From positions 3,902,507 to 3,966,506 of the forward strand of contig NZ_JH976537.1 in NCBI RefSeq assembly GCF_000309385.1: a stretch of 64,000 bases of DNA. Reading direction: 5' to 3'. The position numbers and the translations under genes were made by a program. Positions 1 through 64,000 of this stretch are shown here, one piece after another. The number at the start of each line of letters is the position of its first letter. Within the stretch, counting starts at the first letter, position 1. Under the pieces are notes generated by a model. The model was given only the letters and a program-made list of their open reading frames with translations. It was not told the origin of the DNA and did no database searches. This DNA comes from Nodosilinea nodulosa PCC 7104. GTDB taxonomy: Bacteria > Cyanobacteriota > Cyanobacteriia > Phormidesmidales > Phormidesmidaceae.

Positions 1-168
1 GAATTGTTCAAATATCTAATACTCCAGCAGTGGAGTACCTGGGACTCGCTATCTAGCTACGGAGCTGAGAGAGTCAGAAGAGTCGCCCAAGAGCGTGGCC
101 TTAATTGGGGTGCCATGACCGAAGCAGAGCGCGAAGCTTTTATAAATGACATAGTGAACGAAGACTGA
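1..168 (+). CDS. C-terminal end of a truncated hypothetical protein
   Basis: Frame 1 is open from the first base to a TGA at 166-168 and gives the last 55 residues of a protein that starts outside the window. The fragment is hydrophilic and looks helical, with a charged tail (TEAEREAFINDIVNED). I do not recognise a domain. The codon use resembles the neighbours and the next gene follows on the same strand 34 bases later, so this is probably a real C-terminus and not a chance frame. Confidence 0.55.
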   Translation, partial: ELFKYLILQQWSTWDSLSSYGAERVRRVAQERGLNWGAMTEAEREAFINDIVNED

Positions 169-202
169 TGTAGCCACTGCATTCTCCAGGCGCGCCGCTT
201 CT

Positions 203-589
203 ATGGATATCCTCGAACAACTCCGCCTCGACTACCAGCGCTTCCCCAAAGACCAGAGCTATCAGCTGTACGCCGATGACGTGTACTTCAAAGACCCGCT
301 AAACCAGTTTCGCGGCGTCGATCGCTACCGGCGCATGATTGGCTTCATCGATCGCTGGTTTCAGGAGATAGACTTTCAGCTCCACGCCATAGAGTATGCC
401 AGCCCCACCCAAATCAACACCCGCTGGACCCTAAACTGGGTCGCTCCGGTGCCCTGGCATCCGGCCATGAGCATTCCCGGTCGCAGCGAGCTAGGGCTGG
501 GGGAAGACGGCCAGATTATCTCCCACATCGACTATTGGGACTGCTCCCGTCTGGCGGTGCTGAAGCAGTTGTTTGCGAACCCAGGTTAA
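203..589 (+). CDS. DUF2358 family protein (NTF2/SnoaL-like)
   Basis: A 128-residue soluble protein. The pattern YADDVYFKDPLNQFRG near residue 23, the W-rich middle (residues 75-87) and HIDYWDCSR near the end are typical of the DUF2358 family of cyanobacteria and chloroplasts, which is expected to have an NTF2/SnoaL-like cone fold. No enzymatic role is established for the family and no catalytic set is evident. It follows a partial gene on the same strand and no clear ribosome binding site precedes the ATG. Family assignment is fairly sure; function is unknown. Confidence 0.8.
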   Translation: MDILEQLRLDYQRFPKDQSYQLYADDVYFKDPLNQFRGVDRYRRMIGFIDRWFQEIDFQLHAIEYASPTQINTRWTLNWVAPVPWHPAMSIPGRSELGLGEDGQIISHIDYWDCSRLAVLKQLFANPG

Positions 590-695
590 ACTCATCATCC
601 CCTGCCAAGCAACGCTAGCTTTACCATTGCCCATACAAACGAGACGACGCGCCGATTTACTGCCACAATCGGGGTGAAACCATTGAGGACGGCCT

Positions 696-1109
696 ATGAG
701 AATGGTCAAGCAAGCGTTAGCAGGGTTCTTCCTGCTGATTGGGTTGCCGATTACGCTGTGGGCGATCGTAGATATTGTTAACCCTGCCACCGATGCCGAA
801 CAGCGCGCGGGCGCAGGCGCAGCGCTGGCATTTTTTGGGTTACCCTCCACGGCCCTGGGCGCCTGGCTGGTTAAAGACCTGCGCCAGAACCAGCAGCAAT
901 CGTCTGAGGCATTGCTGCAGCAGCAGGAGCAGCTTTTTTTGAAGATTCTCCATGCCCACGAAGGGAGCCTGACTGTGATTCAGTTTGCCACCGAGACTGA
1001 GATGTCTCTGGAAGACTCTAAGGAATTTCTAGACCAAAAAGCTAAATTTCTCAATGCCTCCTTCGATGTGTCAGACACCGGGGCCATTGTGTACCGCTTT
1101 CCGATGTAG
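696..1109 (+). CDS. Small membrane protein of unknown function
   Basis: A 137-residue protein with two hydrophobic segments near the N-terminus (about residues 7-27 and 42-58), joined by a short loop. A Gln-rich helical stretch (residues 63-83, NQQQSSEALLQQQEQ) and a soluble C-terminal part follow. The C-terminal part could be a small winged-helix-like sensor tail (ATETEMSLEDSKEFLDQ), but that is a guess. It is convergent with serS, whose stop is only 7 bases away, leaving no room for a separate terminator. Hypothetical protein. Confidence 0.65.
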   Translation: MRMVKQALAGFFLLIGLPITLWAIVDIVNPATDAEQRAGAGAALAFFGLPSTALGAWLVKDLRQNQQQSSEALLQQQEQLFLKILHAHEGSLTVIQFATETEMSLEDSKEFLDQKAKFLNASFDVSDTGAIVYRFPM

Positions 1110-1116
1110 CAGGTGC

Positions 1117-2394
1117 CTACAGGTACTCCCGGTTGAGGTAGGGTTGCAGCACCTCGGGCACGCGCACCGAGCCGTTGGCTTCCTGGTAGTTTTCTAGAAT
1201 AGCGGCCATAGTGCGCCCGATCGCCAGCCCCGAGCCGTTGAGGGTGTGGACGTACTGGGTCCCTTTTTGCCCGGCTTCCTTAAAGCGGATGTTGGCGCGG
1301 CGAGCCTGAAAATCTAGACAGTTTGAGCAGCTGGAGATCTCTCGATAGCTGTCGGAGGAGGGCATCCACACTTCTAGATCGTAGGTTTTGCAGCTGGAGA
1401 AGCCCAGATCGCCAGTGCAGAGGGCCAGCACCCGGTAGGGCAGCTTCAGCTGCTGCAAAATATCTTCGGCATCACCGACTAGGGCCTCCAGTTCATCAAA
1501 GGAATGGTCGGGGTGAACAAACTTGTACATCTCCACTTTGTTGAACTGGTGCAGACGAATGAGGCCCCGCGTATCTTTGCCGTAGCTGCCCGCCTCGCGG
1601 CGAAAGCAGGGCGTATAGGCGCAGTAGTGAATGGGCAGCTGGTCGGCACCGAGAATTTCGTCGCGGTGCAGGTTGGTCAGGGGCACCTCGGCGGTGGGGG
1701 TGAGCCAGAGGTCGTCGTTGCGGCACTGGAAGCTTTCTTCGGCAAACTTGGGCAGCTGACCCGAAGCGGTAAGCGCCGCCGAGTTAACCAGGTAGGGGGG
1801 AATAACTTCGGCATACCCTGCCTTGGTGTGGCGATCGAGCATGAAGGAAATTAGCGCCCGCTCCAGCGCTGCCCCGGCCCCCATCAGCACTACAAAGCGG
1901 CTCTGGGCAATTTTTTCGGCGGCGCGCTTAAAGTCCAGAATGCCCAGGGTTTCGCCGATTTCCCAGTGGGGTTTGGCGGGCTGCTGGGGCAGATACTCAT
2001 CGCCCCAGCGGCGCACCTCGACGTTTTCGGTTTCATCTTTGCCGACTGGGGTTGACTCGCTGGGCAGGTTCGGCAGAGCCAGCAAAATGTCGTCGATCTG
2101 GGCCTTTATCTCACGCTCTTGGGGTTCCAGGGTTTGCAGCTCGGCCTTGACCTGGTTGCCCTCGCCTTTGAGGGCGGTGATTTCTGGCCCGTTGGGGGCG
2201 GCACCGGCTTTGATGGTCTGGCCGACCTGTTTGCCAATCTCGTTGCTGCGGGCCTGGAGCTGCGATCGCGCCGTCTCAAGCTTGCGCTGCTGCTGGTCTA
2301 GCTCTAGCAAAGGCGTCAGATCATAGACCCCTCGCTTCCCCAGGGCCGCCTGTACCCGCTCCGGATTTTCCCGTATCTGCCTTAAGTCGAGCAC
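1117..2394 (-). CDS. serS: Seryl-tRNA synthetase
   Basis: A 425-residue class II aminoacyl-tRNA synthetase that charges tRNA-Ser with serine in the cytosol. The N-terminal 110 residues form the long antiparallel coiled coil that binds the tRNA long variable arm. The catalytic domain shows class II motif 2 ([18 protein letters not shown], near residue 265) and motif 3 ([18 protein letters not shown], near 390). TAEVPLTN is the serine-binding TXE region. Length and start ([12 protein letters not shown]) match the family. No oddity seen. Confidence 0.97.
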
Positions 2395-2547
2395 AGCAAT
2401 CCCCTAAACGCTACCCACCGAGAAATTAACCCCAAAAACGGGCCAACCCTTCGCCAATAAAATAGGATATCAGCAAAAACAGAAAATCCCCCGGCTGAGG
2501 TGCCGCGCACCGTCACCGAGAGATTTGGCCACAGGTCAACAGCCGTC

Positions 2548-2787
2548 CTAAAAAACTTGCTCGATCTCGGCAATTTCAGGGATAAACTCACGCAGGCGGC
2601 GCTCGATGCCCATGCGCAGAGTCATGGCAGAGCTAGGGCAGGAGCCACAGGCCCCCTGAAGGCGAAGTTTTACGACCGGACCGTCAATTTCGACTAGCTC
2701 GACATTGCCGCCGTCGGCAAGCAGGTAGGGTCGCAGCTCATCTAAGACCTGCTCCACATTAGGAGGGGTAAGGGCAAGGGTTTCCAT
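2548..2787 (-). CDS. NifU C-terminal-type (NFU) Fe-S scaffold protein
   Basis: A 79-residue protein consisting only of the NFU domain. The CxxC of GACGSCPSS (near residue 46) is the pair that holds a labile Fe-S cluster between two monomers for transfer to apoproteins. In cyanobacteria this stand-alone NFU is an essential scaffold that supplies photosystem I and other Fe-S proteins. I place the start at METLALTP. Upstream in-frame codons exist, but they encode a non-conserved, Cys-containing extension. It is on the same strand as serS, with a 150-base gap between them. Confidence 0.9.
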
Positions 2788-3146
2788 AGGTTGTATCTGC
2801 CAAACGCATTTGTGAACTATTACCATTCTAGGGGCTGTCATCGATTAGTTGCTGATGGCCCAAAAATCAACGGTTACAGCCCCTAGCCTGTTTTTTGAGT
2901 CGGGCGTGACAATGCTGGGGGAATCAGGATTTTAGCCACCATTGAGGGCACGTCCTAGGGATTTTGCCCCCAAATCGAAGCGCCAGATTGAATCGTTTCC
3001 ACAGGCAGGGAAGCGAACTCCCTAGTTCTATGCCAAAGTCATCCGATGACTCAGATAAACCTCGGCCTGCTCGGCAAGGACTTTGGCTTGGCGGTGGTTG
3101 AGTTCATTGGCTCACTTCAATAAACGCCCATCACCCCACAGCAACT
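2788..3146. other. Intergenic region, no gene recognised
   Basis: About 360 bases between the NFU gene and the terminator of the first hli gene. A small hairpin (AGTCATCCGATGACT, near 3038) and a 23-codon ORF beginning MPKSSDDSDKPRPARQG near 3030 are present. The ORF ends at a TGA with no downstream continuation that I can follow, so I do not call it. The NFU promoter must lie in the right-hand part of this region but is not identifiable. Confidence 0.4.
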
Positions 3147-3180
3147 AAAAAGGGGGATGAACGATTGCTCACCCCCCTTT
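3147..3180 (-). terminator. Rho-independent terminator after the first hli gene
   Basis: On the minus strand, AAAGGGGG followed by TGA pairs with TCA and CCCCCTTT across a loop of about 8-9 bases and runs into TTTTT. It lies 29 bases past the hli stop codon, so it is the expected end of that transcript. Confidence 0.75.
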
Positions 3181-3208
3181 CACTATTCAATTGTCTAATG
3201 GTAGATGA

Positions 3209-3352
3209 CTACATGATGCCGAGCTGAGACAAAATGCCCTGTCCGGTCAGAAACTCAGTAGCGACACCGATTACAAAGCCCAGCATAGCCAGACGGCCGT
3301 TCCAGGTTTCTGCGAAGTTTACGAAGCCGAACTTGTTTTCGTTGGTTTCCAT
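3209..3352 (-). CDS. hli: High-light-inducible protein (one-helix CAB-like)
   Basis: A 47-residue protein of the light-harvesting-like superfamily. The single membrane helix carries the chlorophyll-binding signature ETWNGRLAMLGFVIG (residues 16-30). The N-terminal part NENKFGFVNF and the tail ending GIM are usual for short cyanobacterial HLIPs. These proteins sit in the thylakoid membrane, bind chlorophyll and carotenoid, and protect photosystem assembly under light stress. A good AGGAG ribosome binding site lies 10 bases before the ATG. The gene is followed by its own terminator. Confidence 0.93.
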   Translation of the reverse strand: METNENKFGFVNFAETWNGRLAMLGFVIGVATEFLTGQGILSQLGIM

Positions 3353-3393
3353 GATGGATATCTCCTAAATGATTAGAGGGGCGAAATCAATAT

Positions 3394-3411
3394 CCTGTTA
3401 CTTAACGTAAC
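3394..3411 (-). promoter_or_regulatory. Degenerate HLR1-like element upstream of hli
   Basis: On the minus strand the sequence reads GTTACGTT-AA-GTAACAGG, 42 bases before the hli ATG. It resembles the HLR1 direct repeat bound by RpaB, but the second half has mismatches. It can also be read as an inverted repeat (TGTTAC...GTAACA). Suggestive only. Confidence 0.3.
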
Positions 3412-3512
3412 ATAGATTTTTTGAGGCGTGGTCCGGAAACAATAACTTTTTTCACTGGTTGCGATTTAATCGCTCAATGTCGCTGTCTTGCAACAGCACC
3501 TGCGGCAGTCAC

Positions 3513-3725
3513 CTACAGGTTAGTCAGCCAAGTGACGATGCCATTCCCCGTAGCCGCTTCGAACAGTACAGCAGAAACGAAGCCGATCATGGCTAAGCGA
3601 CCGTTGAGCTTTTCGGCATAGGTGTTAAAGCCGAACTGCTGGCTGTCATCGACGTAAACCTTGGGTTCGACGGCAAAGTTGTTGAGACGACCGCCATCTT
3701 CGGTGGTGTAACCTCTAGTGGTCAT
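3513..3725 (-). CDS. hli: High-light-inducible protein, longer type
   Basis: A 70-residue HLIP. A hydrophilic N-terminus ([20 protein letters not shown]) precedes the chlorophyll-binding helix [20 protein letters not shown] (near residues 37-56). The protein ends GIVTWLTNL. It matches the class of HLIPs with a longer stromal N-terminus found in cyanobacteria. The start is at MTTRGY because GGAG lies 6-7 bases before it; the in-frame upstream extension MQKKRRKL would overlap the ribosome binding site and promoter. A perfect HLR1-type motif lies 28 bases upstream, pointing to RpaB control by light. Confidence 0.92.
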
Positions 3726-3753
3726 AAGCTTTCTCCGTTTCTTCTGCACCTTT

Positions 3754-3771
3754 ATTGTAACGCAATGTAAA
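3754..3771 (-). promoter_or_regulatory. HLR1 motif (RpaB binding site) for hli
   Basis: Read on the minus strand this is TTTACATT-GC-GTTACAAT, an exact fit to the published HLR1 consensus (G/T)TTACA(T/A)(T/A)NN(G/T)TTACA(T/A)(T/A). It lies just upstream of the longer hli gene. The known role of HLR1 is binding of the response regulator RpaB, which represses hli genes in low light. The match and its position make this a strong candidate. Confidence 0.75.
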
Positions 3772-3909
3772 CAAATATTGCAATACTATTTACATTTTGG
3801 ATGACATAATCCTCGCTGTAGATTGTCTATGGATGCCCTATCCTCTGCGATTCGGGGGGTGAGCCGGATGGCAATAGTTTGGGCGCTTAACCACTAGCGA
3901 CAATGGTGT

Positions 3910-4674
3910 ATGACCTTAATCGACTTACGGGGCAGCACGGTATTGGTGACGGGTGGATCGCGGGGCATTGGCGCTGCGATCGCCCGCACTCTCCACGGGG
4001 CCGGGGCCGCGATCGCGCTTCACTACAGCCAGGGAGAGGTCGAAGCCCAGCAGATCGCCGCCGAGTTGGGGGGCGATCGCATTCATGTAGTGCAGGCTAA
4101 TTTGGCCGTGCCGGGAGCGGCCCCTGGGCTGTGGCGGCAGGCCCTGGGCTGGCGAGGGGAGATCAATGCCGTAGTGAACAACGCGGCTACTATGCCTGCC
4201 GCCACCATCACCGATGCCTGGGAACTTTGGTCAGCGGCCTGGCAAGACACGCTCCAGGTCAACCTGATTGCCATGGCCGATCTGTGCCGGGAGGCAATTG
4301 GCCACTTCCAGGCTCAGGGCGGCGGTGAGATTGTCAACCTAGCCAGTCGGGCCGCGTTTCGGGGGGATGGGCCAGAGTTTATGGCCTACGCCGCCTCTAA
4401 GGGAGGGGTAATTGGGCTCACCCGCAGCCTGGCCAAGGGGTTTGCCCAGGATGGGGTGCGGGCCTACGCGATCGCGCCTGGTTTCGTGCGCACCGATCGC
4501 ATTGAGCAGGTGATGGCGGAAAAGGGGGCCGACTACGTCACCCGCGACATTCCCATGGGTGCCCCGGCAGACCCCCAGGACATTGCTAACCTGGTGGCAT
4601 TTTTAATCGCGGGCCTGGCTCCCCACGCGACGGGTGCCACCTTTGACATCAATGGCGCGTCTTATTTTCACTAG
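3910..4674 (+). CDS. SDR family oxidoreductase (FabG-like)
   Basis: A 254-residue classical short-chain dehydrogenase/reductase. The Rossmann glycine motif TGGSRGIG is at residues 14-21 and NNAATMP is the NNAG-type motif. The catalytic Ser (NLASRAAF) and YAASKGG (Tyr and Lys of YxxxK) follow, then APGFVRTDR. The C-terminus ends in the usual GATFDINGASYFH, where family members have DGG. It could reduce a 3-oxoacyl or other carbonyl substrate with NAD(P)H. The substrate cannot be deduced and the gene stands alone. Confidence 0.88.
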   Translation: MTLIDLRGSTVLVTGGSRGIGAAIARTLHGAGAAIALHYSQGEVEAQQIAAELGGDRIHVVQANLAVPGAAPGLWRQALGWRGEINAVVNNAATMPAATITDAWELWSAAWQDTLQVNLIAMADLCREAIGHFQAQGGGEIVNLASRAAFRGDGPEFMAYAASKGGVIGLTRSLAKGFAQDGVRAYAIAPGFVRTDRIEQVMAEKGADYVTRDIPMGAPADPQDIANLVAFLIAGLAPHATGATFDINGASYFH

Positions 4675-4742
4675 CTCTGGATGTCGTTGTTTAAGCTCCA
4701 GATCTGGTTGACTGACAAAACCCTTGAAACCCTTATACTGCC

Positions 4743-4844
4743 GTAGGTTGGGTTAGCGTTAGCGTAACCCAACAAAACCGTTGCTGGAGTTGGGTTTTCT
4801 CCCCTAGAGACGCTACGCGAACGCTTCGCTCAACACCAACCTAC
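4743..4844. repeat. GTAGGTTGGGT-type dispersed hairpin repeat, copy 1
   Basis: Starts GTAGGTTGGGTTAGCG and ends CAACACCAACCTAC, so its ends are inverted copies of each other. Inside are TTGGGTT units and the motif CGCTACGCGAACGCTTCGC. Repeats starting GTAGGTTGGGT are common between genes in cyanobacterial genomes and are probably non-autonomous mobile or hairpin elements. A second copy lies at 5664-5740, on the other side of the CAP-domain gene. Confidence 0.65.
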
Positions 4845-4886
4845 ATCAGAACTTTTGTCAGCCAATCAGGCTTCAGATTCAAGCCC

Positions 4887-5462
4887 TTAAAAAGGCTTTT
4901 GCCCCTGGTAGTTGCCAGGCGGTGAATAGCGGCATACCAAGACGTCCTGACCGCTGCCGGTGGCTAAGCCGCAGCCCACCGCTGTAGTGTCTCTCCAAAC
5001 AATCTGGGTGTAATGCCCCACGTCTGTCCATCTGCCGGTTGTGGAGAGGTTTGGAAAGGCCGCATTCGGAATGAAGTACTCTTTCTCGTCTCCCCAGGAG
5101 TTCACCATTTCAGTTAGGGAGTAAGCCCCAGCGGTGCCCTTCCACAGGTTCTCTCCATAGCCATCGGCATTGCTGTGGGCAAAGGTATCTGTAGATGCCA
5201 GGTGGTCGGCCCAGGTTTGGGAAGAGGCGGCCAGGCTTTCCGACCACTCCAGCGGTGGTACGCCAACTTCAAAACGGTAAAGATTGTGAGCTTCCAGCAG
5301 GGTATCTGGCATGGAGCCACTGGTGGAGCTGCCCCCTGAACTGCCGCCCGGAGTTGGGCTAGGCCCTGGGCTGGAATTTGGGCTGGGCCCTGGGGCCATG
5401 CATCCTACCAGAGCAGACAACCCCAGCGCTGACAATCCAACGGTTAAGCCTTGCCATCTCAT
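4887..5462 (-). CDS. CAP/SCP-domain lipoprotein (PR-1-like)
   Basis: A 191-residue exported protein. The signal peptide ends in the lipobox LSALVGC (Cys near residue 21), so it should be lipid-anchored. A Pro/Gly/Ser-rich linker of about 35 residues follows, then a CAP domain with HNLYR, GENLWKG, the signature VGHYTQIVW and CRYSPPGNYQGQKPF. The conserved His and Glu residues of the CAP cavity (HNLYR, GENLW, GHYTQ) are present. Bacterial CAP proteins are extracellular and of unknown substrate. The start is taken at MRWQGL, which begins the signal peptide. It is flanked by two hairpin repeats. Confidence 0.88.
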   Translation of the reverse strand: MRWQGLTVGLSALGLSALVGCMAPGPSPNSSPGPSPTPGGSSGGSSTSGSMPDTLLEAHNLYRFEVGVPPLEWSESLAASSQTWADHLASTDTFAHSNADGYGENLWKGTAGAYSLTEMVNSWGDEKEYFIPNAAFPNLSTTGRWTDVGHYTQIVWRDTTAVGCGLATGSGQDVLVCRYSPPGNYQGQKPF

Positions 5463-5663
5463 GGATTTCTTCCCATCACGTATCACCAGCATCCTAATAG
5501 CCAAGGCTATTATTCACGTCGAAAAATTTAGAATTCTGCAAAAATCTGCCTTCGAAGAACCCCAAAGTCGTCTCGGCGCGACCACTGGCCTACGGCGATC
5601 CGAGAGGGTTTCAAGACTGACTCCCCACCTAGCGCAGCGTCAAACCTAAAAATTAGGGTTCGC

Positions 5664-5740
5664 GTAGGTTGGGTGGAACGAAGTGAAACCCAATAGCAGC
5701 AAGCTTTTGTTGGGTTCTGCTAGCGCTCCACCCAGCCTAC
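5664..5740. repeat. GTAGGTTGGGT-type dispersed hairpin repeat, copy 2
   Basis: GTAGGTTGGGTGGA at the left end pairs with TCCACCCAGCCTAC at the right end (one mismatch or wobble). AACCCAATAGCAG and TTGTTGGGTTCTGCT pair inside, so the whole unit folds into one long hairpin. It lies between the CAP-domain gene and the CodA-like gene and belongs to the same family as 4743-4844. No gene is seen in the rest of 5463-5785. Confidence 0.65.
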
Positions 5741-5785
5741 AAACTAAAGTTTGACAAAGCTAGGGCCAAAGCTGTTTTGTTCTTC

Positions 5786-7033
5786 TTACCCCTCGTGCGC
5801 ATTCTGCCAGGTCACCTCAGCGGGCTGGGTCTGCACCAGCAATTTTCCGCGCGAGAACACGTGGGTCACCGTGGCAGTGCGGCGAATCGCTTCGTAGGGA
5901 CTGTCGGCATCGAGCACGATTAAATTAGCGGGCTTGCCTACTTCCAGGCCATAGGCGTCTTGAACAGCCAGGGTTTTTGCCCCGTTGGTGGTAATCATGT
6001 CGTAGCAGGCGACGATTTCGTCCTGTCCGGTCATCTGGCAGACATGCACCGCCATAGACGCGACATCCAGCATGTTGCCAGAGCCCAGGCTGTACCAGGG
6101 GTCCTGCACGCAGTCGTGGCCCAGACTCACGTTCAGCCCCTGCTGCCAGAGTTCTTTGACGCGGGTGACGCCGCGCCGCTTGGGATAGGTGTCGGTGCGC
6201 CCCTGGAGGGTGATGTTGATCAACGGGTTGGCGATGAAGTTAATGTCGGCTCGGGACAGCAGCCCCATCAGCTTAAAGGCGTAGGCATTGTTGTAGGAGG
6301 CAAACGCGGTGGTATGGCTAGCGGTCACCCGCGATCCCAGGCCCGATCGCACCGCACAGGCGGCTACCACCTCCAAAAACCGCGACTGGTCATCGTCGAT
6401 TTCGTCGCAGTGGATGTCGATCAGGCGATCGTAGTGCTGGGCCAGCTCAAAAATACGGTGTACCGACTGCACCCCGTCTTCGCGGGTCATTTCGTAGTGG
6501 GGAATGCCACCTACCGCGTCGGCCCCCAGTTTCAGGGCTGCTTCCATGAGATCCAGATTGCCGGGGCTGCCGTAGAGTCCGTCCTGGGGAAAGGCCACCA
6601 CCTGCACAGTGATCCAGTCTTTGACGGTGTCGCGCACCTCTAGCAGCGCTTTGAGAGCGCTCAGGTTAGCCTCGCTGACATCGGCGTGGCTGCGCACAAA
6701 CAGCACCCCCTGCTGGGCCTGGAGTTTGAGGGTGGCGATCGCCCGCGCCTTGACATCCTCTAGGCTGAGTGACTGCTTGCGATCGCGCCAGATCTCAATG
6801 CCCTCAAACAGAGTGCCGCTCTTGTTCCAGCGGGGTTGCCCAGCCGTGAGCGCCGAGTCGAGGTGGATGTGGGATTCCACGAAAGGCGGGCTGACCAGTT
6901 TGCCCGCCACGTTAATTTCCCGGGCGGCGGTAGCGGCCAGGCGGGGTTCTATGGCCTCAATTACACCCTCTCCTAGGCCAATATCGACCAGTTCCCCCCC
7001 AGGGAGCCGACATTCTCGAAGCATAAGATCCAT
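5786..7033 (-). CDS. CodA-like amidohydrolase (cytosine deaminase family)
   Basis: A 415-residue member of the amidohydrolase superfamily that resembles Escherichia coli CodA along its whole length. Conserved parts are the metal motif FVESHIHLDSALTAGQP, the sequence GTLFEGIEIW, AFPQDG with the substrate-binding Gln, HCDEIDDDQSRF with the catalytic Glu, VTASHTTA, and DTYPKRRG. CodA hydrolyses cytosine to uracil and ammonia in the cytosol. At the motif that is GHDDV in CodA this protein has GHDCV (the Cys codon is at 6110-6112). The metal Asp is kept but the next Asp, a residue known to affect substrate choice, is Cys. The substrate may therefore differ. The start at MDLMLRECRLPGG is preferred over a longer one. 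Confidence 0.85.
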   Translation of the reverse strand: MDLMLRECRLPGGELVDIGLGEGVIEAIEPRLAATAAREINVAGKLVSPPFVESHIHLDSALTAGQPRWNKSGTLFEGIEIWRDRKQSLSLEDVKARAIATLKLQAQQGVLFVRSHADVSEANLSALKALLEVRDTVKDWITVQVVAFPQDGLYGSPGNLDLMEAALKLGADAVGGIPHYEMTREDGVQSVHRIFELAQHYDRLIDIHCDEIDDDQSRFLEVVAACAVRSGLGSRVTASHTTAFASYNNAYAFKLMGLLSRADINFIANPLINITLQGRTDTYPKRRGVTRVKELWQQGLNVSLGHDCVQDPWYSLGSGNMLDVASMAVHVCQMTGQDEIVACYDMITTNGAKTLAVQDAYGLEVGKPANLIVLDADSPYEAIRRTATVTHVFSRGKLLVQTQPAEVTWQNAHEG

Positions 7034-7116
7034 AGCTAAGCCTGTCCTTGGCGAACCATCCTGCACCGTAGCGCTGGCTTGACTATATCAACTCAGCTAG
7101 GGCCAACCCCATAGAC

Positions 7117-7158
7117 AAACCTCCCCGACATTGCCTTGTAGGCCTGCCGGGGAGGTTT
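7117..7158. terminator. Hairpin between the zinc-ribbon gene and the CodA-like gene
   Basis: AAACCTCCCCG and CGGGGAGGTTT form an 11-base-pair stem around a loop of about 20 bases. It lies 110 bases past the stop of the zinc-ribbon gene on the minus strand. The T tract (TTTGT) is weak, so it may be a terminator or an RNA stabiliser. Confidence 0.5.
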
Positions 7159-7268
7159 AGATTGAGCAAGCCCGGCCTGAGGGAGGAGACCTTGAGGACG
7201 CAGGCTTTAGGAACGCAAGAGAGGGCAATGTTTGAGCATAAAAGCTGCAAGTACCGCCGCTGCGGCCC

Positions 7269-7457
7269 CTAGCAGGCCGATGTGGCAAACAGCCCTGGGG
7301 CGTAGGCTTCAATTACTTTGCCCGTACGAGCGCAGGTAATCATCAGATAGTCACAGGCGGCACACTGGGTGCGCACCAGCTGGTCAGGCTCGATGTGATG
7401 CCTCTCGGCCAGATGACCGCAGTTTGGACAGTGAACTTGTTGCGAATGACCAATCAT
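7269..7457 (-). CDS. Small CxxC zinc-ribbon protein
   Basis: A 62-residue protein with two Cys pairs (HCPNCGHL near residue 9 and TQCAACDYL near 32) that should bind one zinc ion, and the conserved stretch GKVIEAYAPGLF. Close relatives are widespread in cyanobacteria. Some databases label them replication restart protein PriA, which cannot be right for so short a protein. The start at MIGHSQQVHCPNCG is chosen because the in-frame upstream sequence is not conserved-looking. Role unknown. Confidence 0.75.
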   Translation of the reverse strand: MIGHSQQVHCPNCGHLAERHHIEPDQLVRTQCAACDYLMITCARTGKVIEAYAPGLFATSAC

Positions 7458-7787
7458 TTTTATGACTCCGGCAGCTTTTTGATGGAATAAATCAGAGATA
7501 TTATCTGTGGGTCTATGGAAACGTTTTAGCCAAAAAGAATCTCGCAATGGTTTACTTCACTGCGAGAGCTATTGATTAAAGTTGCAGATTAAATAACTGC
7601 TTTCCCCGTGGCTTTTATTATTACGCTGATTTATGGGAGGTGCAACCTTATTTTATAAATGCTTAACCTTGGGATCATGTGAGGGCGGGTGATCCCCGCC
7701 GTTGGATAGAGCAGTCTCAGTGAAATCAACGAGTCATTTATTTCGCCAGATGGAACAGAAGCAGGGCTTTGTTTCACAAAATTAAAA
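7458..7787. other. Long intergenic region, AT-richer than its surroundings
   Basis: The gap from 7458 to 8132 (675 bases) is notably richer in A and T than its neighbours. Apart from the open frame at 7788-7946 I recognise no gene. GGCGGGTGATCCCCGCC near 7684 is a short GC hairpin. Promoters for the zinc-ribbon gene (minus) and the transglutaminase-like gene (plus) must lie here. Confidence 0.4.
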
Positions 7788-7946
7788 TTGATAGAGCTGG
7801 ATCCTGGCCAGGTTTTTCTGTCATTAACGGATCATCACAGTTGGCAAACTGTTATCTGGAAAACAAAAAATAGCCGAAACATTCTGGAAGCTTTTGGGCT
7901 GGGGCTATTTATCAAGAACTGGCAAGAACTGGCCACCCCAGACTGA
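7788..7946 (+). pseudogene. Possible small ORF or gene remnant
   Basis: A frame open from about 7713 to a TGA at 7944-7946 has no ATG. From the first TTG it encodes 52 residues beginning LIELDPGQVFLSL and ending NWQELATPD. The composition (Trp and hydrophobic residues spaced as in a folded protein) looks coding, although the bases are AT-richer than the neighbouring genes. It may be the C-terminal remnant of a decayed gene, or a short gene with a TTG start. I do not recognise the family. Confidence 0.3.
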
Positions 7947-8132
7947 GGGCAAGGCAAGGCCGTGGAAGCGACGGGCAATTTAGCTACAGGGCTGAGGCCA
8001 AGGGTCTGATACCGTTAATTCAACTCAGGAGTATAAATTAAAACTCTCTGGAAGAGGTCAAACGCCCCATTCGATCGCCGGATAGCCCCCCCAGGCTTGA
8101 TTACACTGCCGCCCGCCAGGTTTTTCAGCTCT

Positions 8133-8993
8133 ATGCGCTATCACATTCGCCATCTCACGACGTATCGCTATCAGCAGCCGGTTACCCTGCGCCAACACGT
8201 TGTCCGCCTGCGCCCCCGCAGCGACGGCGCTCAACAGCTGCTGAGCTTTGATCTGGAGGTGATCCCTACCCCCCGACAGCAGTCGGCAATCGCTGATTTA
8301 GAGGGCAACAGCGTTCTGGGGCTTTGGTTTGAGTCTAATCCAACCGAGCAGCTGACCCTGGTAGCCACCGCTGAAGTCGAAACCTACCGCTCTAACCCCT
8401 TTGACTACCTGGCCGAACCCTGGGCCACAACCCTGCCGGTAGACTATCCGACCACCGTGCGGACGGCGCTGCTCCCCTACCTCAGCTCCGATCGCGATCC
8501 TATTGCGGCGGGGGTCATAGACCTGGCCCAGGGGATGGCCCATGGCGCTGACGGCAATGTCGGGTTGTTTTTAACCACCCTGGCGTCTCACATCTATGAA
8601 ACCTGTGACTACACCACCCGAGACACAGGCGCCCCCTGGCCCGGAGGACTTACCTGGGCCAAAAAGCTGGGCAGCTGCCGCGACTTTGCGGTGCTGTTCA
8701 TGGAAGCCTGCCGGGCGGTGGGGCTGGCGGCTCGCTTTGTCAGCGGCTACGAAGAGGGCGATCGCACCGTTGTCGAGCGCGACCTGCACGCCTGGGCTGA
8801 GGTGTATGTTCCGGGCGGCGGCTGGCGCGGGTTTGATCCCACCCACGGGCTGGCTGTCAGCGATCGCCACATCGCCCTAGTCGCCAGTCCCTTCCCCAGC
8901 CAAACGCTGCCCATTCACGGCAGCACCCAGGAGGGCAGCCGGGTCGGCTCCAGCCTGGAAACCGAGGTGCGCATCGACGTACTGGCCGACTGA
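8133..8993 (+). CDS. Transglutaminase-like superfamily protein
   Basis: A 286-residue protein. Residues 1-90 form the bacterial transglutaminase-like N-terminal domain (MRYHIRHLTTYRYQQPVTLRQ, HVVRLRPR). The catalytic core follows, with the Cys in LGSCRDFAVLFMEACRAVG, the His in DLHAWAEVYVPGGGW and the Asp in FDPTHGLAV: the complete Cys-His-Asp triad. Members of this family are probably cysteine proteases or amidases and are often encoded next to an alpha-E protein and an ATP-grasp protein. Neither is present here. The start at MRYHIRH is the family start. It is convergent with the kinase gene, 9 bases away. Confidence 0.88.
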   Translation: MRYHIRHLTTYRYQQPVTLRQHVVRLRPRSDGAQQLLSFDLEVIPTPRQQSAIADLEGNSVLGLWFESNPTEQLTLVATAEVETYRSNPFDYLAEPWATTLPVDYPTTVRTALLPYLSSDRDPIAAGVIDLAQGMAHGADGNVGLFLTTLASHIYETCDYTTRDTGAPWPGGLTWAKKLGSCRDFAVLFMEACRAVGLAARFVSGYEEGDRTVVERDLHAWAEVYVPGGGWRGFDPTHGLAVSDRHIALVASPFPSQTLPIHGSTQEGSRVGSSLETEVRIDVLAD

Positions 8994-9002
8994 CCCCCTG
9001 CC

Positions 9003-10838
9003 CTAGCGCCCCAGGGTTTGGCGGGCCTTCTGCCGCAGTTCCTTGGCGGGGGCGTAGTCGGGGTTGAGCTGTAGGGCCTTTTCGAGGGCGATGATGGCCT
9101 GGTCGTAGCGCTCCAGGGACCAGGTGGCCTCGCCGCGAACGGTCCAGGCCTCAGCTGAGTCGCGGTTGCGCGCGATCGCCTGATCGATGGCGGCAATGGC
9201 CTCGGCCGAGCGCCCCAGTTTTTGCAGCACCCGCCCCCGGTCTAGCCAGGCCTCAAACATGGCGGGCATAAGGCGATTGGTGTCTTCGTACAGGGTCAGG
9301 GCGGCCAGCAGTTTGCCCTGCTGTTCTTCGGCATTGCCCTTGCTGCGCACTGCCTCGGGGTAATAGGTGCTGTAGGCCAGCGCATCGTCGCAGGCGGCAA
9401 TGGCTTCGAGGGGGCGCTTGAGCGCAATCAGCGCCTTACAGCGGCCCAGATAGGCCGCCGCGTACTCTGACTGGCTGGCTACGGCGTCGTTGTAGGTGGA
9501 CAGGGCGTCGGGATAGCGCCCTTTGGCCAGCAGGCGATCGCCCTGGCGAGTCAAGAAGGCCGCCTTTTCCTCGGGGGGCAGCAGCCGGCCCAAATCGGTG
9601 GTCAGCGACGGCACCGTCGCCATCTGAAAGGGAATCATATGCCCCGCACCGTTGAGTTCGAAGGCGATCGTTAGACCGCTGCGCCAGAGTACCAGACCAA
9701 TTGTCAGCGCCCCGAGGCACCCACCGATAACCAGCGATTGGCGGCGGGGATAGCGCCGGAACCCTGGCACGTGAGCATCGGCAATCAGGGGTAGGGTTCC
9801 GGCAGCGCTGCCGTTGCCGTTGCCGTAGGCCAGCCCCACGGGAAACAGGGAGGTTGAATCCTGGTCGTCGGCAAAGGCGGTAGGCTCTGAGGTTTCGGTG
9901 GGGCCAACGGCGGTGTTGCTGTCCTCGTCGGGAAAGGTTGGTCCTCGACCGTTGGCTCCCTTCATCCAGGTCTGATAGATTTGGGTGCCGACCAGCCCGT
10001 GCAGGGGGTTGGGCAAGTTTTGCAGGGCCTCTAGGGCTTCCTGGGCGGTGGGATAGCGATCGCGGAAGTCGTAGCGCACCATTTTGTCGAGCACGGCCAC
10101 CAGCGACGACGACACCATCGGAGCATACTGCCGCCAGTCTAGTTCGCTGGTCACCGGGTCTTCTTCGATCTTCTGGGGGTGCAGGCCCGTCAGCGCCCGA
10201 ATGCCGAGGATGCCGACCGCGTAAACATCGCTGCTAAAGCGAGGCTTGCCGGCATATTGCTCGTTGGGCATATAGCCATGGGTACCAATGGCCACGGTAA
10301 TGTTGGTGGCTCCGGTTTCGGCATCGAGCAGGGGAGAGGACGTCACCTGCTTGACCGCCCCAAAATCAATCAGCACCAGCTTGCCGTCGCGGTGGCGGCG
10401 AATCAGGTTCGAGGGCTTGATGTCGCGGTGAATCACCTGCTGGCGGTGCACAAAGGACAGTATCTCCAGCACCTCTTGCAGCAGCAGCACCACCCGAGTC
10501 TCGGACCAGGGTTTGCCCTCCTCAATCTGGCGGTTGAGGCGGCTGCCCTCTATATATTCCTGGGCCAGATAAAACTCCTGATCTTCCTCAAAGTGGGCCA
10601 TGAGGGCAGGAATTTGGGGATGGTTGCCCAGCTGATACAGCACTCGCGCCTCGGTATCGAAGAGGCGGCGGGCCATATCCAGGGTGCCGGTGTCCTTGTC
10701 CTGCACCTTGAGCTGCTTGATCACGCAGCGGGGATGGTTGGGCAGGTGTAAATCGGTCACTAGAAAAGTGCGGCTGAACCCTCCCGACCCCAGCCGCCGG
10801 ACAACCTGGTACCGACCCCCTAGTAGTGTTTGCTCCAT
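9003..10838 (-). CDS. Ser/Thr protein kinase with transmembrane segment and TPR repeats
   Basis: A 611-residue membrane kinase of the Hanks (PknB-like) type. The N-terminal kinase domain has the glycine loop LGSGGFSRTF (near residue 16), the ATP-binding Lys in CVIKQLK (near 41), the catalytic loop HRDIKPSN (137-144) and DFGAVKQV (158). All key residues are present, so it should be active. A Ser/Thr/Glu-rich linker leads to a membrane helix near residue 375 (VIGGCLGALTIGLVLW). The C-terminal 170 residues carry four or five TPR units (for example ADKGRYPDALSTYNDA-like units and AIIALEKALQLNPDYAPA), probably outside the cytoplasmic membrane for protein contacts. Start at MEQTLLGGRY; an upstream TTG is less likely. 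Confidence 0.9.
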   Translation of the reverse strand: MEQTLLGGRYQVVRRLGSGGFSRTFLVTDLHLPNHPRCVIKQLKVQDKDTGTLDMARRLFDTEARVLYQLGNHPQIPALMAHFEEDQEFYLAQEYIEGSRLNRQIEEGKPWSETRVVLLLQEVLEILSFVHRQQVIHRDIKPSNLIRRHRDGKLVLIDFGAVKQVTSSPLLDAETGATNITVAIGTHGYMPNEQYAGKPRFSSDVYAVGILGIRALTGLHPQKIEEDPVTSELDWRQYAPMVSSSLVAVLDKMVRYDFRDRYPTAQEALEALQNLPNPLHGLVGTQIYQTWMKGANGRGPTFPDEDSNTAVGPTETSEPTAFADDQDSTSLFPVGLAYGNGNGSAAGTLPLIADAHVPGFRRYPRRQSLVIGGCLGALTIGLVLWRSGLTIAFELNGAGHMIPFQMATVPSLTTDLGRLLPPEEKAAFLTRQGDRLLAKGRYPDALSTYNDAVASQSEYAAAYLGRCKALIALKRPLEAIAACDDALAYSTYYPEAVRSKGNAEEQQGKLLAALTLYEDTNRLMPAMFEAWLDRGRVLQKLGRSAEAIAAIDQAIARNRDSAEAWTVRGEATWSLERYDQAIIALEKALQLNPDYAPAKELRQKARQTLGR

Positions 10839-11295
10839 GCTGCCCAAAATGCCTTCGTCAGCCTGGTGTTGAACCACGGACTCAATCAACTCGTCGCAGC
10901 GCTGTGGAGACGACCTGTTTGCGGCCCCATACGTCCTAAACTATGCTCAAACCAGTATTCCAACAGGGCTTTGCCCCTGGCTTCTAAATCCGTCTGTATG
11001 ACTCAACTCGCAACCCTGATCTACCAGCTTTAGTGTAGGCCCTGAGGGGCGGCCCTGAACCACCGCCACCGGGTAACTTCCTGACGGCTCACATGTCCTT
11101 TACAGCACTTTATCTTAAGTTGCTAAAGTCGAGATTTAAAGCCGTGCCCCAGTGGCTACTGCCCCCCCGGAGCCCGTTTCCCAGCCGTCAGCTAAGGTGC
11201 CACTCAGCTGGCATTTTGGGCAAGCTAAACCTATCGACTGCGAACCGCGATCGCCCAAGTCTATGCCGGGCCGTACCATTTTTCCCCTAGGCTCT
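10839..11295. other. Divergent promoter region
   Basis: About 450 bases between the kinase gene (minus) and the GGDEF-EAL gene (plus). The frame of the GGDEF-EAL gene is open from 11152, so a longer N-terminus is possible, but that part is Pro-rich and unlike a domain. I see no other gene, repeat or clear operator. Confidence 0.4.
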
Positions 11296-13053
11296 ATGTC
11301 ACAGCCCCCCTGCCCCGATGCCAAGATAGATGCCGAGCTATACCTCGCCGCCCTGAACCACCTACCGGACGCGGTGATTGTAGTGGATGCGGCAGGGGCG
11401 CTCCTGTTTACGAACACCGCCGCTGAAGCGCTGCTACCGGGGGGAATAGCGGGCCTAGGGGGCCAGGGCAAGTCGTCGGCGTACCAGGTGCTGGATTGCC
11501 AGCACCGCCCCCTTGCCGCCGCTGATCTTCCCCTGGGCCGCGTGCTGGGGGGCCAGCATGTGCAAGCCGAAGAACTTGTGCTGGTGATCAGTTCGCCGCC
11601 CTGCACCCGCTGGGTGACGGTGACGGGAGAGCCGCTGTCGACGGTGGGGGGAGCCGCCGCGCTGCTCACCCTGCGAGACATTTCTGGGGCCAAACAGCAT
11701 GAGGACAGCCTGCTCAAGCAGGCGTTTCACGATCTCCTCACCGGGTTGCCCAACCGCTATCTGCTCATGGATCGCCTTAGCTATGCCCTGGCCCGCGCCC
11801 AGGACCACCCCCAGGTCTCCATGGCGCTGCTCCTGATCGATCTCGATCGGTTTAAGGCCATTAACGACAACCTGGGCCACCAGGCGGGCGACAATTTGCT
11901 GGTTGAAGTCGGCACCCGGCTGCGATCGCAGCTGTGCCCCAACACCACCCTGGCTCGCCTCGGCGGGGACGAGTTTGCGATCCTGCTGGAGGACGTTGCC
12001 AGCAGCAGCGCCGCCGTTGATCTGGCCGAGCAGATTCACGCCGCGATCGCCCAACCGTTCTTTCTCAACCACCAGGAGGTGTACCTAGATGCCAGTATCG
12101 GCATTGCCCTCGGCCCCGCCGCCTACGAAAGCGCTGGCGACTGGCTGCGCGATGCCGACATCGCCCTGTGTCAGATCAAAAGTAACCCTGACCAAGCTTG
12201 GCACGTCTTCGATAGCTCGCTTCAGGTGCAGCAAGACCTCCGCTTGCAAACCGAGATAGACCTGCGCCAGGCCCTGATCTGCAACGAACTGCGGCTGCAT
12301 TACCAGCCCATTGTCACCCTCAACAACGAAGAGATTTGCGGCTTTGAGGCGTTGGTGCGGTGGCAGCACCCCACCCGAGGGCTACTCATGCCGGGAGAAT
12401 TTATCCACATTGCCGAGGCGACCGGGCTTATTATTCCCCTGGGCTGGTGGGTGCTGGCCGAAGCCTGCCGCCAGATGCACCTGTGGACCACAGAATTTCC
12501 GGCCATGGCCAACTTTACGGTCAGCGTCAATATGTCGAGTAAGCAGTTCTCCCAGCCGAACCTGGTGGAGAGAATTCAGGAAATTTTGGCCGAAACAGGG
12601 TTTACCGCCAATCGGCTCAAAATTGAAATCACCGAAGGCGTACTCATTGACCATTCCGACAGCATTATCGCCACCCTGGCGCAGATTAAAGCGCTGGGCA
12701 TTAAGCTGCTGGTGGACGACTTTGGCACAGGCTACTCCTCCCTGAGCTACCTGCATCGCTTTCCCTTTGATTGCTTGAAGATTGACCGTTCATTTATCGA
12801 AAATGCCGATCAAGACTTTGAAAAGCTAGAGATTTTGCAGTCGGTGGTCCGCCTAGCCTGGAATCTGGGCCTAGATGTGGTCGCCGAAGGGGTTGAAACC
12901 TCCCGCCACCACGCCCAGCTCAAGGCCCTGCGGTGCGAACTGGGCCAGGGCTTTCTGTTTTCTCGGCCGCTGTCGCCCGCTGCCATTGAGGCTATGATGG
13001 CGAAAAAAAACGCCAGCTCCCTCGACCCGACCGCAGAACCTCCCTCCGCCTAG
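11296..13053 (+). CDS. PAS-GGDEF-EAL c-di-GMP turnover protein
   Basis: A 585-residue protein. Residues 15-130 are a PAS-like sensor (LNHLPDAVIVVDAAGALLFTN). The GGDEF domain follows, with an intact GGDEF motif at residues 223-227 (LARLGGDEFAILLED). The inhibitory I-site RxxD expected just before it is CPNT, so product inhibition should be absent. The EAL domain has an intact EAL (351-353, CGFEALVRWQHP) and DDFGTGYSS (near 474), plus QGFLFSRPL at the end. Both cyclase and phosphodiesterase activities are therefore possible. No membrane segment, so probably cytosolic. The start at MSQPPCP is chosen just before the PAS domain. Confidence 0.9.
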   Translation: MSQPPCPDAKIDAELYLAALNHLPDAVIVVDAAGALLFTNTAAEALLPGGIAGLGGQGKSSAYQVLDCQHRPLAAADLPLGRVLGGQHVQAEELVLVISSPPCTRWVTVTGEPLSTVGGAAALLTLRDISGAKQHEDSLLKQAFHDLLTGLPNRYLLMDRLSYALARAQDHPQVSMALLLIDLDRFKAINDNLGHQAGDNLLVEVGTRLRSQLCPNTTLARLGGDEFAILLEDVASSSAAVDLAEQIHAAIAQPFFLNHQEVYLDASIGIALGPAAYESAGDWLRDADIALCQIKSNPDQAWHVFDSSLQVQQDLRLQTEIDLRQALICNELRLHYQPIVTLNNEEICGFEALVRWQHPTRGLLMPGEFIHIAEATGLIIPLGWWVLAEACRQMHLWTTEFPAMANFTVSVNMSSKQFSQPNLVERIQEILAETGFTANRLKIEITEGVLIDHSDSIIATLAQIKALGIKLLVDDFGTGYSSLSYLHRFPFDCLKIDRSFIENADQDFEKLEILQSVVRLAWNLGLDVVAEGVETSRHHAQLKALRCELGQGFLFSRPLSPAAIEAMMAKKNASSLDPTAEPPSA

Positions 13054-13107
13054 CTCGGCCCGCAGGGTCTGGGACGTTCTGATGACGCTCTGTCGTGCCA
13101 ACTCACT

Positions 13108-13479
13108 ATGCTAATCCGTAAATTGCTTGACTGCCCTGAGTTTATTGCTGGTGACGGCACCCAGCTGCGCGAGCTGCTGCATCCCGACCGGCAGGCCGTT
13201 TCCCTGCGCTACAGTCTGGCGCACGCAGTGGTGCCAGTAGGCCAGGTGTCGGTCCCCCACGCGCTTACTACCTCCGAGGTGTACTACATTTTGTCCGGAC
13301 AGGGGGAAATGCACATCAATGACGAAATTAGCCCGGTTGAGCCAGGCGATGCAGTTTACATCCCGCCCCAGGCGCGCCAGTACATTCGCAACACAGGGGA
13401 CCAGCCGCTGGTGTTTATTTGTCTGGTCGATCCCGCCTGGCGTCAGGCGGATGAGACCGTTTTCAAGGCGTCTGACTAG
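13108..13479 (+). CDS. Cupin domain protein
   Basis: A 123-residue single-domain cupin. The first motif region is VPHALTTSEVYYILSGQGEMHIN (residues near 49-71), with one His and a Glu. The second is EPGDAVYIPPQARQYIRNTGDQPLVF, where the usual His is replaced (PPQARQYIRN). The metal set therefore looks incomplete, as in many non-catalytic cupins. It lies 55 bases after the GGDEF-EAL gene on the same strand and could be its last cistron. Substrate unknown. Confidence 0.85.
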   Translation: MLIRKLLDCPEFIAGDGTQLRELLHPDRQAVSLRYSLAHAVVPVGQVSVPHALTTSEVYYILSGQGEMHINDEISPVEPGDAVYIPPQARQYIRNTGDQPLVFICLVDPAWRQADETVFKASD

Positions 13480-13480
13480 C

Positions 13481-13732
13481 CTAGCGCTTTGGTACCCACG
13501 GCAGAGTGACCCAAAAGGCATGCCAGAAGGCCCTGATCTGCTGCCCAAGGGTGCGGCGGGGGCGCAGACTACAGCGCTTGAGCTGGCGCAGCAGCTGATC
13601 TAGCGCCGCGTCTCCCTGGGCCAGCTGAGCGGCCAAACAGTGGGGCTTGTGGTGGCAAGAGGTGCATAACATGGGGCGTTGGGCCTGACTAGGCCCGAAG
13701 ACAGAACGGGGGACGGTTGAGCAGGTGGGCAT
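13481..13732 (-). CDS. Small Cys-rich hypothetical protein
   Basis: An 83-residue open frame that starts with ATG and has an AAGG about 10 bases upstream. The Cys/His cluster LCTSCHHKPHCLAAQ (residues 22-36) could bind a metal. A basic, Trp-containing tail (QQIRAFWHAFWVTLPWVP) follows. It ends just past the cupin stop codon in a convergent arrangement. The composition looks coding but I do not recognise a family; it could be a chance frame. Confidence 0.45.
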   Translation of the reverse strand: MPTCSTVPRSVFGPSQAQRPMLCTSCHHKPHCLAAQLAQGDAALDQLLRQLKRCSLRPRRTLGQQIRAFWHAFWVTLPWVPKR

Positions 13733-13956
13733 GAATTCCCTGACCTTCTAATATTTTGCTTTGCCAAAAATAAAAGCTGCTCACGTTGAACTGAATACAT
13801 TCTGAAGGTTTGCGATCGCCCCTGCGGGCATCCTCCAGCCAGTTCAATTTCTGGAAGGATGTCTGTTAAGCCCGATCGGCTTTAGGGCTAGGTTGAGGCC
13901 AGGCTGCGGTAGGATGACCGCAAGCTTTTTTAAATTAAATTTTTTGGGTGGCCGGT

Positions 13957-15927
13957 ATGCCTGTATCGACAACTGCGTTGCAAGAGGTGCGTCAGCGCGA
14001 TCGCGCCTGCCTAGAGGCCAACAATCCCTACAAACAGCTCCAGGCTCTCCACGAAATTTGGCCGATGGTGGCCGAGCAATACGGCGATACCTTGGCTCTC
14101 CACGACCCTCACTACAAGCCTGCCACTACCCTTACCTATCGGCAGCTGGCGGCGGCCATCCGCACCTTTGCCAGAGGTTTACAGGCTCTGGGCGTTGAAA
14201 ATCGCACCCACGTGGCGCTGTTTGCCGACAACAGCCACCGCTGGTTTATTGCCGACCAGGGCATTATGACCGCCGGGGGCATGAACGCCGTGCGCAGCGC
14301 CACCGCCGAAAAAGAAGAGCTGCTCTACATCGCGGGGCACAGCGAGAGCACCGTGCTTATCGTGGAGACCGCGGCGCTGCTGAAGCTGCTGCGGGACCGG
14401 CTCGATGCCCTACCGATCAGCCTGGTCATTTTGCTGTCGGACGAAGAACCACCGGCTGACGATCGCCTCAAAATTCTCAACTTTGGCCAGCTCATGGCCC
14501 TGGGGCAAGATCGCCCCTACACCCCAGTCGCCATCCAGCCCGAAGACCTGGCCACGCTGATCTACACCTCCGGCACCACCGGGCAGCCCAAGGGGGTAAT
14601 GCTCAGCCACCGCAACCTGCTGCACCAGATCAACACCCTGGAGTCGGTGGTGCAGCCCGAACCCGGTGACCAGGTGATCGGCATTTTGCCGTCGTGGCAC
14701 AGCTTTGAGCGCACCGCCGAGTATTTTTTGCTGTCCCGCGGCTGCACCCAGACCTATACCAACATTCGCCACCTCAAAACCGATCTCAAAACGGTCAAAC
14801 CCCAGTACATGGTGGGGGTGCCCCGCCTGTGGGAGTCGATCTACGAAGGAGCGCAGAAGCAGTTCCGCGAGCAAAGCCCCGGCAAGCAAAAGCTCATCTT
14901 CACCTGCTTTGGCCTCAGTCAGCGCTATGTCGAAAACCTCTGGCGCTACCAGGACATGAAACTTGACGAGCCCCACCTGACCACCCTGAGACGATTGGGG
15001 TCTGGTCTGGTAGCGCTGGTGCTGTGGCCCCTGCACCAGCTGGGCAAAGCGCTGGTCTACGGCAAGGTGCGGGAGGCCACTGGCGGTCGGGTAAAGCAGC
15101 TGATTAGCGGCGGTGGCTCCCTGGCCCGCCACATCGATATTTTTTTTGAGATCATCGGCGTGCCCCTGCTGGTGGGCTACGGTCTGACCGAAACGGCGCC
15201 GGTGCTCTCGGCCCGCCGCCCGTGGCGCAACCTGCGGGGAGCCGCCGGGCAGCCAATTCCGTTTACGGAAATTAAGATTGTAGATCTCGAAACGCGCCAA
15301 GAACTCCCCCAGGGAGGCCAAGGCCTGGTGCTGGCGAGGGGGCCGCAAATTATGGAGGGGTACTACCGCAACCCCGAGGCCACCCGCAAAGCCATTGACC
15401 CCGAGGGCTGGTTTGACACGGGCGATCTAGGCTGGATGAGCCGCGACGGCAACCTGGTGCTCACCGGGCGGGCCAAGGACACCATCGTGCTGACCAACGG
15501 CGAAAACATTGAGCCGCAGCCGATCGAAGACGCCTGCATTCGCAGCAAGTACATCGATCAGATCATGCTGGTGGGCCAGGATCAGCGATCGCTGGGCGCG
15601 CTGATCGTTCCCAACCTGGAGGCGCTACAGGCCTGGGCCGCCGCTCAGGCACTCTTTGTGGCCGCCCCTGGGGATGACACCCCCGCCCCCGCCGACTGCA
15701 CCGCCATTACCCTCGACGACGAGCGGGTGCAAAAGCTGTTTCGCGATGAACTCAGCCGCGAGGTCAAAGATCGTCCCGGCTATCGCCCCGACGATCGGGT
15801 TGGCCCCTTTCGTCTCATCCTGGAGCCGTTTGCCATTGAAAACGGCCTGCTGACCCAAACCCTAAAAGTGCGCCGCCCCGTGGTTACGGCTCGGTATCGC
15901 GATATGATTGACGCGATGTTTGTGTAG
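13957..15927 (+). CDS. aas: Acyl-ACP/acyl-CoA synthetase (AMP-forming)
   Basis: A 656-residue member of the adenylate-forming family. Seen: the P-loop YTSGTTGQPKGVMLSHRN (near residue 205), GYGLTETAPVLSARR, the hinge motif GWFDTGDLGW and TGRAKDTIVLTNGENIEP. In cyanobacteria the single long-chain enzyme of this shape is acyl-ACP synthetase Aas, which re-activates free fatty acids for membrane lipid and hydrocarbon synthesis. This assignment rests on length and cyanobacterial context; a CoA ligase cannot be excluded. The ATG start MPVSTTAL is preferred; a GTG lies 9 bases upstream. Confidence 0.85.
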   Translation: MPVSTTALQEVRQRDRACLEANNPYKQLQALHEIWPMVAEQYGDTLALHDPHYKPATTLTYRQLAAAIRTFARGLQALGVENRTHVALFADNSHRWFIADQGIMTAGGMNAVRSATAEKEELLYIAGHSESTVLIVETAALLKLLRDRLDALPISLVILLSDEEPPADDRLKILNFGQLMALGQDRPYTPVAIQPEDLATLIYTSGTTGQPKGVMLSHRNLLHQINTLESVVQPEPGDQVIGILPSWHSFERTAEYFLLSRGCTQTYTNIRHLKTDLKTVKPQYMVGVPRLWESIYEGAQKQFREQSPGKQKLIFTCFGLSQRYVENLWRYQDMKLDEPHLTTLRRLGSGLVALVLWPLHQLGKALVYGKVREATGGRVKQLISGGGSLARHIDIFFEIIGVPLLVGYGLTETAPVLSARRPWRNLRGAAGQPIPFTEIKIVDLETRQELPQGGQGLVLARGPQIMEGYYRNPEATRKAIDPEGWFDTGDLGWMSRDGNLVLTGRAKDTIVLTNGENIEPQPIEDACIRSKYIDQIMLVGQDQRSLGALIVPNLEALQAWAAAQALFVAAPGDDTPAPADCTAITLDDERVQKLFRDELSREVKDRPGYRPDDRVGPFRLILEPFAIENGLLTQTLKVRRPVVTARYRDMIDAMFV

Positions 15928-16041
15928 CTGCGGGGCGTGTAAAGACTTCACTAACCTGCGGCGGCGCGCTGAAGAAGAGTCCGGCCACAGGCCCCAGGGG
16001 CCGTAGTCGGTATTGGTAATTTCTTTACTAAGTCGAAGATT

Positions 16042-16491
16042 ATGGATGAGAATCAGTCGTTGCTGCTCAAGCGGGTAGTCAACATTAAGGCCATTGTGAC
16101 TCCCCTTTGGAAAGAAGAGGCCCAGAAACAGCTGCAAGCCCAGATCAATCAAGTCGACGGTCGCCTGCAACAGCTCGAAATGCAGGGCCAGCGCATGGTA
16201 GCCGAACTGCAAAAGCAGGCCGAAACCCAGCCCGCCAGCCCCGCCATTCAGCAGCAGATGGGCAATATTCAAAACCAGCTCAACCAAGACAAAAGCAAGC
16301 TGCTCCAGCAAAAAAACCAAAGTCTTCAACAGCTTCAGGAAGTGCAGACCCTGGCGATCGATGCCGAAGTTGAGCAGGGCAAAGTCGAGAGCTTCTTCAA
16401 CGTGTCGGTGGGCGACAATCTGGTGCGCAAGCTCCAGGTCGAAATTTTAATTAAAGACGGCGTGATTCAAGAAATTCGCGGCGAACTCTAA
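16042..16491 (+). CDS. YlqD family protein
   Basis: A 149-residue soluble protein. A short N-terminal beta segment (LLLKRVVNIKAIVT) is followed by a long Gln-rich coiled coil (residues 25-105). A C-terminal beta part (FFNVSVGDNLVRKL, EILIKDGVIQEIRGEL) ends the protein. This order is that of the YlqD family found in Firmicutes and cyanobacteria, whose function is not known. It lies 114 bases after the acyl synthetase on the same strand. Confidence 0.82.
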   Translation: MDENQSLLLKRVVNIKAIVTPLWKEEAQKQLQAQINQVDGRLQQLEMQGQRMVAELQKQAETQPASPAIQQQMGNIQNQLNQDKSKLLQQKNQSLQQLQEVQTLAIDAEVEQGKVESFFNVSVGDNLVRKLQVEILIKDGVIQEIRGEL

Positions 16492-16610
16492 GCCCAGGAC
16501 GTTCGCAGGTTTTAAGGTTCCACGTTCTGAGGGTTCAGCCTTGGGGATAGAATAAACCCTTGGCATCTCTGCTGCTCTGTTGTTTTTGCCCTGTTTCGGA
16601 AGCCACCTCC

Positions 16611-17897
16611 ATGATTCGCGAAGTTTTCATGCCCGCCCTGAGCTCGACCATGACCGAAGGCAAGATTGTGTCTTGGGTCAAAGCCCCCGGTGACAGGGTG
16701 GAAAAGGGTGAAACCGTGGTGATTGTCGAGTCTGATAAGGCCGATATGGATGTGGAATCCTTCCACGAGGGCATTTTGGCGGCCATTGTCGTAGAAGCAG
16801 GCGGTACGGCCCCGGTGGGAGAGGCGATCGCTCTCCTCGCCGAAACGGAGGCTGAAGTAGAAGCGGCCAAGCAGCAGGCGGCGGCCAAAGCCGGTTCCGC
16901 TTCTCCATCGGCGGAACCGGCTACTGCCACTCCGGCCCCCGTGGCTGTGGTTGAAGCGCCCACCCCCGCCACCCAAAACGGCGCCGCTGCGGCTAGCAGC
17001 GGTCGAGTGGTGATCTCCCCCCGCGCCCGCAAATTGGCCAAGGATCTCAAAGTAGATCTGGCCGGCCTCCAGGGCAGCGGCCCCCACGGCCGTATTGTGG
17101 CCCAGGATGTCGAACTGGCGGCGGGCAAAACCCCCACTCCCGCAGGTCCGGTAGCCACTCCCCTAGCCGCTGTAGCCCCCTCTATTTCTGCTGCTTCTGC
17201 CCCGGCTCCCAGCTCCGCCCCCCTGGGCCAAGTGGTGCCTTTCAACACCCTCCAGCAGGCCGTGGTGCGCAACATGGTCGCTAGCCTGGCGGTGCCGACG
17301 TTCCACGTGGGCTACACCATTACCACCGACAACCTTGACGCCCTCTACAAGCAGATTAAATCTAAGGGGGTGACCATGACCGGGCTGCTGGCCAAGGCTG
17401 TGGCCGTGACGCTGCAAAAGAATCCCCTACTCAACGCGGCCTACACCGACCAAGGCATTCAGTACAGATCCGGTATCAATGTTGCGGTCGCTGTAGCCAT
17501 GGAGGGGGGGGGACTGATTACCCCGGTCCTCAAAAATGCCGATCAGTACGATATTTACTCCCTCTCCCGTACCTGGCGCGACCTGGTGGAGCGATCGCGC
17601 TCCAAGCAGCTTCAGCCTGATGAGTATAGCTCGGGCACCTTTACCCTGTCGAACCTGGGCATGTTTGGGGTCGATCGCTTTGACGCTATCCTACCGCCGG
17701 GACAGGGATCCATCCTGGCGATCGGGGCCTCCCGTCCCACCGTAGCGGCAACGGCTGACGGTCTGATGGGCATCAAGCGGCAGATGCAGGTCAACATTAC
17801 CTGCGATCACCGCGTGATTTACGGGGCCGATGCCGCCGCCTTCTTGAAAGACCTGGCCAACATGATCGAAAATAATCCCCAGTCCTTGACCCTGTAG
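16611..17897 (+). CDS. pdhC: Pyruvate dehydrogenase E2 (dihydrolipoamide acetyltransferase)
   Basis: A 428-residue subunit of the pyruvate dehydrogenase complex; it passes the acetyl group from lipoate to CoA. Domains in order: the lipoyl domain (residues 1-78) with the lipoylated Lys in ESDKADMDVES near residue 43; an Ala/Pro linker; the E1/E3-binding domain (RVVISPRARKLAKDL, GSGPHGRIVAQDV) near 128-165; an Ala/Pro/Ser linker; and the catalytic domain with ITCDHRVIYGADAA near the C-terminus. One lipoyl domain is usual in cyanobacteria. The start is MIREVFMPAL, the family start; longer frames are not conserved. Confidence 0.95.
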   Translation: MIREVFMPALSSTMTEGKIVSWVKAPGDRVEKGETVVIVESDKADMDVESFHEGILAAIVVEAGGTAPVGEAIALLAETEAEVEAAKQQAAAKAGSASPSAEPATATPAPVAVVEAPTPATQNGAAAASSGRVVISPRARKLAKDLKVDLAGLQGSGPHGRIVAQDVELAAGKTPTPAGPVATPLAAVAPSISAASAPAPSSAPLGQVVPFNTLQQAVVRNMVASLAVPTFHVGYTITTDNLDALYKQIKSKGVTMTGLLAKAVAVTLQKNPLLNAAYTDQGIQYRSGINVAVAVAMEGGGLITPVLKNADQYDIYSLSRTWRDLVERSRSKQLQPDEYSSGTFTLSNLGMFGVDRFDAILPPGQGSILAIGASRPTVAATADGLMGIKRQMQVNITCDHRVIYGADAAAFLKDLANMIENNPQSLTL

Positions 17898-18109
17898 CCC
17901 GATCACCTTCTACGGCCCGGGCTCAGCTGCCGCAGCTATGGACGATTAGGGCTGAGGCTATCTCCAGCCCGCCTCTGTCGCCAGACTCCTCCAGTCTCTT
18001 TAGAGAAGGGCAACGGATGGCTGGTGTAGCCCCAATACTGAGGGGTTTTGTCCCCAGCTTAACTACGGCTTGATATTCTGAAGGCATCTTGCCCTCTGCC
18101 CAGCGCGCC

Positions 18110-19531
18110 ATGAACTCAGTCGATCTCGCCTTCTTGCCCGCCCTCGAACAGGCCCGGCTGATCCGCGCTAGGGAAATCTCGCCCCTGGAGCTCACGGAGA
18201 TCTATCTAGAGCGGATTGGGCGGCTTAACCCGGCCCTGGGCGCCTACGTCAAGGTCATGGCTGAGCCAGCCCTGGCCGATGCTAAAGCTAAAACCGAACA
18301 CCTGGCCAGCAATCCTGAGCACTTGCCCCCCCTGTTTGGGGTCACGGTGTCGGTCAAAGACCTGAATCCGGTAGAGGGTGTGCCCTGCGCCTACGGGATC
18401 AAGATGGCCTGCGACCGCATTGCCGACCAGGACGACTACATCGTGGGCAAGCTGCGCCAGGCGGGGATGATTATTCTCGGCAAAACGGCCACCTCTCAGC
18501 TAGGATCGCTGCCCTACACCGAGCCACCGGGCTTTCCTCCCGCCCGCAACCCGTGGAATTTAGACTACACGCCGGGCGGGTCGAGCGGCGGCGCGGCGGC
18601 GGCCCTGGCCGCGGGGCTATGCGCCATTTCCCAGGGGTCTGACGGGGGCGGGTCGCTGCGGGGACCTGCCTTTTGCTGCGGCCTGGTAGCCATGAAAGCA
18701 GCTCGCGGACGGATTAGCTTTTCGCCAGGGGGGGAGCGGCTCAACGGGCTGGCCGTCAACGGCCCCCTGGGGCGCACCGTGGCCGATACCGCCGCACTTT
18801 TGGATGTCCTCAGCGGTTACGAACTGGGCGATCCCTACTGGCTGCCCGATCCAGACCCATCCTTCCTGGCTGGGCTAAATACTCCGCCTAGACCCCTGCG
18901 GATTGGCTATGCTACTCGCCTGGATCCGATCGGTGAGGTTGATCCAGTTTGCCGTCAGGCTATCTATGACACCGTGCGGCAAGTTGAAGACCTGGGCCAC
19001 ACCGCCGAAGAAGTTACCTTCCCCAACCTGGAAGACTTGATTGAACCCTTCGTGGTGGTGTGGGAGAGCGTGCTGACAGAGGTAGGGGTGCCCTGGATTG
19101 TGATGGAAAAAATGAACCGCTGGCTCTACTGGCGGGCCTGGCGGATCAACAGTGGCGCTTACCTACAGGCGGTAGCCAAGCTACAGCAGGTGGCCCGCCG
19201 AATTGTGCAGTTTTGCCACCCCTACGACGTGCTGATTTTGCCCGTGTACATGCACCAGGCCATCAAAGTGGGGGCGTGGAAAGGGCTGCGATCGCCCAAA
19301 ATTCTTGACAACGTTATCAACTGGGTGGCTCCCTGCCCGCCTTTCAACGCCAGCGGCCAGCCTGCCCTGGCTATTCCTACCGGGTTTGCCCCCAGCGGTG
19401 TGCCGGTGGGGGTCCAGCTGGTGGGTCGTCCCGCCGATGAAGCCACGCTGCTGGCATTGGCCACCCAGCTGGAGCAGGCTCGTCCTTGGAGCCACCAGCG
19501 CCCTACCTTTGCTGACCAGACCGAGACCTAG
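18110..19531 (+). CDS. Amidase (amidase signature family)
   Basis: A 473-residue enzyme of the amidase signature family. The Ser-cis-Ser-Lys machinery is complete: Lys in VSVKDLNPVEG (near residue 83), the motif TPGGSSGGAAAALAAG, and the cis-Ser in GSDGGGSLRGPA, followed by ALAIPTGFAPSGVPVGVQLVG near the end. Such enzymes hydrolyse amides to acid and ammonia. The amide substrate is not deducible. The gene is not beside gatB or gatC and the C-terminus is not GatA-like. Start at MNSVDLAFL. Confidence 0.9.
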   Translation: MNSVDLAFLPALEQARLIRAREISPLELTEIYLERIGRLNPALGAYVKVMAEPALADAKAKTEHLASNPEHLPPLFGVTVSVKDLNPVEGVPCAYGIKMACDRIADQDDYIVGKLRQAGMIILGKTATSQLGSLPYTEPPGFPPARNPWNLDYTPGGSSGGAAAALAAGLCAISQGSDGGGSLRGPAFCCGLVAMKAARGRISFSPGGERLNGLAVNGPLGRTVADTAALLDVLSGYELGDPYWLPDPDPSFLAGLNTPPRPLRIGYATRLDPIGEVDPVCRQAIYDTVRQVEDLGHTAEEVTFPNLEDLIEPFVVVWESVLTEVGVPWIVMEKMNRWLYWRAWRINSGAYLQAVAKLQQVARRIVQFCHPYDVLILPVYMHQAIKVGAWKGLRSPKILDNVINWVAPCPPFNASGQPALAIPTGFAPSGVPVGVQLVGRPADEATLLALATQLEQARPWSHQRPTFADQTET

Positions 19532-19632
19532 GGCAGCATCCGCCGCCAAAGACGGGCGAGTTTCAGGTGAATTTTGGGGTTAATGGTCGGATTTGGCCCG
19601 TTAGCTAGGGCTCTTTGCCCTGTCTCCATTGA

Positions 19633-19736
19633 TATAGCTGTAGCCAGTCTGGTTAAGACATGTTTCCTATGAACGTTCAAACGTTTGAACGTTCATAGGG
19701 TTTCTGGATGCCCTAACCAACGTGACTATCGCTATA
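19633..19736 (+). mobile_element. Palindromic MITE-like element, copy 1
   Basis: A 104-base unit with ends TATAGCTGTAGCCAG and its inverted counterpart GACTATCGCTATA. The centre is a perfect palindrome of about 34 bases built on AACGTTCAAACGTTTGAACG (19676 onward). It lies between the amidase and SLC13 genes. It is nearly identical to 22067-22170 and related to three other copies. TA at both ends suits IS630/Tc1-type target duplication. No coding capacity. Confidence 0.85.
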
Positions 19737-19995
19737 AAATAGAGGGCAAAAACCTAATCTGTTGTGAAGTTTATTTCAAAACAATTACCTTTTGAATTCA
19801 GTTCAAACGCAGCTCATCTATATTGATGGGGCGTAATTAACGGGATCGTACGTCAGGTGAGCTACCGGGCTGCGTTCCTCAGGGGCTGGCAAATCTGCTA
19901 CGGCTCTCTGCTAGCCTCTTTTGGCGCCATGGACCGATCCCATAGGTTTAGTTTGATTCCTATACATCCAGGGCAGCGCCCTCGATCAGCCTTTT
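19737..19995. promoter_or_regulatory. Promoter region of the SLC13 permease with repeated TTCAAA half-sites
   Basis: TTCAAAA (19775-19781), TTTTGAA (19790-19796) and TTCAAA (19802-19807) form two overlapping inverted repeats with spacers of 8 and 5 bases. This arrangement is typical of an operator for a dimeric regulator, about 190-220 bases before the permease start. No regulator is identified. No gene is seen in the rest of the gap. Confidence 0.35.
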
Positions 19996-21936
19996 ATGGA
20001 CTACGATCCGCTCCAGGACAGGCAACGGTTTGAACCGCAGGCAGCGCAAAACCAGGCCCGCAAGGGCGATCTGACTGTGCTTCTGCTCACTGTGTCCCTC
20101 ATCGTTGGGGTGGTGCTGCTGGGGGGAGTGGCCCTCGCCCTAGGGGTGGTGTCCCTGCCAGGCCAGCTCACCGGGGCCGGTTGGTTGACCATCGGGGTAA
20201 CGCTGGCTGCTTTTTTGCTCAACGCCCTGACGCCCCTGCCGGCGGAGGCCATCTTTTTGGCGGCCCTGGCTACTCTACTGCTGTCCGGGGTGCTTGATAC
20301 CGCCACGGCTTTAGCCGGGTTCAGCAATCCTGGCATGGTGACGGTGGGCGTTTTATACGTGGTGGTGGCAGGGCTACAGCAAACTGGCGGGCTGGACATG
20401 ATTTCGCGATCGCTGCTGGGGCTGCCCAAGGGGCAAACCATGGCGCTGCTGCGGCTCATCGTACCGGTTTTGGGCATGAGTGCTTTTCTCAATAACACGC
20501 CGATTGTGGCGATGTTTATTCCGGTGGTGAGCGACTGGTGCCGAAAACTGCGCATCAGCCCCTCCAAGCTCATGATTCCGCTCAGCTATGCCGCCATTAT
20601 GGGGGGCATGTGCACACTGATTGGCACCAGCACCAACCTGGTGGTCAACGGGCTGCTGGTGTCTGAAACCGACTACCCCGGTCTTAAGCTATTTGACCTG
20701 GTGCCCGTAGGGGTGCCCTGCGCGATCGCGGGGACGCTGATGCTGACCTTGGCCCAGCGCTGGCTTCTGCCCCAGCGCAAGCCCGCCATCACCGACACCG
20801 ACGATCCGCGCGAATATACCGTAGAAATGGTCGTTGAAGACCACAGCCCCCTGGCGGGAAAAACTGTTGAACAGGCGGGCCTGCGCCATCTGCCAGGGCT
20901 TTACCTGACCGAAATTCAGCGGCAGGGGCGGCTGCTAACCGCCATTGGCCCCCAGGAAACCCTGCAAGCGCAAGATCAGCTTGTCTTTGTGGGCATGGTC
21001 AATTCCATCGTTGACCTCAGCCACATCCGGGGCCTACAGCCAGCCACCGACCAGGTCTTTAAGCTCGATACCCCGCGCACCGAGCGCACTCTGGTCGAAG
21101 CCGTGGTTTCCAACACCTGCCCGCTGGTGGGCATCACCATTCGCCAGGGCAAGTTCCGCAGCCGCTACGGAGCCGTAGTGCTGGCAGTCGGGCGCAACGG
21201 CGAGCGACTGCCCGGCAAAATTGGCGACATTCGCCTGCAAACCGGCGATACTCTGCTGCTGGAGGCCAATCCGGCCTTTCTAGAGGAGCGCCGCGCCTCG
21301 CGGGATTTTTATCTGGTCAGTGAGATTCCCAACTCCGACCCCCTGCGCCACGATCGCGCCCCGGTTGCCCTGGCCATTTTGGTGCTGATGGTTGCCCTGG
21401 CCACCTCGGGTTGGATGGACATGCTCAACGCCGCCATCCTGGCCGCGCTGCTGGTAGTCATCACAGGCTGCTGCTCATTTCAGCAGGGCTTTCGCGCCAT
21501 CGACTGGTCGGTACTGCTGGTGGTGGCTGCGGCCCTAGGGCTGGGCAAGGCGCTGGAGGTCACCGGGGCTGCCGCCGCACTGGCGGGGGGGATGCTGGGC
21601 TTTGCTGGCGATAACCCCTGGATTGCCCTGACCATTGTCTACGGTGTTACGACCATTCTGACCGAGGTAATTACCAATAACGCAGCGGCGGCGGTGGTGT
21701 TTCCCATTGCGCTATCGCTGGCTCAAACCCTGGAGGTGAGCTTTATTCCCTTCGTGGTGGCTATTATGATTGCGGCTTCCGCCAGCTTTAGCACCCCCAT
21801 TGGCTACCAAACCAACCTCATGGTGTACGGTCCGGGGGGCTACAAGTTCACCGACTTCATGCGCATCGGCATTCCCTTCAATCTGGCCTTTTGGCTGCTC
21901 ACGGTGCTGATTGCCCCACGGGTGTATCCGTTCTAG
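19996..21936 (+). CDS. SLC13/DASS-type permease with two RCK_C domains
   Basis: A 646-residue inner-membrane transporter. It has an N-terminal membrane half (helices from about residue 25 to 260, including SAFLNNTPIVAMFIPVV and IGTSTNLVVNGLL), two soluble TrkA-C/RCK_C domains (about 275-345 and 365-430), and a C-terminal membrane half with VITNNAAAAVVFPIA and FSTPIGYQTNLMVYGPG. The paired SNT/NN motifs are those of the divalent anion:Na+ symporter family; relatives carry sulfate or dicarboxylates. In phototrophs this layout is often a low-affinity sulfate transporter, which is an inference here. The gene lies between two MITE-like copies. Confidence 0.88.
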   Translation: MDYDPLQDRQRFEPQAAQNQARKGDLTVLLLTVSLIVGVVLLGGVALALGVVSLPGQLTGAGWLTIGVTLAAFLLNALTPLPAEAIFLAALATLLLSGVLDTATALAGFSNPGMVTVGVLYVVVAGLQQTGGLDMISRSLLGLPKGQTMALLRLIVPVLGMSAFLNNTPIVAMFIPVVSDWCRKLRISPSKLMIPLSYAAIMGGMCTLIGTSTNLVVNGLLVSETDYPGLKLFDLVPVGVPCAIAGTLMLTLAQRWLLPQRKPAITDTDDPREYTVEMVVEDHSPLAGKTVEQAGLRHLPGLYLTEIQRQGRLLTAIGPQETLQAQDQLVFVGMVNSIVDLSHIRGLQPATDQVFKLDTPRTERTLVEAVVSNTCPLVGITIRQGKFRSRYGAVVLAVGRNGERLPGKIGDIRLQTGDTLLLEANPAFLEERRASRDFYLVSEIPNSDPLRHDRAPVALAILVLMVALATSGWMDMLNAAILAALLVVITGCCSFQQGFRAIDWSVLLVVAAALGLGKALEVTGAAAALAGGMLGFAGDNPWIALTIVYGVTTILTEVITNNAAAAVVFPIALSLAQTLEVSFIPFVVAIMIAASASFSTPIGYQTNLMVYGPGGYKFTDFMRIGIPFNLAFWLLTVLIAPRVYPF

Positions 21937-21972
21937 GGCTTTTGCTCTAACCATTGTGGGGTGCTTTAACCC

Positions 21973-22019
21973 AAAAAACAGGGCCTAGATCGCGTCAATG
22001 CGGCGGATCTTAGGCCCTG
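21973..22019 (-). terminator. Rho-independent terminator, probably of comFB
   Basis: On the minus strand CAGGGCCTAAGATC pairs with GATCTAGGCCCTG (one bulged base) around a loop of about 14 bases and is followed by TTTTTTGGG. It points in the direction of comFB transcription but is separated from the comFB stop by MITE copy 2. On the plus strand it may also help end the permease transcript. Confidence 0.7.
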
Positions 22020-22066
22020 GGGACTGGTGACAGAAAAGGAGTAATCTACCCTTGGCAGCGCTGCTA

Positions 22067-22170
22067 TATAGCTGTGGCCAGTCTGGTTAAGACAGGTTTC
22101 CTATGAACGTTCAAACGTTTGAACGTTCATAGGGTTTCTGGATGTCCTAACCAATGTGACTATGGCTATA
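22067..22170 (+). mobile_element. Palindromic MITE-like element, copy 2
   Basis: A 104-base unit nearly identical to copy 1 and in the same orientation: TATAGCTGTGGCCAG at the left, the AACGTT palindrome in the centre, GACTATGGCTATA at the right. Its right end overlaps the 3' end of comFB; the TAG stop at 22166-22168 lies inside the TATAGCC end. It thus inserted at or near the end of comFB and separates the gene from its terminator. Confidence 0.88.
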
Positions 22171-22711
22171 CCTTCCCGGCCGGCTCAAACTTGTGAGCGT
22201 GGTCTTGCAGCAGTGAGCTGACCTGGTTGAGCACGTTGTCGCCACCCTTTTTCTGGATGGTTTGGCGCTCGGGGTAGAAGTCGGGCTGATCGAGGTTGCG
22301 CGAAATAGCCTGCTGCACCTGCTCAGCAATTAGAGCGGACAGATCGCCACGGGCATTTTCCCGCTGGAAGTTGGCGCCTTCTTCGGTGGTGGCGTAGAGA
22401 GGCGGCAGCCGGTTGAGGGCATAGGCGGCAATATCGCCCAGATCGAGGGTTTTGTCGGAGGTGGCCTCAATTTCGGCCACCCGTGAAATCGCCTCGGTCA
22501 GCACCAGTTCTTCCATCACGTTAATAAACTGTTTCCGGGGCACCGCTACCACTTCGCCAGTTAACAGGGCACCCATCAGGCGATCGAGGGCCATGTATTC
22601 TTCAATGGAAAGCTCAGCGGCCGTGTCGCAAATGCGACCTACTTCGGCTTCCATAGCAGGGGTGAGGTAGCCGTCTTGTAGGGCTTGCTCAACAATCTTT
22701 TCAATGGTCAT
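22166..22711 (-). CDS. comFB: Late competence development protein ComFB
   Basis: A 181-residue protein. The ComFB core runs from about residue 50 to 135: GEVVAVPRKQFINVMEELV, the helix EAISRVAEIEATSD, and DIAAYALNRLPPLYATTEEG. Cyanobacterial ComFB-type proteins are reported as cyclic di-nucleotide receptors linked to pili and natural competence. The extra N-terminal 45 residues (MTIEKIVEQALQDGYLTP) are usual for the cyanobacterial form. The stop codon is supplied by the end of a MITE-like element, so the original C-terminus may have been a little different. It is transcribed after hfq with a gap of about 160 bases. Confidence 0.88.
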   Translation of the reverse strand: MTIEKIVEQALQDGYLTPAMEAEVGRICDTAAELSIEEYMALDRLMGALLTGEVVAVPRKQFINVMEELVLTEAISRVAEIEATSDKTLDLGDIAAYALNRLPPLYATTEEGANFQRENARGDLSALIAEQVQQAISRNLDQPDFYPERQTIQKKGGDNVLNQVSSLLQDHAHKFEPAGKV

Positions 22712-22868
22712 TTGGCCAAACGCTCCATAAAATGGGTGGATTAACGGCTTTTTTGGAAAATAGCGGACTGGAATCAACAGGGTAGGCATCCACCTGGGTG
22801 TAGTGTGCCCGAATCGATTAGGCAGACTACAGGAACCTATGAAGACTGCTTAGGGACACCAGGGCGAA

Positions 22869-23081
22869 TTAAGAATATTTGAGGAAGCCAATGGCCTGCT
22901 TCCAAATCTGGTGCTTGCGCTGATCTTCGGTTTCTACGCAGATGCATTGGGGGTCTTGCCACAGGACACGACCAGAAATCACGTCGCCGGTAATGAGCTT
23001 GACCTCGACGGGGTCTTTATCGCGAATTAGGTTTTGAACCTGGCGAACACTCGGAAACCCGGTGGCAAACTCTTGAGACAT
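22869..23081 (-). CDS. hfq: Cyanobacterial Hfq-like RNA chaperone
   Basis: A 70-residue Sm-fold protein. Recognised by FPSVRQVQNLIRDKDPVEVKLITGDVISGRVLWQDP-type sequence (written here only as landmarks: LIRDK, VEVKLITGD, GRVLWQD) and the end KQAIGFLKYS. The Sm1 and Sm2 strands are present but the classical Hfq KHAI motif is replaced (KQAIGF), as in cyanobacteria. In Synechocystis this protein acts at the base of type IV pili by binding the C-terminus of PilB1 and is needed for motility and DNA uptake. It sits directly upstream of comFB. Confidence 0.92.
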   Translation of the reverse strand: MSQEFATGFPSVRQVQNLIRDKDPVEVKLITGDVISGRVLWQDPQCICVETEDQRKHQIWKQAIGFLKYS

Positions 23082-23315
23082 GGTGCTACGCCACTGAACT
23101 TATGCTGGTCTTACGGTACCCTGTTTGGCCCGTATAGGTTACAGACAGGGGCAATTTGTTAAGAAATCTGCGCGGCCTCGGGTCGGGCTTTGGGCCAGGC
23201 TCCGGGAAGGCGATCGCGCCGCCGGCCTCGCTAAGGCTAGCCGCAGAGCTGAGATATCGCTGGTTCTGTAGTCTTCACCACTGCGGTGGTTGGGGACATT
23301 TGCTGCAATCTTGTC

Positions 23316-25145
23316 ATGACAACTACCCTCCGCGCCTTGCCAACCGATCGATTTATCGATATCCCGCCGCCGCTGGGCCAGGTGGTGGCAGAGTATCGCA
23401 TTTTGCCTGGAGAGGCGATCGCCTACCCGGTTGCCGCAGGCCAGTACATACAGATCGTTGATGTAGCTGGATCCCAATGCTCTGATTTTCTTGCCTTTGG
23501 CGGCGGTGACCACAGCGATCCGCTAGACGCCACGGTCACCAGAACGCTCACCGGAGTAGCGGTGCCCCAGGCGGGGCTGCCCGGCAAAGCCTTTTCCCAA
23601 TCCATGCAGCCGCTCACCGAGGTCATTCAGGACACCTGTGGTCGCCACGACAGCTTTTTGCTGGCCTGCACCGCCCGCTACTACGAAGAGGCGGGCTACC
23701 CAGGCCACCCCAGCTGTAGCGACAATTTTAACCGGGTGCTGGCCCCCTACGGCATTGCGCCCCGCTCCGGCTGGCCCGCCCTCAACTTTTTCTACAACAC
23801 CAGTATCGATTGCCACGGCGCTGTAGGGTTTGAGGAATCTCTCTCTCGCCCCGGCGACTATGTGCTGCTGCTGGCCCACCAAGACTTGCTCTGCGCCAGT
23901 TCTGCCTGCCCCGACGACATTGACCCGGCCAACGGCTGGCAACCAACTCCCATTCACGTTCGCATCTATGCAGCGGGTCAGGTCTTTGGGCGAGCCATGG
24001 GACGGCGGGTGGCGGCGGACTTTCCCCTGAGGCTGACCCAGGACAGTGCCTTTACCCCGGCCATTCGGCAGCTGACCGACGATCTGGCTGAATACAACGG
24101 GTTTTGGGTGCCGCGCAGCTTTGCCCACCAGGGCGACCAGGCGGAGTACTGGGCGCTGCGCCAGCGGGCCGCCCTGATGGATCTGTCGGCCCTGCGCAAG
24201 TTTGAGGTGCAGGGTAGCGATGCCTTTACCCTGTTGCAGTACGCTTTTTCGCGCAATCTGGAAAAGGTGTCACCGGGGCAGGGGGCCTACGGCTGCTTGC
24301 TCAACCCCCACGGCGGCATCGTCGACGACGGCATTGTGTTTTGTTTTAGCCCCACCCACTACCGCTACGTGGGCAACTGCGACACCGATAGAGCCTGGCT
24401 AGGGCAGATTGCCAGAGAGCAGGGATGGTCGGTGAAGGTGGAGGTGGTAGATCGCCACAACCTAGCCATCCAAGGCCCCCTCTCCCGCGACATCCTCAAA
24501 ACCCAGAGCCCTGAGGCGGCAGCGCTCGGCTATTTCCGGTTTATGGAAACCCAGGTGCAGGGCATTTCAGTCTTGATCTCTCGCACTGGCTACACCGGGG
24601 AACTGGGCTACGAGCTGTTTGTAGAGCCCCAAAATGGTGCCGTTCTGTGGGACCTACTCATGCAGGCGGGCCAGCCTGTTGGACTGATGCCCCTGGGGAT
24701 GAAAGCCCTCGATCGCGCTCGCATAGAGGCCGGGCTGCTAGCGATGGGCTACGAATTTGACGACTTAATCTCCCCTTACCAGGCGGGCATTGGCTGGGCC
24801 GTGGCTATGAAAAAGCCCGATTTCATTGGCAAAGCAGCGCTGGAGGAGATTCGCCGCCATCCCCCTCGGGTGGCGGTGGGGCTGGTGCTAGAAGGCCCAG
24901 AGGTGGCGGCCCACGGGCAGCCGGTCTTTGCGGCGGGCCAACGATGGCGGGTGGGACACATCACCAGCGCCACCTTCTCGCCCATGCTCAACGCCAGCAT
25001 TGCCATGGCCCAGGTCGTACCCGAGTACGCCGAGGCGGGCATGGCGGTGGAAGTAGGCATGCTAGACGGGCTAAAACGCCGCATTCCTGCGACGGTGGGA
25101 CCTCTAGCAGCCTTTGACCCTACCAAAAGCCGGGTACGAGTATGA
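23316..25145 (+). CDS. DUF1989 - GcvT (aminomethyltransferase) fusion protein
   Basis: A 609-residue fusion. Residues 10-225 are a DUF1989 domain with its conserved polar residues GRHDSFLLAC (109-118), GHPSCSDNF (130-138) and CASSACPDDIDPANGW (about 193-208). DUF1989 includes the two subunits of carboxyguanidine deiminase, formerly urea-carboxylase-associated proteins. Residues 265-600 are a GcvT/folate-dependent aminomethyltransferase fold: ALMDLSALRKFEV, the DD at 337-338 (GGIVDDGIVF, the Asp position that contacts folate), SRTGYTGELGYELFVE (Glu 429) and the C-terminal barrel. The natural guess is a C-N cleavage that passes one carbon to tetrahydrofolate, but the substrate is unknown. The start is at MTTTLRAL. 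It overlaps the next gene by 4 bases (ATGA). Confidence 0.88.
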   Translation: MTTTLRALPTDRFIDIPPPLGQVVAEYRILPGEAIAYPVAAGQYIQIVDVAGSQCSDFLAFGGGDHSDPLDATVTRTLTGVAVPQAGLPGKAFSQSMQPLTEVIQDTCGRHDSFLLACTARYYEEAGYPGHPSCSDNFNRVLAPYGIAPRSGWPALNFFYNTSIDCHGAVGFEESLSRPGDYVLLLAHQDLLCASSACPDDIDPANGWQPTPIHVRIYAAGQVFGRAMGRRVAADFPLRLTQDSAFTPAIRQLTDDLAEYNGFWVPRSFAHQGDQAEYWALRQRAALMDLSALRKFEVQGSDAFTLLQYAFSRNLEKVSPGQGAYGCLLNPHGGIVDDGIVFCFSPTHYRYVGNCDTDRAWLGQIAREQGWSVKVEVVDRHNLAIQGPLSRDILKTQSPEAAALGYFRFMETQVQGISVLISRTGYTGELGYELFVEPQNGAVLWDLLMQAGQPVGLMPLGMKALDRARIEAGLLAMGYEFDDLISPYQAGIGWAVAMKKPDFIGKAALEEIRRHPPRVAVGLVLEGPEVAAHGQPVFAAGQRWRVGHITSATFSPMLNASIAMAQVVPEYAEAGMAVEVGMLDGLKRRIPATVGPLAAFDPTKSRVRV

Positions 25146-25657
25146 ATGACATCACGATCTATCACCCCTGGGATATGGCGGGGGTAGACGGGCTGGTGGC
25201 TGCCAGAGCCCTGTTTGGGGAGTCGGTGGACTATCTGGCTCCGTTTCAGTCGATGGAGACCGTCTTGGGGGGAGAGGCTTGCTCGGTGCTGCGGTTGTGC
25301 GATCGCAATTTTCGCATCACCTACCCTGGCCCCCTCGACCAAATCCTCTCTGAACTCAAGCTTCAGCTCTGGGTCAAGCAGCTGGAGTGGATGCGGGCAG
25401 TTGTGTTACCTGTTGACTGCTTGCCTGCGATCGCAGCCCAGGCCACGACCAAAGCTCCCCATCGGCTTCAACCCCTGCCCCTGCACTGCGCCGCACCAGC
25501 CCAGATCAACCCTATTCCGGCGCTGCTTTGGCATCATCCTATTGACAATTGGCCAACCCTGGAAGTCCATCTGGCCTATCGCCAAATTGCGGAGTTTTGG
25601 GATCGAATTCAATCTCCCACTTACAGTTCAGTATCGCTCACTACAGCCCATACTTAA
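25142..25657 (+). CDS. Unknown protein coupled to the DUF1989-GcvT fusion
   Basis: A 171-residue protein whose ATG overlaps the stop of the fusion gene (ATGA), a sign of translational coupling and a shared task. It starts MNDITIYHPWDMAGVDGLVAA and has a Cys-containing middle (GGEACSVLRLCDRNF), but no motif I recognise. No signal peptide or membrane segment is seen. The N-terminal 110 residues look like a folded domain; the last 60 are Pro/His-rich. A partner subunit or assembly factor for the fusion protein is possible. Confidence 0.75.
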   Translation: MNDITIYHPWDMAGVDGLVAARALFGESVDYLAPFQSMETVLGGEACSVLRLCDRNFRITYPGPLDQILSELKLQLWVKQLEWMRAVVLPVDCLPAIAAQATTKAPHRLQPLPLHCAAPAQINPIPALLWHHPIDNWPTLEVHLAYRQIAEFWDRIQSPTYSSVSLTTAHT

Positions 25658-25910
25658 TTTGCATTGCACACTCTTGACATAACAAGCTGGTCAAGCCCAG
25701 CAGGGTAATTTGGCCGCTTAGCTTCAGCCCATTAAAACCGTTCCACGATTATTCTTGGCCAGTCCAGATATCGTTTATTTGGTGTAATTTAGGCTGTCTT
25801 AGTGGGTAGTTTTACCAATGCTTTTAGGCCTACCTCAATCAAGATAAGCCATCCTTTCAGGCCTTGTTTGCGTTCCCTTGTACATCTTCATGGACAGTTA
25901 GGAGTGATTT

Positions 25911-27308
25911 ATGTCTCCTGAATCGCAAGAGTTTTTAGCAACTTTTGTATCAGAGTCTTTCTACTACTGGGCCTCTGTGCTCATGTTGCTAATTCACGTA
26001 GGCTTCTTAGCCTATGAAGGTGGCGCAGCCCGCACTAAAAACGTTTTGGCCACGATGGTCAAAAACCTGATGACCCTGTCTCTGGTGGGCTTGACGTTCT
26101 TTTTCTTTGGCTGGTGGGTGTACAACGCCTTTCCGCTGTTTCCGCTCCAGGGCGGTATTGTGGGGCCGTGGACAGATCCCGCCTCCGAGGGGACTGTGGG
26201 CGATGTGCTGGCCCTGGTACAGGCTTCCTACCCCTGGTCGCCGGCCCTTGGCCCCAACCTTGCCGACAACCTGACTGGGGTGTTTTGGTTTGCCTTTGCG
26301 CTGTTTGCCATGACCACCGCATCGATTCTTTCCGGGGCGGTCATCGAGCGCATTAAGCTTGGCAGCTATGCCATCCTGGCGATTGTGCTGGGTTCCTTTA
26401 CGTGGGTGGTGGCGGCGGCCTGGGGCTGGAACCCCTACGGCTGGTTTTTCACCCAGATGGGCTACCACGACTTTGGCTGTTCCGCCGTGGTCCACGCGGT
26501 ATCGGGCTTCTTTGCCCTGGGCGTAGTCATCAATCTTGGCCCCCGCATCGGCAAGTTCGATAGCCAGGGCAAGCCCAGGGTGATCATGCCCCACAACCTG
26601 CCCCTCACAATGGTGGGGCTAATGCTGATTTTCGTCGGGTTTTACGCCTTTTTGGCCGCCTGTGTGATTTTTGTGCCCGGTCAAACCGGTGAGATTAGCA
26701 TCTACGGTACGCCAATGACCCTGGCATCGGTCGGCGTAAGCACGACGTTAGCGCTGTCAGCGGGCCTAATTGGAGCCTATATGGGCTCTAAGGCCGACCC
26801 TTTTTACACCATCTCCGGTGGCCTGGCCGGCATTATCTCGGTAGGGGCGGGGATGGATCTTTACAGTCCTGCAATTGTGATTGTTTTAGCTTTTATTGGT
26901 GCCTACACAATGCCATTTGTGGGCAACGCAATTGAAAGAGCTGGAATTGACGATGCCGTTGGTGCCTTTGCGGTACACGGCTACTGCGGGATGTTTGGGT
27001 CCTTGATGGTAGGCATTTTCGCGGCTGGTTACCCTATGCCTGAGGGTATTCCCGCCATCAATTTTGGGGCTCAGCTAATTGGCGCTTTGATTTGTGCTGT
27101 TCTCTTGGGCTTTATTCCCGGCTATGGAGTGAGCTTTGTGCTCAAGAAACTCGGTATGCTGCGCGTTTCTGAAGCCGAAGAGATCGCTGGTTTAGACCTG
27201 GCTGACTTTGGCATTGGGGGCTATCCAGAATATTCGATTTTGCCTGAGCAGAACGGTCACCCTAGCGTAGCTACTCTGGAGATGACTGAGGTGAGTCCTA
27301 AGTCTTAG
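25911..27308 (+). CDS. amt: Divergent Amt family ammonium transporter
   Basis: A 465-residue membrane protein with about 11 helices. Amt hallmarks are present: the twin His in the pore at 195 (DFGCSAVVHAVSG, with the conserved Asp) and 356 (DDAVGAFAVHGYCGMFG), the SGAVIERIK motif near residue 141 and GWNPYGWFF. The first helix region EGGAARTKNV departs from the usual YGGxVRxKN, and the loop at 80-120 is unusually long. It moves ammonium, or possibly methylamine, across the inner membrane. AGGAG lies 6 bases before the ATG. It follows the DUF1989 pair by 250 bases and is followed by a small membrane protein. Confidence 0.88.
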   Translation: MSPESQEFLATFVSESFYYWASVLMLLIHVGFLAYEGGAARTKNVLATMVKNLMTLSLVGLTFFFFGWWVYNAFPLFPLQGGIVGPWTDPASEGTVGDVLALVQASYPWSPALGPNLADNLTGVFWFAFALFAMTTASILSGAVIERIKLGSYAILAIVLGSFTWVVAAAWGWNPYGWFFTQMGYHDFGCSAVVHAVSGFFALGVVINLGPRIGKFDSQGKPRVIMPHNLPLTMVGLMLIFVGFYAFLAACVIFVPGQTGEISIYGTPMTLASVGVSTTLALSAGLIGAYMGSKADPFYTISGGLAGIISVGAGMDLYSPAIVIVLAFIGAYTMPFVGNAIERAGIDDAVGAFAVHGYCGMFGSLMVGIFAAGYPMPEGIPAINFGAQLIGALICAVLLGFIPGYGVSFVLKKLGMLRVSEAEEIAGLDLADFGIGGYPEYSILPEQNGHPSVATLEMTEVSPKS

Positions 27309-27352
27309 GCGGGGAGTTTTTGGGATGCTAGAAACTTTGAGGAGCAAGTGAT

Positions 27353-27793
27353 ATGTCAAGCCCGTTTTCCACCTATGCAGAGTTTGAAGGCGCCGTAGAT
27401 GGCCCTACCGGCGGTGCTATTTACACCTTTGCCAACAGCCCTGCCGTCAATATCATTGCGCTTTTAATCGGCGTTGGGTTCTTGATTTGGTTCATTGTTA
27501 GAACCTTCTCGACCCATTACGAAGTCCCGGCGGTGGATAGGTCGCTCAACCATCTGAGCGCATTTATTGTGGCGGGGTTGCTCTCTTTGACCGGTGCCGC
27601 CTATCAGCAGACGGTTCAGCCCAATCAGCCAGCGGAAGCGATGACCCAGGCGATGACCCACCGTCCGGGAACTCCAGCAACGCTAGGTCTGTTGGGTCTA
27701 TTGGGGGTAGGGCTTCCCGGTCGACAGCGACGGTCCAAGGCTGGGCTCAACAAGCGATCGCGCCCTCGGGGTCTCTACCGCGACATTAAATAA
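27353..27793 (+). CDS. Small membrane protein in operon with amt
   Basis: A 146-residue protein that starts 44 bases after amt with a clear GAGGAG ribosome binding site. It has two membrane helices (about residues 33-53, NIIALLIGVGFLIWFIVRTF, and 67-84, HLSAFIVAGLLSLTGAA). The rest is a polar loop and a basic tail (LPGRQRRSKAGLNKRSRPRG) that should face the cytoplasm. No family is recognised. The position suggests an accessory subunit of the transporter. Confidence 0.75.
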   Translation: MSSPFSTYAEFEGAVDGPTGGAIYTFANSPAVNIIALLIGVGFLIWFIVRTFSTHYEVPAVDRSLNHLSAFIVAGLLSLTGAAYQQTVQPNQPAEAMTQAMTHRPGTPATLGLLGLLGVGLPGRQRRSKAGLNKRSRPRGLYRDIK

Positions 27794-27890
27794 AAAATCG
27801 TCGCGCTAGGGTGTGCGGCCTTGCGTTTTTGGCCTTGACGGCCCGTAGCGTAGTTTTGTTGTTCTCAAGCGTTCCGTATGAACCCACACT

Positions 27891-27926
27891 ATGCCCTGCG
27901 GCGATTGGCCAGCGGGGCATTTTTTT
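27891..27926 (+). terminator. Rho-independent terminator after the amt operon
   Basis: ATGCCCTGC pairs with GCGGGGCAT (one G-U pair), with a loop around CGATTGG, and is followed by TTTTTTT. It lies about 100 bases past the small membrane protein gene on the same strand. Confidence 0.75.
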
Positions 27927-28014
27927 GGCTCCAGGCCCAGCGCCGCAGAATGAGCCTAGAAAACAGCGCTGGCGCTATGATTTGGCGTAGCGAAGCGCAG
28001 GATAGCTTAAATTG

Positions 28015-29664
28015 GTGACTATTGCGGATTTAACCCAACAGGAGAGCTGGGAGCGGGCACAGGCTGGCGATATGGGGGCGATCGCCCGTCTGATTGCCTT
28101 TGCCATTAACCCTAGCCAGAGGCCGTCCCCGGTGAAAGTAGAAGCATCGCGGCGGGATGGTACCCTCTACGTCTTTCTGACCGCCGCCCCGCCCCGACAG
28201 CTAGAAACCTACCTGCAAGCCATTCGCGCAGTTGTCAGCGCCCTGAACCTGACGGCCATCACTCAGCTCAAGGTGCTGGATGGGGCTGAAAAACGCTTGC
28301 TCAATCGCTGGCAATACGACTTTAGCCTTGCGCCTGCTCCGTCTGCCGCTCCGCCGCCTCAGCCCGCTAGACTCGCCTTGGCTGAGAGCGCCCCTGGAAC
28401 AGAGTCGATTGCTCTTGCCCCGGCTGCCGCTGGCGATCGAAGGCCCAGCCCGGCGGAGCCGCGCCGCCGGGGGTGGATGGTATTGCCGGCCGCGATCGCC
28501 CTGGGCTTTGGGTTGGCGGCGGGCGTCACCCAGTGGCGCTACGGCCAGCAGCCCAACTCTGCCCGTCCGTCCGAACCCCAGGACACCGAAGTGGCCTCCA
28601 ACCGCAGCCCCGAGGCCACCCCCACGGCATCCCTCCCGGCCGGGGCTCTCAGCGATTCGGCACCAGCGGCAGCGGGCGCGGCCCCCCCTCCCAATCCTGC
28701 CCCCGTCGCCCTCACCATCAAAGCCGTGGGCGACATAATCCCCGGTACCGACTATCAGCGCTACCGCCTGCCCGACGACTGGCAATACCTGTTTCGCAGC
28801 ATCCAGTACCAGCTGAGCGATGCCGATATCACCTTCGGCAACTTTGAAAGTACCCTCACCGAGGTGCCCAACAGCGCCAAGGACACCAGCCGCGGCAACA
28901 CCTTTGCCTTTCGGACCCCGCCCTGGTACGCCAGCGTGCTCAAAGAAGCCGGGTTCGATGTTCTAAATGTGGCCAACAACCACTCCATGGATTTCTTTGA
29001 GCAGGGATTCAATGACACCATCGCCAATATCGAAGCAGCCGGGATGCAGGCGGTAGGCCGCAAAGGCGAGATTTTGTACGTAAAAGCCCACGGCAAAACC
29101 GTGGCATTTATTGGCTTTAGCACCTACAGCGAGCACAACTCGGTCAATGATTTAGATACCGCGATCGCCCTGGTAGAAACCGCCAAACAGCAGGCCGACA
29201 TCGTCGTCGTCTCCTTCCACGGCGGCAAAGAGGGCACCGACGCCACGGTCACCCGTGACCAGGACGAATACTTCTACTCCGAAAATCGCGGCAACCTGGT
29301 GCGGTTCTCCCACACCGTCGTCGACCACGGGGCCGACCTGGTGCTGGGCCACGGTCCCCACGTCCCGCGCGCGATCGAGCTGTACAACCACAAACTGATC
29401 GCCTACTCCCTGGGCAATTTTTTGGGCTACCGCAGCCTCTCTACCGTAGGGCCTCTGGGCATTTCGCTCATTTTACAGGCCGATCTCGACGCCCAAGGCA
29501 ATCTGGTCGGCGGGCGCATCATCCCCGTTGCCCTCGACAAAAATGGCGTCCCCTACCTGGATGATCACTTCGGCAGCGTAGTCTTGCTGCGCCAGTTCAC
29601 CCGGCGCGACTTCCCCGACACGCCGCTAAAAATTGACGACCTGGGCTACATCTGGCCCCAGTAA
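28015..29664 (+). CDS. CapA-like metallophosphatase-fold membrane protein
   Basis: A protein of about 549 residues. Residues 1-105 are a soluble domain of unknown function common in cyanobacterial proteins (DLTQQESWERAQAGDMGAIA). A single membrane helix (about 155-175) and an Ala/Pro-rich linker follow. The CapA/PGA-cap domain runs from about residue 235: KAVGDIIPGTD, GNFESTLTEV, LNVANNHSMDF, VVSFHGGKEGTD, LVLGHGPHVPRAIE and IAYSLGNFLGY. The metal-binding Asp, Asn and His residues are present. CapA proteins act outside the membrane in poly-gamma-glutamate or polysaccharide formation. The start is GTG or the TTG just before it. Confidence 0.88.
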   Translation: MTIADLTQQESWERAQAGDMGAIARLIAFAINPSQRPSPVKVEASRRDGTLYVFLTAAPPRQLETYLQAIRAVVSALNLTAITQLKVLDGAEKRLLNRWQYDFSLAPAPSAAPPPQPARLALAESAPGTESIALAPAAAGDRRPSPAEPRRRGWMVLPAAIALGFGLAAGVTQWRYGQQPNSARPSEPQDTEVASNRSPEATPTASLPAGALSDSAPAAAGAAPPPNPAPVALTIKAVGDIIPGTDYQRYRLPDDWQYLFRSIQYQLSDADITFGNFESTLTEVPNSAKDTSRGNTFAFRTPPWYASVLKEAGFDVLNVANNHSMDFFEQGFNDTIANIEAAGMQAVGRKGEILYVKAHGKTVAFIGFSTYSEHNSVNDLDTAIALVETAKQQADIVVVSFHGGKEGTDATVTRDQDEYFYSENRGNLVRFSHTVVDHGADLVLGHGPHVPRAIELYNHKLIAYSLGNFLGYRSLSTVGPLGISLILQADLDAQGNLVGGRIIPVALDKNGVPYLDDHFGSVVLLRQFTRRDFPDTPLKIDDLGYIWPQ

Positions 29665-29933
29665 GGGCTTCGGCCAAAAGGATAGCTGGGGGATCGATAG
29701 CTTAATAGGGCCAATCCTCCAGTTCTGGCCAGTGGCCGCAGAGCCTGCCTACAGCGCAACGGCGATCGCGACGAAACCCAGCCAGGGAAGGAAGCCAACC
29801 TGCTACCAATGACAGTGTTATGCCCAACGGCAGGCGCGCTAGCGTTGTGTAAAGCGGCTGTGACAGTTGCACGTCACCAATGCTGCGCGTCAGCTGTACC
29901 TCATTAGCATTGCGTTATCAATAAGGAGGCATT

Positions 29934-30809
29934 GTGCCAATTTCCATTCGAGACGATGTAGTATTCATCATTCTCAGGAAAATTCAGGAGTTTGACCAAA
30001 ACAGTCAGCAGGGAGAGATAGATTTTTCCTCCACCGACTTCACTGGATTAGGGCTAACCCAGGCCAGTCTCCTGGGCCACTTAGACTACCTCAACCAGAA
30101 GCATTACATCGACGCCGAGTTTAGCGGAAACGCCTACGGCAACCAGGACGACGTTCCCAACCTGGTCAACCCAGAGGAGGTAGACTTCCGCGTTGCCAAC
30201 ACCTGGGGCGCCGAAGACGGCCCCCTACCCCACCTGGTAGCCTTCAAGCAGGCCACGCTGACCGAGAAGGGGCAGAGCATGCTGGCCGAGATGGAAGCGA
30301 ACCCTCCAAAAGCTTTAGATCGAGGGCCAAAAGTACCGCTGCTGAACGAGCAAACGCCGTTCTTAGAAAAGGTCAAAGTCAAGGGCGGCCTGTCGGATAT
30401 CTACGATGCTCGAGACATTAGTGAGACTGTTTTTCGCGTCATGCGAGACGTCATGACAACCGCAGAGGCCGATCGTGTACAGGCAGAACTTCACGAGTCT
30501 GCTCTATCCACCCAGGAAAAAGCCCTGCAAATGGAAGTTGCCGATCTTTGGAAAGATAGAAACCCCATTGTGGGTCTGCTGAGTCGCCTGCGGCCGCCGC
30601 TGAAGGGGGCAGCCCCCTTGGGCATTGACTCCAAACTCTTTTTGACCAGGGTAGATAATGAAGCCGGTGTGCCCAAGATGGCTAACGCAGAAACTGTCGT
30701 TTCTGCCGTCTTTTCAGCCACCAAAGATGAGCTTTCCCAGGAGCGCATCGAGGCCGTTGCCGAATGGCTACCCGAGGGGAAAGTGCGCGAACTCTGGCAG
30801 GCCGCCTGA
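29934..30809 (+). CDS. DUF2267 domain protein
   Basis: A 291-residue cytosolic protein with a GTG start and a strong AAGGAGG ribosome binding site 5 bases upstream. Residues 1-110 look like a small helical/winged-helix domain (IREFDQ-like N-terminus, TQASLLGHLDYLNQKHYIDAE-type elements). Residues 145-290 match DUF2267: FLEKVKVKGGLSD, ETVFRVMRDVMTTAEADRVQAE, NAETVVSAVFSATKDELSQERIE and EWLPEGKVRELW. DUF2267 is of unknown biochemical function. MITE copy 3 and a terminator follow. Confidence 0.82.
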   Translation: MPISIRDDVVFIILRKIQEFDQNSQQGEIDFSSTDFTGLGLTQASLLGHLDYLNQKHYIDAEFSGNAYGNQDDVPNLVNPEEVDFRVANTWGAEDGPLPHLVAFKQATLTEKGQSMLAEMEANPPKALDRGPKVPLLNEQTPFLEKVKVKGGLSDIYDARDISETVFRVMRDVMTTAEADRVQAELHESALSTQEKALQMEVADLWKDRNPIVGLLSRLRPPLKGAAPLGIDSKLFLTRVDNEAGVPKMANAETVVSAVFSATKDELSQERIEAVAEWLPEGKVRELWQAA

Positions 30810-30859
30810 TCCCCCCGTGAAGACCGGCCGTGACGAGGGCATCGTCCCACGGAGATAGA

Positions 30860-30951
30860 TATAGCTGTGGCCAGTTTGGTTGAGACATTTCCCCTCAAAA
30901 CGTTCAACCGTTTGAACGCCTCTGGATGTGACCTAAGTTGCTGTGGCTATA
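30860..30951 (+). mobile_element. Palindromic MITE-like element, copy 3 (degenerate)
   Basis: A 92-base copy with TATAGCTGTGGCCAGTTTGG at the left, AACGTTCAACCGTTTGAACG in the centre and GCTGTGGCTATA at the right. It has diverged and lost part of the right arm compared with copies 1 and 2. It lies between the DUF2267 gene and its terminator. Confidence 0.75.
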
Positions 30952-30973
30952 AATAGAGATTGAGCGCTGCGGC

Positions 30974-31017
30974 TAGCCCCCTGCCAACAGTTGTGGGTAG
31001 GGGGCTATCTGTTTTTT
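30974..31017 (+). terminator. Rho-independent terminator after the DUF2267 gene
   Basis: TAGCCCCCT and AGGGGGCTA form a 9-base-pair stem followed by TCTGTTTTTT. It ends plus-strand transcription just before the convergent VKOR gene. The stem may serve both strands. Confidence 0.75.
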
Positions 31018-31027
31018 AGGCCAAATT

Positions 31028-31966
31028 CTAGTGCTGAAAATTGGTGGGGCCGCTGTAGTCTGAAAGCTCCGCTAGCTGTTGCAGGGTTTGGGTTCCTGAG
31101 TAGAACTCGCCGTTGATCTCCCAGGTTGGGAATCCGGTAATTTCTGGTGTAGATCGGCACAGTTTGGTCTGAGAATTTTGGCCATCTTCGGAGCATTCTA
31201 CATAGTCAAGGGCGGTAGTGGCTTCGGCCCCAAACAGCATTTTTTGGTCATGGCAGTGGGGGCACCACCAGGCTCCATACATTTTTGCGCCAATGCCTTT
31301 GAGATGCTTTGCCAGGGCAATTTCAGCCGGACCAGAGGCCGTGGTGACGGGCGGGCCAGCCTGTCCGGCGGCAGCGCGAGTAGCGGTCGGGCGGCCCCCA
31401 TCCGCTCCATGATTGGGCGCGTAGAGGGCAAACGTGCCCGTCAGGGTAATGATCGCCGTAATAGCGCCAATAAAGGCGAGCTGGCCCAGGTCATCCCAGG
31501 GGTTGCCAAACAGGATGATGGCAAACATCGACAGGGCAAACAGGGCAGACGACACGCAGTAGGGGCAAAACGCCTGAATTTCAAAGGCAAGCACGGTCAT
31601 CAGGTAGGCGCTAAACACCGCCATGACCGAAGCCATTACAAACATCAGCGGCCAGGTCCACGACTCCAGCCTTTGGCGTAAAGGTTTGTTTTGGTCAGCA
31701 TTGACCAGTAGTGGAGCCACCGCCAGCACTAGCATCGTGGCGTAGGCCAAAAACCCAAACAGGGTGAGGGGCAACCCAAACACGGTAGCGTAGGGGCTGG
31801 AGAGGACTCGCTCGCAACCCTCCGTGGGGCAGGCGCCGCCGCCGCCAGTGAGTTTGTCAATCGTCAGAAACGCAGTACCCAGGGCACCTACCGAGGCAAT
31901 ACCTGCCACTAACCAGCGCGACCAGCGATGAATCCAACGGCTTTCCTGACGACGACCTCTCATCAT
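31028..31966 (-). CDS. VKOR-thioredoxin fusion protein (disulfide bond formation)
   Basis: A protein of about 312 residues. The N-terminal two-thirds is a four- or five-helix VKOR domain with the periplasmic/lumenal loop Cys pair (CPTEGCERVL, near residues 43-48) and the quinone-side FCPYC motif (near 133). The C-terminal third is a thioredoxin-like domain with WCPHC (near 232) and a cis-Pro region (FPTWEI). It makes disulfides in the periplasm or thylakoid lumen and passes electrons to quinone; cyanobacteria use it in place of DsbB. The start is the MM pair after GGAGGGA. A longer frame would translate into MITE copy 4 and is rejected. Confidence 0.92.
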   Translation of the reverse strand: MMRGRRQESRWIHRWSRWLVAGIASVGALGTAFLTIDKLTGGGGACPTEGCERVLSSPYATVFGLPLTLFGFLAYATMLVLAVAPLLVNADQNKPLRQRLESWTWPLMFVMASVMAVFSAYLMTVLAFEIQAFCPYCVSSALFALSMFAIILFGNPWDDLGQLAFIGAITAIITLTGTFALYAPNHGADGGRPTATRAAAGQAGPPVTTASGPAEIALAKHLKGIGAKMYGAWWCPHCHDQKMLFGAEATTALDYVECSEDGQNSQTKLCRSTPEITGFPTWEINGEFYSGTQTLQQLAELSDYSGPTNFQH

Positions 31967-32028
31967 GCGTCCCTCCACCAAAACAGTTAACCAGAATTCT
32001 AAACTGCCAATTGAGATCGGCAGCCAGT

Positions 32029-32124
32029 TATAGCCATAGTCACATTGGTTAGGACATCCAGAAATCCTATAAACGTTCAAACGTTTATAGGAGACATGTC
32101 TTAACCAGACTGGCTACAGTTATA
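32029..32124 (-). mobile_element. Palindromic MITE-like element, copy 4 (reverse orientation)
   Basis: A 96-base copy on the opposite strand to the others: TATAGCCATAGTCACATTGG at its left is the inverse of the right end of copy 1. The centre AAACGTTCAAACGTTT is 8 bases shorter than in copy 1, but the arms still pair (CCTATAAACG with CGTTTATAGG). It lies between btpA and the VKOR gene, both transcribed leftward, and takes up most of the region just upstream of VKOR. Confidence 0.82.
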
Positions 32125-32186
32125 CAAAATCGCGGCTGGCCCAGTGTCCATAGTAATGTCTAGGCTCGGCTGTAGGCAGCGCGACC

Positions 32187-33032
32187 TTAAGGAGCAACCA
32201 TAGTTGGCAGCGACAGGGTACCCTCCAGGGCTTGCAGACCCTCCTGCATGGCCTCCACAAACTGCCCCACCCGAATGGGATCGATGGGCTGGTCAATGTT
32301 GCCCTGGCGTTTGAGAGAGCTGGCGACAATCACGCCATCGGCAGCTTTCATCAGGGTGCCAATGTTGTCTGCGTCAGCTCCGCTGCCGATGAAAACGGGG
32401 CGATCGCCCGCCGCCGCCTTGGCCAGCTCCAGATCTTCGAGGCTGGGAGGGCTGCCCGTAGCCCAGCCCGACAGGATAATGCCGTCGGCCATGCCCCGAT
32501 GAATGGTTTCCTGCACCGCCGTGGTCAGGTTGGGAGACCCGAGGGGACGGGCGTGCTTGACCAGCACATCGGCCAAAATTTTGACCGAGCTGCCCAGCTC
32601 TTTGCGGTAGCGCAGCAGGTCGTGGGCGCAACCTTCGATTAGCCCCTGGTCGGTAGCCATGACTCCGGTCAACACGTTGACGCGAATGAAGGCGGCTCCG
32701 GTACAGGTGGCGATCGCCAAGGCACTGCGGGCGTCGTTGCGCAGCACATTAATGCCGATGGGCACCGTAATTAGGGTTTGCAGGCGCTGCACGACCAGAC
32801 CCATGGCGCTGACCACGGCTGGATCTACCGCCCCTTTAGTGAACGGAGCATCAAAGAAATTTTCAACAATAATGCCGTGCACGCCGCCGGAGGCAAGGGC
32901 GGTGGCCTCTTGTTCGGCCCGGTCAATGACAGCCTGTAAACTCCCCTGCCAGCGGGGTGAAGTGGGCAGGGGCAGCAGATGTAGTACCCCGACAACCGGG
33001 TTGGGGGTGTTGAAGACTTCGATTAAGTCCAC
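32187..33032 (-). CDS. btpA: Photosystem I biogenesis protein BtpA
   Basis: A TIM-barrel protein of about 281 residues of the BtpA/SgcQ family. Seen: NPVVGVLHLLPLPTSPRW at the N-terminus, GGVHGIIVENFFDAPF, PIGINVLRNDARSAL, FIRVNVLTGVMATDQGLIEG and GSGADADNIGTLM. In Synechocystis BtpA stabilises the PSI reaction-centre proteins on the thylakoid surface. The start is probably GTG before DLIEVFNTPNP; a TTG 33 bases upstream is possible. Confidence 0.92.
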   Translation of the reverse strand: MDLIEVFNTPNPVVGVLHLLPLPTSPRWQGSLQAVIDRAEQEATALASGGVHGIIVENFFDAPFTKGAVDPAVVSAMGLVVQRLQTLITVPIGINVLRNDARSALAIATCTGAAFIRVNVLTGVMATDQGLIEGCAHDLLRYRKELGSSVKILADVLVKHARPLGSPNLTTAVQETIHRGMADGIILSGWATGSPPSLEDLELAKAAAGDRPVFIGSGADADNIGTLMKAADGVIVASSLKRQGNIDQPIDPIRVGQFVEAMQEGLQALEGTLSLPTMVAP

Positions 33033-33382
33033 GTGAATTTTGCCTGGACTCGCAGAACGGTACAAAACAGTAGGCAGTCTTGGCCTGCCGCAGCAAGCGC
33101 AAACCTACCCTACCAGCATATCAACCCCTGGGACCTGATTTGGGACACCCCTGCTTTTGTGATGTATTATTTATGAGTGTTAATTTGTATTGCCCCCTGG
33201 TGCCATTGGCCAAAAGATTTGCTGGGCAATTCGTCAACACAGGATTGATGGATGCCTGAGCTGTGGCGTTAGGGATGTTGGTACTGGCGTGAGCAGTGCC
33301 CTGCTGCGGCGCGATCGCGCCAGCTACCCGAAGCTTTTGGCAAGATCGGCGTGTTCACATATTGAGAGACACGAGAAACACC

Positions 33383-34738
33383 ATGGGGCTAAAGCCAACG
33401 GTTGCATTTAACCACCTCGGCTGTGAGAAAAACCGAGTCGATACCGAGCATATGCTGGGTCTGCTGGTGCAGGCAGGCTATCAGGTCGACGCCAACGAGG
33501 AGCTGGCCGACTACGTAGTGGTCAACACCTGTAGCTTTATTGAAGCCGCGCGGGAGGAGTCGGTGCGCACCCTGGTGGAACTGGCGGCCGCCCAGAAAAA
33601 GGTGGTCATCACGGGCTGTCTGGCCCAGCATTTTCAGCATGAGCTTCTAGAGGAGATTCCCGAAGCCGTGGCCTTGGTGGGCACCGGCGACTACAACCGG
33701 ATTGTCGAAGTAATCGAGCGGGCTGAGGCCGGGGAGCGGGTCAAACTGGTGTCCCCAGAACCCACCTACATTGCCGATGAAACTGTGCCCCGCTACCGCA
33801 CCACCGCCTCCAGCGTGGCCTACCTGCGGGTGGCCGAGGGCTGCGACTACCGCTGCGCCTTCTGCATCATTCCGCACCTGCGCGGTAACCAGCGATCGCG
33901 ATCGATCGAGTCTATCGTCAGCGAGGCCCATCAGCTAGCCGCTGAGGGGGTGCAAGAGCTGGTGCTAATCTCCCAGATCACCACCAACTACGGCCTGGAC
34001 CTCTACGGCAAACCCCGCCTGGCCGATCTGCTGCGCGCCCTGAGCGAGGTAGATGTTCCCTGGGTGCGCATGCACTACGCCTACCCCACCGGCCTCACCC
34101 CGGAGGTGATCGCCGCCATTCGCGAAACGCCCAACGTGCTGCCCTACCTAGATTTACCCCTCCAGCACTCCCACCCCGAGGTGCTGCGGGCCATGAACCG
34201 CCCCTGGCAGGGCCAGGTCAACGACGACGTTATTTTCCGGATTAAAGACGCGCTGCCCGACGCTGTGCTGCGAACCACCTTTATCGTGGGCTTCCCTGGC
34301 GAAACCGAGGCCTACTTTGAGCACCTACTGGCGTTTGTAGAGCGCCATCGGTTTGACCACGTGGGTGTGTTTAGCTTCTCCGCCGAGGAGGGCACCCCCG
34401 CGTACAGCCTGCCCAACCAGGTGCCAAGTGCAGAGCGCGATCGCCGCCGCGAAATCCTCATGCTTGCCCAACAGCCCATTGCCTGGGAGCACAACCGAGC
34501 CCAGATTGGCCGAGTGGTAGATGTGCTAGTTGAGCAGGAGAACCCCACGACTGGCGTAGCGATCGGGCGATCGGCCCGCTTTGCCCCCGAGGTCGACGGC
34601 TTGGTCTATATCTCTGGGGCCGCTCCCCTCAACCGGATTGTGCCGGTCACCATTACCGCCGCCGACACCTACGACCTGTTCGGAGAGGTCGCCCCTGTGG
34701 CTTCCGCCGCAGACCCATCCCTAAGCCTGGCTCGCTAG
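33383..34738 (+). CDS. rimO: Ribosomal protein S12 methylthiotransferase RimO
   Basis: A 451-residue radical SAM enzyme that adds a methylthio group to Asp88 of ribosomal protein S12. Domains: the N-terminal UPF0004 domain with three Cys ([23 protein letters not shown]) for an accessory Fe-S cluster; the radical SAM motif [11 protein letters not shown] (near residue 155); and a C-terminal TRAM domain (about 385-440). The start [14 protein letters not shown] is the family start. crhR follows 56 bases downstream, the same order as the known rimO-crhR operon of Synechocystis. Confidence 0.95.
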
Positions 34739-34794
34739 GTTTGTCCCACTTTTCCTTGCCCCATACCCTTTGTTCACCGTCCCGAGGAACCACC

Positions 34795-36204
34795 ATGACC
34801 TTATCGTTCACTAGCCTGGGGTTGTCTGCAGCCCGTGTCAGCCACCTAGAAAGCATGGGCTACGAAGAACCTACGGCCATTCAGGCGGAGGCCATTCCTC
34901 ACCTGCTCTCGGGGCGCGATTTGATTGGCCAAGCCCAGACCGGCACCGGCAAAACCGCTGCCTTTGCGCTGCCAATTATGGAACAGGTCGATGCCAGCAA
35001 CCCGGCGGTACAGGCCCTGATCCTGACTCCTACCCGCGAGCTGGCGATGCAGGTCTGCCAGGCCATGCGCGGCTTTCGCCTGAGCGGTCGCCCCAAGGTG
35101 CTGGCCCTCTACGGTGGTCAGTCCATTGAGCGGCAGCAGGAGCAGCTCAACCGGGGCACTCAAATTGTCGTGGGCACCCCCGGTCGCGTGCTCGACCTGC
35201 TCAACCGGGGCAGCCTGTCGCTGCAAAGTCTGGCCTGGCTTGTGCTCGACGAAGCCGATGAAATGCTCAACATGGGCTTTATTCAAGACGTTGAAAAAAT
35301 TCTCAGCAAAGCCCCCGCCAATCGGCAGACAGCCTTCTTCTCAGCCACTATGGCCCCGGAGATTCGGGAGCTAACCACTAAGTTCCTCCATTCCCCGGTC
35401 ACGGTAACGGTACAGTCTCCCAAGGCTTCTCCTAAGCAAATTCAGCAGGTGAGCTACATCGTGCCCCGGGGCTGGACCAAGGTGCGCGCGCTCCAGCCCA
35501 TTCTGGAGCTAGAAGATCCCGAAACCGCGATTATTTTTGTGCGCACCCGCCGCACCGCAGGGGATCTCACCCGTCAGCTCCAGGCAGCAGGCTACAGCGT
35601 TGACGAGTACCACGGCGACCTGAGCCAGTCCCAGCGGGAGCGGCTGATGATGCGCTTCCGTCAGCAGCAGGTGAAGCTTGTGGTGGCTACCGATATCGCG
35701 GCCCGCGGCCTGCACGTAGACGACCTCACCCATGTGATCAACTTTGACATGCCCGATGCGATGGAGAGCTATGTGCACCGCATTGGCCGCACCGGGCGCG
35801 CAGGCAAAAACGGGGTCGCTATTTCCCTGGTAACTCCCCTGGAGAAATACAAGCTGCGACAGATTGAGCGCCATACCAAGCAGCCCATGACCCTGATGAA
35901 GATTCCCACTCGGGCTGAAATTGCGGCCCGCAATTTAGAGCGGTTGCGCAGCCAGGTGCGTGAGGCTATTACCAGCGAGCGCCTGGCGTCATTTTTGCCT
36001 ATCGTGTCTCAGCTCAGCGAAGAGTACGATCTGCGCACCGTAGCAGCGGCAGCCCTGCAAATGGCCTACGACCAAACCGTACCGGCCTGGCAGCGCGAGC
36101 ACCACAGCAGCGACTCAGACTCCTCTGAGCGGGGGGTGCCGTTGCCCAAAAAGCGCAAAGGGGCGGCGGCTGAATCCCGCGAGGTGAGCAAAGCCAAGGA
36201 GTAG
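34795..36204 (+). CDS. crhR: DEAD-box RNA helicase CrhR
   Basis: A 469-residue helicase. The motifs are complete: Q motif (GYEEPTAIQAEAIP), [14 protein letters not shown] (Walker A), PTRELAMQ, TPGRVLD, LDEADEMLNMGF, FSATMAPEIREL, IIFVRTRRT, ATDIAARGLHVDD and [10 protein letters not shown]. The C-terminal segment EAITSERLASFLPIVSQLSEEYD matches that of Synechocystis CrhR, the redox- and cold-regulated helicase. The tail is short and basic (KKRKGAAAESREVSKAKE). GAGGAACCACC precedes the ATG. The position after rimO supports orthology. Confidence 0.93.
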   Translation: MTLSFTSLGLSAARVSHLESMGYEEPTAIQAEAIPHLLSGRDLIGQAQTGTGKTAAFALPIMEQVDASNPAVQALILTPTRELAMQVCQAMRGFRLSGRPKVLALYGGQSIERQQEQLNRGTQIVVGTPGRVLDLLNRGSLSLQSLAWLVLDEADEMLNMGFIQDVEKILSKAPANRQTAFFSATMAPEIRELTTKFLHSPVTVTVQSPKASPKQIQQVSYIVPRGWTKVRALQPILELEDPETAIIFVRTRRTAGDLTRQLQAAGYSVDEYHGDLSQSQRERLMMRFRQQQVKLVVATDIAARGLHVDDLTHVINFDMPDAMESYVHRIGRTGRAGKNGVAISLVTPLEKYKLRQIERHTKQPMTLMKIPTRAEIAARNLERLRSQVREAITSERLASFLPIVSQLSEEYDLRTVAAAALQMAYDQTVPAWQREHHSSDSDSSERGVPLPKKRKGAAAESREVSKAKE

Positions 36205-36381
36205 TTCCGCTCCGCCATCAGAGCATGCCTGAGGAGCAATATTACCCTGGAGGCTATCTATAACGTGGGTGCTGACCGGTTGCGTTTGATTGCGTATGCC
36301 AGCACACAGCGGGTTTCCTGGGGCATCCTAAGATGAGGAGAAGATCAGGTTAACAACCCTGTCCCACGGGAGGTAACCGCA

Positions 36382-36579
36382 ATGTTGGTAATAATGACCG
36401 ATAGCCAACTCATCTCGCCTCAGGCGGTATGCTGTAACTGCTTGATGGCCGATCGCCACGGTCAGCCCCGCTGGCAGCAGGGGGTGCTGCGCTGTGGCCG
36501 TCAGGTGGTCAGTCTAGACCAGGCTCAGCCGGCCCAGTTTGAGTGCCAAATGGGGTTTCGAGTGGCCGATATTGGCTAA
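36382..36579 (+). CDS. Small conserved Cys-containing protein
   Basis: A 65-residue protein with Cys residues in AVCCNCLMADRHGQP (residues 16-30), LRCGRQ (near 36) and FECQMGF, which could form a zinc-binding set. GGGAGGT lies 7 bases before the first ATG, favouring MLVIMTDS as the start. Similar short proteins occur in other cyanobacteria but have no assigned role. Confidence 0.7.
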   Translation: MLVIMTDSQLISPQAVCCNCLMADRHGQPRWQQGVLRCGRQVVSLDQAQPAQFECQMGFRVADIG

Positions 36580-36704
36580 GGTGTGGGTCAGCTCCTTCGA
36601 TTTCTTTGGGCCTAGCCGCTCCCTACCTCTGGCCAATCAACAAGTTACGATATGGTAAGGCTATGGCCCGGTATAGCCCTTAGCCTGTCGTCTGGAGAAA
36701 CATT

Positions 36705-37199
36705 ATGACCTGGAGCAGTTCCCCTAATCCCACTATTTTGGACCGCGTCTTGGCGGCCCTGCCCTACATTTTACCGATCACGGCCGGGCTGCCCTACGGT
36801 ATTCAGCTGATCAGCCAGTTTCCGGTGTTTGGTTTTTTGCTGCTGCCCTTAGCGCCGCTCATCACCGCCTACGGCACCTTGGAAAGAACCATTCCGTTCT
36901 TTGGCCTGATTGTGTTTTTCGCGCTGATTTTGCTGGTGGTGCGCAATGAAAATATCAGTCGATTCATCCGCTTCAACACCATGCAGGCGATTTTGCTGAG
37001 CATTATTTTGGCGGTATTCAGCCTGATTTTGAGTCTGCTTGACCCCAGTGTGTTTGGGGCGCTGCTGTTTAGCACCCTCTCCAACGTGCTGTTTTTAGGC
37101 ATGCTAATCTCGGTTGGCTATTCTTTAGTGCAGACTTTCCGCGGCCTGTACGCGGAGATTCCAACCATTTCAGAGGCTGTGCATATGCAGGTGCGCTAG
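36705..37199 (+). CDS. Tic20 family membrane protein
   Basis: A 164-residue protein with four membrane helices. ILDRVLAALPYILPITAGLPYG at the N-terminus and RFIRFNTMQAILLSI near residue 86 are typical of the Tic20/Ycf60 family. In chloroplasts Tic20 is part of the inner-envelope protein import channel; the cyanobacterial role is unclear. GGAG lies 9 bases before the ATG. Its stop overlaps the stop of the convergent FAH-family gene. Confidence 0.9.
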   Translation: MTWSSSPNPTILDRVLAALPYILPITAGLPYGIQLISQFPVFGFLLLPLAPLITAYGTLERTIPFFGLIVFFALILLVVRNENISRFIRFNTMQAILLSIILAVFSLILSLLDPSVFGALLFSTLSNVLFLGMLISVGYSLVQTFRGLYAEIPTISEAVHMQVR

Positions 37200-37972
37200 G
37201 CCCGCAGCGCTACGCTGTTGTCGAGCATACCGATGCCTTCGATTTCGACCCTGATCCGATCGCCCACGGCGAGAGGGCCAACCCCGGCTGGGGTGCCAGT
37301 TAAAATCACATCCCCTGGCAGCAGGGTCATGATCTCGCTGACATAGGCCACCAGGTAGTCGGGGCTGTAGGTCATTTCATCGATGGCGGCCGACTGCACT
37401 GGCGTATCCTGATCGTTGAGAAAGGTTTGGAGCCTGGCTCCAGGACTGAGTTCGCGCACAATCCAAGGCCCTAGGGGGCAAAAGGTATCGAAGCCCTTGG
37501 CGCGGGTCCACTGGCCGTCGCGCCTTTGCAGGTCGCGGGCGGTGACATCGTTTGCGATGGTGTAGCCCCAAATTTTGGCGCGGGCTTCTTCGGCGGGCAC
37601 GTGGGCGCAGCGATCGCCGATAACCACGGCCAGTTCGCCTTCATAGTCCACCTGGGTGGCCTGGCTGGGATAGTAAATGGGCGCCCCAGCCGCCGTCACT
37701 GCGGTGGAAGGCTTGATGAACAGCAGCGGTTCAGGCGGGGTTTCAGTGCCCATTTCGGCGGCGTGGTCCGAGTAATTTTTGCCTACGGCGACCACCTTAG
37801 AGGGGGCGCAGGGGGCCAGCAGGTCATAGCTGCCGGGCAGTAGCTCGGCCTCGGTGGGCTGTCCCTGGAGCCAGGGGGGCGCGTCGAGCACCTGCACACT
37901 GCGGTCGGGCCGCAGCAGCCCATAGTGCAGCTGCCCGGTTTGAGATTGAACCCTAACGTAGCGTTGCGCCAT
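37196..37972 (-). CDS. Fumarylacetoacetate hydrolase family protein
   Basis: A 258-residue enzyme. The FAH fold is shown by VGKNYSDHAAEMG, QVDYEGELAVVIGD (metal-binding Glu residues), GYTIANDVTARDLQRRDGQW, KGFDTFCPLGPWIV and VILTGTPAGVGPLAVGD. Family members cleave or decarboxylate 2,4-dioxo acids (for example acylpyruvases or oxaloacetate decarboxylases) with Mg2+. The substrate cannot be deduced. Being convergent with the Tic20-family gene and overlapping it by 4 bases, it shares no spare terminator space. Confidence 0.9.
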   Translation of the reverse strand: MAQRYVRVQSQTGQLHYGLLRPDRSVQVLDAPPWLQGQPTEAELLPGSYDLLAPCAPSKVVAVGKNYSDHAAEMGTETPPEPLLFIKPSTAVTAAGAPIYYPSQATQVDYEGELAVVIGDRCAHVPAEEARAKIWGYTIANDVTARDLQRRDGQWTRAKGFDTFCPLGPWIVRELSPGARLQTFLNDQDTPVQSAAIDEMTYSPDYLVAYVSEIMTLLPGDVILTGTPAGVGPLAVGDRIRVEIEGIGMLDNSVALRA

Positions 37973-38132
37973 AATTTTCTAACTCTAGGCCTGCTAATTC
38001 TTGGTATGATTGTAGATCCTTGTCTTTGCGCCAATACCTGAGGCTTGGGTAAGGCCTGGTGGCGATCGCCGCAGGACTTACTTTATGCCTATTTTTGGCT
38101 GCTAAAGGCCACTATGTCCACAAGGAGTTTTC

Positions 38133-38489
38133 ATGAGAGCTTACATGTACGAAACGATGTACATCCTGCGGCCCGACCTCAACGACGAGGCCATTGACGG
38201 CACTATTGGCAAATACCAGACTATGCTCAAGGACCAGGGCGCCTCTATTCTAGAAACCCAGCACCGGGGTAAGCGTCGCCTGGCCTACGAAATCGATCGC
38301 CACCGCGAAGGCATTTACATTCAAATGAACTACACCGGGCCTGGTGCCGCGATCGCGCCCCTGGAGCGGGCCATGCGCCTGAGTGAGGAAGTTATTCGCT
38401 TTTTGACCGTCAAACAAGAGTCTGACGAGCCGCTACCCGCCGAGGTGGACGAACCGGTGGAAGCAACCGCTGCCAGCGAAGAAGAGTAG
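38133..38489 (+). CDS. rpsF: 30S ribosomal protein S6
   Basis: A 118-residue protein of the small subunit, binding next to S18 on the platform. [36 protein letters not shown] and EVIRFLTVK are typical. The acidic C-terminal tail ([15 protein letters not shown]) is usual in cyanobacteria. AGGAG lies 7 bases before the ATG. It is followed by a strong terminator and appears monocistronic. Confidence 0.97.
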
Positions 38490-38512
38490 GGTTCAGCAAT
38501 GACTCAGCCAGT

Positions 38513-38566
38513 GCCGCTGGTCTGCCTGCCCTCAAGGGTGGCACAGACCAGCGGCATTTGTTTGTT
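38513..38566 (+). terminator. Rho-independent terminator after rpsF
   Basis: TGCCGCTGGTCTG pairs with CAGACCAGCGGCA around a loop of about 16 bases and is followed by TTTGTTTGTT. It lies 24 bases past the rpsF stop. The rest of the gap to 38817 shows no gene; a promoter for the coiled-coil gene should be in it. Confidence 0.8.
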
Positions 38567-38817
38567 CAACTCCGACCATTTAGCCCTACTTCCAAACTTT
38601 GGTGTGCCGATTTCTCTGGCAGATGCTATAAATTAGCAGCAACTTACCTACCCTGATTCAGAAATTGCCCAGCCGGATCCCCACGATTCAACCAAAACCG
38701 CTATTGAATCGAGTTAAGGGCATGGCCCGTCGCTGAGGCGGAGCATAGCTGAGATAGGGTAGTTCAGGCTTTGGGGCATCGAATTAGTAGGTTAATTGTT
38801 GGTGTGGGAGTAGTCTT

Positions 38818-39363
38818 GTGGCGCAGTCTTCATATACAGACATGAACGAGCACCAAGCTGAAATTGCCCGGCTTGAGTCTGAGTTAGCCATCCGTGACCA
38901 GCTGGTGCAGCAGCTATCTCAGGAATTGTTTCGGCTGGTCAAAGGCAATGCTGGGTTCGTGCCCAGCCCGGAGATATCTGAACAGCATCAGGCCGAAATG
39001 ACCGCCCTGCGCGACCAGCTGCGCGGAGTTGAAAAGCAGATTGACTTTTACCAGGGGCAAATCGAGGACCGCGACAGCGAGGTCTTGCAGCTGCGGCAAA
39101 CTGTGCAGGAGCTGACCGATCGCACCCGCATGCTGGAGCAAGTGGTTCAGGAGCTGCCTACGGTTTACCGACAAAAGTTCGCCGATCGCATGGCCGCCGT
39201 GAAGCAGCGGGTGGCCGAAATTCAGCGCGAAAATCGCCAGCTTCAGGCCGAACTCCAGAGCGTCAGCTATCGCTTGGCCATGCGCACTCGCCGCAGCCAG
39301 CGCCTAGAGCTGCCCACCCTGGAGCAGGAGGGCCTAGATGGTATTTCTCTCCCCTCCTTCTGA
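38818..39363 (+). CDS. Cyanobacterial coiled-coil protein of unknown function
   Basis: A 181-residue protein, helical nearly throughout, with a heptad-like pattern over residues 12-165. ELAIRDQLVQQLSQELFRLVKGN near the start (given as landmarks ELAIRDQLVQQ and QELFRLVKG) is conserved in a cyanobacterial family with no known role. No membrane segment. It starts with GTG. It may be a scaffold or polar/pilus-associated protein, but nothing in the context shows this. Confidence 0.75.
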   Translation: MAQSSYTDMNEHQAEIARLESELAIRDQLVQQLSQELFRLVKGNAGFVPSPEISEQHQAEMTALRDQLRGVEKQIDFYQGQIEDRDSEVLQLRQTVQELTDRTRMLEQVVQELPTVYRQKFADRMAAVKQRVAEIQRENRQLQAELQSVSYRLAMRTRRSQRLELPTLEQEGLDGISLPSF

Positions 39364-39607
39364 GATTGATGGGCCTGATACTCGAAGACTGAAACATTTC
39401 CACCGTTCTGGCGCGCTTAGCTCCCCTGCTCCCAGCTTGCAGAAATAGCCCCCAAACCTCCGCCTCAGAGTACTAGGTTGGAGTGACTTGAGCTTGATTG
39501 CCCTGGGGTTAAACGGGTTGGGATGAAATGGGCCGAGCTTGCCTGGGTAGCCTGACGGTGTTCCCTTGGCTCCAGCCCGCCCCCTGCCAACTGAGATTCA
39601 GCAAAAT

Positions 39608-40552
39608 TCAGGGATTCGCCTGGGGCAGCTCTACTACGTAGGGAAAGGGCACATCTTTGAGGGTGCCGGTGTAGACCAGCGCTCGATGCAGCATAGCGGC
39701 CACCTCTGCCCGGCTGGCGGGGCGGTTGGGGGAGAGCTGACTCAAATTGGGGTAGTCGACGACTAAACCCGCCTCCGTAGCCGCGACCAGTGGGCGAATG
39801 GCCCACGGAGGCACCTGACTTTGGTCGCGGTAGCCTTTGAGCACGACCGCTGGGCTGCTGCTCGATTTCAGCATTAGCCCGCTGGCCAGGGCGACTATGA
39901 CGTCAATCCGGCTAACGGACTGGTCGGGCAGAAAGGTCGCGTCGGGATAGCCGCTGAGAAACCCCATCTGCATCGACCGCTGCACACCGCCATAGGCCCA
40001 GTGGTCGACGGCGACATCTCTGTATATTTTTGCCGCTGGCAGCCGCGATCGCTCAAACGAGAGTGTAAACAGGCGGGCGAGCTGCACGGCAAACTCGGCG
40101 CGAGTCATCGGCGCATCGGGCCGAAAAGCACCGTCTGGAAACCCTGCGACTAGATTGCGCTGGGCCAGATCGGCCAGCAGGGGCCAGGCCCAGTAGTCAC
40201 TGTCGAGGTCAGTAAAGGTGGGCTGGATCGTCGCTGGCGGCAGCTCGGGCCAGGCCTGCTGAGGCGGCAGCGGCAGCGGCAGAACTGGCGGTGGCACCAC
40301 TAGCAGCTGCGGCTGACGGCGACCAGCTAGAGGGTTGAGGCCCCTAGCCCAGGGCAGGGCAGGCCTGGTGGGGGAGGTCACCGAGACTAGGGCAAACCCG
40401 GCCTCGGGGGAATGTTTGCTAGTCCAGGCCAGCAGAGCCAGGCTGGCTGCGATCGCCAGCCCGCCAGCCGGTATCAGCTGACGCAGCCGGGTGCTGGGCA
40501 CTGCTCGGGCCAGGCGCCTAAACCGAGGCAGGGGGCGAAATAGCTGAGGCAT
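39608..40552 (-). CDS. SLH domain protein with N-terminal membrane anchor
   Basis: A 314-residue exported protein. A basic N-terminus and one helix (about residues 27-45, LIPAGGLAIAASLALLAW) act as anchor or signal. A Pro-rich linker (VVPPPVLPLPLPPQQ) is followed by three S-layer homology repeats (about 112-170, 172-235 and 237-300), shown by DLDSDYWAWPLLADLA, VAGFPDGAFRPDAPMTRAE, YRDVAVDHWAYGGVQ, LSGYPDATFLPDQSVSR and YRDQSQVPPWAIRPL. SLH repeats bind secondary cell wall polymer or peptidoglycan. No porin part follows. Confidence 0.88.
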   Translation of the reverse strand: MPQLFRPLPRFRRLARAVPSTRLRQLIPAGGLAIAASLALLAWTSKHSPEAGFALVSVTSPTRPALPWARGLNPLAGRRQPQLLVVPPPVLPLPLPPQQAWPELPPATIQPTFTDLDSDYWAWPLLADLAQRNLVAGFPDGAFRPDAPMTRAEFAVQLARLFTLSFERSRLPAAKIYRDVAVDHWAYGGVQRSMQMGFLSGYPDATFLPDQSVSRIDVIVALASGLMLKSSSSPAVVLKGYRDQSQVPPWAIRPLVAATEAGLVVDYPNLSQLSPNRPASRAEVAAMLHRALVYTGTLKDVPFPYVVELPQANP

Positions 40553-40789
40553 TGGGGCAGAGGACGGCTACTGCTACACTGAGACGGGTATAAAAGCGGG
40601 TGGTTGGTCAAAATATTGACTGGGCATGCCCATTATGATAGTTCTTGCCTAAGGTTTAGACCGTTTTGGGACTTCATTTAGGTCGGGTTATTGTCCTTCC
40701 AGCTGTGGCTATGTCCTGGCCCTGCATCGGCAGCCTGAGCGTCTGTAGGTGGCGCATCATATCAAAACACCCAGCGGATTTTAGGGGTA

Positions 40790-41524
40790 ATGGTTAAGGG
40801 GAAGCAAAAGAGACTAGTGGCGATCGCGGCAGCGACATCCCTGCTTGGTTTGGTGGCCGTTGGCACCTATGGCCAGCGTTCCGTAGGCGTTGCCCAGGCA
40901 ACCCACGGTCAGGTTTTGGCTCCAGTCGCGGGGCGATCGTCTTACTACGTTTCCAAGGCCGCTGCCCTGCTCAATGGCGTGCTCGTTCCGCTTAGGTCTT
41001 TGCGGGTCATGCAGCGGGCCATTGCCCTGGCCCCTGGGGCCGACATCGAGGCAGCCCCCACCCTGGCCCTGCTGGCGGCCCCCCTGCAAACGACCGGCCT
41101 CGGTCCCGTGCGCATTGGCATGGACCTAAACGATTTGGAGTCGGCGGGGCTTACCCCGGTCCCCATTGCCGAGGCCAGCAACGGCCAGTGTCGGTACTAT
41201 CGCATTCAAGACTACGGCGAACCTATCGGGCTAATGGCCATTGACGACAAGGTGCTGCGCGTCGATATCTGGCCGGGCAGCCTCACAACCACCCGCAGCG
41301 GCATCGGCATTGGTTCGAGCGAGCAGGACTTAGTCCGGGTCTATGGCAAACGGCTAGAGGCTACCACCAACCCCACCACCCTGGGCAAAACGGTAACCTT
41401 CACGCCCCAGGATCCCGGCGAGGATATCTATCGCCTTGTGTTTGAGACCGATGACAAGGGCCGAGTCACGCAGTTTCGCGCTGGCCAGTTTCCCTCCGTG
41501 ACCTGGGCCGAGGGCTGCTTTTAA
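40790..41524 (+). CDS. Exported protein of unknown function
   Basis: A 244-residue protein with a basic start and a hydrophobic segment (residues 10-25, VAIAAATSLLGLVAVG) that is a signal peptide or anchor. The C-terminal half contains LGPVRIGMDLNDLESAGL and QDLVRVYGKRLEATTN, a pattern seen in secreted bacterial domains where GIGxVRIGM begins the unit. No catalytic residues are apparent. It is convergent with trpE (16-base gap). Confidence 0.75.
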   Translation: MVKGKQKRLVAIAAATSLLGLVAVGTYGQRSVGVAQATHGQVLAPVAGRSSYYVSKAAALLNGVLVPLRSLRVMQRAIALAPGADIEAAPTLALLAAPLQTTGLGPVRIGMDLNDLESAGLTPVPIAEASNGQCRYYRIQDYGEPIGLMAIDDKVLRVDIWPGSLTTTRSGIGIGSSEQDLVRVYGKRLEATTNPTTLGKTVTFTPQDPGEDIYRLVFETDDKGRVTQFRAGQFPSVTWAEGCF

Positions 41525-41539
41525 CTGGCGGAGCTAAAG

Positions 41540-43069
41540 CTAATCTAGGCACCGAATGGCTTCTAGCATTCCCCGGGCCTTGTTGAGGGTTTCCTGGTAT
41601 TCCAGCTCGGGCACGGAGTCGGCTACGAGGCCGGCCCCAGCCTGTACCGCAACGCTGTGACCGCCCTCGGGTAGCGCCTGGACCACCATGGTGCGAATGG
41701 TAATGGCCGTGTTGAGCTGGCCCTCAAAGTCGTAGTAGCCGTAGACGCCAGAGTAGGGGCCGCGGCGGCAGGGTTCCAGGTCGTGGATGATCTGCATGGC
41801 GCGAATCTTGGGAGCCCCGCTGACAGTGCCCGCCGGGAAGCAGGCCTTGAGTAAATCCCAGGCAGTTTTGCTGGGGCTGAGGTGGCCCACTACGTTGCTC
41901 ACAATGTGCATGACGTGGGAGTAGCGCTCGATCACCATGAGCTCGTCTACCTGCACGGTGCCGCTGAGGCAGACTCGGCCCAGGTCGTTGCGGCCCAGGT
42001 CCACCAGCATGACGTGCTCGGCCCGCTCCTTGGGGTCAGCCAGCAGATCGTGCTCGTAGGCGATATCTTCAGCGGCGGTTTTTCCCCGGGGGCGGGTGCC
42101 CGCGATGGGGCGCACGGTGGCAACGCGGGGCTGGTCTGGGTCGTCAGCCAGGGTGGCCTTAACCATCACCTCAGGGCTGGAGCCAATGAGCTGCCAGTCG
42201 TAGAAGTTGAAGTAGGCCATGTAGGGGGAGGGGTTAATCTGCCGCAGCGATCGGTACAGATCGAAGGGGTCGCCCTGGTAGGTGGTGCTCAATCGCTGGG
42301 AGATGACCACCTGGAAGATATCTCCCGCCTGGATGTGGGCCTTGGCTCGCTCAACGCTGGCGCAGAATTCAGCGGGGGTGCGGTTGCTGGTGTAGGCCAC
42401 CGGGGCGGCCTCGCCGTAGGGCGGGTGCCAGGGCAGGGTGGACTGAGTTGAGGCTAGGGGCAGGGTGAGCTTGTGGAGCATCTGCCGGACGCGATCGCAG
42501 GCTCCGTCGTAAGCCGCCCGCAAATCTGTATCCGGGTCTCGCAGGTCGGCGTAGGCCACCGCCCATATCTTGCGCTGCACCTGATCGAAGATCAGCAGGC
42601 TGTCCACCTGCATCCAGAGGCCATCGGGTAAATCGCTGTCGCCCAGGGGATAGATGGGCACCGTTGGCTCGATCCAGCGGATTAGCTCGTAGCCCCAGAA
42701 GCCAAATAGGCCGCCAATACCCGGCGGCAGGGTTGGCAGCTTGACCGGCCGATAGGGGGCGAGGCAGTCGGACAGGGTGTCGAAGGGGTTGCCCCCGTGC
42801 TCAATCACGGCGCCATCGCGGTGGGTTTGGGTTGAGCGATCGCCTCGGCTTTCCAGCACCCACAGGGGGTCACAGCCCAGAAAACTGTAGCGGCCCAGAG
42901 TTTCGCCGCCCTCCACCGACTCCAGCAAAAAGCTGTAGGGCTGCCCGGCACACACCTTGTACCAGGCCGATACAGGGGTGTCTAGATCGGCCAGCCACTC
43001 TTGGTAAACCGGCACGAAGTTGCCCTGGGCGGCACAGGCTTGAAACTGGTCAAAGGCAGGAAAAATCAT
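41540..43069 (-). CDS. trpE: Anthranilate synthase component I
   Basis: A 509-residue chorismate-utilising enzyme that, with a TrpG amidotransferase, makes anthranilate for tryptophan. The N-terminal domain (residues 1-165) carries the Trp feedback element LLESVEGG; the C-terminal domain has DIFQVVISQRLS, GTRPRGKT, HVMLVDLGRNDLGRV, HIVSNVVGHL, FPAGTVSGAPKIRAM and QAGAGLVADSVPE, including the catalytic Glu and His positions. Start MIFPAFDQF. It lies downstream of psaD on the same strand, the same order as slr0737-slr0738 in Synechocystis. Confidence 0.95.
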   Translation of the reverse strand: MIFPAFDQFQACAAQGNFVPVYQEWLADLDTPVSAWYKVCAGQPYSFLLESVEGGETLGRYSFLGCDPLWVLESRGDRSTQTHRDGAVIEHGGNPFDTLSDCLAPYRPVKLPTLPPGIGGLFGFWGYELIRWIEPTVPIYPLGDSDLPDGLWMQVDSLLIFDQVQRKIWAVAYADLRDPDTDLRAAYDGACDRVRQMLHKLTLPLASTQSTLPWHPPYGEAAPVAYTSNRTPAEFCASVERAKAHIQAGDIFQVVISQRLSTTYQGDPFDLYRSLRQINPSPYMAYFNFYDWQLIGSSPEVMVKATLADDPDQPRVATVRPIAGTRPRGKTAAEDIAYEHDLLADPKERAEHVMLVDLGRNDLGRVCLSGTVQVDELMVIERYSHVMHIVSNVVGHLSPSKTAWDLLKACFPAGTVSGAPKIRAMQIIHDLEPCRRGPYSGVYGYYDFEGQLNTAITIRTMVVQALPEGGHSVAVQAGAGLVADSVPELEYQETLNKARGMLEAIRCLD

Positions 43070-43121
43070 GGCACTTATTCTACTGCCCCAGCCGGGGCAC
43101 GGGTAACACACCCTAGATAGC

Positions 43122-43151
43122 AAAAGGGGCATAGCCTAGGCTACGCCCCCC
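43122..43151 (-). terminator. Terminator between psaD and trpE
   Basis: On the minus strand GGGGCGTAGCCTAGGCTATGCCCC is followed by TTTTGC: a stem of about 10 base pairs with a tight loop. It lies 110 bases past the psaD stop and should end most of the abundant psaD transcript before trpE. Confidence 0.7.
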
Positions 43152-43260
43152 ACAACACAACAGTCACATCAAAATTGGCACAGTCAATCAGCGTTTGGCA
43201 ATCAGCGTTTGGCTATATTTAGCCCCGGGCTTCAGAGGTCTGAAACCGGCGGAGCAACGC

Positions 43261-43689
43261 CTACACTTCGTAGGTAGCCTTGCCGCTAAATTTAATGGTG
43301 GCCGGATCGGGGTTAGCCCCAATGTTGCGGGCTACGCTGTTCACGGGCCCACGACCTTCATTTACTTTCTCGGGGAAAACGCCATCTGCGGGGTGCAGGT
43401 ACTGGGTTTCACCGCTGGGATAGACGCGATAGACCTTGTAATCGTCGATTCTGGGCTTAAACTTAGTGCGCAGCTGGGTACCCAGGGCCAGGCACTGCTC
43501 TTTGCGGGCCAGATAAAGGAGGTTTTCCCCTTCATTCATGAAGGCCGCACCACCGGTCGGCATTTCAAAAACCTGCTTCTTGGGGCTGGTCCAGGTAATG
43601 GCGTACTTTTCTTCGACCTGGGCTTTGGTGAGGAGACCGCCGGTGCTGCCTCCAAAAATAGGTGTTTGACCTGTCAGCGTTTCAGTCAT
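43261..43689 (-). CDS. psaD: Photosystem I subunit II
   Basis: A 142-residue stromal-side subunit of photosystem I that docks ferredoxin. Landmarks are [72 protein letters not shown] and [17 protein letters not shown]. Length and sequence are typical. The upstream region contains GTTACACT, one half of an HLR1-like motif, but a second half is not evident. Confidence 0.97.
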
Positions 43690-43800
43690 GAAGTCCTATC
43701 TCTCAACCACTTAATGGGCGTTTGATGGGCATCGTATCATCGCGAGCGCAGGGGGTAATACCGATTGTTGAGGAAGTGTAACAGTTCTTCAGGTAAGGCT

Positions 43801-44610
43801 CTAGGCCGACCAGGCTTCGCGGAAGTCGGCATAGAGCGTCAGCCCGCCGTCGATGTAGAGGGTTTGCCCGGTGATGTAGGCGGCTTCGTCGGAGGCCAAA
43901 AACGCCACGGCGGCGGCCATTTCTTCGCTGGTGCCGGCCCGGCCCATGGGAATGTGGCTCTCCACCTCGGCGCGTTTGGCGGGGTCATCGGTCCACTCGT
44001 CGTTGATGGGGGTGACGGTGGCCCCTGGGCCGATGCCGTTCACTCGAATGCCCTGGGCGGCGTACTCCAGGGCCAGGGTGCGGGTCATGTTGCCCATGCC
44101 CCCTTTGCTGATGGAGTAGCTCAGGTACTGGGGGCGCGGGATGATTTCGTGAACGCTGGAAATATTGATGATGCTGCCGGGACGGCCCGAAGCCAGAAAG
44201 TGCTGGATTGTTTCGCGGGCGCACAGGTAGGCGCCGCGCAGGTTGACCCCCAGCACCTTGTCAAAGCTCTCGATGTCGATCGCATCGGAGGGGCTGGCCG
44301 ATTGAACCCCGGCGTTGTTGATTAAAATATCGAGCTGGCCAAAGCGGTCGATGGTTTTTTTCACCAGGGCGATCGCATCGTCCTCCCGAGCCACATTTCC
44401 CTGCACCAGCAGCGTCTTGACACCGCATTTTTCCATGTCTTGGCACGCCTGCTCCATGGCCTGGTGGCGGGTAGCTTCGGCCCCATTGCTGTCGCTGTGG
44501 TAGTTGATCACCACATTGCAGCCCTCTTCGGCCAGGCGAATGGCGATCGCCTGGCCAATGCCCGAGGAAGCCCCGGTTACGAGGGCGGTTTTGCCGGTCA
44601 GTCCTTTCAT
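43801..44610 (-). CDS. SDR family glucose 1-dehydrogenase-like protein
   Basis: A 269-residue classical SDR. TGASSGIG (residues 12-19), NNAGVQSASP, the catalytic Ser in IINISSVHE, YSISKGG with Tyr and Lys, NGIGPGATVTP, and the C-terminal GQTLYIDGGLTLYADFREA are present. It resembles bacterial glucose 1-dehydrogenases (NAD(P)-dependent), but SDR substrate prediction is weak. No partner genes. It is divergent from the TrkA-type gene. Confidence 0.88.
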   Translation of the reverse strand: MKGLTGKTALVTGASSGIGQAIAIRLAEEGCNVVINYHSDSNGAEATRHQAMEQACQDMEKCGVKTLLVQGNVAREDDAIALVKKTIDRFGQLDILINNAGVQSASPSDAIDIESFDKVLGVNLRGAYLCARETIQHFLASGRPGSIINISSVHEIIPRPQYLSYSISKGGMGNMTRTLALEYAAQGIRVNGIGPGATVTPINDEWTDDPAKRAEVESHIPMGRAGTSEEMAAAVAFLASDEAAYITGQTLYIDGGLTLYADFREAWSA

Positions 44611-44782
44611 GGCAGGCTCCGTGGGTTAGTCGTGGGTGGGGTGTAGCTTCCCCTGATCTCGGGTGAGCATACTAAAGGCTGAAACTTTGGTATATCCCTC
44701 TAGGGAGTTATTTCTGCTTAAGGCCGCTTGAGTGCGATCGCTGCTGTCATCCGTTTCCCCATCCGTTAAGGAGTCTTTGCGC

Positions 44783-45460
44783 ATGTACGTTCTGATCGGC
44801 GGTGCTGGCATGCTGGGCCTGGAGCTGGCCAAAACGCTGCTCGGGGAAGGGCACACCGTGGCGGTGGTCGATACCGACCCGCTGGCCTGCCAGTATGCCC
44901 GCGAAAAAATTGGCGTGATGGCCTTTGAGGGCAGCGCTGTGAATACGACTACGCTGCTGGAGGCGGGGGTTCGCAAGGCCGATGCCGTGATTGCGGCCCT
45001 GCCTGAGGACGCCCTTAACCTGGCGATCGTGACCCTCTCTAAGCACTACGGGGTGCCCCAGACGGTGGTGCGCATGAGCGATCGCGACTTTGCCGAACCC
45101 TACCATCTGGCCGGGGCCACCCACACCATCAGCACCACCGAACTGACCATCAACCGCATGGTCAGCGCCATTGAGTACCCCCAGGTGGAGGCCATGATGC
45201 ACTTCGAGCAGGGGCAGGTGGAGGTGCTCAAACTGCCGATTCCGCAGCAGTGCACCATTGTGGGCCGCTCGGTGGCCGAAATTGCCCAGGATTCTCGGTT
45301 TCCGGCGGGAACCCTGATCATTGGCTATCAGGCCCACCCCCAGGAAGATTTGACCATCCCCAACGGCAGCACCGTGCTGGAGAGCGGCTCAACCATCCTG
45401 GCGGTGACCAAGCCGGGACTGGTGCGAAAAATGCTCGATTTTATGGGGCTTTGCTCCTAA
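44783..45460 (+). CDS. TrkA-type NAD-binding (KtrA-like) regulatory protein
   Basis: A 225-residue protein: an RCK_N domain with GGAGMLGLELAKTLL (residues 6-20), an Asp ending the second strand (VVDTD) and DAVIAALPEDALN, then an RCK_C domain (about 140-220) with VGRSVAEIAQDSRFP and LESGSTILAVTKPG. Such proteins gate potassium channels or transporters by nucleotide binding. No membrane partner is encoded next to it. Start after TAAGGAGT at MYVLIGG. Confidence 0.88.
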   Translation: MYVLIGGAGMLGLELAKTLLGEGHTVAVVDTDPLACQYAREKIGVMAFEGSAVNTTTLLEAGVRKADAVIAALPEDALNLAIVTLSKHYGVPQTVVRMSDRDFAEPYHLAGATHTISTTELTINRMVSAIEYPQVEAMMHFEQGQVEVLKLPIPQQCTIVGRSVAEIAQDSRFPAGTLIIGYQAHPQEDLTIPNGSTVLESGSTILAVTKPGLVRKMLDFMGLCS

Positions 45461-45635
45461 CGGGGTGAGAGAAGGAGGGTTTTGGTAGCGATCGCTACCT
45501 GAATCCCCAAGGCTCCAGATTCCTCAACGAGTCTTAACGGAACTGGGGCGATCGCCTGGTACTGGCTTCAAGCAGATTCGCCATGATGGGCTTGGAGTAC
45601 ACCACACAGCCGCCCCGGCGGTCCTGTAGATTGCG

Positions 45636-46001
45636 ATGAAAATTAAGTCGATTGACTGCCCCCACTGCGACGAACGGTTCGAATGGTTTGATCCAGACGT
45701 AGGGTCCAAGGATCTTAGCACCCTGATCGGCAGCCTGGGCGGCGGCTGGGCTGCCCAGGCTCTGGCTCGCGGCATGGGTATCGCCCTAGGCGGGGGCTGG
45801 CCCGGTATTCTGCTGGGCGTTCTGCTGGGCGGGCTACTGGGACGCTGGTTTGGACGGCTGTTTGAATCCGATCCGATGCCCTGCCCCCGCTGCTGCCTCC
45901 AGACCCATCCGCCGCAGCCCAGCCCCCAGACTCCTCAGGCCAGGGCTGAACTGCGGTCTGTGGGTTGCCCAGGCCGGGTTTCTGGCCAGGTTTCTGGGTA
46001 A
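45636..46001 (+). CDS. Small zinc-ribbon and glycine-rich membrane protein
   Basis: A 121-residue protein. CPHCDERFEW at residues 8-17 and CPRCCLQTHPP near 83 form a split zinc ribbon that flanks a Gly-rich hydrophobic stretch (about 33-72, GGGWPGILLGVLLGGLLG). The tail is Pro/Gln-rich. I do not recognise a named family. The gene is convergent with the antiporter. Confidence 0.65.
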   Translation: MKIKSIDCPHCDERFEWFDPDVGSKDLSTLIGSLGGGWAAQALARGMGIALGGGWPGILLGVLLGGLLGRWFGRLFESDPMPCPRCCLQTHPPQPSPQTPQARAELRSVGCPGRVSGQVSG

Positions 46002-46027
46002 TACTCAACCCAACCGCTCCAGGCCGG

Positions 46028-47665
46028 TTAGTCATCCTTCAGGGTTAGCAGTTTTTCGTTGAGCGCCCTGACATAGGCCTGGCTGGTTTCCTCAGACAGC
46101 AGCCCTTTGCGGAGAGCGTCGTTGACGGCGCCTTTCTCGGCCAGATAAAGGCGGCGGCGCAGGCTATCGAGGTAGCTCTGATCCTCAAGGTGGGTCTGAT
46201 CCTCAAGATTGCGCCGATTGTAGAAGTCGCGCAGGTCGCGGTCGGCGGTGGCAATTTGGGCCTGGTAGGCGGCGAACAGCTCTTCGTAGAGGTTTTTGGG
46301 CAGGCTGCCCGACTGCAGCAGGTTGGCCAGTTCTTGCTGGGCGGCTTTGGCCGCAATCAGGTTAAGCTGGAGCGCCTCAAGGCGCTGTTTTGTAATTGAG
46401 GGAACGGTCAGCCGCAGCCGCTTGACCAGCCCGGGCAGGCTCAACCCCTGTCCCACCAGCGACACCAGTACAGTGCTGAACACCAGGGCGATGACCTGCG
46501 ATCGCCCCGGCAGCCCGGGGGGCAGACTCAGCGCCAGCGCCATCGATAGCGATCCCTTGACATTGCCTAAAATCAGCACGTGCTGCCAGCGCAGGGGCAG
46601 CGGGCGATCGAAAAAGCTGAGCAGGTACAGCAGGGGATAGGTAGTCAGAATGCGGCCCACCTGGTAGGCCAGCACCGCAAACAGCGCCGCCGGAATGGTT
46701 TGCAGCAGTACCCCTGGGTCGACTTCGATGCCCACCAGCAAAAAGATAAAGGTGTTGACCCCAAAGCCCGCATACTCCCAAAAATTGAGCAGCGTGACCT
46801 TTGTCGAGGCCGAGGTCTGGCGAAAGCCCAGTTCACCAATCACCAGCCCGGCGACTACGACGGCGATCGCGCTCGATACCCCCAGCCCCTGGCCAATCTG
46901 AAAGGTTCCCAGCGACACCGCCACCGTCAGCAAAATATTGCTCAGCGCATCGTCGAGCTGCTGAAACAGGCCCACGCACAGGTAACCCAATCCCAGTCCC
47001 AACAGCCCACCGCCCACGAAAGCAATCACGATCTGCTGAAGCCCCTGCCAGACCGTAAACGATCCCTGGAGGTAAATGGTGGTAATCATCCCCAGCAGCA
47101 CCAGGGCGGTGCCGTCGTTAAACAGGCTTTCGCCCTGCACAATGGTGGCCAATCGAGGGGGCACCGGCACCGTCCGGAAGGCCGCGATCACCGACACCGT
47201 GTCGGTAATGGTCAAAATCACCCCGATCGCAGCGGCGGTAATGATGGCCAGCCCCAGACCCCACCACAGCAGAGCGGCCGTAATGACGGCTGCCAGCAGC
47301 ACCCCTGGCCCGGCAATGAGCGCGATCGGCTTAATCGTGCTGCGCAGCCGACTGATGTCAGTATTGATGGCGGCCTCAAAGATCAAAATAGGCAGAAACA
47401 GGTTCAGAATCACCTCTGGGTTGAGGCCCACGGACTCGGGCAGCAGCGATTTGGTAATCGTCAGCCCGGCCAGCACCAGCCCCACCACGTAGGGAATACG
47501 CAGCCGCCGGGTGACTAGCGCCACCACCGTGGCCACCAGCAGCAGCACAATCAGCGTGTTGACCAGCCCAGTTACCTCGCTGCCAGCGGCGACTGGCGCT
47601 GGCAGCCCATCGGTTTCTAGAATGGCCTGGGCCAGCCAGCCCGGCAGCGTTGAGGGTATACCCAT
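46028..47665 (-). CDS. Na+/H+ antiporter (CPA1, NhaP-like)
   Basis: A 545-residue membrane protein of the monovalent cation:proton antiporter-1 family. Twelve or so helices span residues 30-400, with LRIPYVVGLVLAGL, LFLPILIFEAAIN, the pore motif ITDTVSVIAAFRTV (Asp conserved, but TDTVS where many have TDPVA) and GESLFNDGTALVL. The hydrophilic, helical C-terminus (400-545) is a regulatory tail. It exports Na+ or K+ for pH and salt balance in the cytoplasmic or thylakoid membrane. The ion is not deducible. Confidence 0.92.
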   Translation of the reverse strand: MGIPSTLPGWLAQAILETDGLPAPVAAGSEVTGLVNTLIVLLLVATVVALVTRRLRIPYVVGLVLAGLTITKSLLPESVGLNPEVILNLFLPILIFEAAINTDISRLRSTIKPIALIAGPGVLLAAVITAALLWWGLGLAIITAAAIGVILTITDTVSVIAAFRTVPVPPRLATIVQGESLFNDGTALVLLGMITTIYLQGSFTVWQGLQQIVIAFVGGGLLGLGLGYLCVGLFQQLDDALSNILLTVAVSLGTFQIGQGLGVSSAIAVVVAGLVIGELGFRQTSASTKVTLLNFWEYAGFGVNTFIFLLVGIEVDPGVLLQTIPAALFAVLAYQVGRILTTYPLLYLLSFFDRPLPLRWQHVLILGNVKGSLSMALALSLPPGLPGRSQVIALVFSTVLVSLVGQGLSLPGLVKRLRLTVPSITKQRLEALQLNLIAAKAAQQELANLLQSGSLPKNLYEELFAAYQAQIATADRDLRDFYNRRNLEDQTHLEDQSYLDSLRRRLYLAEKGAVNDALRKGLLSEETSQAYVRALNEKLLTLKDD

Positions 47666-47967
47666 GGGGCCAAACGACCGCTAAAACTATCCCCTATCCT
47701 AGGGGGTGACGCCGGCCCCGACGTGACGCAAACAAAAATTGCGCACTTCCTGTCCTACCTTTGCCCGCGGCGTAAGATGGGCCAAGGGTTAACCGCGGGA
47801 AGTGTTCCCTATTTACGGGGTGGCTGGTTACACTGGGTTTAGACAGATGCCTTCTGGCCGAAGATTCTTGATTGAGAGCAACTGCCAGGGGCGCTTGATC
47901 AGGGTCCGTTGATCGGCTGAAATTAGCTATTGTTGTTAAGTCGTCTGGGGGCTGTGGGGTTTTGCAG
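47666..47967. other. Divergent promoter region
   Basis: About 300 bases between the antiporter (minus) and the CPP1-like gene (plus). TTAACCGCGG near 47810 and GCCCGCGGCG near 47763 are short GC motifs, but I see no convincing operator, RNA or gene. Confidence 0.4.
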
Positions 47968-48576
47968 ATGAGCGACCAAAATTCGTACGAACTGTTAGGG
48001 CTGACCGAAGCCTCAACTTTTGAAGAAATCCAGGCGGCCCGCGATCGCATGGTCGATCAGTATGCCGAAGAACCCAAACGACAGGCCGCCGTCGAAGCCG
48101 CCTACGACGCCATTTTGATGGAGCGGCTGCGGCTGCGGCAGGAGGGCAAAATCAAGGTGCCCGATCGCATTCGCTTTGCCGAAAACGCCCCCGAGCCATC
48201 CCCCGCCGCCAAGTCAACCCCCAGCCTGCCCCGGCCCGACTGGCTCAGCGGCCTGGTAGACAACCCCAGCCGCGACGACATTCTCTGGCCTGCCGTCATT
48301 TATGGCGGGTTGGCTGTGCTGGGCTTTGCGGCGCCCTCGCTGGCGCTGGCCGTGGCCATTGGGGCCGCGATTTACTTTCTCAACCGCAAAGAAAACAAGT
48401 TCTGGCGATCGGTGCTGCTCACCATTGGCGGGCTGGCGGTGGGCCTGGCCCTGGGCCTGACCGTGGGCCAGCTGCTGATTCCCCAGGGGGCACAGTTTGC
48501 CTGGGCCAGCCCCGACGCCGTTGCGGCAGCGGTGACCTGCGTATCGCTGTGGACAGTTACCAGCTTTCTCCGCTAG
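47968..48576 (+). CDS. CPP1-like family protein
   Basis: A 202-residue protein. A J-domain-like N-terminus (SYELLGLTEASTFEEIQAARD, given as SYELLGLTEAST and EEIQAARDRM) lacks the HPD motif of true J proteins. The C-terminal half has four hydrophobic helices (about 95-200). This matches CPP1 (cell growth defect factor 1) of plants and its cyanobacterial relatives; in plants it chaperones protochlorophyllide oxidoreductase in plastids. The ATG start at MSDQNSYELL is preferred. Confidence 0.87.
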   Translation: MSDQNSYELLGLTEASTFEEIQAARDRMVDQYAEEPKRQAAVEAAYDAILMERLRLRQEGKIKVPDRIRFAENAPEPSPAAKSTPSLPRPDWLSGLVDNPSRDDILWPAVIYGGLAVLGFAAPSLALAVAIGAAIYFLNRKENKFWRSVLLTIGGLAVGLALGLTVGQLLIPQGAQFAWASPDAVAAAVTCVSLWTVTSFLR

Positions 48577-48699
48577 CGCCCCAGCGGCCCGGCTGCGCGA
48601 TCCAGCCACAGCTAAAGGTTTCCGCTGCGGCACAGTTCTGGGCACAAAACTGGCTGCCCTTTCTCTGCCTTTAACCCCCTCATCGGCGCGGCGGCCCGC

Positions 48700-49800
48700 C
48701 TAGGCTAGGCTGCCGCGCTTCATTTGCTCGCGCTCAATCGCCTCAAACAGGGCCTGAAAGTTGCGTTCGCCAAATCCCTGGGCCTGCACATCTTTTTCCT
48801 TAACCTGCACCACCTGACGCTGAATTAGCTCGAAGAAAATTGTCGGGATACTGAGCAGCGGCTGGGTAAAGGTTTGCAGCAGCCGCGCCTGGGGCAGGTG
48901 GGGTTCCCAGTCCACCAAGATCTGGAGCTGGGCGATGGCCGCCTCGCGCTGGCAAAGTCGCTCTGACGACCCATTGATCTGATAGCCGGGCCGCTGGCGC
49001 AGGGCCTCGTAATAGCTCGGCGGCACTGGCAGAAACTTTACCCCTCCGGCCCGCAATCGCCCGACGGTATGCACGATGTCTTCGGTGTGCAGAGCCACGT
49101 GCTGAATGCCGCCGCCTCGGTTGTAGTCGAGAAATTCCTGCACCTGAGAGTTGGCTGTAGCAGGCTCGTTAATGGGCAGCTGGGCGCTGCCCTGGGGATG
49201 GGCCAGCACCTGGCTGCGCAGGCCCGATCGCGGCGTATCGATAGTAAACCGCTGGCGAGGCTGGAAGCCCAGCTGGCTGGCATACCAGGCGATCGCCTGG
49301 GACAGCTCACCCGTGGGCACGTTGACCACGGCGTGGTCAATGGCGGTGATCAAAACGCCCCCAGACCCAGCGGTGCTGCAATCACCGGGGGCTATGCCAG
49401 GCACCCAGTTTTCCGGCTGCCACGACTCTAGCAGGGTGTGGCTGAGCGATCCCCAGCCTCGAATTTTGCCCCATCGCCCCCGCCCCCACGGATCGACCTG
49501 GGGGGGCTGCACCACCACGCCCCCGGCGGATGCCACCTGCCCTAGGGTCTGCTCCAGGTCAATCACCCGCAGTGCCACGTCGCCAATTCCCGGTGGATGG
49601 TGCTGGAGGTAATCGCCCACAATATCGGGTGCCGCTACAATCAGCAGCGGCACCCGGCCCACGTACACTAGCGCCAACCGGTCAGAGGGTTGCCCGTTGC
49701 CGACCTCTGGTCCGGCCCAAACGCCTCCCCAGTGCTTAACAAATCGGTCGCGCCAGGGAGCTACCGCATCCACGTAAAAACTCAGATGATTGAATTCCAT
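48700..49800 (-). CDS. hppD: 4-hydroxyphenylpyruvate dioxygenase
   Basis: A 366-residue non-haem iron enzyme that converts 4-hydroxyphenylpyruvate to homogentisate, the head-group precursor of tocopherol. The three iron ligands are visible: the His of AIDHAVVNVP, the His of IQHVALHTEDI and the Glu of IFFELIQR. The C-terminal GFGERNFQALFEAIEREQ is the family gating helix. The two vicinal-oxygen-chelate halves are complete. MITE copy 5 lies upstream (about 140-240 bases from the start). Confidence 0.93.
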   Translation of the reverse strand: MEFNHLSFYVDAVAPWRDRFVKHWGGVWAGPEVGNGQPSDRLALVYVGRVPLLIVAAPDIVGDYLQHHPPGIGDVALRVIDLEQTLGQVASAGGVVVQPPQVDPWGRGRWGKIRGWGSLSHTLLESWQPENWVPGIAPGDCSTAGSGGVLITAIDHAVVNVPTGELSQAIAWYASQLGFQPRQRFTIDTPRSGLRSQVLAHPQGSAQLPINEPATANSQVQEFLDYNRGGGIQHVALHTEDIVHTVGRLRAGGVKFLPVPPSYYEALRQRPGYQINGSSERLCQREAAIAQLQILVDWEPHLPQARLLQTFTQPLLSIPTIFFELIQRQVVQVKEKDVQAQGFGERNFQALFEAIEREQMKRGSLA

Positions 49801-49939
49801 AGGGCTGCGTCACCGTGCTGATCTCGCTGCTATTGGACCACAAACTACACCCCTAAAGCCCTATCTCTGTGAAGATTTTCGTTTAGAAACAAAGATCGGC
49901 CCTGCGCAGCCACAACAAAATCCGCTGCGTCCTCAACCT

Positions 49940-50043
49940 AATAGCTGTGGCCAGTCTGGTTAAGACATGTTTCCTATAAACGTTCAAACGTTTGAACGTT
50001 CATAGGGTTTCTGGATATCCTGACCAACGTGACTATGGCTATA
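49940..50043 (+). mobile_element. Palindromic MITE-like element, copy 5
   Basis: A 104-base copy in the same orientation as copies 1-3; the left end is AATAGCTGTGGCCAG, one base off TATAGC. The central palindrome has one mismatched arm (CCTATAAACG against CGTTCATAGG), intermediate between copies 1 and 4. It ends 3 bases before the stop of the 50047-50847 gene and 140 bases from hppD. Confidence 0.85.
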
Positions 50044-50046
50044 TTT

Positions 50047-50847
50047 TTACCCGGCTGCATTGCCAGCTACGGCGACGACCTGGTCTTGGTTCTCAGCCGT
50101 GTAGCTGTTGGGGGGGTAGCGGTCGAGGTGGCGGAACAGGGCGATCGGCTTTTGCACGCGGCAGGAGTAAAACTCCACAACCACCTCGGCATCCTGGCGC
50201 AGCACCACCTTAGGGGAAAAGTCCTCGGGAATTTTGGTGCGCCACTGCCACGGAATCTGCTGGGGCGGGGCCGCCACAAAGCGGTGATGCATCCAGCGGG
50301 CGTAGCGGCCAAAGCGGCCAAACTCTCGCACTTCGCGAGTAAAAATCGAGGCGGCTAGAAATGAGGCCAGCGAGCCGTCTCCTTCAAGGCCGGCCATCAG
50401 ATTGGGCAGGGCGCCCATGGGGTTGGGTATTTGGTCGGCGGCGGTCACTTTGCCAATCGCTTCGTCTAGATATTCTGTGGTGCTGAGCAGTGCTGGCAGG
50501 GCCACCGTGGCCCCCATGCCGCCGTTGGCATCCTGCCGCAGGTAGGTGACGAGACGAATGCCGGGCCGCATCCACAGCCCAGGCAGCTTGGTTAACGCAT
50601 TGGCGGGATCAAGGGTGCTCACAAACCAGCGTCCCTCGACGTTGGGGGCAGGCACATTGTCCTCGGGCATGTCTCCCACCCGAAACAGGTCCCCTAGGGC
50701 ATTCAGCGAGTCAGGCATGGGGCCATCCTCGTCATCCTGGGGGCTGGTCTGTCCCGGCTTCTGCTCGTGGGGGGGTAGCACCAGAGTTTCGCGAATAAAC
50801 TGGCTAACCTTTTGAACTGTGGCTAACGGATATCTTTGAAACGACAT
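50047..50847 (-). CDS. Conserved hypothetical protein
   Basis: A 266-residue soluble protein, with no signal peptide or membrane helix. Landmarks are WFVSTLDPANALTKLPGLW, PALLSTTEYLDEAIGKV, RYARWMHHRFVAAPPQQIPW and VVEFYSCRVQKPIALFRH. The even domain-like texture and good cyanobacterial codon use support a real gene, but I do not recognise a family. The TAA stop lies 3 bases beyond MITE copy 5. Confidence 0.75.
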   Translation of the reverse strand: MSFQRYPLATVQKVSQFIRETLVLPPHEQKPGQTSPQDDEDGPMPDSLNALGDLFRVGDMPEDNVPAPNVEGRWFVSTLDPANALTKLPGLWMRPGIRLVTYLRQDANGGMGATVALPALLSTTEYLDEAIGKVTAADQIPNPMGALPNLMAGLEGDGSLASFLAASIFTREVREFGRFGRYARWMHHRFVAAPPQQIPWQWRTKIPEDFSPKVVLRQDAEVVVEFYSCRVQKPIALFRHLDRYPPNSYTAENQDQVVAVAGNAAG

Positions 50848-51009
50848 GTATCACCGGGGCGGTGGCTAGGGAATAGGGGAGAATTGGTTTAGCAACGAAA
50901 CCATGAGCATTTTTCGAAGCCACCCTTATAAATCAAGGATGCCCTTGAGAATACCCTTTAGCCCCAATCTCCGCATGACTAAGGGTCCAAATCGGGAACA
51001 TTCCTACAC

Positions 51010-52107
51010 CTAAAACAGGGCTTTTGGCACCTCTACCCAGGTGTTTTGTCGGTTTGATTGATGGGCCAAATCCATCAGATGTTGCGATCGCACCCCCTCT
51101 GCAATCGACGGTGCCGTAGCCTGACCCCGGTCAATGTTGTTCACCCAGTGGTTGACCACTCGCACGAAGGGGGCAATGCGGCCATCGCCATAGGTGGTAG
51201 GAAACTGGAGGCGGGGCGGAATTGCCAGTTCTTCGAGGGGCTTGCCTGCCTGGCTGCCCCAGAGCTTAAACCCGTGAACGTAGTCGGTCAGAGTGTCGCT
51301 GCCCAGGACCAGCGTGCCCTTGTCGCCATAGACCTCGACCCAGTGGCCCCGCCCCGCGTAGGTGACGGAGCTAATCGCCACCTGGCAGGGGGTGCCATCG
51401 TCTAAATCGAGAATTAAACGACAGGTGTCGTCGGCATCCACGGGCTTGAGCGCGTCGGTGATTAGATCGGGGCGCTGGGCAATGGTGGTGTCTAGACGTG
51501 CACAGAGCCGTGCGATCGGCCCAAAGAGCCAGGTGATGTAGTCAAAGCTGTGGGAGGCAAAGGCTCCCAAGGCACCGCCCCCCTGATCTTGGCGTGAGTA
51601 CCAGTTCCAGGCGCGGCTGGGGTCGGCTCGGCCCGGCACCGTCCAGTCAACTTTGATAAAGCGCAGTTCACCTGCATAGCCCTCGGCCAGTAGCTCGGCC
51701 AGTCGCTGCCAGGCGGGCACAAAGCGGAACTCAAAGTCAAGGGTGACGATCAGGTTGCGATCGCGCGCCAGCCCTGCAATCTCATCAGCCTCACTCCCCG
51801 ACAGCGCGGTGGGCTTTTCGAGCAGCAGGTGCTTACCTGCCGCAAGGACGGCTTTGGCCTGGGAGTAGTGCAAAAAGGGGGGCGTAGCCACCGTCACTGC
51901 CTCCACCTCGGGCAGAGCCGCGATCGCCTCCACGCTGTCGCAGGCGTGGGGAATGCCGTGGGCGGAGGCGATCGCCTCCGCCTTGGCCAGATCGCGGTGG
52001 TACAGGGCCACGACCTCGGTGCGATGGTGGGCCTGCAGCCCCGGAATATGAACCTTCTGACCAAATCCGGTGCCGACTACCGCAACCTTAAGGGGAGTTT
52101 CTGCCAT
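51010..52107 (-). CDS. Gfo/Idh/MocA family oxidoreductase
   Basis: A 365-residue NAD(P)-dependent dehydrogenase. The N-terminal Rossmann fold has VVGTGFGQKVHIPGL (residues 10-24) and VATPPFLHYSQ. The EKPTAL motif near 97-102 carries the conserved Lys. The C-terminal domain (about 125-345) has AFASHSFDYITWLFGP with the conserved Asp/His region. Family members oxidise sugars, inositols or related compounds. The substrate is unknown. It is divergent from the MacA-like gene. Confidence 0.9.
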   Translation of the reverse strand: MAETPLKVAVVGTGFGQKVHIPGLQAHHRTEVVALYHRDLAKAEAIASAHGIPHACDSVEAIAALPEVEAVTVATPPFLHYSQAKAVLAAGKHLLLEKPTALSGSEADEIAGLARDRNLIVTLDFEFRFVPAWQRLAELLAEGYAGELRFIKVDWTVPGRADPSRAWNWYSRQDQGGGALGAFASHSFDYITWLFGPIARLCARLDTTIAQRPDLITDALKPVDADDTCRLILDLDDGTPCQVAISSVTYAGRGHWVEVYGDKGTLVLGSDTLTDYVHGFKLWGSQAGKPLEELAIPPRLQFPTTYGDGRIAPFVRVVNHWVNNIDRGQATAPSIAEGVRSQHLMDLAHQSNRQNTWVEVPKALF

Positions 52108-52232
52108 GGCGACCTCTTGACTACAACCGGGGGTCTGAATCAGCCAGCGCCCTCTTTCAGAGTAAGGGGCGAGCTGCGATCGCTACAATTAAACTCAGCG
52201 GTTTAGTTTTGGCCAAAACCCAAATTTTTTTT

Positions 52233-53573
52233 ATGCAGGTTCCCTTGATTGGTAAGGTGCGTCGCCCCCTGGTTTGGTTGCTGGCCGGATTGACCGCTGC
52301 TGCGTTGGTAGCTGGCGCGGTGGGGTTTGGCCTCTGGCGCAGTCGTCAAACAACCTACAACATTGATGACTTCACCACCCAGGCCGCGATCGAGCCGCTG
52401 ACGGTGCGGGTGGCCGCCAGCGGCACCGTCAAACCGGTGCAAACCGTCAACCTGAGTCCAGAAAACGCCGGAATTTTAGAGCAACTCTACGTCGAGCAGG
52501 GCGATCGCGTTGAGCAGGGCCAGCTGATTGCCCGCATGCGCAACCGCGATACCGCCGCCCAGGTCGATCAAAACCAGGCGGCCGTGGCCGAAGCCGAAGC
52601 CGCCCTGGCCGACCTGCGCCAGGGCAGCCGCCCCGATGAAATCGACCAGGCTAAAGCCACGGTGGAGGCCAACCGAGCCCAGGTGCGCGATGCCCAAGCC
52701 CGCTTGGACCTGGCCACCAGCGATCTGGCCCGCCGCCAAAGCCTGTTCGAGCGGGGGGCGATCGCAGCTACCGACCTCGACGCCGCCAGGCGGGAGCAGC
52801 GCAGCGCCCAGGCCGCCCTAGCCCAGGCCCAGGCCCGCGTCACCGAGTCGCAGCGGCGGGTAGACGAGCTGCGCAATCAGCCTCGTCCCGAAGAAATTGC
52901 CCAGGCCGAGGCCCGTCTGACCCAGGCCCGCGCCCAGCTCGAAGGGGCTCAGGTACGGCAGGATGAAAACTTCATTCGGGCGCCCTTTGGCGGTATTGTC
53001 ACCCAAAAGTTTGCCACCGAGGGAGCCTTTGTAACGCCTACCACATCGGCCTCTGAGCTATCTTCGGCCACCTCTACGGCAATTGTGGCCCTGGCCCAGG
53101 ACCTGGAGGTGCTCGCCGAGGTACCCGAGGCCGATATCAGCCGCATTGAGCCGGCTCAGGCGGTTGAGGTCGTGGCCGATGCCTTTCCAGACCAGACGTT
53201 CAAAGGCCGGGTCAAGCTGGTGGCCCCAGAGGCGATCGAGCGGCAGAATGTGACGCTGTTTCAGGTGCGCATCGAACTGCTCGACGGCAAGGATATTCTG
53301 CGATCGAACATGAACGTGAACGTCTCGTTTATCGGCGATCAGCTGGCCGATGCCCTGGTGGTGCCCACCGTGGCGGTGGTGACCCAGGCCGGCAAAACGG
53401 GGGTGCTGGTGCCCGGCGACAACCGCGACATCGTGTTTCAGCCGGTTACCCTGGGGCCGCAGGTGGGCGACCAGATTCAGATCGTGGACGGGATTGCGGC
53501 GGGCGATCGCGTATTTATCGACCTTCCCCCCGGTAAGTCCCTCGAAAACATCACCGTCCGGCAAAATCAGTAG
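52233..53573 (+). CDS. MacA/HlyD-type periplasmic adaptor protein
   Basis: A protein of about 446 residues. One N-terminal membrane helix (about 10-30) is followed by a barrel-sandwich hybrid domain (TVRVAASGTVKPVQTVNLSP), a long coiled-coil hairpin (about 105-245, Ala/Gln/Arg-rich) and C-terminal barrels (IRAPFGGIVTQKFA, RSNMNVNVSF, VVPTVAVVTQAGKTGVLV). It links an inner-membrane transporter to the outer membrane. The permease gene follows after 32 bases. Confidence 0.9.
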   Translation: MQVPLIGKVRRPLVWLLAGLTAAALVAGAVGFGLWRSRQTTYNIDDFTTQAAIEPLTVRVAASGTVKPVQTVNLSPENAGILEQLYVEQGDRVEQGQLIARMRNRDTAAQVDQNQAAVAEAEAALADLRQGSRPDEIDQAKATVEANRAQVRDAQARLDLATSDLARRQSLFERGAIAATDLDAARREQRSAQAALAQAQARVTESQRRVDELRNQPRPEEIAQAEARLTQARAQLEGAQVRQDENFIRAPFGGIVTQKFATEGAFVTPTTSASELSSATSTAIVALAQDLEVLAEVPEADISRIEPAQAVEVVADAFPDQTFKGRVKLVAPEAIERQNVTLFQVRIELLDGKDILRSNMNVNVSFIGDQLADALVVPTVAVVTQAGKTGVLVPGDNRDIVFQPVTLGPQVGDQIQIVDGIAAGDRVFIDLPPGKSLENITVRQNQ

Positions 53574-53605
53574 TCAGCGGTTTAAATCAGTAACAGGATG
53601 CTCCC

Positions 53606-54829
53606 ATGAACCTGCAAGAAAGCCTGTCGATGGCGACTAAAACCCTGGCCGCCAACCGCCTCCGCAGCACCCTGACCATGCTGGGCATCATCATCGGCAA
53701 TGCTTCGGTGATTACGATGGTGGGGCTGGGCGAGGGGGCGCAGCGATTTGTCAACGCCCAGCTCCAAACCCTGGGACCAAACGTGCTGTTTGTGGTGCCC
53801 GGCAGCCGCGAAACCCGCCAGCTGGGTTCCCTTGAAGTGCCGCGCAACCTGGTGCTGGCCGACGCCGAGGCGATTGCCCAGCAGGTGCCCTCGGTCAGCG
53901 CCGTGGCGGCAGAGTCGAGCGGTCGCCAGCTGGTCACCTTTCGCAATCGCAACGCCAATATCAACGTGGTGGGGATCACCCCCGACTTTCTGACCGTGCG
54001 CAGTTTTGAGGTGGCCCGAGGGCGCTTTATCACTGACTTAGATGTCACGCGCAGTGCCCAGGTCGCCGTAATTGGCGACACGCTCCAGGAAAGACTGTTT
54101 GACACTGAATCGGCCCTAGGAAAGCAAATTCGCGTCGGGGGCGTCACCTTTGATGTGGTGGGAGTGCTGGAGAAAAAAGGCTCTAACCTTGGCCTCGACT
54201 ACGATGATGCGGTGATGGTGCCGCTCACGACTAAAGCCACACGGCTGGCCAGCGGGGAGCGATCGCCCTACGGCATTGAGGTTTCGTTTATCACGGTGTC
54301 GGCCCGCGATCGCGCCAGCATGTCTACCGCCGAGTTTCAGATCACCAACCTGCTGCGCCTGCGCCACAACGTTCGCGACGAAGACGACTTCTACATCAGC
54401 AGCCAGGATACGCTGCTGACCATCGCCAACACGATTACCGGGGCGCTGACTCTAATGTTGGCCGCGATCGCCGGTATCTCCCTCTTTGTCGGCGGCATCG
54501 GCATCATGAACATCATGCTGGTGTCGGTGCGCGAGCGCACCCAGGAAATTGGGCTGAGGAAGGCGATCGGCGCGTCCCAGAGCGATATTCTGGGTCAGTT
54601 TTTGATCGAGGCCATCATTCTCTCCGTGGCTGGGGGCGTGATCGGCACTGCGCTGGGGGTAAGCGGCATTCTGCTAATTGGGTTGCTTAGCCCCTTTGAG
54701 GCAGGTATTTCCGTCGGGGCAATCGTTCTAGCGGTGAGTATATCTGGCGGTATTGGCCTATTTTTTGGGGTTTTCCCCGCCCGCCAAGCGGCCAAACTCG
54801 ATCCCATCGTGGCGTTGAGAACTGCTTAG
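53606..54829 (+). CDS. MacB-like ABC transporter permease
   Basis: A 407-residue membrane protein of the MacB/FtsX family. The first helix (MLGIIIGNASVITMVG, near residue 28) is followed by a large periplasmic MacB-PCD domain (50-270) and three C-terminal helices with GGIGIMNIMLVSVRERTQEIGLRKAIGA and DPIVALRTA at the end. There is no ATPase domain, unlike Escherichia coli MacB, and none is encoded next to it. It pairs with the adaptor upstream for export or lipoprotein-type transport. Confidence 0.9.
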   Translation: MNLQESLSMATKTLAANRLRSTLTMLGIIIGNASVITMVGLGEGAQRFVNAQLQTLGPNVLFVVPGSRETRQLGSLEVPRNLVLADAEAIAQQVPSVSAVAAESSGRQLVTFRNRNANINVVGITPDFLTVRSFEVARGRFITDLDVTRSAQVAVIGDTLQERLFDTESALGKQIRVGGVTFDVVGVLEKKGSNLGLDYDDAVMVPLTTKATRLASGERSPYGIEVSFITVSARDRASMSTAEFQITNLLRLRHNVRDEDDFYISSQDTLLTIANTITGALTLMLAAIAGISLFVGGIGIMNIMLVSVRERTQEIGLRKAIGASQSDILGQFLIEAIILSVAGGVIGTALGVSGILLIGLLSPFEAGISVGAIVLAVSISGGIGLFFGVFPARQAAKLDPIVALRTA

Positions 54830-54856
54830 CTTAAAAGACATCGGAGCGCACAGACC

Positions 54857-55558
54857 ATGCCCTTTGAGCTAGATCACCTATTCATCTGCACCGAGGTTGG
54901 GGCGCCTGCGGCCAAGCAGCTTACCCAGTTCGGGCTGAGGGAGGGTAGCGCAAACGTACACCCTGGCCAGGGCACCGCCAATCGACGCTTTTTCTGCCAA
55001 AATTTGATGCTAGAGCTGCTGTGGGTACACAATGCCGCCGAGGCCCAGGCTGAAGCCACCCGCCCCACCCACCTTTGGGAGCGGTGGAGCGGCAGAGCCC
55101 AAGCGGCTTGCCCGTTTGGGCTCTGCCTGCGCCCCTCCCCCGGCAAAGAGCCCGATGGTCTACCGTTTCCTGCCTGGGACTACCGCCCGACCTACCTGCC
55201 AGAAGGACTGTCAATTCCGGTGGCGACCAACGCGGCGGTGCTGAGTGAGCCAATGCTGTTTTACCTGTCCTTTGCCCGGCGGCAGGATACCTACACAGGG
55301 GCCAAGGCTGAACCTTTGGACCATGTGTTAAACCAAGATCGGCCCTCAGAGCCGATCGCACTCCGGCAAGTTACCCGCGTGACCCTCACGCTGCCATCAT
55401 CAGGGCCACTGTCTGAGGCCCTTCAGGCAGTGGTTGACGCCAATTTGATTGAAATTCGAGCCGGGCAAGGGTATTTGATGGAGCTTGGCTTTGATGGAGA
55501 GACCCGCAGTCAACACCAGAGTTTCCATCCCACCCTACCCCTGGTAATTTATTGGTAA
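54857..55558 (+). CDS. VOC/glyoxalase-like protein
   Basis: A 233-residue soluble protein. ELDHLFICTE at the N-terminus, with the metal-type His at residue 6, and LELLWVHNAAEA near residue 51 are signs of a vicinal-oxygen-chelate fold. The protein continues with LPSSGPLSEALQAV and a conserved-looking end. Function unknown. It starts 27 bases after the permease, with GGAG upstream, so it belongs to the same transcript. Confidence 0.78.
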   Translation: MPFELDHLFICTEVGAPAAKQLTQFGLREGSANVHPGQGTANRRFFCQNLMLELLWVHNAAEAQAEATRPTHLWERWSGRAQAACPFGLCLRPSPGKEPDGLPFPAWDYRPTYLPEGLSIPVATNAAVLSEPMLFYLSFARRQDTYTGAKAEPLDHVLNQDRPSEPIALRQVTRVTLTLPSSGPLSEALQAVVDANLIEIRAGQGYLMELGFDGETRSQHQSFHPTLPLVIYW

Positions 55559-55564
55559 ATCAGG

Positions 55565-56038
55565 ATGCACCTTCGCACGGCGACTGAAGCCGATCTCCCT
55601 ACCCTCGCCGATCTGTACCAAGAAACGGTGCTGGTCAACGCTCCCCAGCACTACACCCCGGCCCAAACGGAAGCCTGGGCCGCGATCGATGCCCACAGCC
55701 CTCGCTTTCACCAGCTCATTCTGGGCGTCACCACTTATCTGGCCGAGAACGACACAGGGATCCTCGGCTTTGCGGGCATAGGCGAGAACGGCTATGTGGC
55801 CTCTGCTTACGTGCGCCACGACTGTCTGCACCAGGGCATTGGCTCGCTGCTGATGCAGGCGGTGCTGACCCACGCCCAGGAAAAACAGATCCAGCGCCTC
55901 TACGCTGAGGCCAGCGAGTTCAGCCTGGGGCTGTTTCAGAAATTTGGCTTTAATCAGTACGACACCGAAATCGTCGATCGCAACGGTGTGTCGTTCACCC
56001 GCTATCTGGTAGAGCGAGTTTTGGCCGAGACGCCGTAG
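55565..56038 (+). CDS. GNAT family N-acetyltransferase
   Basis: A 157-residue acetyltransferase of the GNAT fold. The acetyl-CoA pyrophosphate-binding motif HQGIGSLLMQAVL (near residues 96-108; pattern QxxGxG/A), VASAYVRHDC before it and LFQKFGFNQYDTE after it are the usual A/B motifs. It starts 6 bases after the VOC gene. Substrate (small molecule or protein N-terminus) unknown. Confidence 0.88.
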   Translation: MHLRTATEADLPTLADLYQETVLVNAPQHYTPAQTEAWAAIDAHSPRFHQLILGVTTYLAENDTGILGFAGIGENGYVASAYVRHDCLHQGIGSLLMQAVLTHAQEKQIQRLYAEASEFSLGLFQKFGFNQYDTEIVDRNGVSFTRYLVERVLAETP

Positions 56039-56066
56039 GGGCACAGCAGGCCGTGCCCCACAGAGA

Positions 56067-57458
56067 TTATTTTCTGGCCACCCCATCGACTCGGGCGGCG
56101 TGCTTTACCGCAGAGGCCACCGCCGTGGACACCCGCTCGTCGAACACCGAGGGAATAATGTGCTCGCAGGTGAGTTCGTGGGGGTTGACCAGGGCGGCGA
56201 TCGCGTAGGCCGCCTCCAGATACATCGACGGCGTAATCTCCTGGGCGCGGCAGTCGAGGGCACCGCGCAGCATGCCGGGGAACGCCAGCACATTGTTGAT
56301 CTGGTTGGGGTAGTCGCTGCGGCCAGTGGCCATCACGGCCACCTTGCCCGCCACCAGTTCAGGCTGAATCTCGGGGATCGGATTGGCCATGGCAAACACG
56401 ATCGGGTCGGCGGCCATCGAAGCGACCATTTCGACGCTCACGACGCCCGGCGCGCTCACCCCCAAAAATATGTCGGCCCCCACCATGGCATCGGCCAGAG
56501 TGCCAGACTCGGCCACCGCAAACTCCTGTTTCTGGGGGTTCAGGTCGTCGCGGCTGTGGGAGAGAATGCCCTTTGAGTCGCACAGTACAATGGCTGAGGC
56601 CCCGGCCTTTTGCAGGAGTTTGGCGATCGCCACCCCCGCTGCCCCGGCCCCGTTAATCACCACCTTGACCTGGGTGAGCGACTTATTCACCAGCTTCAGC
56701 GCATTCACCAGCGCCGCCAGGGTGACTATGGCCGTGCCGTGCTGGTCGTCGTGGAATACCGGGATATCCAGCTCCTGGCGCAGCCGGGCCTCGATCTCGA
56801 AGCAGCGGGGAGCGCTGATGTCCTCCAGGTTAACGCCGCCAAATACCGGAGCCAGCTGCTTTACCGCCGTCACAATGGCGTCGGTATCCTGGGTATCTAG
56901 GCAAATCGGGAAGGCGTCTAACCCGGCAAACTTCTTAAACAGCAGCGCCTTTCCCTCCATCACCGGCAGGGCGGCGGCAGGCCCCAGGTTGCCCAACCCC
57001 AGCACAGCGCTGCCGTCGGTGACAATAGCCACCGTGTTGCCCTTGATGGTGAGGTCATAGACCCGGTCGGGGTGTTCGGCAATTTCGACGCAGACCCGCC
57101 CGACACCGGGGGTATAGGCCATGGCCAGGTCATCCTGGTTGTGCAGCTCCAGCTTGCTCTCAACGCTGATCTTGCCGCCCTCGTGGATCGCGAAGGTGCG
57201 ATCGCAAATCTCCAGAATTTCAACCTCCGCCACGGTCTTGACCGCCGCAATAATGTCCTCCACGTGGTCTTCGCTAGAGGCGTCTACGTGCAGCACCCGC
57301 ACCATGTCATAGCGACTGCGGCTGATCAGCTCAAAATCGCCCAGGTTGCCCCCTGCTTCGGCAATGGCTTGGGTCACTCGCGCCAGCATGCCGGTTTTAT
57401 TCGGCAGTTTGAGCCGCAGGCTGAGACTGTAACTGGGGTTGGGGGTGAGAGTTGCCAT
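56067..57458 (-). CDS. NAD-dependent malic enzyme with N-terminal ACT domain
   Basis: A 463-residue enzyme converting malate to pyruvate and CO2. The N-terminal 80 residues form an ACT domain (LPNKTGMLARVTQAIAEAGG) that suggests amino-acid control. The malic enzyme domain has AYTPGVGRVC, FPICLDTQDTDAIV, GGVNLEDISAPRCFEIE, PVFHDDQHGTAIVTLAAL (metal site) and the nucleotide-binding VVINGAGAAGVAIAKLL; MANPIPEIQP follows. Length fits ACT-malic enzymes of cyanobacteria. The cofactor preference is inferred. Confidence 0.93.
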   Translation of the reverse strand: MATLTPNPSYSLSLRLKLPNKTGMLARVTQAIAEAGGNLGDFELISRSRYDMVRVLHVDASSEDHVEDIIAAVKTVAEVEILEICDRTFAIHEGGKISVESKLELHNQDDLAMAYTPGVGRVCVEIAEHPDRVYDLTIKGNTVAIVTDGSAVLGLGNLGPAAALPVMEGKALLFKKFAGLDAFPICLDTQDTDAIVTAVKQLAPVFGGVNLEDISAPRCFEIEARLRQELDIPVFHDDQHGTAIVTLAALVNALKLVNKSLTQVKVVINGAGAAGVAIAKLLQKAGASAIVLCDSKGILSHSRDDLNPQKQEFAVAESGTLADAMVGADIFLGVSAPGVVSVEMVASMAADPIVFAMANPIPEIQPELVAGKVAVMATGRSDYPNQINNVLAFPGMLRGALDCRAQEITPSMYLEAAYAIAALVNPHELTCEHIIPSVFDERVSTAVASAVKHAARVDGVARK

Positions 57459-57657
57459 ACCAAAACCTTTGGGCGATCGCGCCAGCGAAACAGAAATGTC
57501 GTCTTGAGGGAATAATAAGACTAACCGCTCAGTTTAAGCACTGATTCAGGGCCTGCGCCTTTCCCTCCGCGCATCCCAGTGTGTGTGAAAATAGCGGTAG
57601 CGTCTGTTACCTATGCACGGTTTCTGGCGCACGGTTCCTGGCTACCCCCTCACCGCC

Positions 57658-58107
57658 ATGCCCAGTCTCTACAGCGAAATCACCATCAATGCCCCCCGCT
57701 TTGCCGTTTGGGATGCCCTGGTCCGCAAGGAGGAATGGCATCGCTGGAACACCTTTCTCTACGACTGCGATCCCAACCTGCCCATTCGCCCCGGCGGCGA
57801 AATCTTTCTCGCCCTGCGCCGTCTTGAAGGCGAAGACGAAACCGAGTTTCAGCCGCGCATCCTGGTGGTGCAGACCAATCACTGCCTGCGATGGATTTCC
57901 AAAGGCCCCGGCTTCAAAAGTGAGCATGTCTTCGAACTCGAAGACGTTGGCCCCAACCGCACCAAATACATCCACCAGGAGCGCATCTCCGGCCTGCTCT
58001 CCCGAGCCTTTCTCCCCTTCATTCGCCGCGACGAAAAGGAAGGCATTCGCCGCATGGCCCAGCAGATTAAGCGCTACGTGGAGTACCACTACCGCAAGCA
58101 GTGGTAG
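57658..58107 (+). CDS. SRPBCC family protein
   Basis: A protein of about 149 residues with a START/Bet v1-like fold: YSEITINAPRFAVWDALVRK at the N-terminus and EWHRWNTFLYD mark the family; the C-terminal helix is RRMAQQIKRYVEYHY. Such proteins bind hydrophobic ligands. No partner is evident. A 15-residue longer start (MHGFWRTVPG) is possible; the MPSLYSEITI start fits the fold. Confidence 0.82.
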   Translation: MPSLYSEITINAPRFAVWDALVRKEEWHRWNTFLYDCDPNLPIRPGGEIFLALRRLEGEDETEFQPRILVVQTNHCLRWISKGPGFKSEHVFELEDVGPNRTKYIHQERISGLLSRAFLPFIRRDEKEGIRRMAQQIKRYVEYHYRKQW

Positions 58108-58195
58108 GCAAAGCTTCTGTCGAATATCCCCTAAGGGTTGGGAGTCGATCAGCTAACGCCAAATCCCTAGGGGATACAGACCAATAAACCCGAAG

Positions 58196-58465
58196 CTACG
58201 AATCGGCAAACACGTAGCGGGTGAGCACCCGCATTGACTCGCGATCGCGATCGGTGGGCAGCGGTTTACTCCACTCAACTGTGTCAGAGAAGCCCAGGTG
58301 GCTCATTTCTGAGATCACCCGGTTGACGGCGGTCGAGCGGCCAATCACAAGAATTCGAACTTTGTCTCGATGGTCATAGGCAGGCCCTTTGGGGCCATCG
58401 CCTCCAGTGGGAGGTATAGCCTCATCTTCCGATGGGGCGCTGGCGTATAAAAAAGTTTTAGGCAT
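58196..58465 (-). CDS. Small conserved cyanobacterial protein
   Basis: An 89-residue protein. The core KVRILVIGRSTAVNRVISEMSHLGF (landmarks VRILVIGRST and VISEMSHLGF) and VEWSKPLPT are shared with short hypothetical proteins of cyanobacteria. It resembles a small alpha/beta Rossmann-like unit with a Pro-rich N-terminus, but no function is known. The 280 bases upstream contain no other gene that I see. Confidence 0.7.
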   Translation of the reverse strand: MPKTFLYASAPSEDEAIPPTGGDGPKGPAYDHRDKVRILVIGRSTAVNRVISEMSHLGFSDTVEWSKPLPTDRDRESMRVLTRYVFADS

Positions 58466-58745
58466 AGCAAATTACGGCCATAGGGAGGTCAACATAGCTC
58501 TGGGGTGACGACTCAGGCACTAGTCAACGCGATCCAGCCGGGAGATAGCCGCAGCTAGGCTCCCAAGGTACAGCAGGTATACCTCTCCCCAGCGTATTCA
58601 CAATACCGGCAGGTGGCGCCTTATTTAAGGGATTTTACGGAGGCTTTAAAGGCAGTGAAAGCAGATAGCTGGCCAAATTTCGCCAATAATTCTGCTCGGA
58701 GATGAAATTAGCCCAAACAGCCCCCCCGCAGCTGGGCCCGTGACC

Positions 58746-59588
58746 TCACCCAGGCTTTGCAAAGGCCAAAGCGACCGGGGGCTGATCGTAGATTTTGGGC
58801 CGATCGTTCACCACGCAAAAATAGTAGAGCCAGGCATCGGATTCAGCCGCCTCGTCGTCAGCTGCGCCCAGCCTGGTGCCCCGCTGCCACGAGTAAATTT
58901 CTATGCGGCCAAAGCCAAAGGCTAGCTGCTTGACCTGCTCCTGAGGGCGAATGTAGTAGGTCTGGAGGCGAAAATTGTGGGATTCATCCCTCAGCACCAG
59001 ATAGTTGGCCGCGCCAATGTGAGCCCGGGAAACAGAACGGTTAAACAGCCGCAGCACTCCCCACATGGCCAAGTTTTCGTACGCTTTGAGCGGGTTGCGG
59101 CTGAGGTGGTGGCGGTAATCGAACGTCCCGGCGATGTGCTGCAAATTGTGGCTTGAGAACAGCACGCAGCACCCCGGCTTACCCACCCGGTGAATCTCTT
59201 GCAGAATACGGATGCGATCGCCGTGGGACACATAGTCAATGCCGTTAAAGCTAAACAAAATAAAATCAAAGGAGTTATCGGCAAACAGCCCCATATCCCT
59301 GGCATCCACAACGGCCAGGTGAATCGATGGCGAAGCCTGAGAAAAGCGCCGCCGACAGGCCGTCACCATACCCGCCGCATAGTCTATGCCCGTATAGCTG
59401 CCGACTAGCGGTAGAAAGTGCTGAGTGGTGCGCCCACCGCCAATGCCGATGTCCAGCATATCCATCGTCGGCAGACGGTCCCGCAGCAGCTCCAGAATGG
59501 TCTTCTCTGCGGGCTGAAGCAGGTTGATGCGCGAGTAGTAGTCAACCATGCCAGCGCTGGCGTAAACGGCCCAATTTTTCTCGCCCAT
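58746..59588 (-). CDS. Class I SAM-dependent methyltransferase
   Basis: A 280-residue methyltransferase. Motif I MLDIGIGGGRTTQHFLPLVG (residues near 59-78; the DIGIGGG glycine loop binds SAM), YTGIDYAAGMV, VVDARDMGLFADNSFDFILFSF with the acidic motif, and GCCVLFSSHNLQ are typical. The C-terminal part contains an extra beta region that could bind substrate. Target unknown. It is divergent from the RhlE-like helicase. Confidence 0.88.
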   Translation of the reverse strand: MGEKNWAVYASAGMVDYYSRINLLQPAEKTILELLRDRLPTMDMLDIGIGGGRTTQHFLPLVGSYTGIDYAAGMVTACRRRFSQASPSIHLAVVDARDMGLFADNSFDFILFSFNGIDYVSHGDRIRILQEIHRVGKPGCCVLFSSHNLQHIAGTFDYRHHLSRNPLKAYENLAMWGVLRLFNRSVSRAHIGAANYLVLRDESHNFRLQTYYIRPQEQVKQLAFGFGRIEIYSWQRGTRLGAADDEAAESDAWLYYFCVVNDRPKIYDQPPVALAFAKPG

Positions 59589-59866
59589 GCACCTTCTTCC
59601 GCTATGGAGAGAATATTAGAGCATCGTGGTCACACCTATGCCGTCGCGCAGGTTATCTCCGCTGGCCGCTGTCGATCCTGCGTTCCACCTCCCGAATCAG
59701 CAATTGCCGAACTTATCTGCTAGGATGTAGCTTCGTCAGCCATCCGGTCTGTGCTGACCAACAGAATTTGCCTTACAGCCGTTCTTTTGATTACAGTTCA
59801 CTGCTCTTAGACTGGGCCCAGGTAGTTGATTTGGGATAGGGGCACCATTCGGAGCAATCTGACTTC

Positions 59867-61123
59867 ATGACTTTTGAACAACTCGGTCTTGCGACCGGTT
59901 TACTTCGCGCTGTTTCTGACCAGGGCTACACAGAGCCAACCCCCATTCAGCAAAAAGCGATCCCCGCTATTTTGGAGGGTCAAGATATTCTGGCCAGTGC
60001 CCAAACGGGTACGGGCAAAACCGCTGGGTTTACGCTGCCCATGCTCCAGCGTTTAGCCGAGCGCAAAACTACGGGTCGGCGCCTGCCTCGGGCTCTAATT
60101 CTCACGCCCACCCGCGAGCTGGCAGCCCAGGTGGGCGACAGCGTGACCACCTACGGCAAGCATCTGCCCTTTCGGGCCGCCATGATCTACGGTGGCGTTA
60201 GCTTTGGCGGCCAGATCCGCCAGCTGCGCCAGGGGGTCGATATTCTGATTGCCACCCCGGGGCGACTGCTCGACCACGTCAGCCAGGGCACCATCGATCT
60301 GAGCGCGGTTGAGATTCTGGTGCTAGATGAGTGCGATCGCATGCTCGACATGGGCTTCATCCACGACATCCGCAAAATCATGGCTCGTCTGCCCGAAGAG
60401 CGCCAGACCCTAATGTTCTCGGCTACCTTCTCCAAGCCCATTCAGCAGCTGGCCCACACCCTGCTGAAGTCGCCCGTACAGATTGAAGTTGCCGCCCGCA
60501 ACACCACGGCCGACCGGGTTGAGCAGGTGGTCCACCCCGTCGATCGCCACCGCAAGCGGGAGCTGCTGTCGCACATCATCGGCTTCCACAACTGGCAGCA
60601 GGTGCTGGTGTTCACTCGCACCAAGCACGGGGCCAACCGCCTGGCCGAGCAGCTCGCCAAGGACGGCCTCAAAACCGCCGCCATCCACGGCAACAAAACC
60701 CAGGCGGCCCGCGCCCGCGCCCTCAAAGATTTCAAGCAGGGTCGCGTCCGAGTCCTGGTGGCCACCGATGTTGCCTCCCGCGGCATTGACATCGACCAGC
60801 TGCCCTACGTCGTCAACTTTGAGCTGCCCAACGTGCCCGAAGACTACGTGCACCGCATTGGCCGCACCGGCCGCGCCGGGAATGAGGGCCGCGCCGTGTC
60901 GCTGCTCAGCGACGATGAACTTCCCCTGCTGATTAGCATTGAGCGCATGCTCAAGCAGTCGATTACCCAGGATGTGGTGGCTGGCTACGAGCCTTCGTTC
61001 AACGCCGATACAACCCGCAGAACATCTAGCGCTCCGGCTAGCCCCCGTCGCCAGCGGCCCCGTCGCCGCAGCGGTGGCAGCAGCAGTGCTCCTCGCCGGG
61101 CTGGCGCTGGGGCCAGGGGCTAA
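59867..61123 (+). CDS. DEAD-box RNA helicase, RhlE-like, with a DECD motif II
   Basis: A 418-residue helicase. Q motif [13 protein letters not shown], Walker [65 protein letters not shown] and [10 protein letters not shown] are present. Motif II reads [18 protein letters not shown], not DEAD (codons at 60326-60337, where the HIP1 octamer GCGATCGC overlaps the Cys and Asp codons). DECD is functional in eukaryotic UAP56. The C-terminus is basic (Arg/Ser/Pro-rich), suited to RNA binding. A strong terminator follows. Confidence 0.92.
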
Positions 61124-61183
61124 GAGTTGCCCCTGAGTGGAGGCGTTTCTTCACTCTCAAGAGCGATCGCCTTCAGATTCTAA

Positions 61184-61221
61184 AGCCCCCTGCATGTAAA
61201 TGCAGGGGGCTTTTAAGTTTT
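61184..61221 (+). terminator. Rho-independent terminator after the RhlE-like gene
   Basis: AGCCCCCTGCAT pairs with ATGCAGGGGGCT around GTAA, and is followed by TTTTAAGTTTT. A 12-base-pair, GC-rich stem with a tetraloop makes it a strong terminator, 60 bases past the stop. Confidence 0.88.
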
Positions 61222-61278
61222 ACGGCGCTAGGCTTCTGCCCTCGGGCAAAAGGCATTGGCCCAGCTTTAGCAAGGCGC

Positions 61279-63450
61279 TTAAAGCACGCGGTCTCGCCGC
61301 AGGGCATAGGCCATCAGCGTTTTATGGGTGCCGCGCTCGTTTTCGCCTGCCTGGGGGCGGCGCTGGGTAAAGGTACCGTCAGAGGCCATCTCCCAGGCCT
61401 GGCGGTTGTCGGCCAGCATAATGTCGAGAATGGTTTGCAGCTCTTTGACTAGAGCCGGATCTTCGATGGGCACCACCGCCTCCACCCGGCGATCGAGGTT
61501 GCGGGTCATCCAGTCAGCGCTGCCAATGTAGTACTCGGGCTGTCCGCCGTTGTCAAAGCAGAAAATGCGAGAGTGTTCCAGGAATTGACCAATCACGCTG
61601 ATCACGCGGATATTTTCGCTAACTCCCGGAATTCCTGGCCGCAGGCAGCAGATACCGCGCACAATCAGGTCGATCTCCACCCCAGCCTGGGAAGCTTCGT
61701 AGAGCAGCTTAATCATGGCGTAGTCAACCAGAGAATTCATTTTAGCGACAATTTTGCCCTGGCCGCCGTTCTGGGCCTGCTCTATTTCACGGTGAATCAG
61801 GGCTGTCATGCGATCGCGCAGGGTCAGCGGCGCCACCAGCAGCTTGCGGTAGGCCTTTTGCCGTGAGTAGCCAGTCAGAAAGTTGAACAGATCGGTCAGG
61901 TCGGCCCCCAGGTCGTCCCGGCAGCTAAACAGGCCCAGGTCGGTATAGAGCTTCGAGGTTTTTGGGTTGTAGTTGCCGGTGCCAATGTGCACATAGCGGC
62001 GGATTTCGTTGCCCTCTTCGCGCACAACCAGGGTGGTCTTAGTGTGGGTTTTTAACCCCACAATGCCGTAGACCACGTGCACTCCGGCATCTTCTAGCTT
62101 TTTGGCCCATTCAATATTGTTGGCCTCATCAAATCGGGCTTTCAGCTCGACTAGAGCCACCACCTGCTTGCGGTTTTCTGCTGCCGCAATCAGCGCTTTG
62201 ACAATGGGCGAGTCACCGGAGGTGCGGTAGAGAGTGATCTTGATGGCCAGCACCTTGGGGTCATTGGCCGCCTGGGTAATGAACTCCTGTACCGAACGGC
62301 CAAAGGACTCGTAGGGGTGATGCACCAAAATATCCCCGTCCCGCAGAATGGCGAAAATATTGGGGGGGTGCTCAGAATAGCTGCGGTTGCCGTCATCGTC
62401 GAGTTCCACAACGGGCTTCAGCCGAGGGGGAACCAGCGCCACCCAGGGTTGATCCTTCAGATCGGGCAGGGGCAGCGACTGAAAAAAGAACAGATCGCTC
62501 AGGTTCAGCAGCCCATCGACTTCGTAGACGCGATCGCTACTCACCTTAAGTTCGTGCATCAGGCTTTCTTTGAGGTCATCGGGCATGGTGCTCGCCATCT
62601 CGACCCGACACACGAAACCCTCCAACCGCCGTTTGTTAATTTCTTTCTCGATCGCAATCAGCAGATCATCGGCTTCGTCTTCGAGGACCGGAAAGTCAGC
62701 ATCGCGGGTAATGCGAAATAGATGATGCCCGACAATGGTCATGCCCGGGAACAGATAGCCCAGATTTTCGGCAATCACCTGCTCTAGGGGCACGCCAATC
62801 CACAGGCAGGGCTCACCCTGGAAGGTGCACAGCGGTTCGGGCATCCCCACAAAGCGGGGCAGGCTGCTGGGCACCTTGACCCGGGCAAAGCGCTCAATGC
62901 CGGTATCGGGGTTAGCCACCTTAACCGCCAGGTTGAGGCTCAGGTTCGACATGCGCGGAAAGGGATGGGATGGGTCAACGCTGAGGGGCGTCAGTACCGG
63001 AAAGATTCGCTTCTCAAAATAGTCCCTCAGGTAAAACGTCTGCTCCTCAGTCATGTCGAGATAATTTTGCAGATAAACCCCGTACTCGGTCAGCGCCGGG
63101 AGCAGCTCCTGGGTAAAGGTTTGGTGCTGGAGCCGCACCTGTTCGATGAGGTGCGATCGCATAATCTCCAGCTGCTTCGCCGGGGTGGTCTTGTCTGGGG
63201 TATTGGGATGCACACCGGCCTCCGCCTGCTCCATCACCCCGGAAATACGCACCATAAAAAACTCGTCCAGGTTAGAGCTATAGATGGCCAAAAACTTTAG
63301 CCGCTCCAGCAGTGGAGTACGAGGGTCAAGGGCCTCATGGAGCACCCGCTCATTGAATCCCAGCCAGCTCACCTCGCGGTTGATGTAATAGCGAGAATCG
63401 CTTAAATCAATTCCCTGCTCCGTCTGCTCCGTCAGCTTAGCCTTTGTCAT
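61279..63450 (-). CDS. ppk1: Polyphosphate kinase 1
   Basis: A 723-residue enzyme that polymerises the gamma-phosphate of ATP into polyphosphate. Landmarks are YINREVSWLGFNERVL at the N-terminus, the CHAD-like helical domain, and the two phospholipase-D-like catalytic domains with VALVELKARFDEANNI, the phosphohistidine segment VYGIVGLKTHTKTTLVVR (His near residue 470), YVHIGTGNYNP and RIFCFDNGGQPEYYIGSADWM. Length is usual. Divergent from the ATP synthase beta gene. Confidence 0.95.
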   Translation of the reverse strand: MTKAKLTEQTEQGIDLSDSRYYINREVSWLGFNERVLHEALDPRTPLLERLKFLAIYSSNLDEFFMVRISGVMEQAEAGVHPNTPDKTTPAKQLEIMRSHLIEQVRLQHQTFTQELLPALTEYGVYLQNYLDMTEEQTFYLRDYFEKRIFPVLTPLSVDPSHPFPRMSNLSLNLAVKVANPDTGIERFARVKVPSSLPRFVGMPEPLCTFQGEPCLWIGVPLEQVIAENLGYLFPGMTIVGHHLFRITRDADFPVLEDEADDLLIAIEKEINKRRLEGFVCRVEMASTMPDDLKESLMHELKVSSDRVYEVDGLLNLSDLFFFQSLPLPDLKDQPWVALVPPRLKPVVELDDDGNRSYSEHPPNIFAILRDGDILVHHPYESFGRSVQEFITQAANDPKVLAIKITLYRTSGDSPIVKALIAAAENRKQVVALVELKARFDEANNIEWAKKLEDAGVHVVYGIVGLKTHTKTTLVVREEGNEIRRYVHIGTGNYNPKTSKLYTDLGLFSCRDDLGADLTDLFNFLTGYSRQKAYRKLLVAPLTLRDRMTALIHREIEQAQNGGQGKIVAKMNSLVDYAMIKLLYEASQAGVEIDLIVRGICCLRPGIPGVSENIRVISVIGQFLEHSRIFCFDNGGQPEYYIGSADWMTRNLDRRVEAVVPIEDPALVKELQTILDIMLADNRQAWEMASDGTFTQRRPQAGENERGTHKTLMAYALRRDRVL

Positions 63451-63706
63451 AGCAGCCTCTGTGCCCCAGATTTTGTTATCGAGGCATTCTAGTCATCTAA
63501 CTTGATGGTTTGGTTAAGGGTAAAGGCGTTTCACCGGAACAGCAAGCTGACCTGAGCCAGCTCAACCATCCTAGGTTTCAATAAAGTCGGCGCGATCGTC
63601 GTAGGCTGTCACGCTCTAGTGATACTCTGAGTGATGGCGCTTTAAAACGTAACAGTACCTCAATAAAGCGCCCCAAACAGCTGATCATACGAGATAGGCG
63701 CAAGGC

Positions 63707-64000
63707 ATGGTCACCACAGCAGAAAAAACAAACGTTGGTTACGTCACACAAGTCATTGGTCCAGTCGTAGACATCAAGTTTCCGGCGGGCGAAATGCCAA
63801 AAATTTACAACGCCCTCAAAATCCAGGGTACCAATCCCGCTGGCAACGATATTGCCGTCACCTGCGAAGTCCAACAGCTTCTAGGCGATTCCCAGGTGCG
63901 GGCCGTTTCCATGAGCACCACCGATGGTTTAGTGCGGGGCATGAAGGCGGTTGATACCGGCTCTCCCATCAGCGTACCCGTTGGTGCTTCTACCCTGGGG
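63707..64000 (+). CDS. atpD: ATP synthase subunit beta (partial, N-terminus)
   Basis: The first 98 residues of F1 beta run off the window edge. [19 protein letters not shown] near residue 8 and [20 protein letters not shown] (landmarks [11 protein letters not shown] and LVRGM) with [10 protein letters not shown] are typical. F1 beta carries the catalytic nucleotide sites of the thylakoid/plasma-membrane ATP synthase. In cyanobacteria atpD/atpB and atpE form a separate operon from the other subunits, consistent with this stand-alone start. AAGG lies close to the ATG. Confidence 0.96.

Follow-up and report, generated by a model that had tools for sequence, protein, structure and literature searches.

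The locus of Nodosilinea nodulosa PCC 7104 considered here raises two questions, namely what reaction is served by a chain in which a DUF1989 domain is joined to a GcvT-type aminomethyltransferase domain, and what the small gene coupled to it contributes. The original prediction, made from the letters of the window alone (the window being the whole stretch of 64,000 nucleotides that was analysed), saw a candidate new C–N cleavage system with an orphan partner. The window is part of a 6.1 Mb contig in a genome of 6.9 Mb, and the relevant features are:

23316..25145, + strand: tdm-like gene, putative two-domain N-oxide demethylase (Pfam, NF053776, PDB 9q59/9q5a, invariant residues, start codon)
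~23397-23891, + strand: DUF1989 domain of the tdm-like gene (Pfam)
24072-24800, + strand: GCV_T domain of the tdm-like gene (Pfam)
24867-25118, + strand: GCV_T_C domain of the tdm-like gene (Pfam)
25142..25657, + strand: orf171, predicted GcvT fold without folate-site residues, proposed Tdm accessory subunit (alignment, model, hhalign, Foldseek, VIA, co-occurrence)
25631..25644, + strand: GTA-N8-TAC box upstream of amt, within the 3' end of orf171 (17/17 loci examined)
25911..27308, + strand: Amt-family transporter gene, a linked neighbour (PF00909, linkage)
27353..27793, + strand: small membrane-like ORF of 146 codons that travels with amt (ORF list, linkage)

The layout read from the letters is borne out. 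DUF1989 (E 6.7e-45), GCV_T (E 1.2e-65) and GCV_T_C (E 2.8e-16) lie in a single ORF; the 171 codons of orf171 begin at 25142 and overlap the tdm stop at 25143-25145 as ATGA; and downstream come the Amt-family gene (PF00909, E 1.7e-63) and the membrane-like ORF, for which no Pfam family was found under E 0.05. The ATG at 23316, from which residues of the window Tdm are numbered, is preferred over a GTG at 23286, since an in-frame stop occurs just upstream in the relative L004. A block of about 52 bases before this start (23264-23315) is near-identical in nine Nodosilinea-type loci, and the sequence farther upstream diverges. An Rfam scan of 17500-30000 returned no matches. The fusion is single-copy in the genome, where three other matches cover the GcvT part only, and its closest named relatives are in Nodosilinea and Leptolyngbya-type cyanobacteria.

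As a kind of gene, the fusion is already known. Judged from its sequence, 23316-25145 is a shortened cyanobacterial relative of the known TMAO demethylase (Tdm), so that the novelty first claimed for it falls away: such a fusion has already been characterised with this activity. The best family model is NF053776, at 781.1 bits against a curated cut-off of 1100, and the best solved structures are the Tdm entries 9q59 and 9q5a, with window residues 16-618 lying on chain 168-786. According to PMC12560246, the Methylocella silvestris enzyme carries Zn on C263, C279 and C343, with H276 and D346 proposed as Fe residues and D198 proposed earlier as a bridging residue (chain numbers of 9q59 and 9q5a equal that numbering + 22). 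The counterparts in the window, C118, C134, C198, H131, D201 and D57, are invariant in 20/20 rows of the homologue alignment. Equally invariant in the 20 homologues are the residues whose retention had been pointed out beforehand, the folate-contact pair Asp337 and Asp338, Glu429 of GYTGELGYE, and His131 and Cys134 of GHPSC. Relative to 9q59, the 9q5a chain has Ala in place of two Asp residues, those corresponding to D57 and D200 of the window protein; the five Neomegalonema rows carry Ser at position 200, where the window has Asp. The predicted structure of the window Tdm is middling (pLDDT 75.6, pTM 0.64), and Foldseek with this model returned GcvT and DUF1989 chains, with 9q59 absent among the 50 rows listed, an absence from which we conclude nothing.

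The window protein thus shares with the Methylocella enzyme the order DUF1989 then GcvT, a full-length match and the metal residues, but it scores under the cut-off, has a coupled partner gene of GcvT fold, and lacks the N-terminal DUF1989-like domain, positions 1-151 of NF053776 being unmatched. All cyanobacterial copies with a visible start are likewise two-domain, the match being preceded by no more than a short leader, whereas alphaproteobacterial copies and nearly all actinobacterial copies checked are three-domain. Within the phylum of locus L019, Tdm was found in 11 of 396 sampled genomes, and ten of these matched the three-domain query from residue 1-7, the remaining one (G790) only from residue 121. 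In a 40-row Tdm tree, a fully supported branch separates the 23 cyanobacterial rows from all others; because the tree is unrooted, it gives no direction as to loss of the N-domain in cyanobacteria or its gain elsewhere. In PMC12560246 the N-domain is termed ubiquitous, but sequences of low query cover were excluded from the set used there.

The second component is orf171. The window protein is assigned to no family by Pfam or NCBIfam models, and Pfam gave no match at E up to 10. Across 25 members of its family, Pfam found GCV_T in two (best E 0.0022) and three other families in one member each (E 0.066 to 0.26), and in a rescan of ten orf171 proteins L012 alone matched. The 25 relatives align at 52% mean column identity (alignment A1), on which ground a random ORF was rejected. 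When A1 was compared with the Tdm alignment (A2) by hhalign, orf171 proved colinear with the GcvT domain, residues 289-449, over 156 columns at 15% identity with a probability of 94%. A stretch common to both proteins, LFGE, had raised the suspicion that orf171 is a split-off N-terminal domain of Tdm; this was rejected, as hhalign placed it on the GcvT domain even though the N-domain is present in eight of A2's 20 rows. With the AlphaFold model of orf171 (pLDDT 90.1, pTM 0.83) as query, Foldseek matched the T-protein 1yx2 (E 2.6e-7); matches of a length similar to orf171 included two sarcosine oxidase gamma subunits (2gag_C, E 7.9e-4; 1vrq_C, E 1.4e-3). VIA placed the model on 1yx2 with Z 14.2 and an rmsd of 2.3 over 158 residues; SoxG chains are absent from the VIA rows, which hold one chain per entry, so this does not count against a resemblance to SoxG. 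A PDB sequence search with A1 gave two MHC chains at E 0.33, a chance result.

In the hhalign alignment the folate-site Asp pair falls in a gap of orf171 and GYTGE is lost. We read orf171, on the basis of its predicted structure, as a GcvT-fold subunit without folate function. With GcvT itself it shares the fold and the homology to the folate domain, which is also present in the C-terminal half of Tdm; it differs in having neither the Asp pair, GYTGE nor the C-terminal barrel, while Tdm differs from GcvT by its fusion to DUF1989. SoxG offers an analogy, as orf171 is also a small stand-alone GcvT-like domain beside an enzyme with a GcvT domain of its own. However, the 25 orf171 members have no match to the SoxG sequence family up to E 1, and the presumed partner is Tdm rather than a flavin oxidase. 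The gene first taken for an orphan is real and strongly linked, and its GcvT-like fold is the newer part of the finding.

The linkage of the two genes, whose absence would have spoken against the original prediction, is conserved and is not due to chance. Both match side by side in 20 of 22 cyanobacterial loci (within this set L010 has only a fragment of the small gene, and L029 and L032 only the end of tdm); of the other two loci, L009 is cut off by the end of its contig and L030 has a broken tdm. In most loci orf171 overlaps tdm or directly follows it. Among 63 family genomes, tdm occurs in 27 and orf171 in 28, with both in 25, neither in 33 and a single gene in five (Fisher p 4e-12, uncorrected for kinship); two of the 25 match in part, G048 at residues 7-52 of orf171 and G018 just at the tdm end. 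The genomes with tdm alone have a broken gene (G055) or a partial match from base 3 of a contig (G057), and those with orf171 alone (G043, G044, G003) hold fragments. Both genes are kept even where they are separate, by about 355 kb in G058, by 0.7 kb in G004 and on different contigs in G008. They also decay together: two loci that have lost tdm still carry remnants next to amt, of orf171 in L089 and of both genes in L090. In the phylum sample, tdm was found in 3/386 genomes and orf171 in 4/386, these being the same three and G067, whose locus L067 also contains a tdm fragment. In eight genomes with a three-domain Tdm, a search run without a positive control found no orf171. A decaying cluster was seen in L093 (G055; same organism contig as L030), with tdm broken, orf171 not found and PhyH shortened, in which the ACAD-like, amine oxidase, amt and glutamine-synthetase-like genes are still present. 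Taken as a whole, orf171 is probably a partner of Tdm, which it may bind physically.

The amt gene adjoins tdm–orf171 in genomes of the Nodosilinea type and in several others; three Neomegalonema loci (L022-L024) have it near tdm, on the opposite strand. Because amt stays where tdm and orf171 have been lost (L089, L090), we regard it as a neighbour and not as a part of the enzyme. A GTA-N8-TAC box, which we take to be the NtcA consensus, stands 234 to 357 bases before amt in each of the 17 loci, about nine of which are Nodosilinea-type close kin; such a box also appears in 11% of shuffles of one 450-base stretch. Upstream of tdm it was found in only 1 of 14 loci. The amt gene is perhaps nitrogen-regulated. 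Residues 160-171, the low-confidence tail of the orf171 model, may owe their retention to this DNA site.

A wider set of genes accompanies tdm. In L008, L011 and L016 a PhyH gene, a gene for a flavoprotein resembling acyl-CoA dehydrogenases (ACAD-like) and a copper amine oxidase gene precede tdm, and L011 and L016 additionally have solute-binding-like and glutamine-synthetase-like genes; the same five genes occur in the window's genome about 134 kb outside the window (L081). The ACAD-like gene lies at:

L081:10227-11651 (G000; protein at G000:C1:3768253-3769626); L018; L019:1577-2995; also L105-L111 and L113

By eye, L081 also shows an IS110-like transposase ORF between the ACAD-like and amine oxidase genes (12004-13002) and an acetamidase/formamidase-like ORF adjoining the glutamine-synthetase-like gene (427-1902, - strand). 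No signal peptide was seen in the solute-binding-protein-like genes at L011:611-1372 (-; PF00497) and L081:8116-8859 (-), a gene kept in tdm clusters of both the ACAD and the Tmm type. A PhyH-like gene directly follows tdm in the actinobacterial loci L106, L109, L110 and L111, with 46% identity to the cyanobacterial PhyH-like protein. The copper amine oxidase is broader in distribution, occurring in 37 of the 63 family genomes (25/27 with tdm, 12/36 without).

The ACAD-like gene alternates with that for Tmm, the known FMO-type trimethylamine monooxygenase, which makes TMAO. Several cyanobacteria have Tmm close to tdm or orf171 (L028, with NF058570 above cut-off; L062 and L063 by similarity), and NF058570 is above cut-off in 5/63 family genomes. 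The 27 tdm-bearing family genomes divide into 19 with the ACAD-like gene, five with Tmm and three with neither (G001, G023, G024), and among the 36 without tdm the ACAD-like gene occurs in one (G041) and Tmm in none. The two were never found together in the genomes searched; the chance of zero overlap is 0.0007 on the assumption of independent genomes, which these are not. In the 11 actinobacterial Tdm genomes, the ACAD-like gene adjoins tdm in nine, Tmm lies in the fetched stretch in two, and none has both within that stretch. L018 is one further ACAD case, and neither gene is present in the stretch examined for the five Neomegalonema rows, L014 and L015. On the Tdm tree the two types are interleaved, with at least four label changes forced by well-supported branches, some rows being copies of one genome. 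Identity of the ACAD-like proteins between cyanobacteria and actinobacteria is about 60%. All 39 rows of the protein, several of them copies of one genome, carry MGPTNE aligned to YEGTNQ of 8i4p, so the Glu of the YEGT stretch, presumably the catalytic base of acyl-CoA dehydrogenases, is not kept. The simplest reading is that the flavoprotein takes the place of Tmm as the producer of the N-oxide, which suggests a second route to the substrate; it is also possible that it acts at a later step, on dimethylamine.

We propose the following mechanism of how the locus might work. The DUF1989 domain, which carries the metal site, would cleave TMAO or a close tertiary amine N-oxide to dimethylamine and formaldehyde, a turnover predicted from kinship to the Methylocella enzyme, and the GcvT domain of Tdm would accept the formaldehyde as a one-carbon unit for tetrahydrofolate. 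Having lost its folate site, orf171 would bind Tdm and help to hold or shape it, perhaps replacing the missing N-terminal domain; heterotetrameric sarcosine oxidase, with its gamma subunit, would offer a parallel. The computed evidence is the family, the absence of the N-domain, the kept metal residues, the fold of orf171, and its co-occurrence and co-decay with tdm, from which we infer the substrate, the formaldehyde transfer, and the physical binding and role of orf171. The earlier idea of an N-methyl compound taken apart with its one-carbon unit passed towards tetrahydrofolate was thus probably right in kind, with dimethylamine, not ammonium, as the expected amine.

Several points count against this proposal. 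The NF053776 cut-off is missed. Loss of tetrahydrofolate binding in Methylocella Tdm has been argued from a model in which Y101 and R223 of E. coli GcvT become F487 and L618, and the window Tdm has the same Phe (F342) as F487; the same paper reports that adding tetrahydrofolate reduced formaldehyde release and that the separated domains were inactive (PMC12560246). Searches of the window's genome found neither Tmm (at E 1e-60) nor a match to PF11927, the dimethylamine monooxygenase family, so that in this genome known enzymes account neither for where TMAO comes from nor for what becomes of dimethylamine. Weighing these points, we hold with reasonable though incomplete confidence that the locus encodes a two-domain Tdm-type N-oxide demethylase with orf171 as a GcvT-fold subunit bound to it. 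We offer more tentatively a fuller version, as a conceivable but not the expected outcome, in which a two-subunit TMAO demethylase, with orf171 standing in for the N-domain, is fed in most lineages seen by an N-oxide-making ACAD-fold flavoprotein instead of Tmm, as a cyanobacterial route for scavenging methylamines.

The alternative that survives best retains Tdm chemistry and changes the substrate: in ACAD-type lineages the flavoprotein would make a different N-oxide or an N-hydroxylated amine. Most tdm-bearing family genomes, the window's included, indeed have the ACAD-like gene and no Tmm, and the position of D200, whose counterpart is altered in 9q5a, is not constant among homologues, with Ser in the five Neomegalonema rows. 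However, the window retains Asp at this position along with the metal residues, other cyanobacteria have this two-domain Tdm next to Tmm, and the two types interleave on the tree; we consider this alternative unlikely. It is more doubtful still that orf171 does not bind Tdm at all and instead has a regulatory role or works with another product of the cluster, be it Amt, the flavoprotein or the amine oxidase. Its separation from tdm in G058, where it lies beside Tmm (L082), and in G008 would fit such a role, but orf171 tracks tdm rather than Tmm or the ACAD-like gene alone, is kept in genomes of both types, usually overlaps or directly follows tdm, and is lost with it where amt persists. Lastly, a guanidino or amidine enzyme of the urea-amidolyase-associated kind, to which the DUF1989 half had been likened and for which a weak match to those models and an amidase gene in the window (18089-19531, Pfam) could be cited, is very improbable and was rejected on the scores (TIGR03424, 99.4 of 284.7 bits; TIGR03425, 66.8 of 205.95; Tdm model, 781) and on Tdm being the full-length structural relative. 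UAAP1/UAAP2, the kind to which carboxyguanidine deiminase belongs, share the DUF1989 fold but have no folate domain.

Among the pools of organic nitrogen, methylated amines are an important one. Aerobic TMA/TMAO metabolism is established in marine bacteria such as Ruegeria (PMC13390433). No description of a cyanobacterial Tdm or of its flavoprotein partner was found among the titles and abstract beginnings listed from the open-licence literature; the words tdm and cyanobacteria both occur in PMC9999580. What is newly recognised here is a probable GcvT-fold partner of two-domain Tdm, with a likely N-oxide substrate in cyanobacteria and a putative role for the partner. By this proposal the orf171 family acquires a fold and a testable partner. 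That Tmm and the ACAD-like gene replace one another next to this demethylase in two phyla may indicate an amine oxygenase not recognised so far. A kept route of this kind in filamentous cyanobacteria would add phototrophs to TMA/TMAO metabolism.
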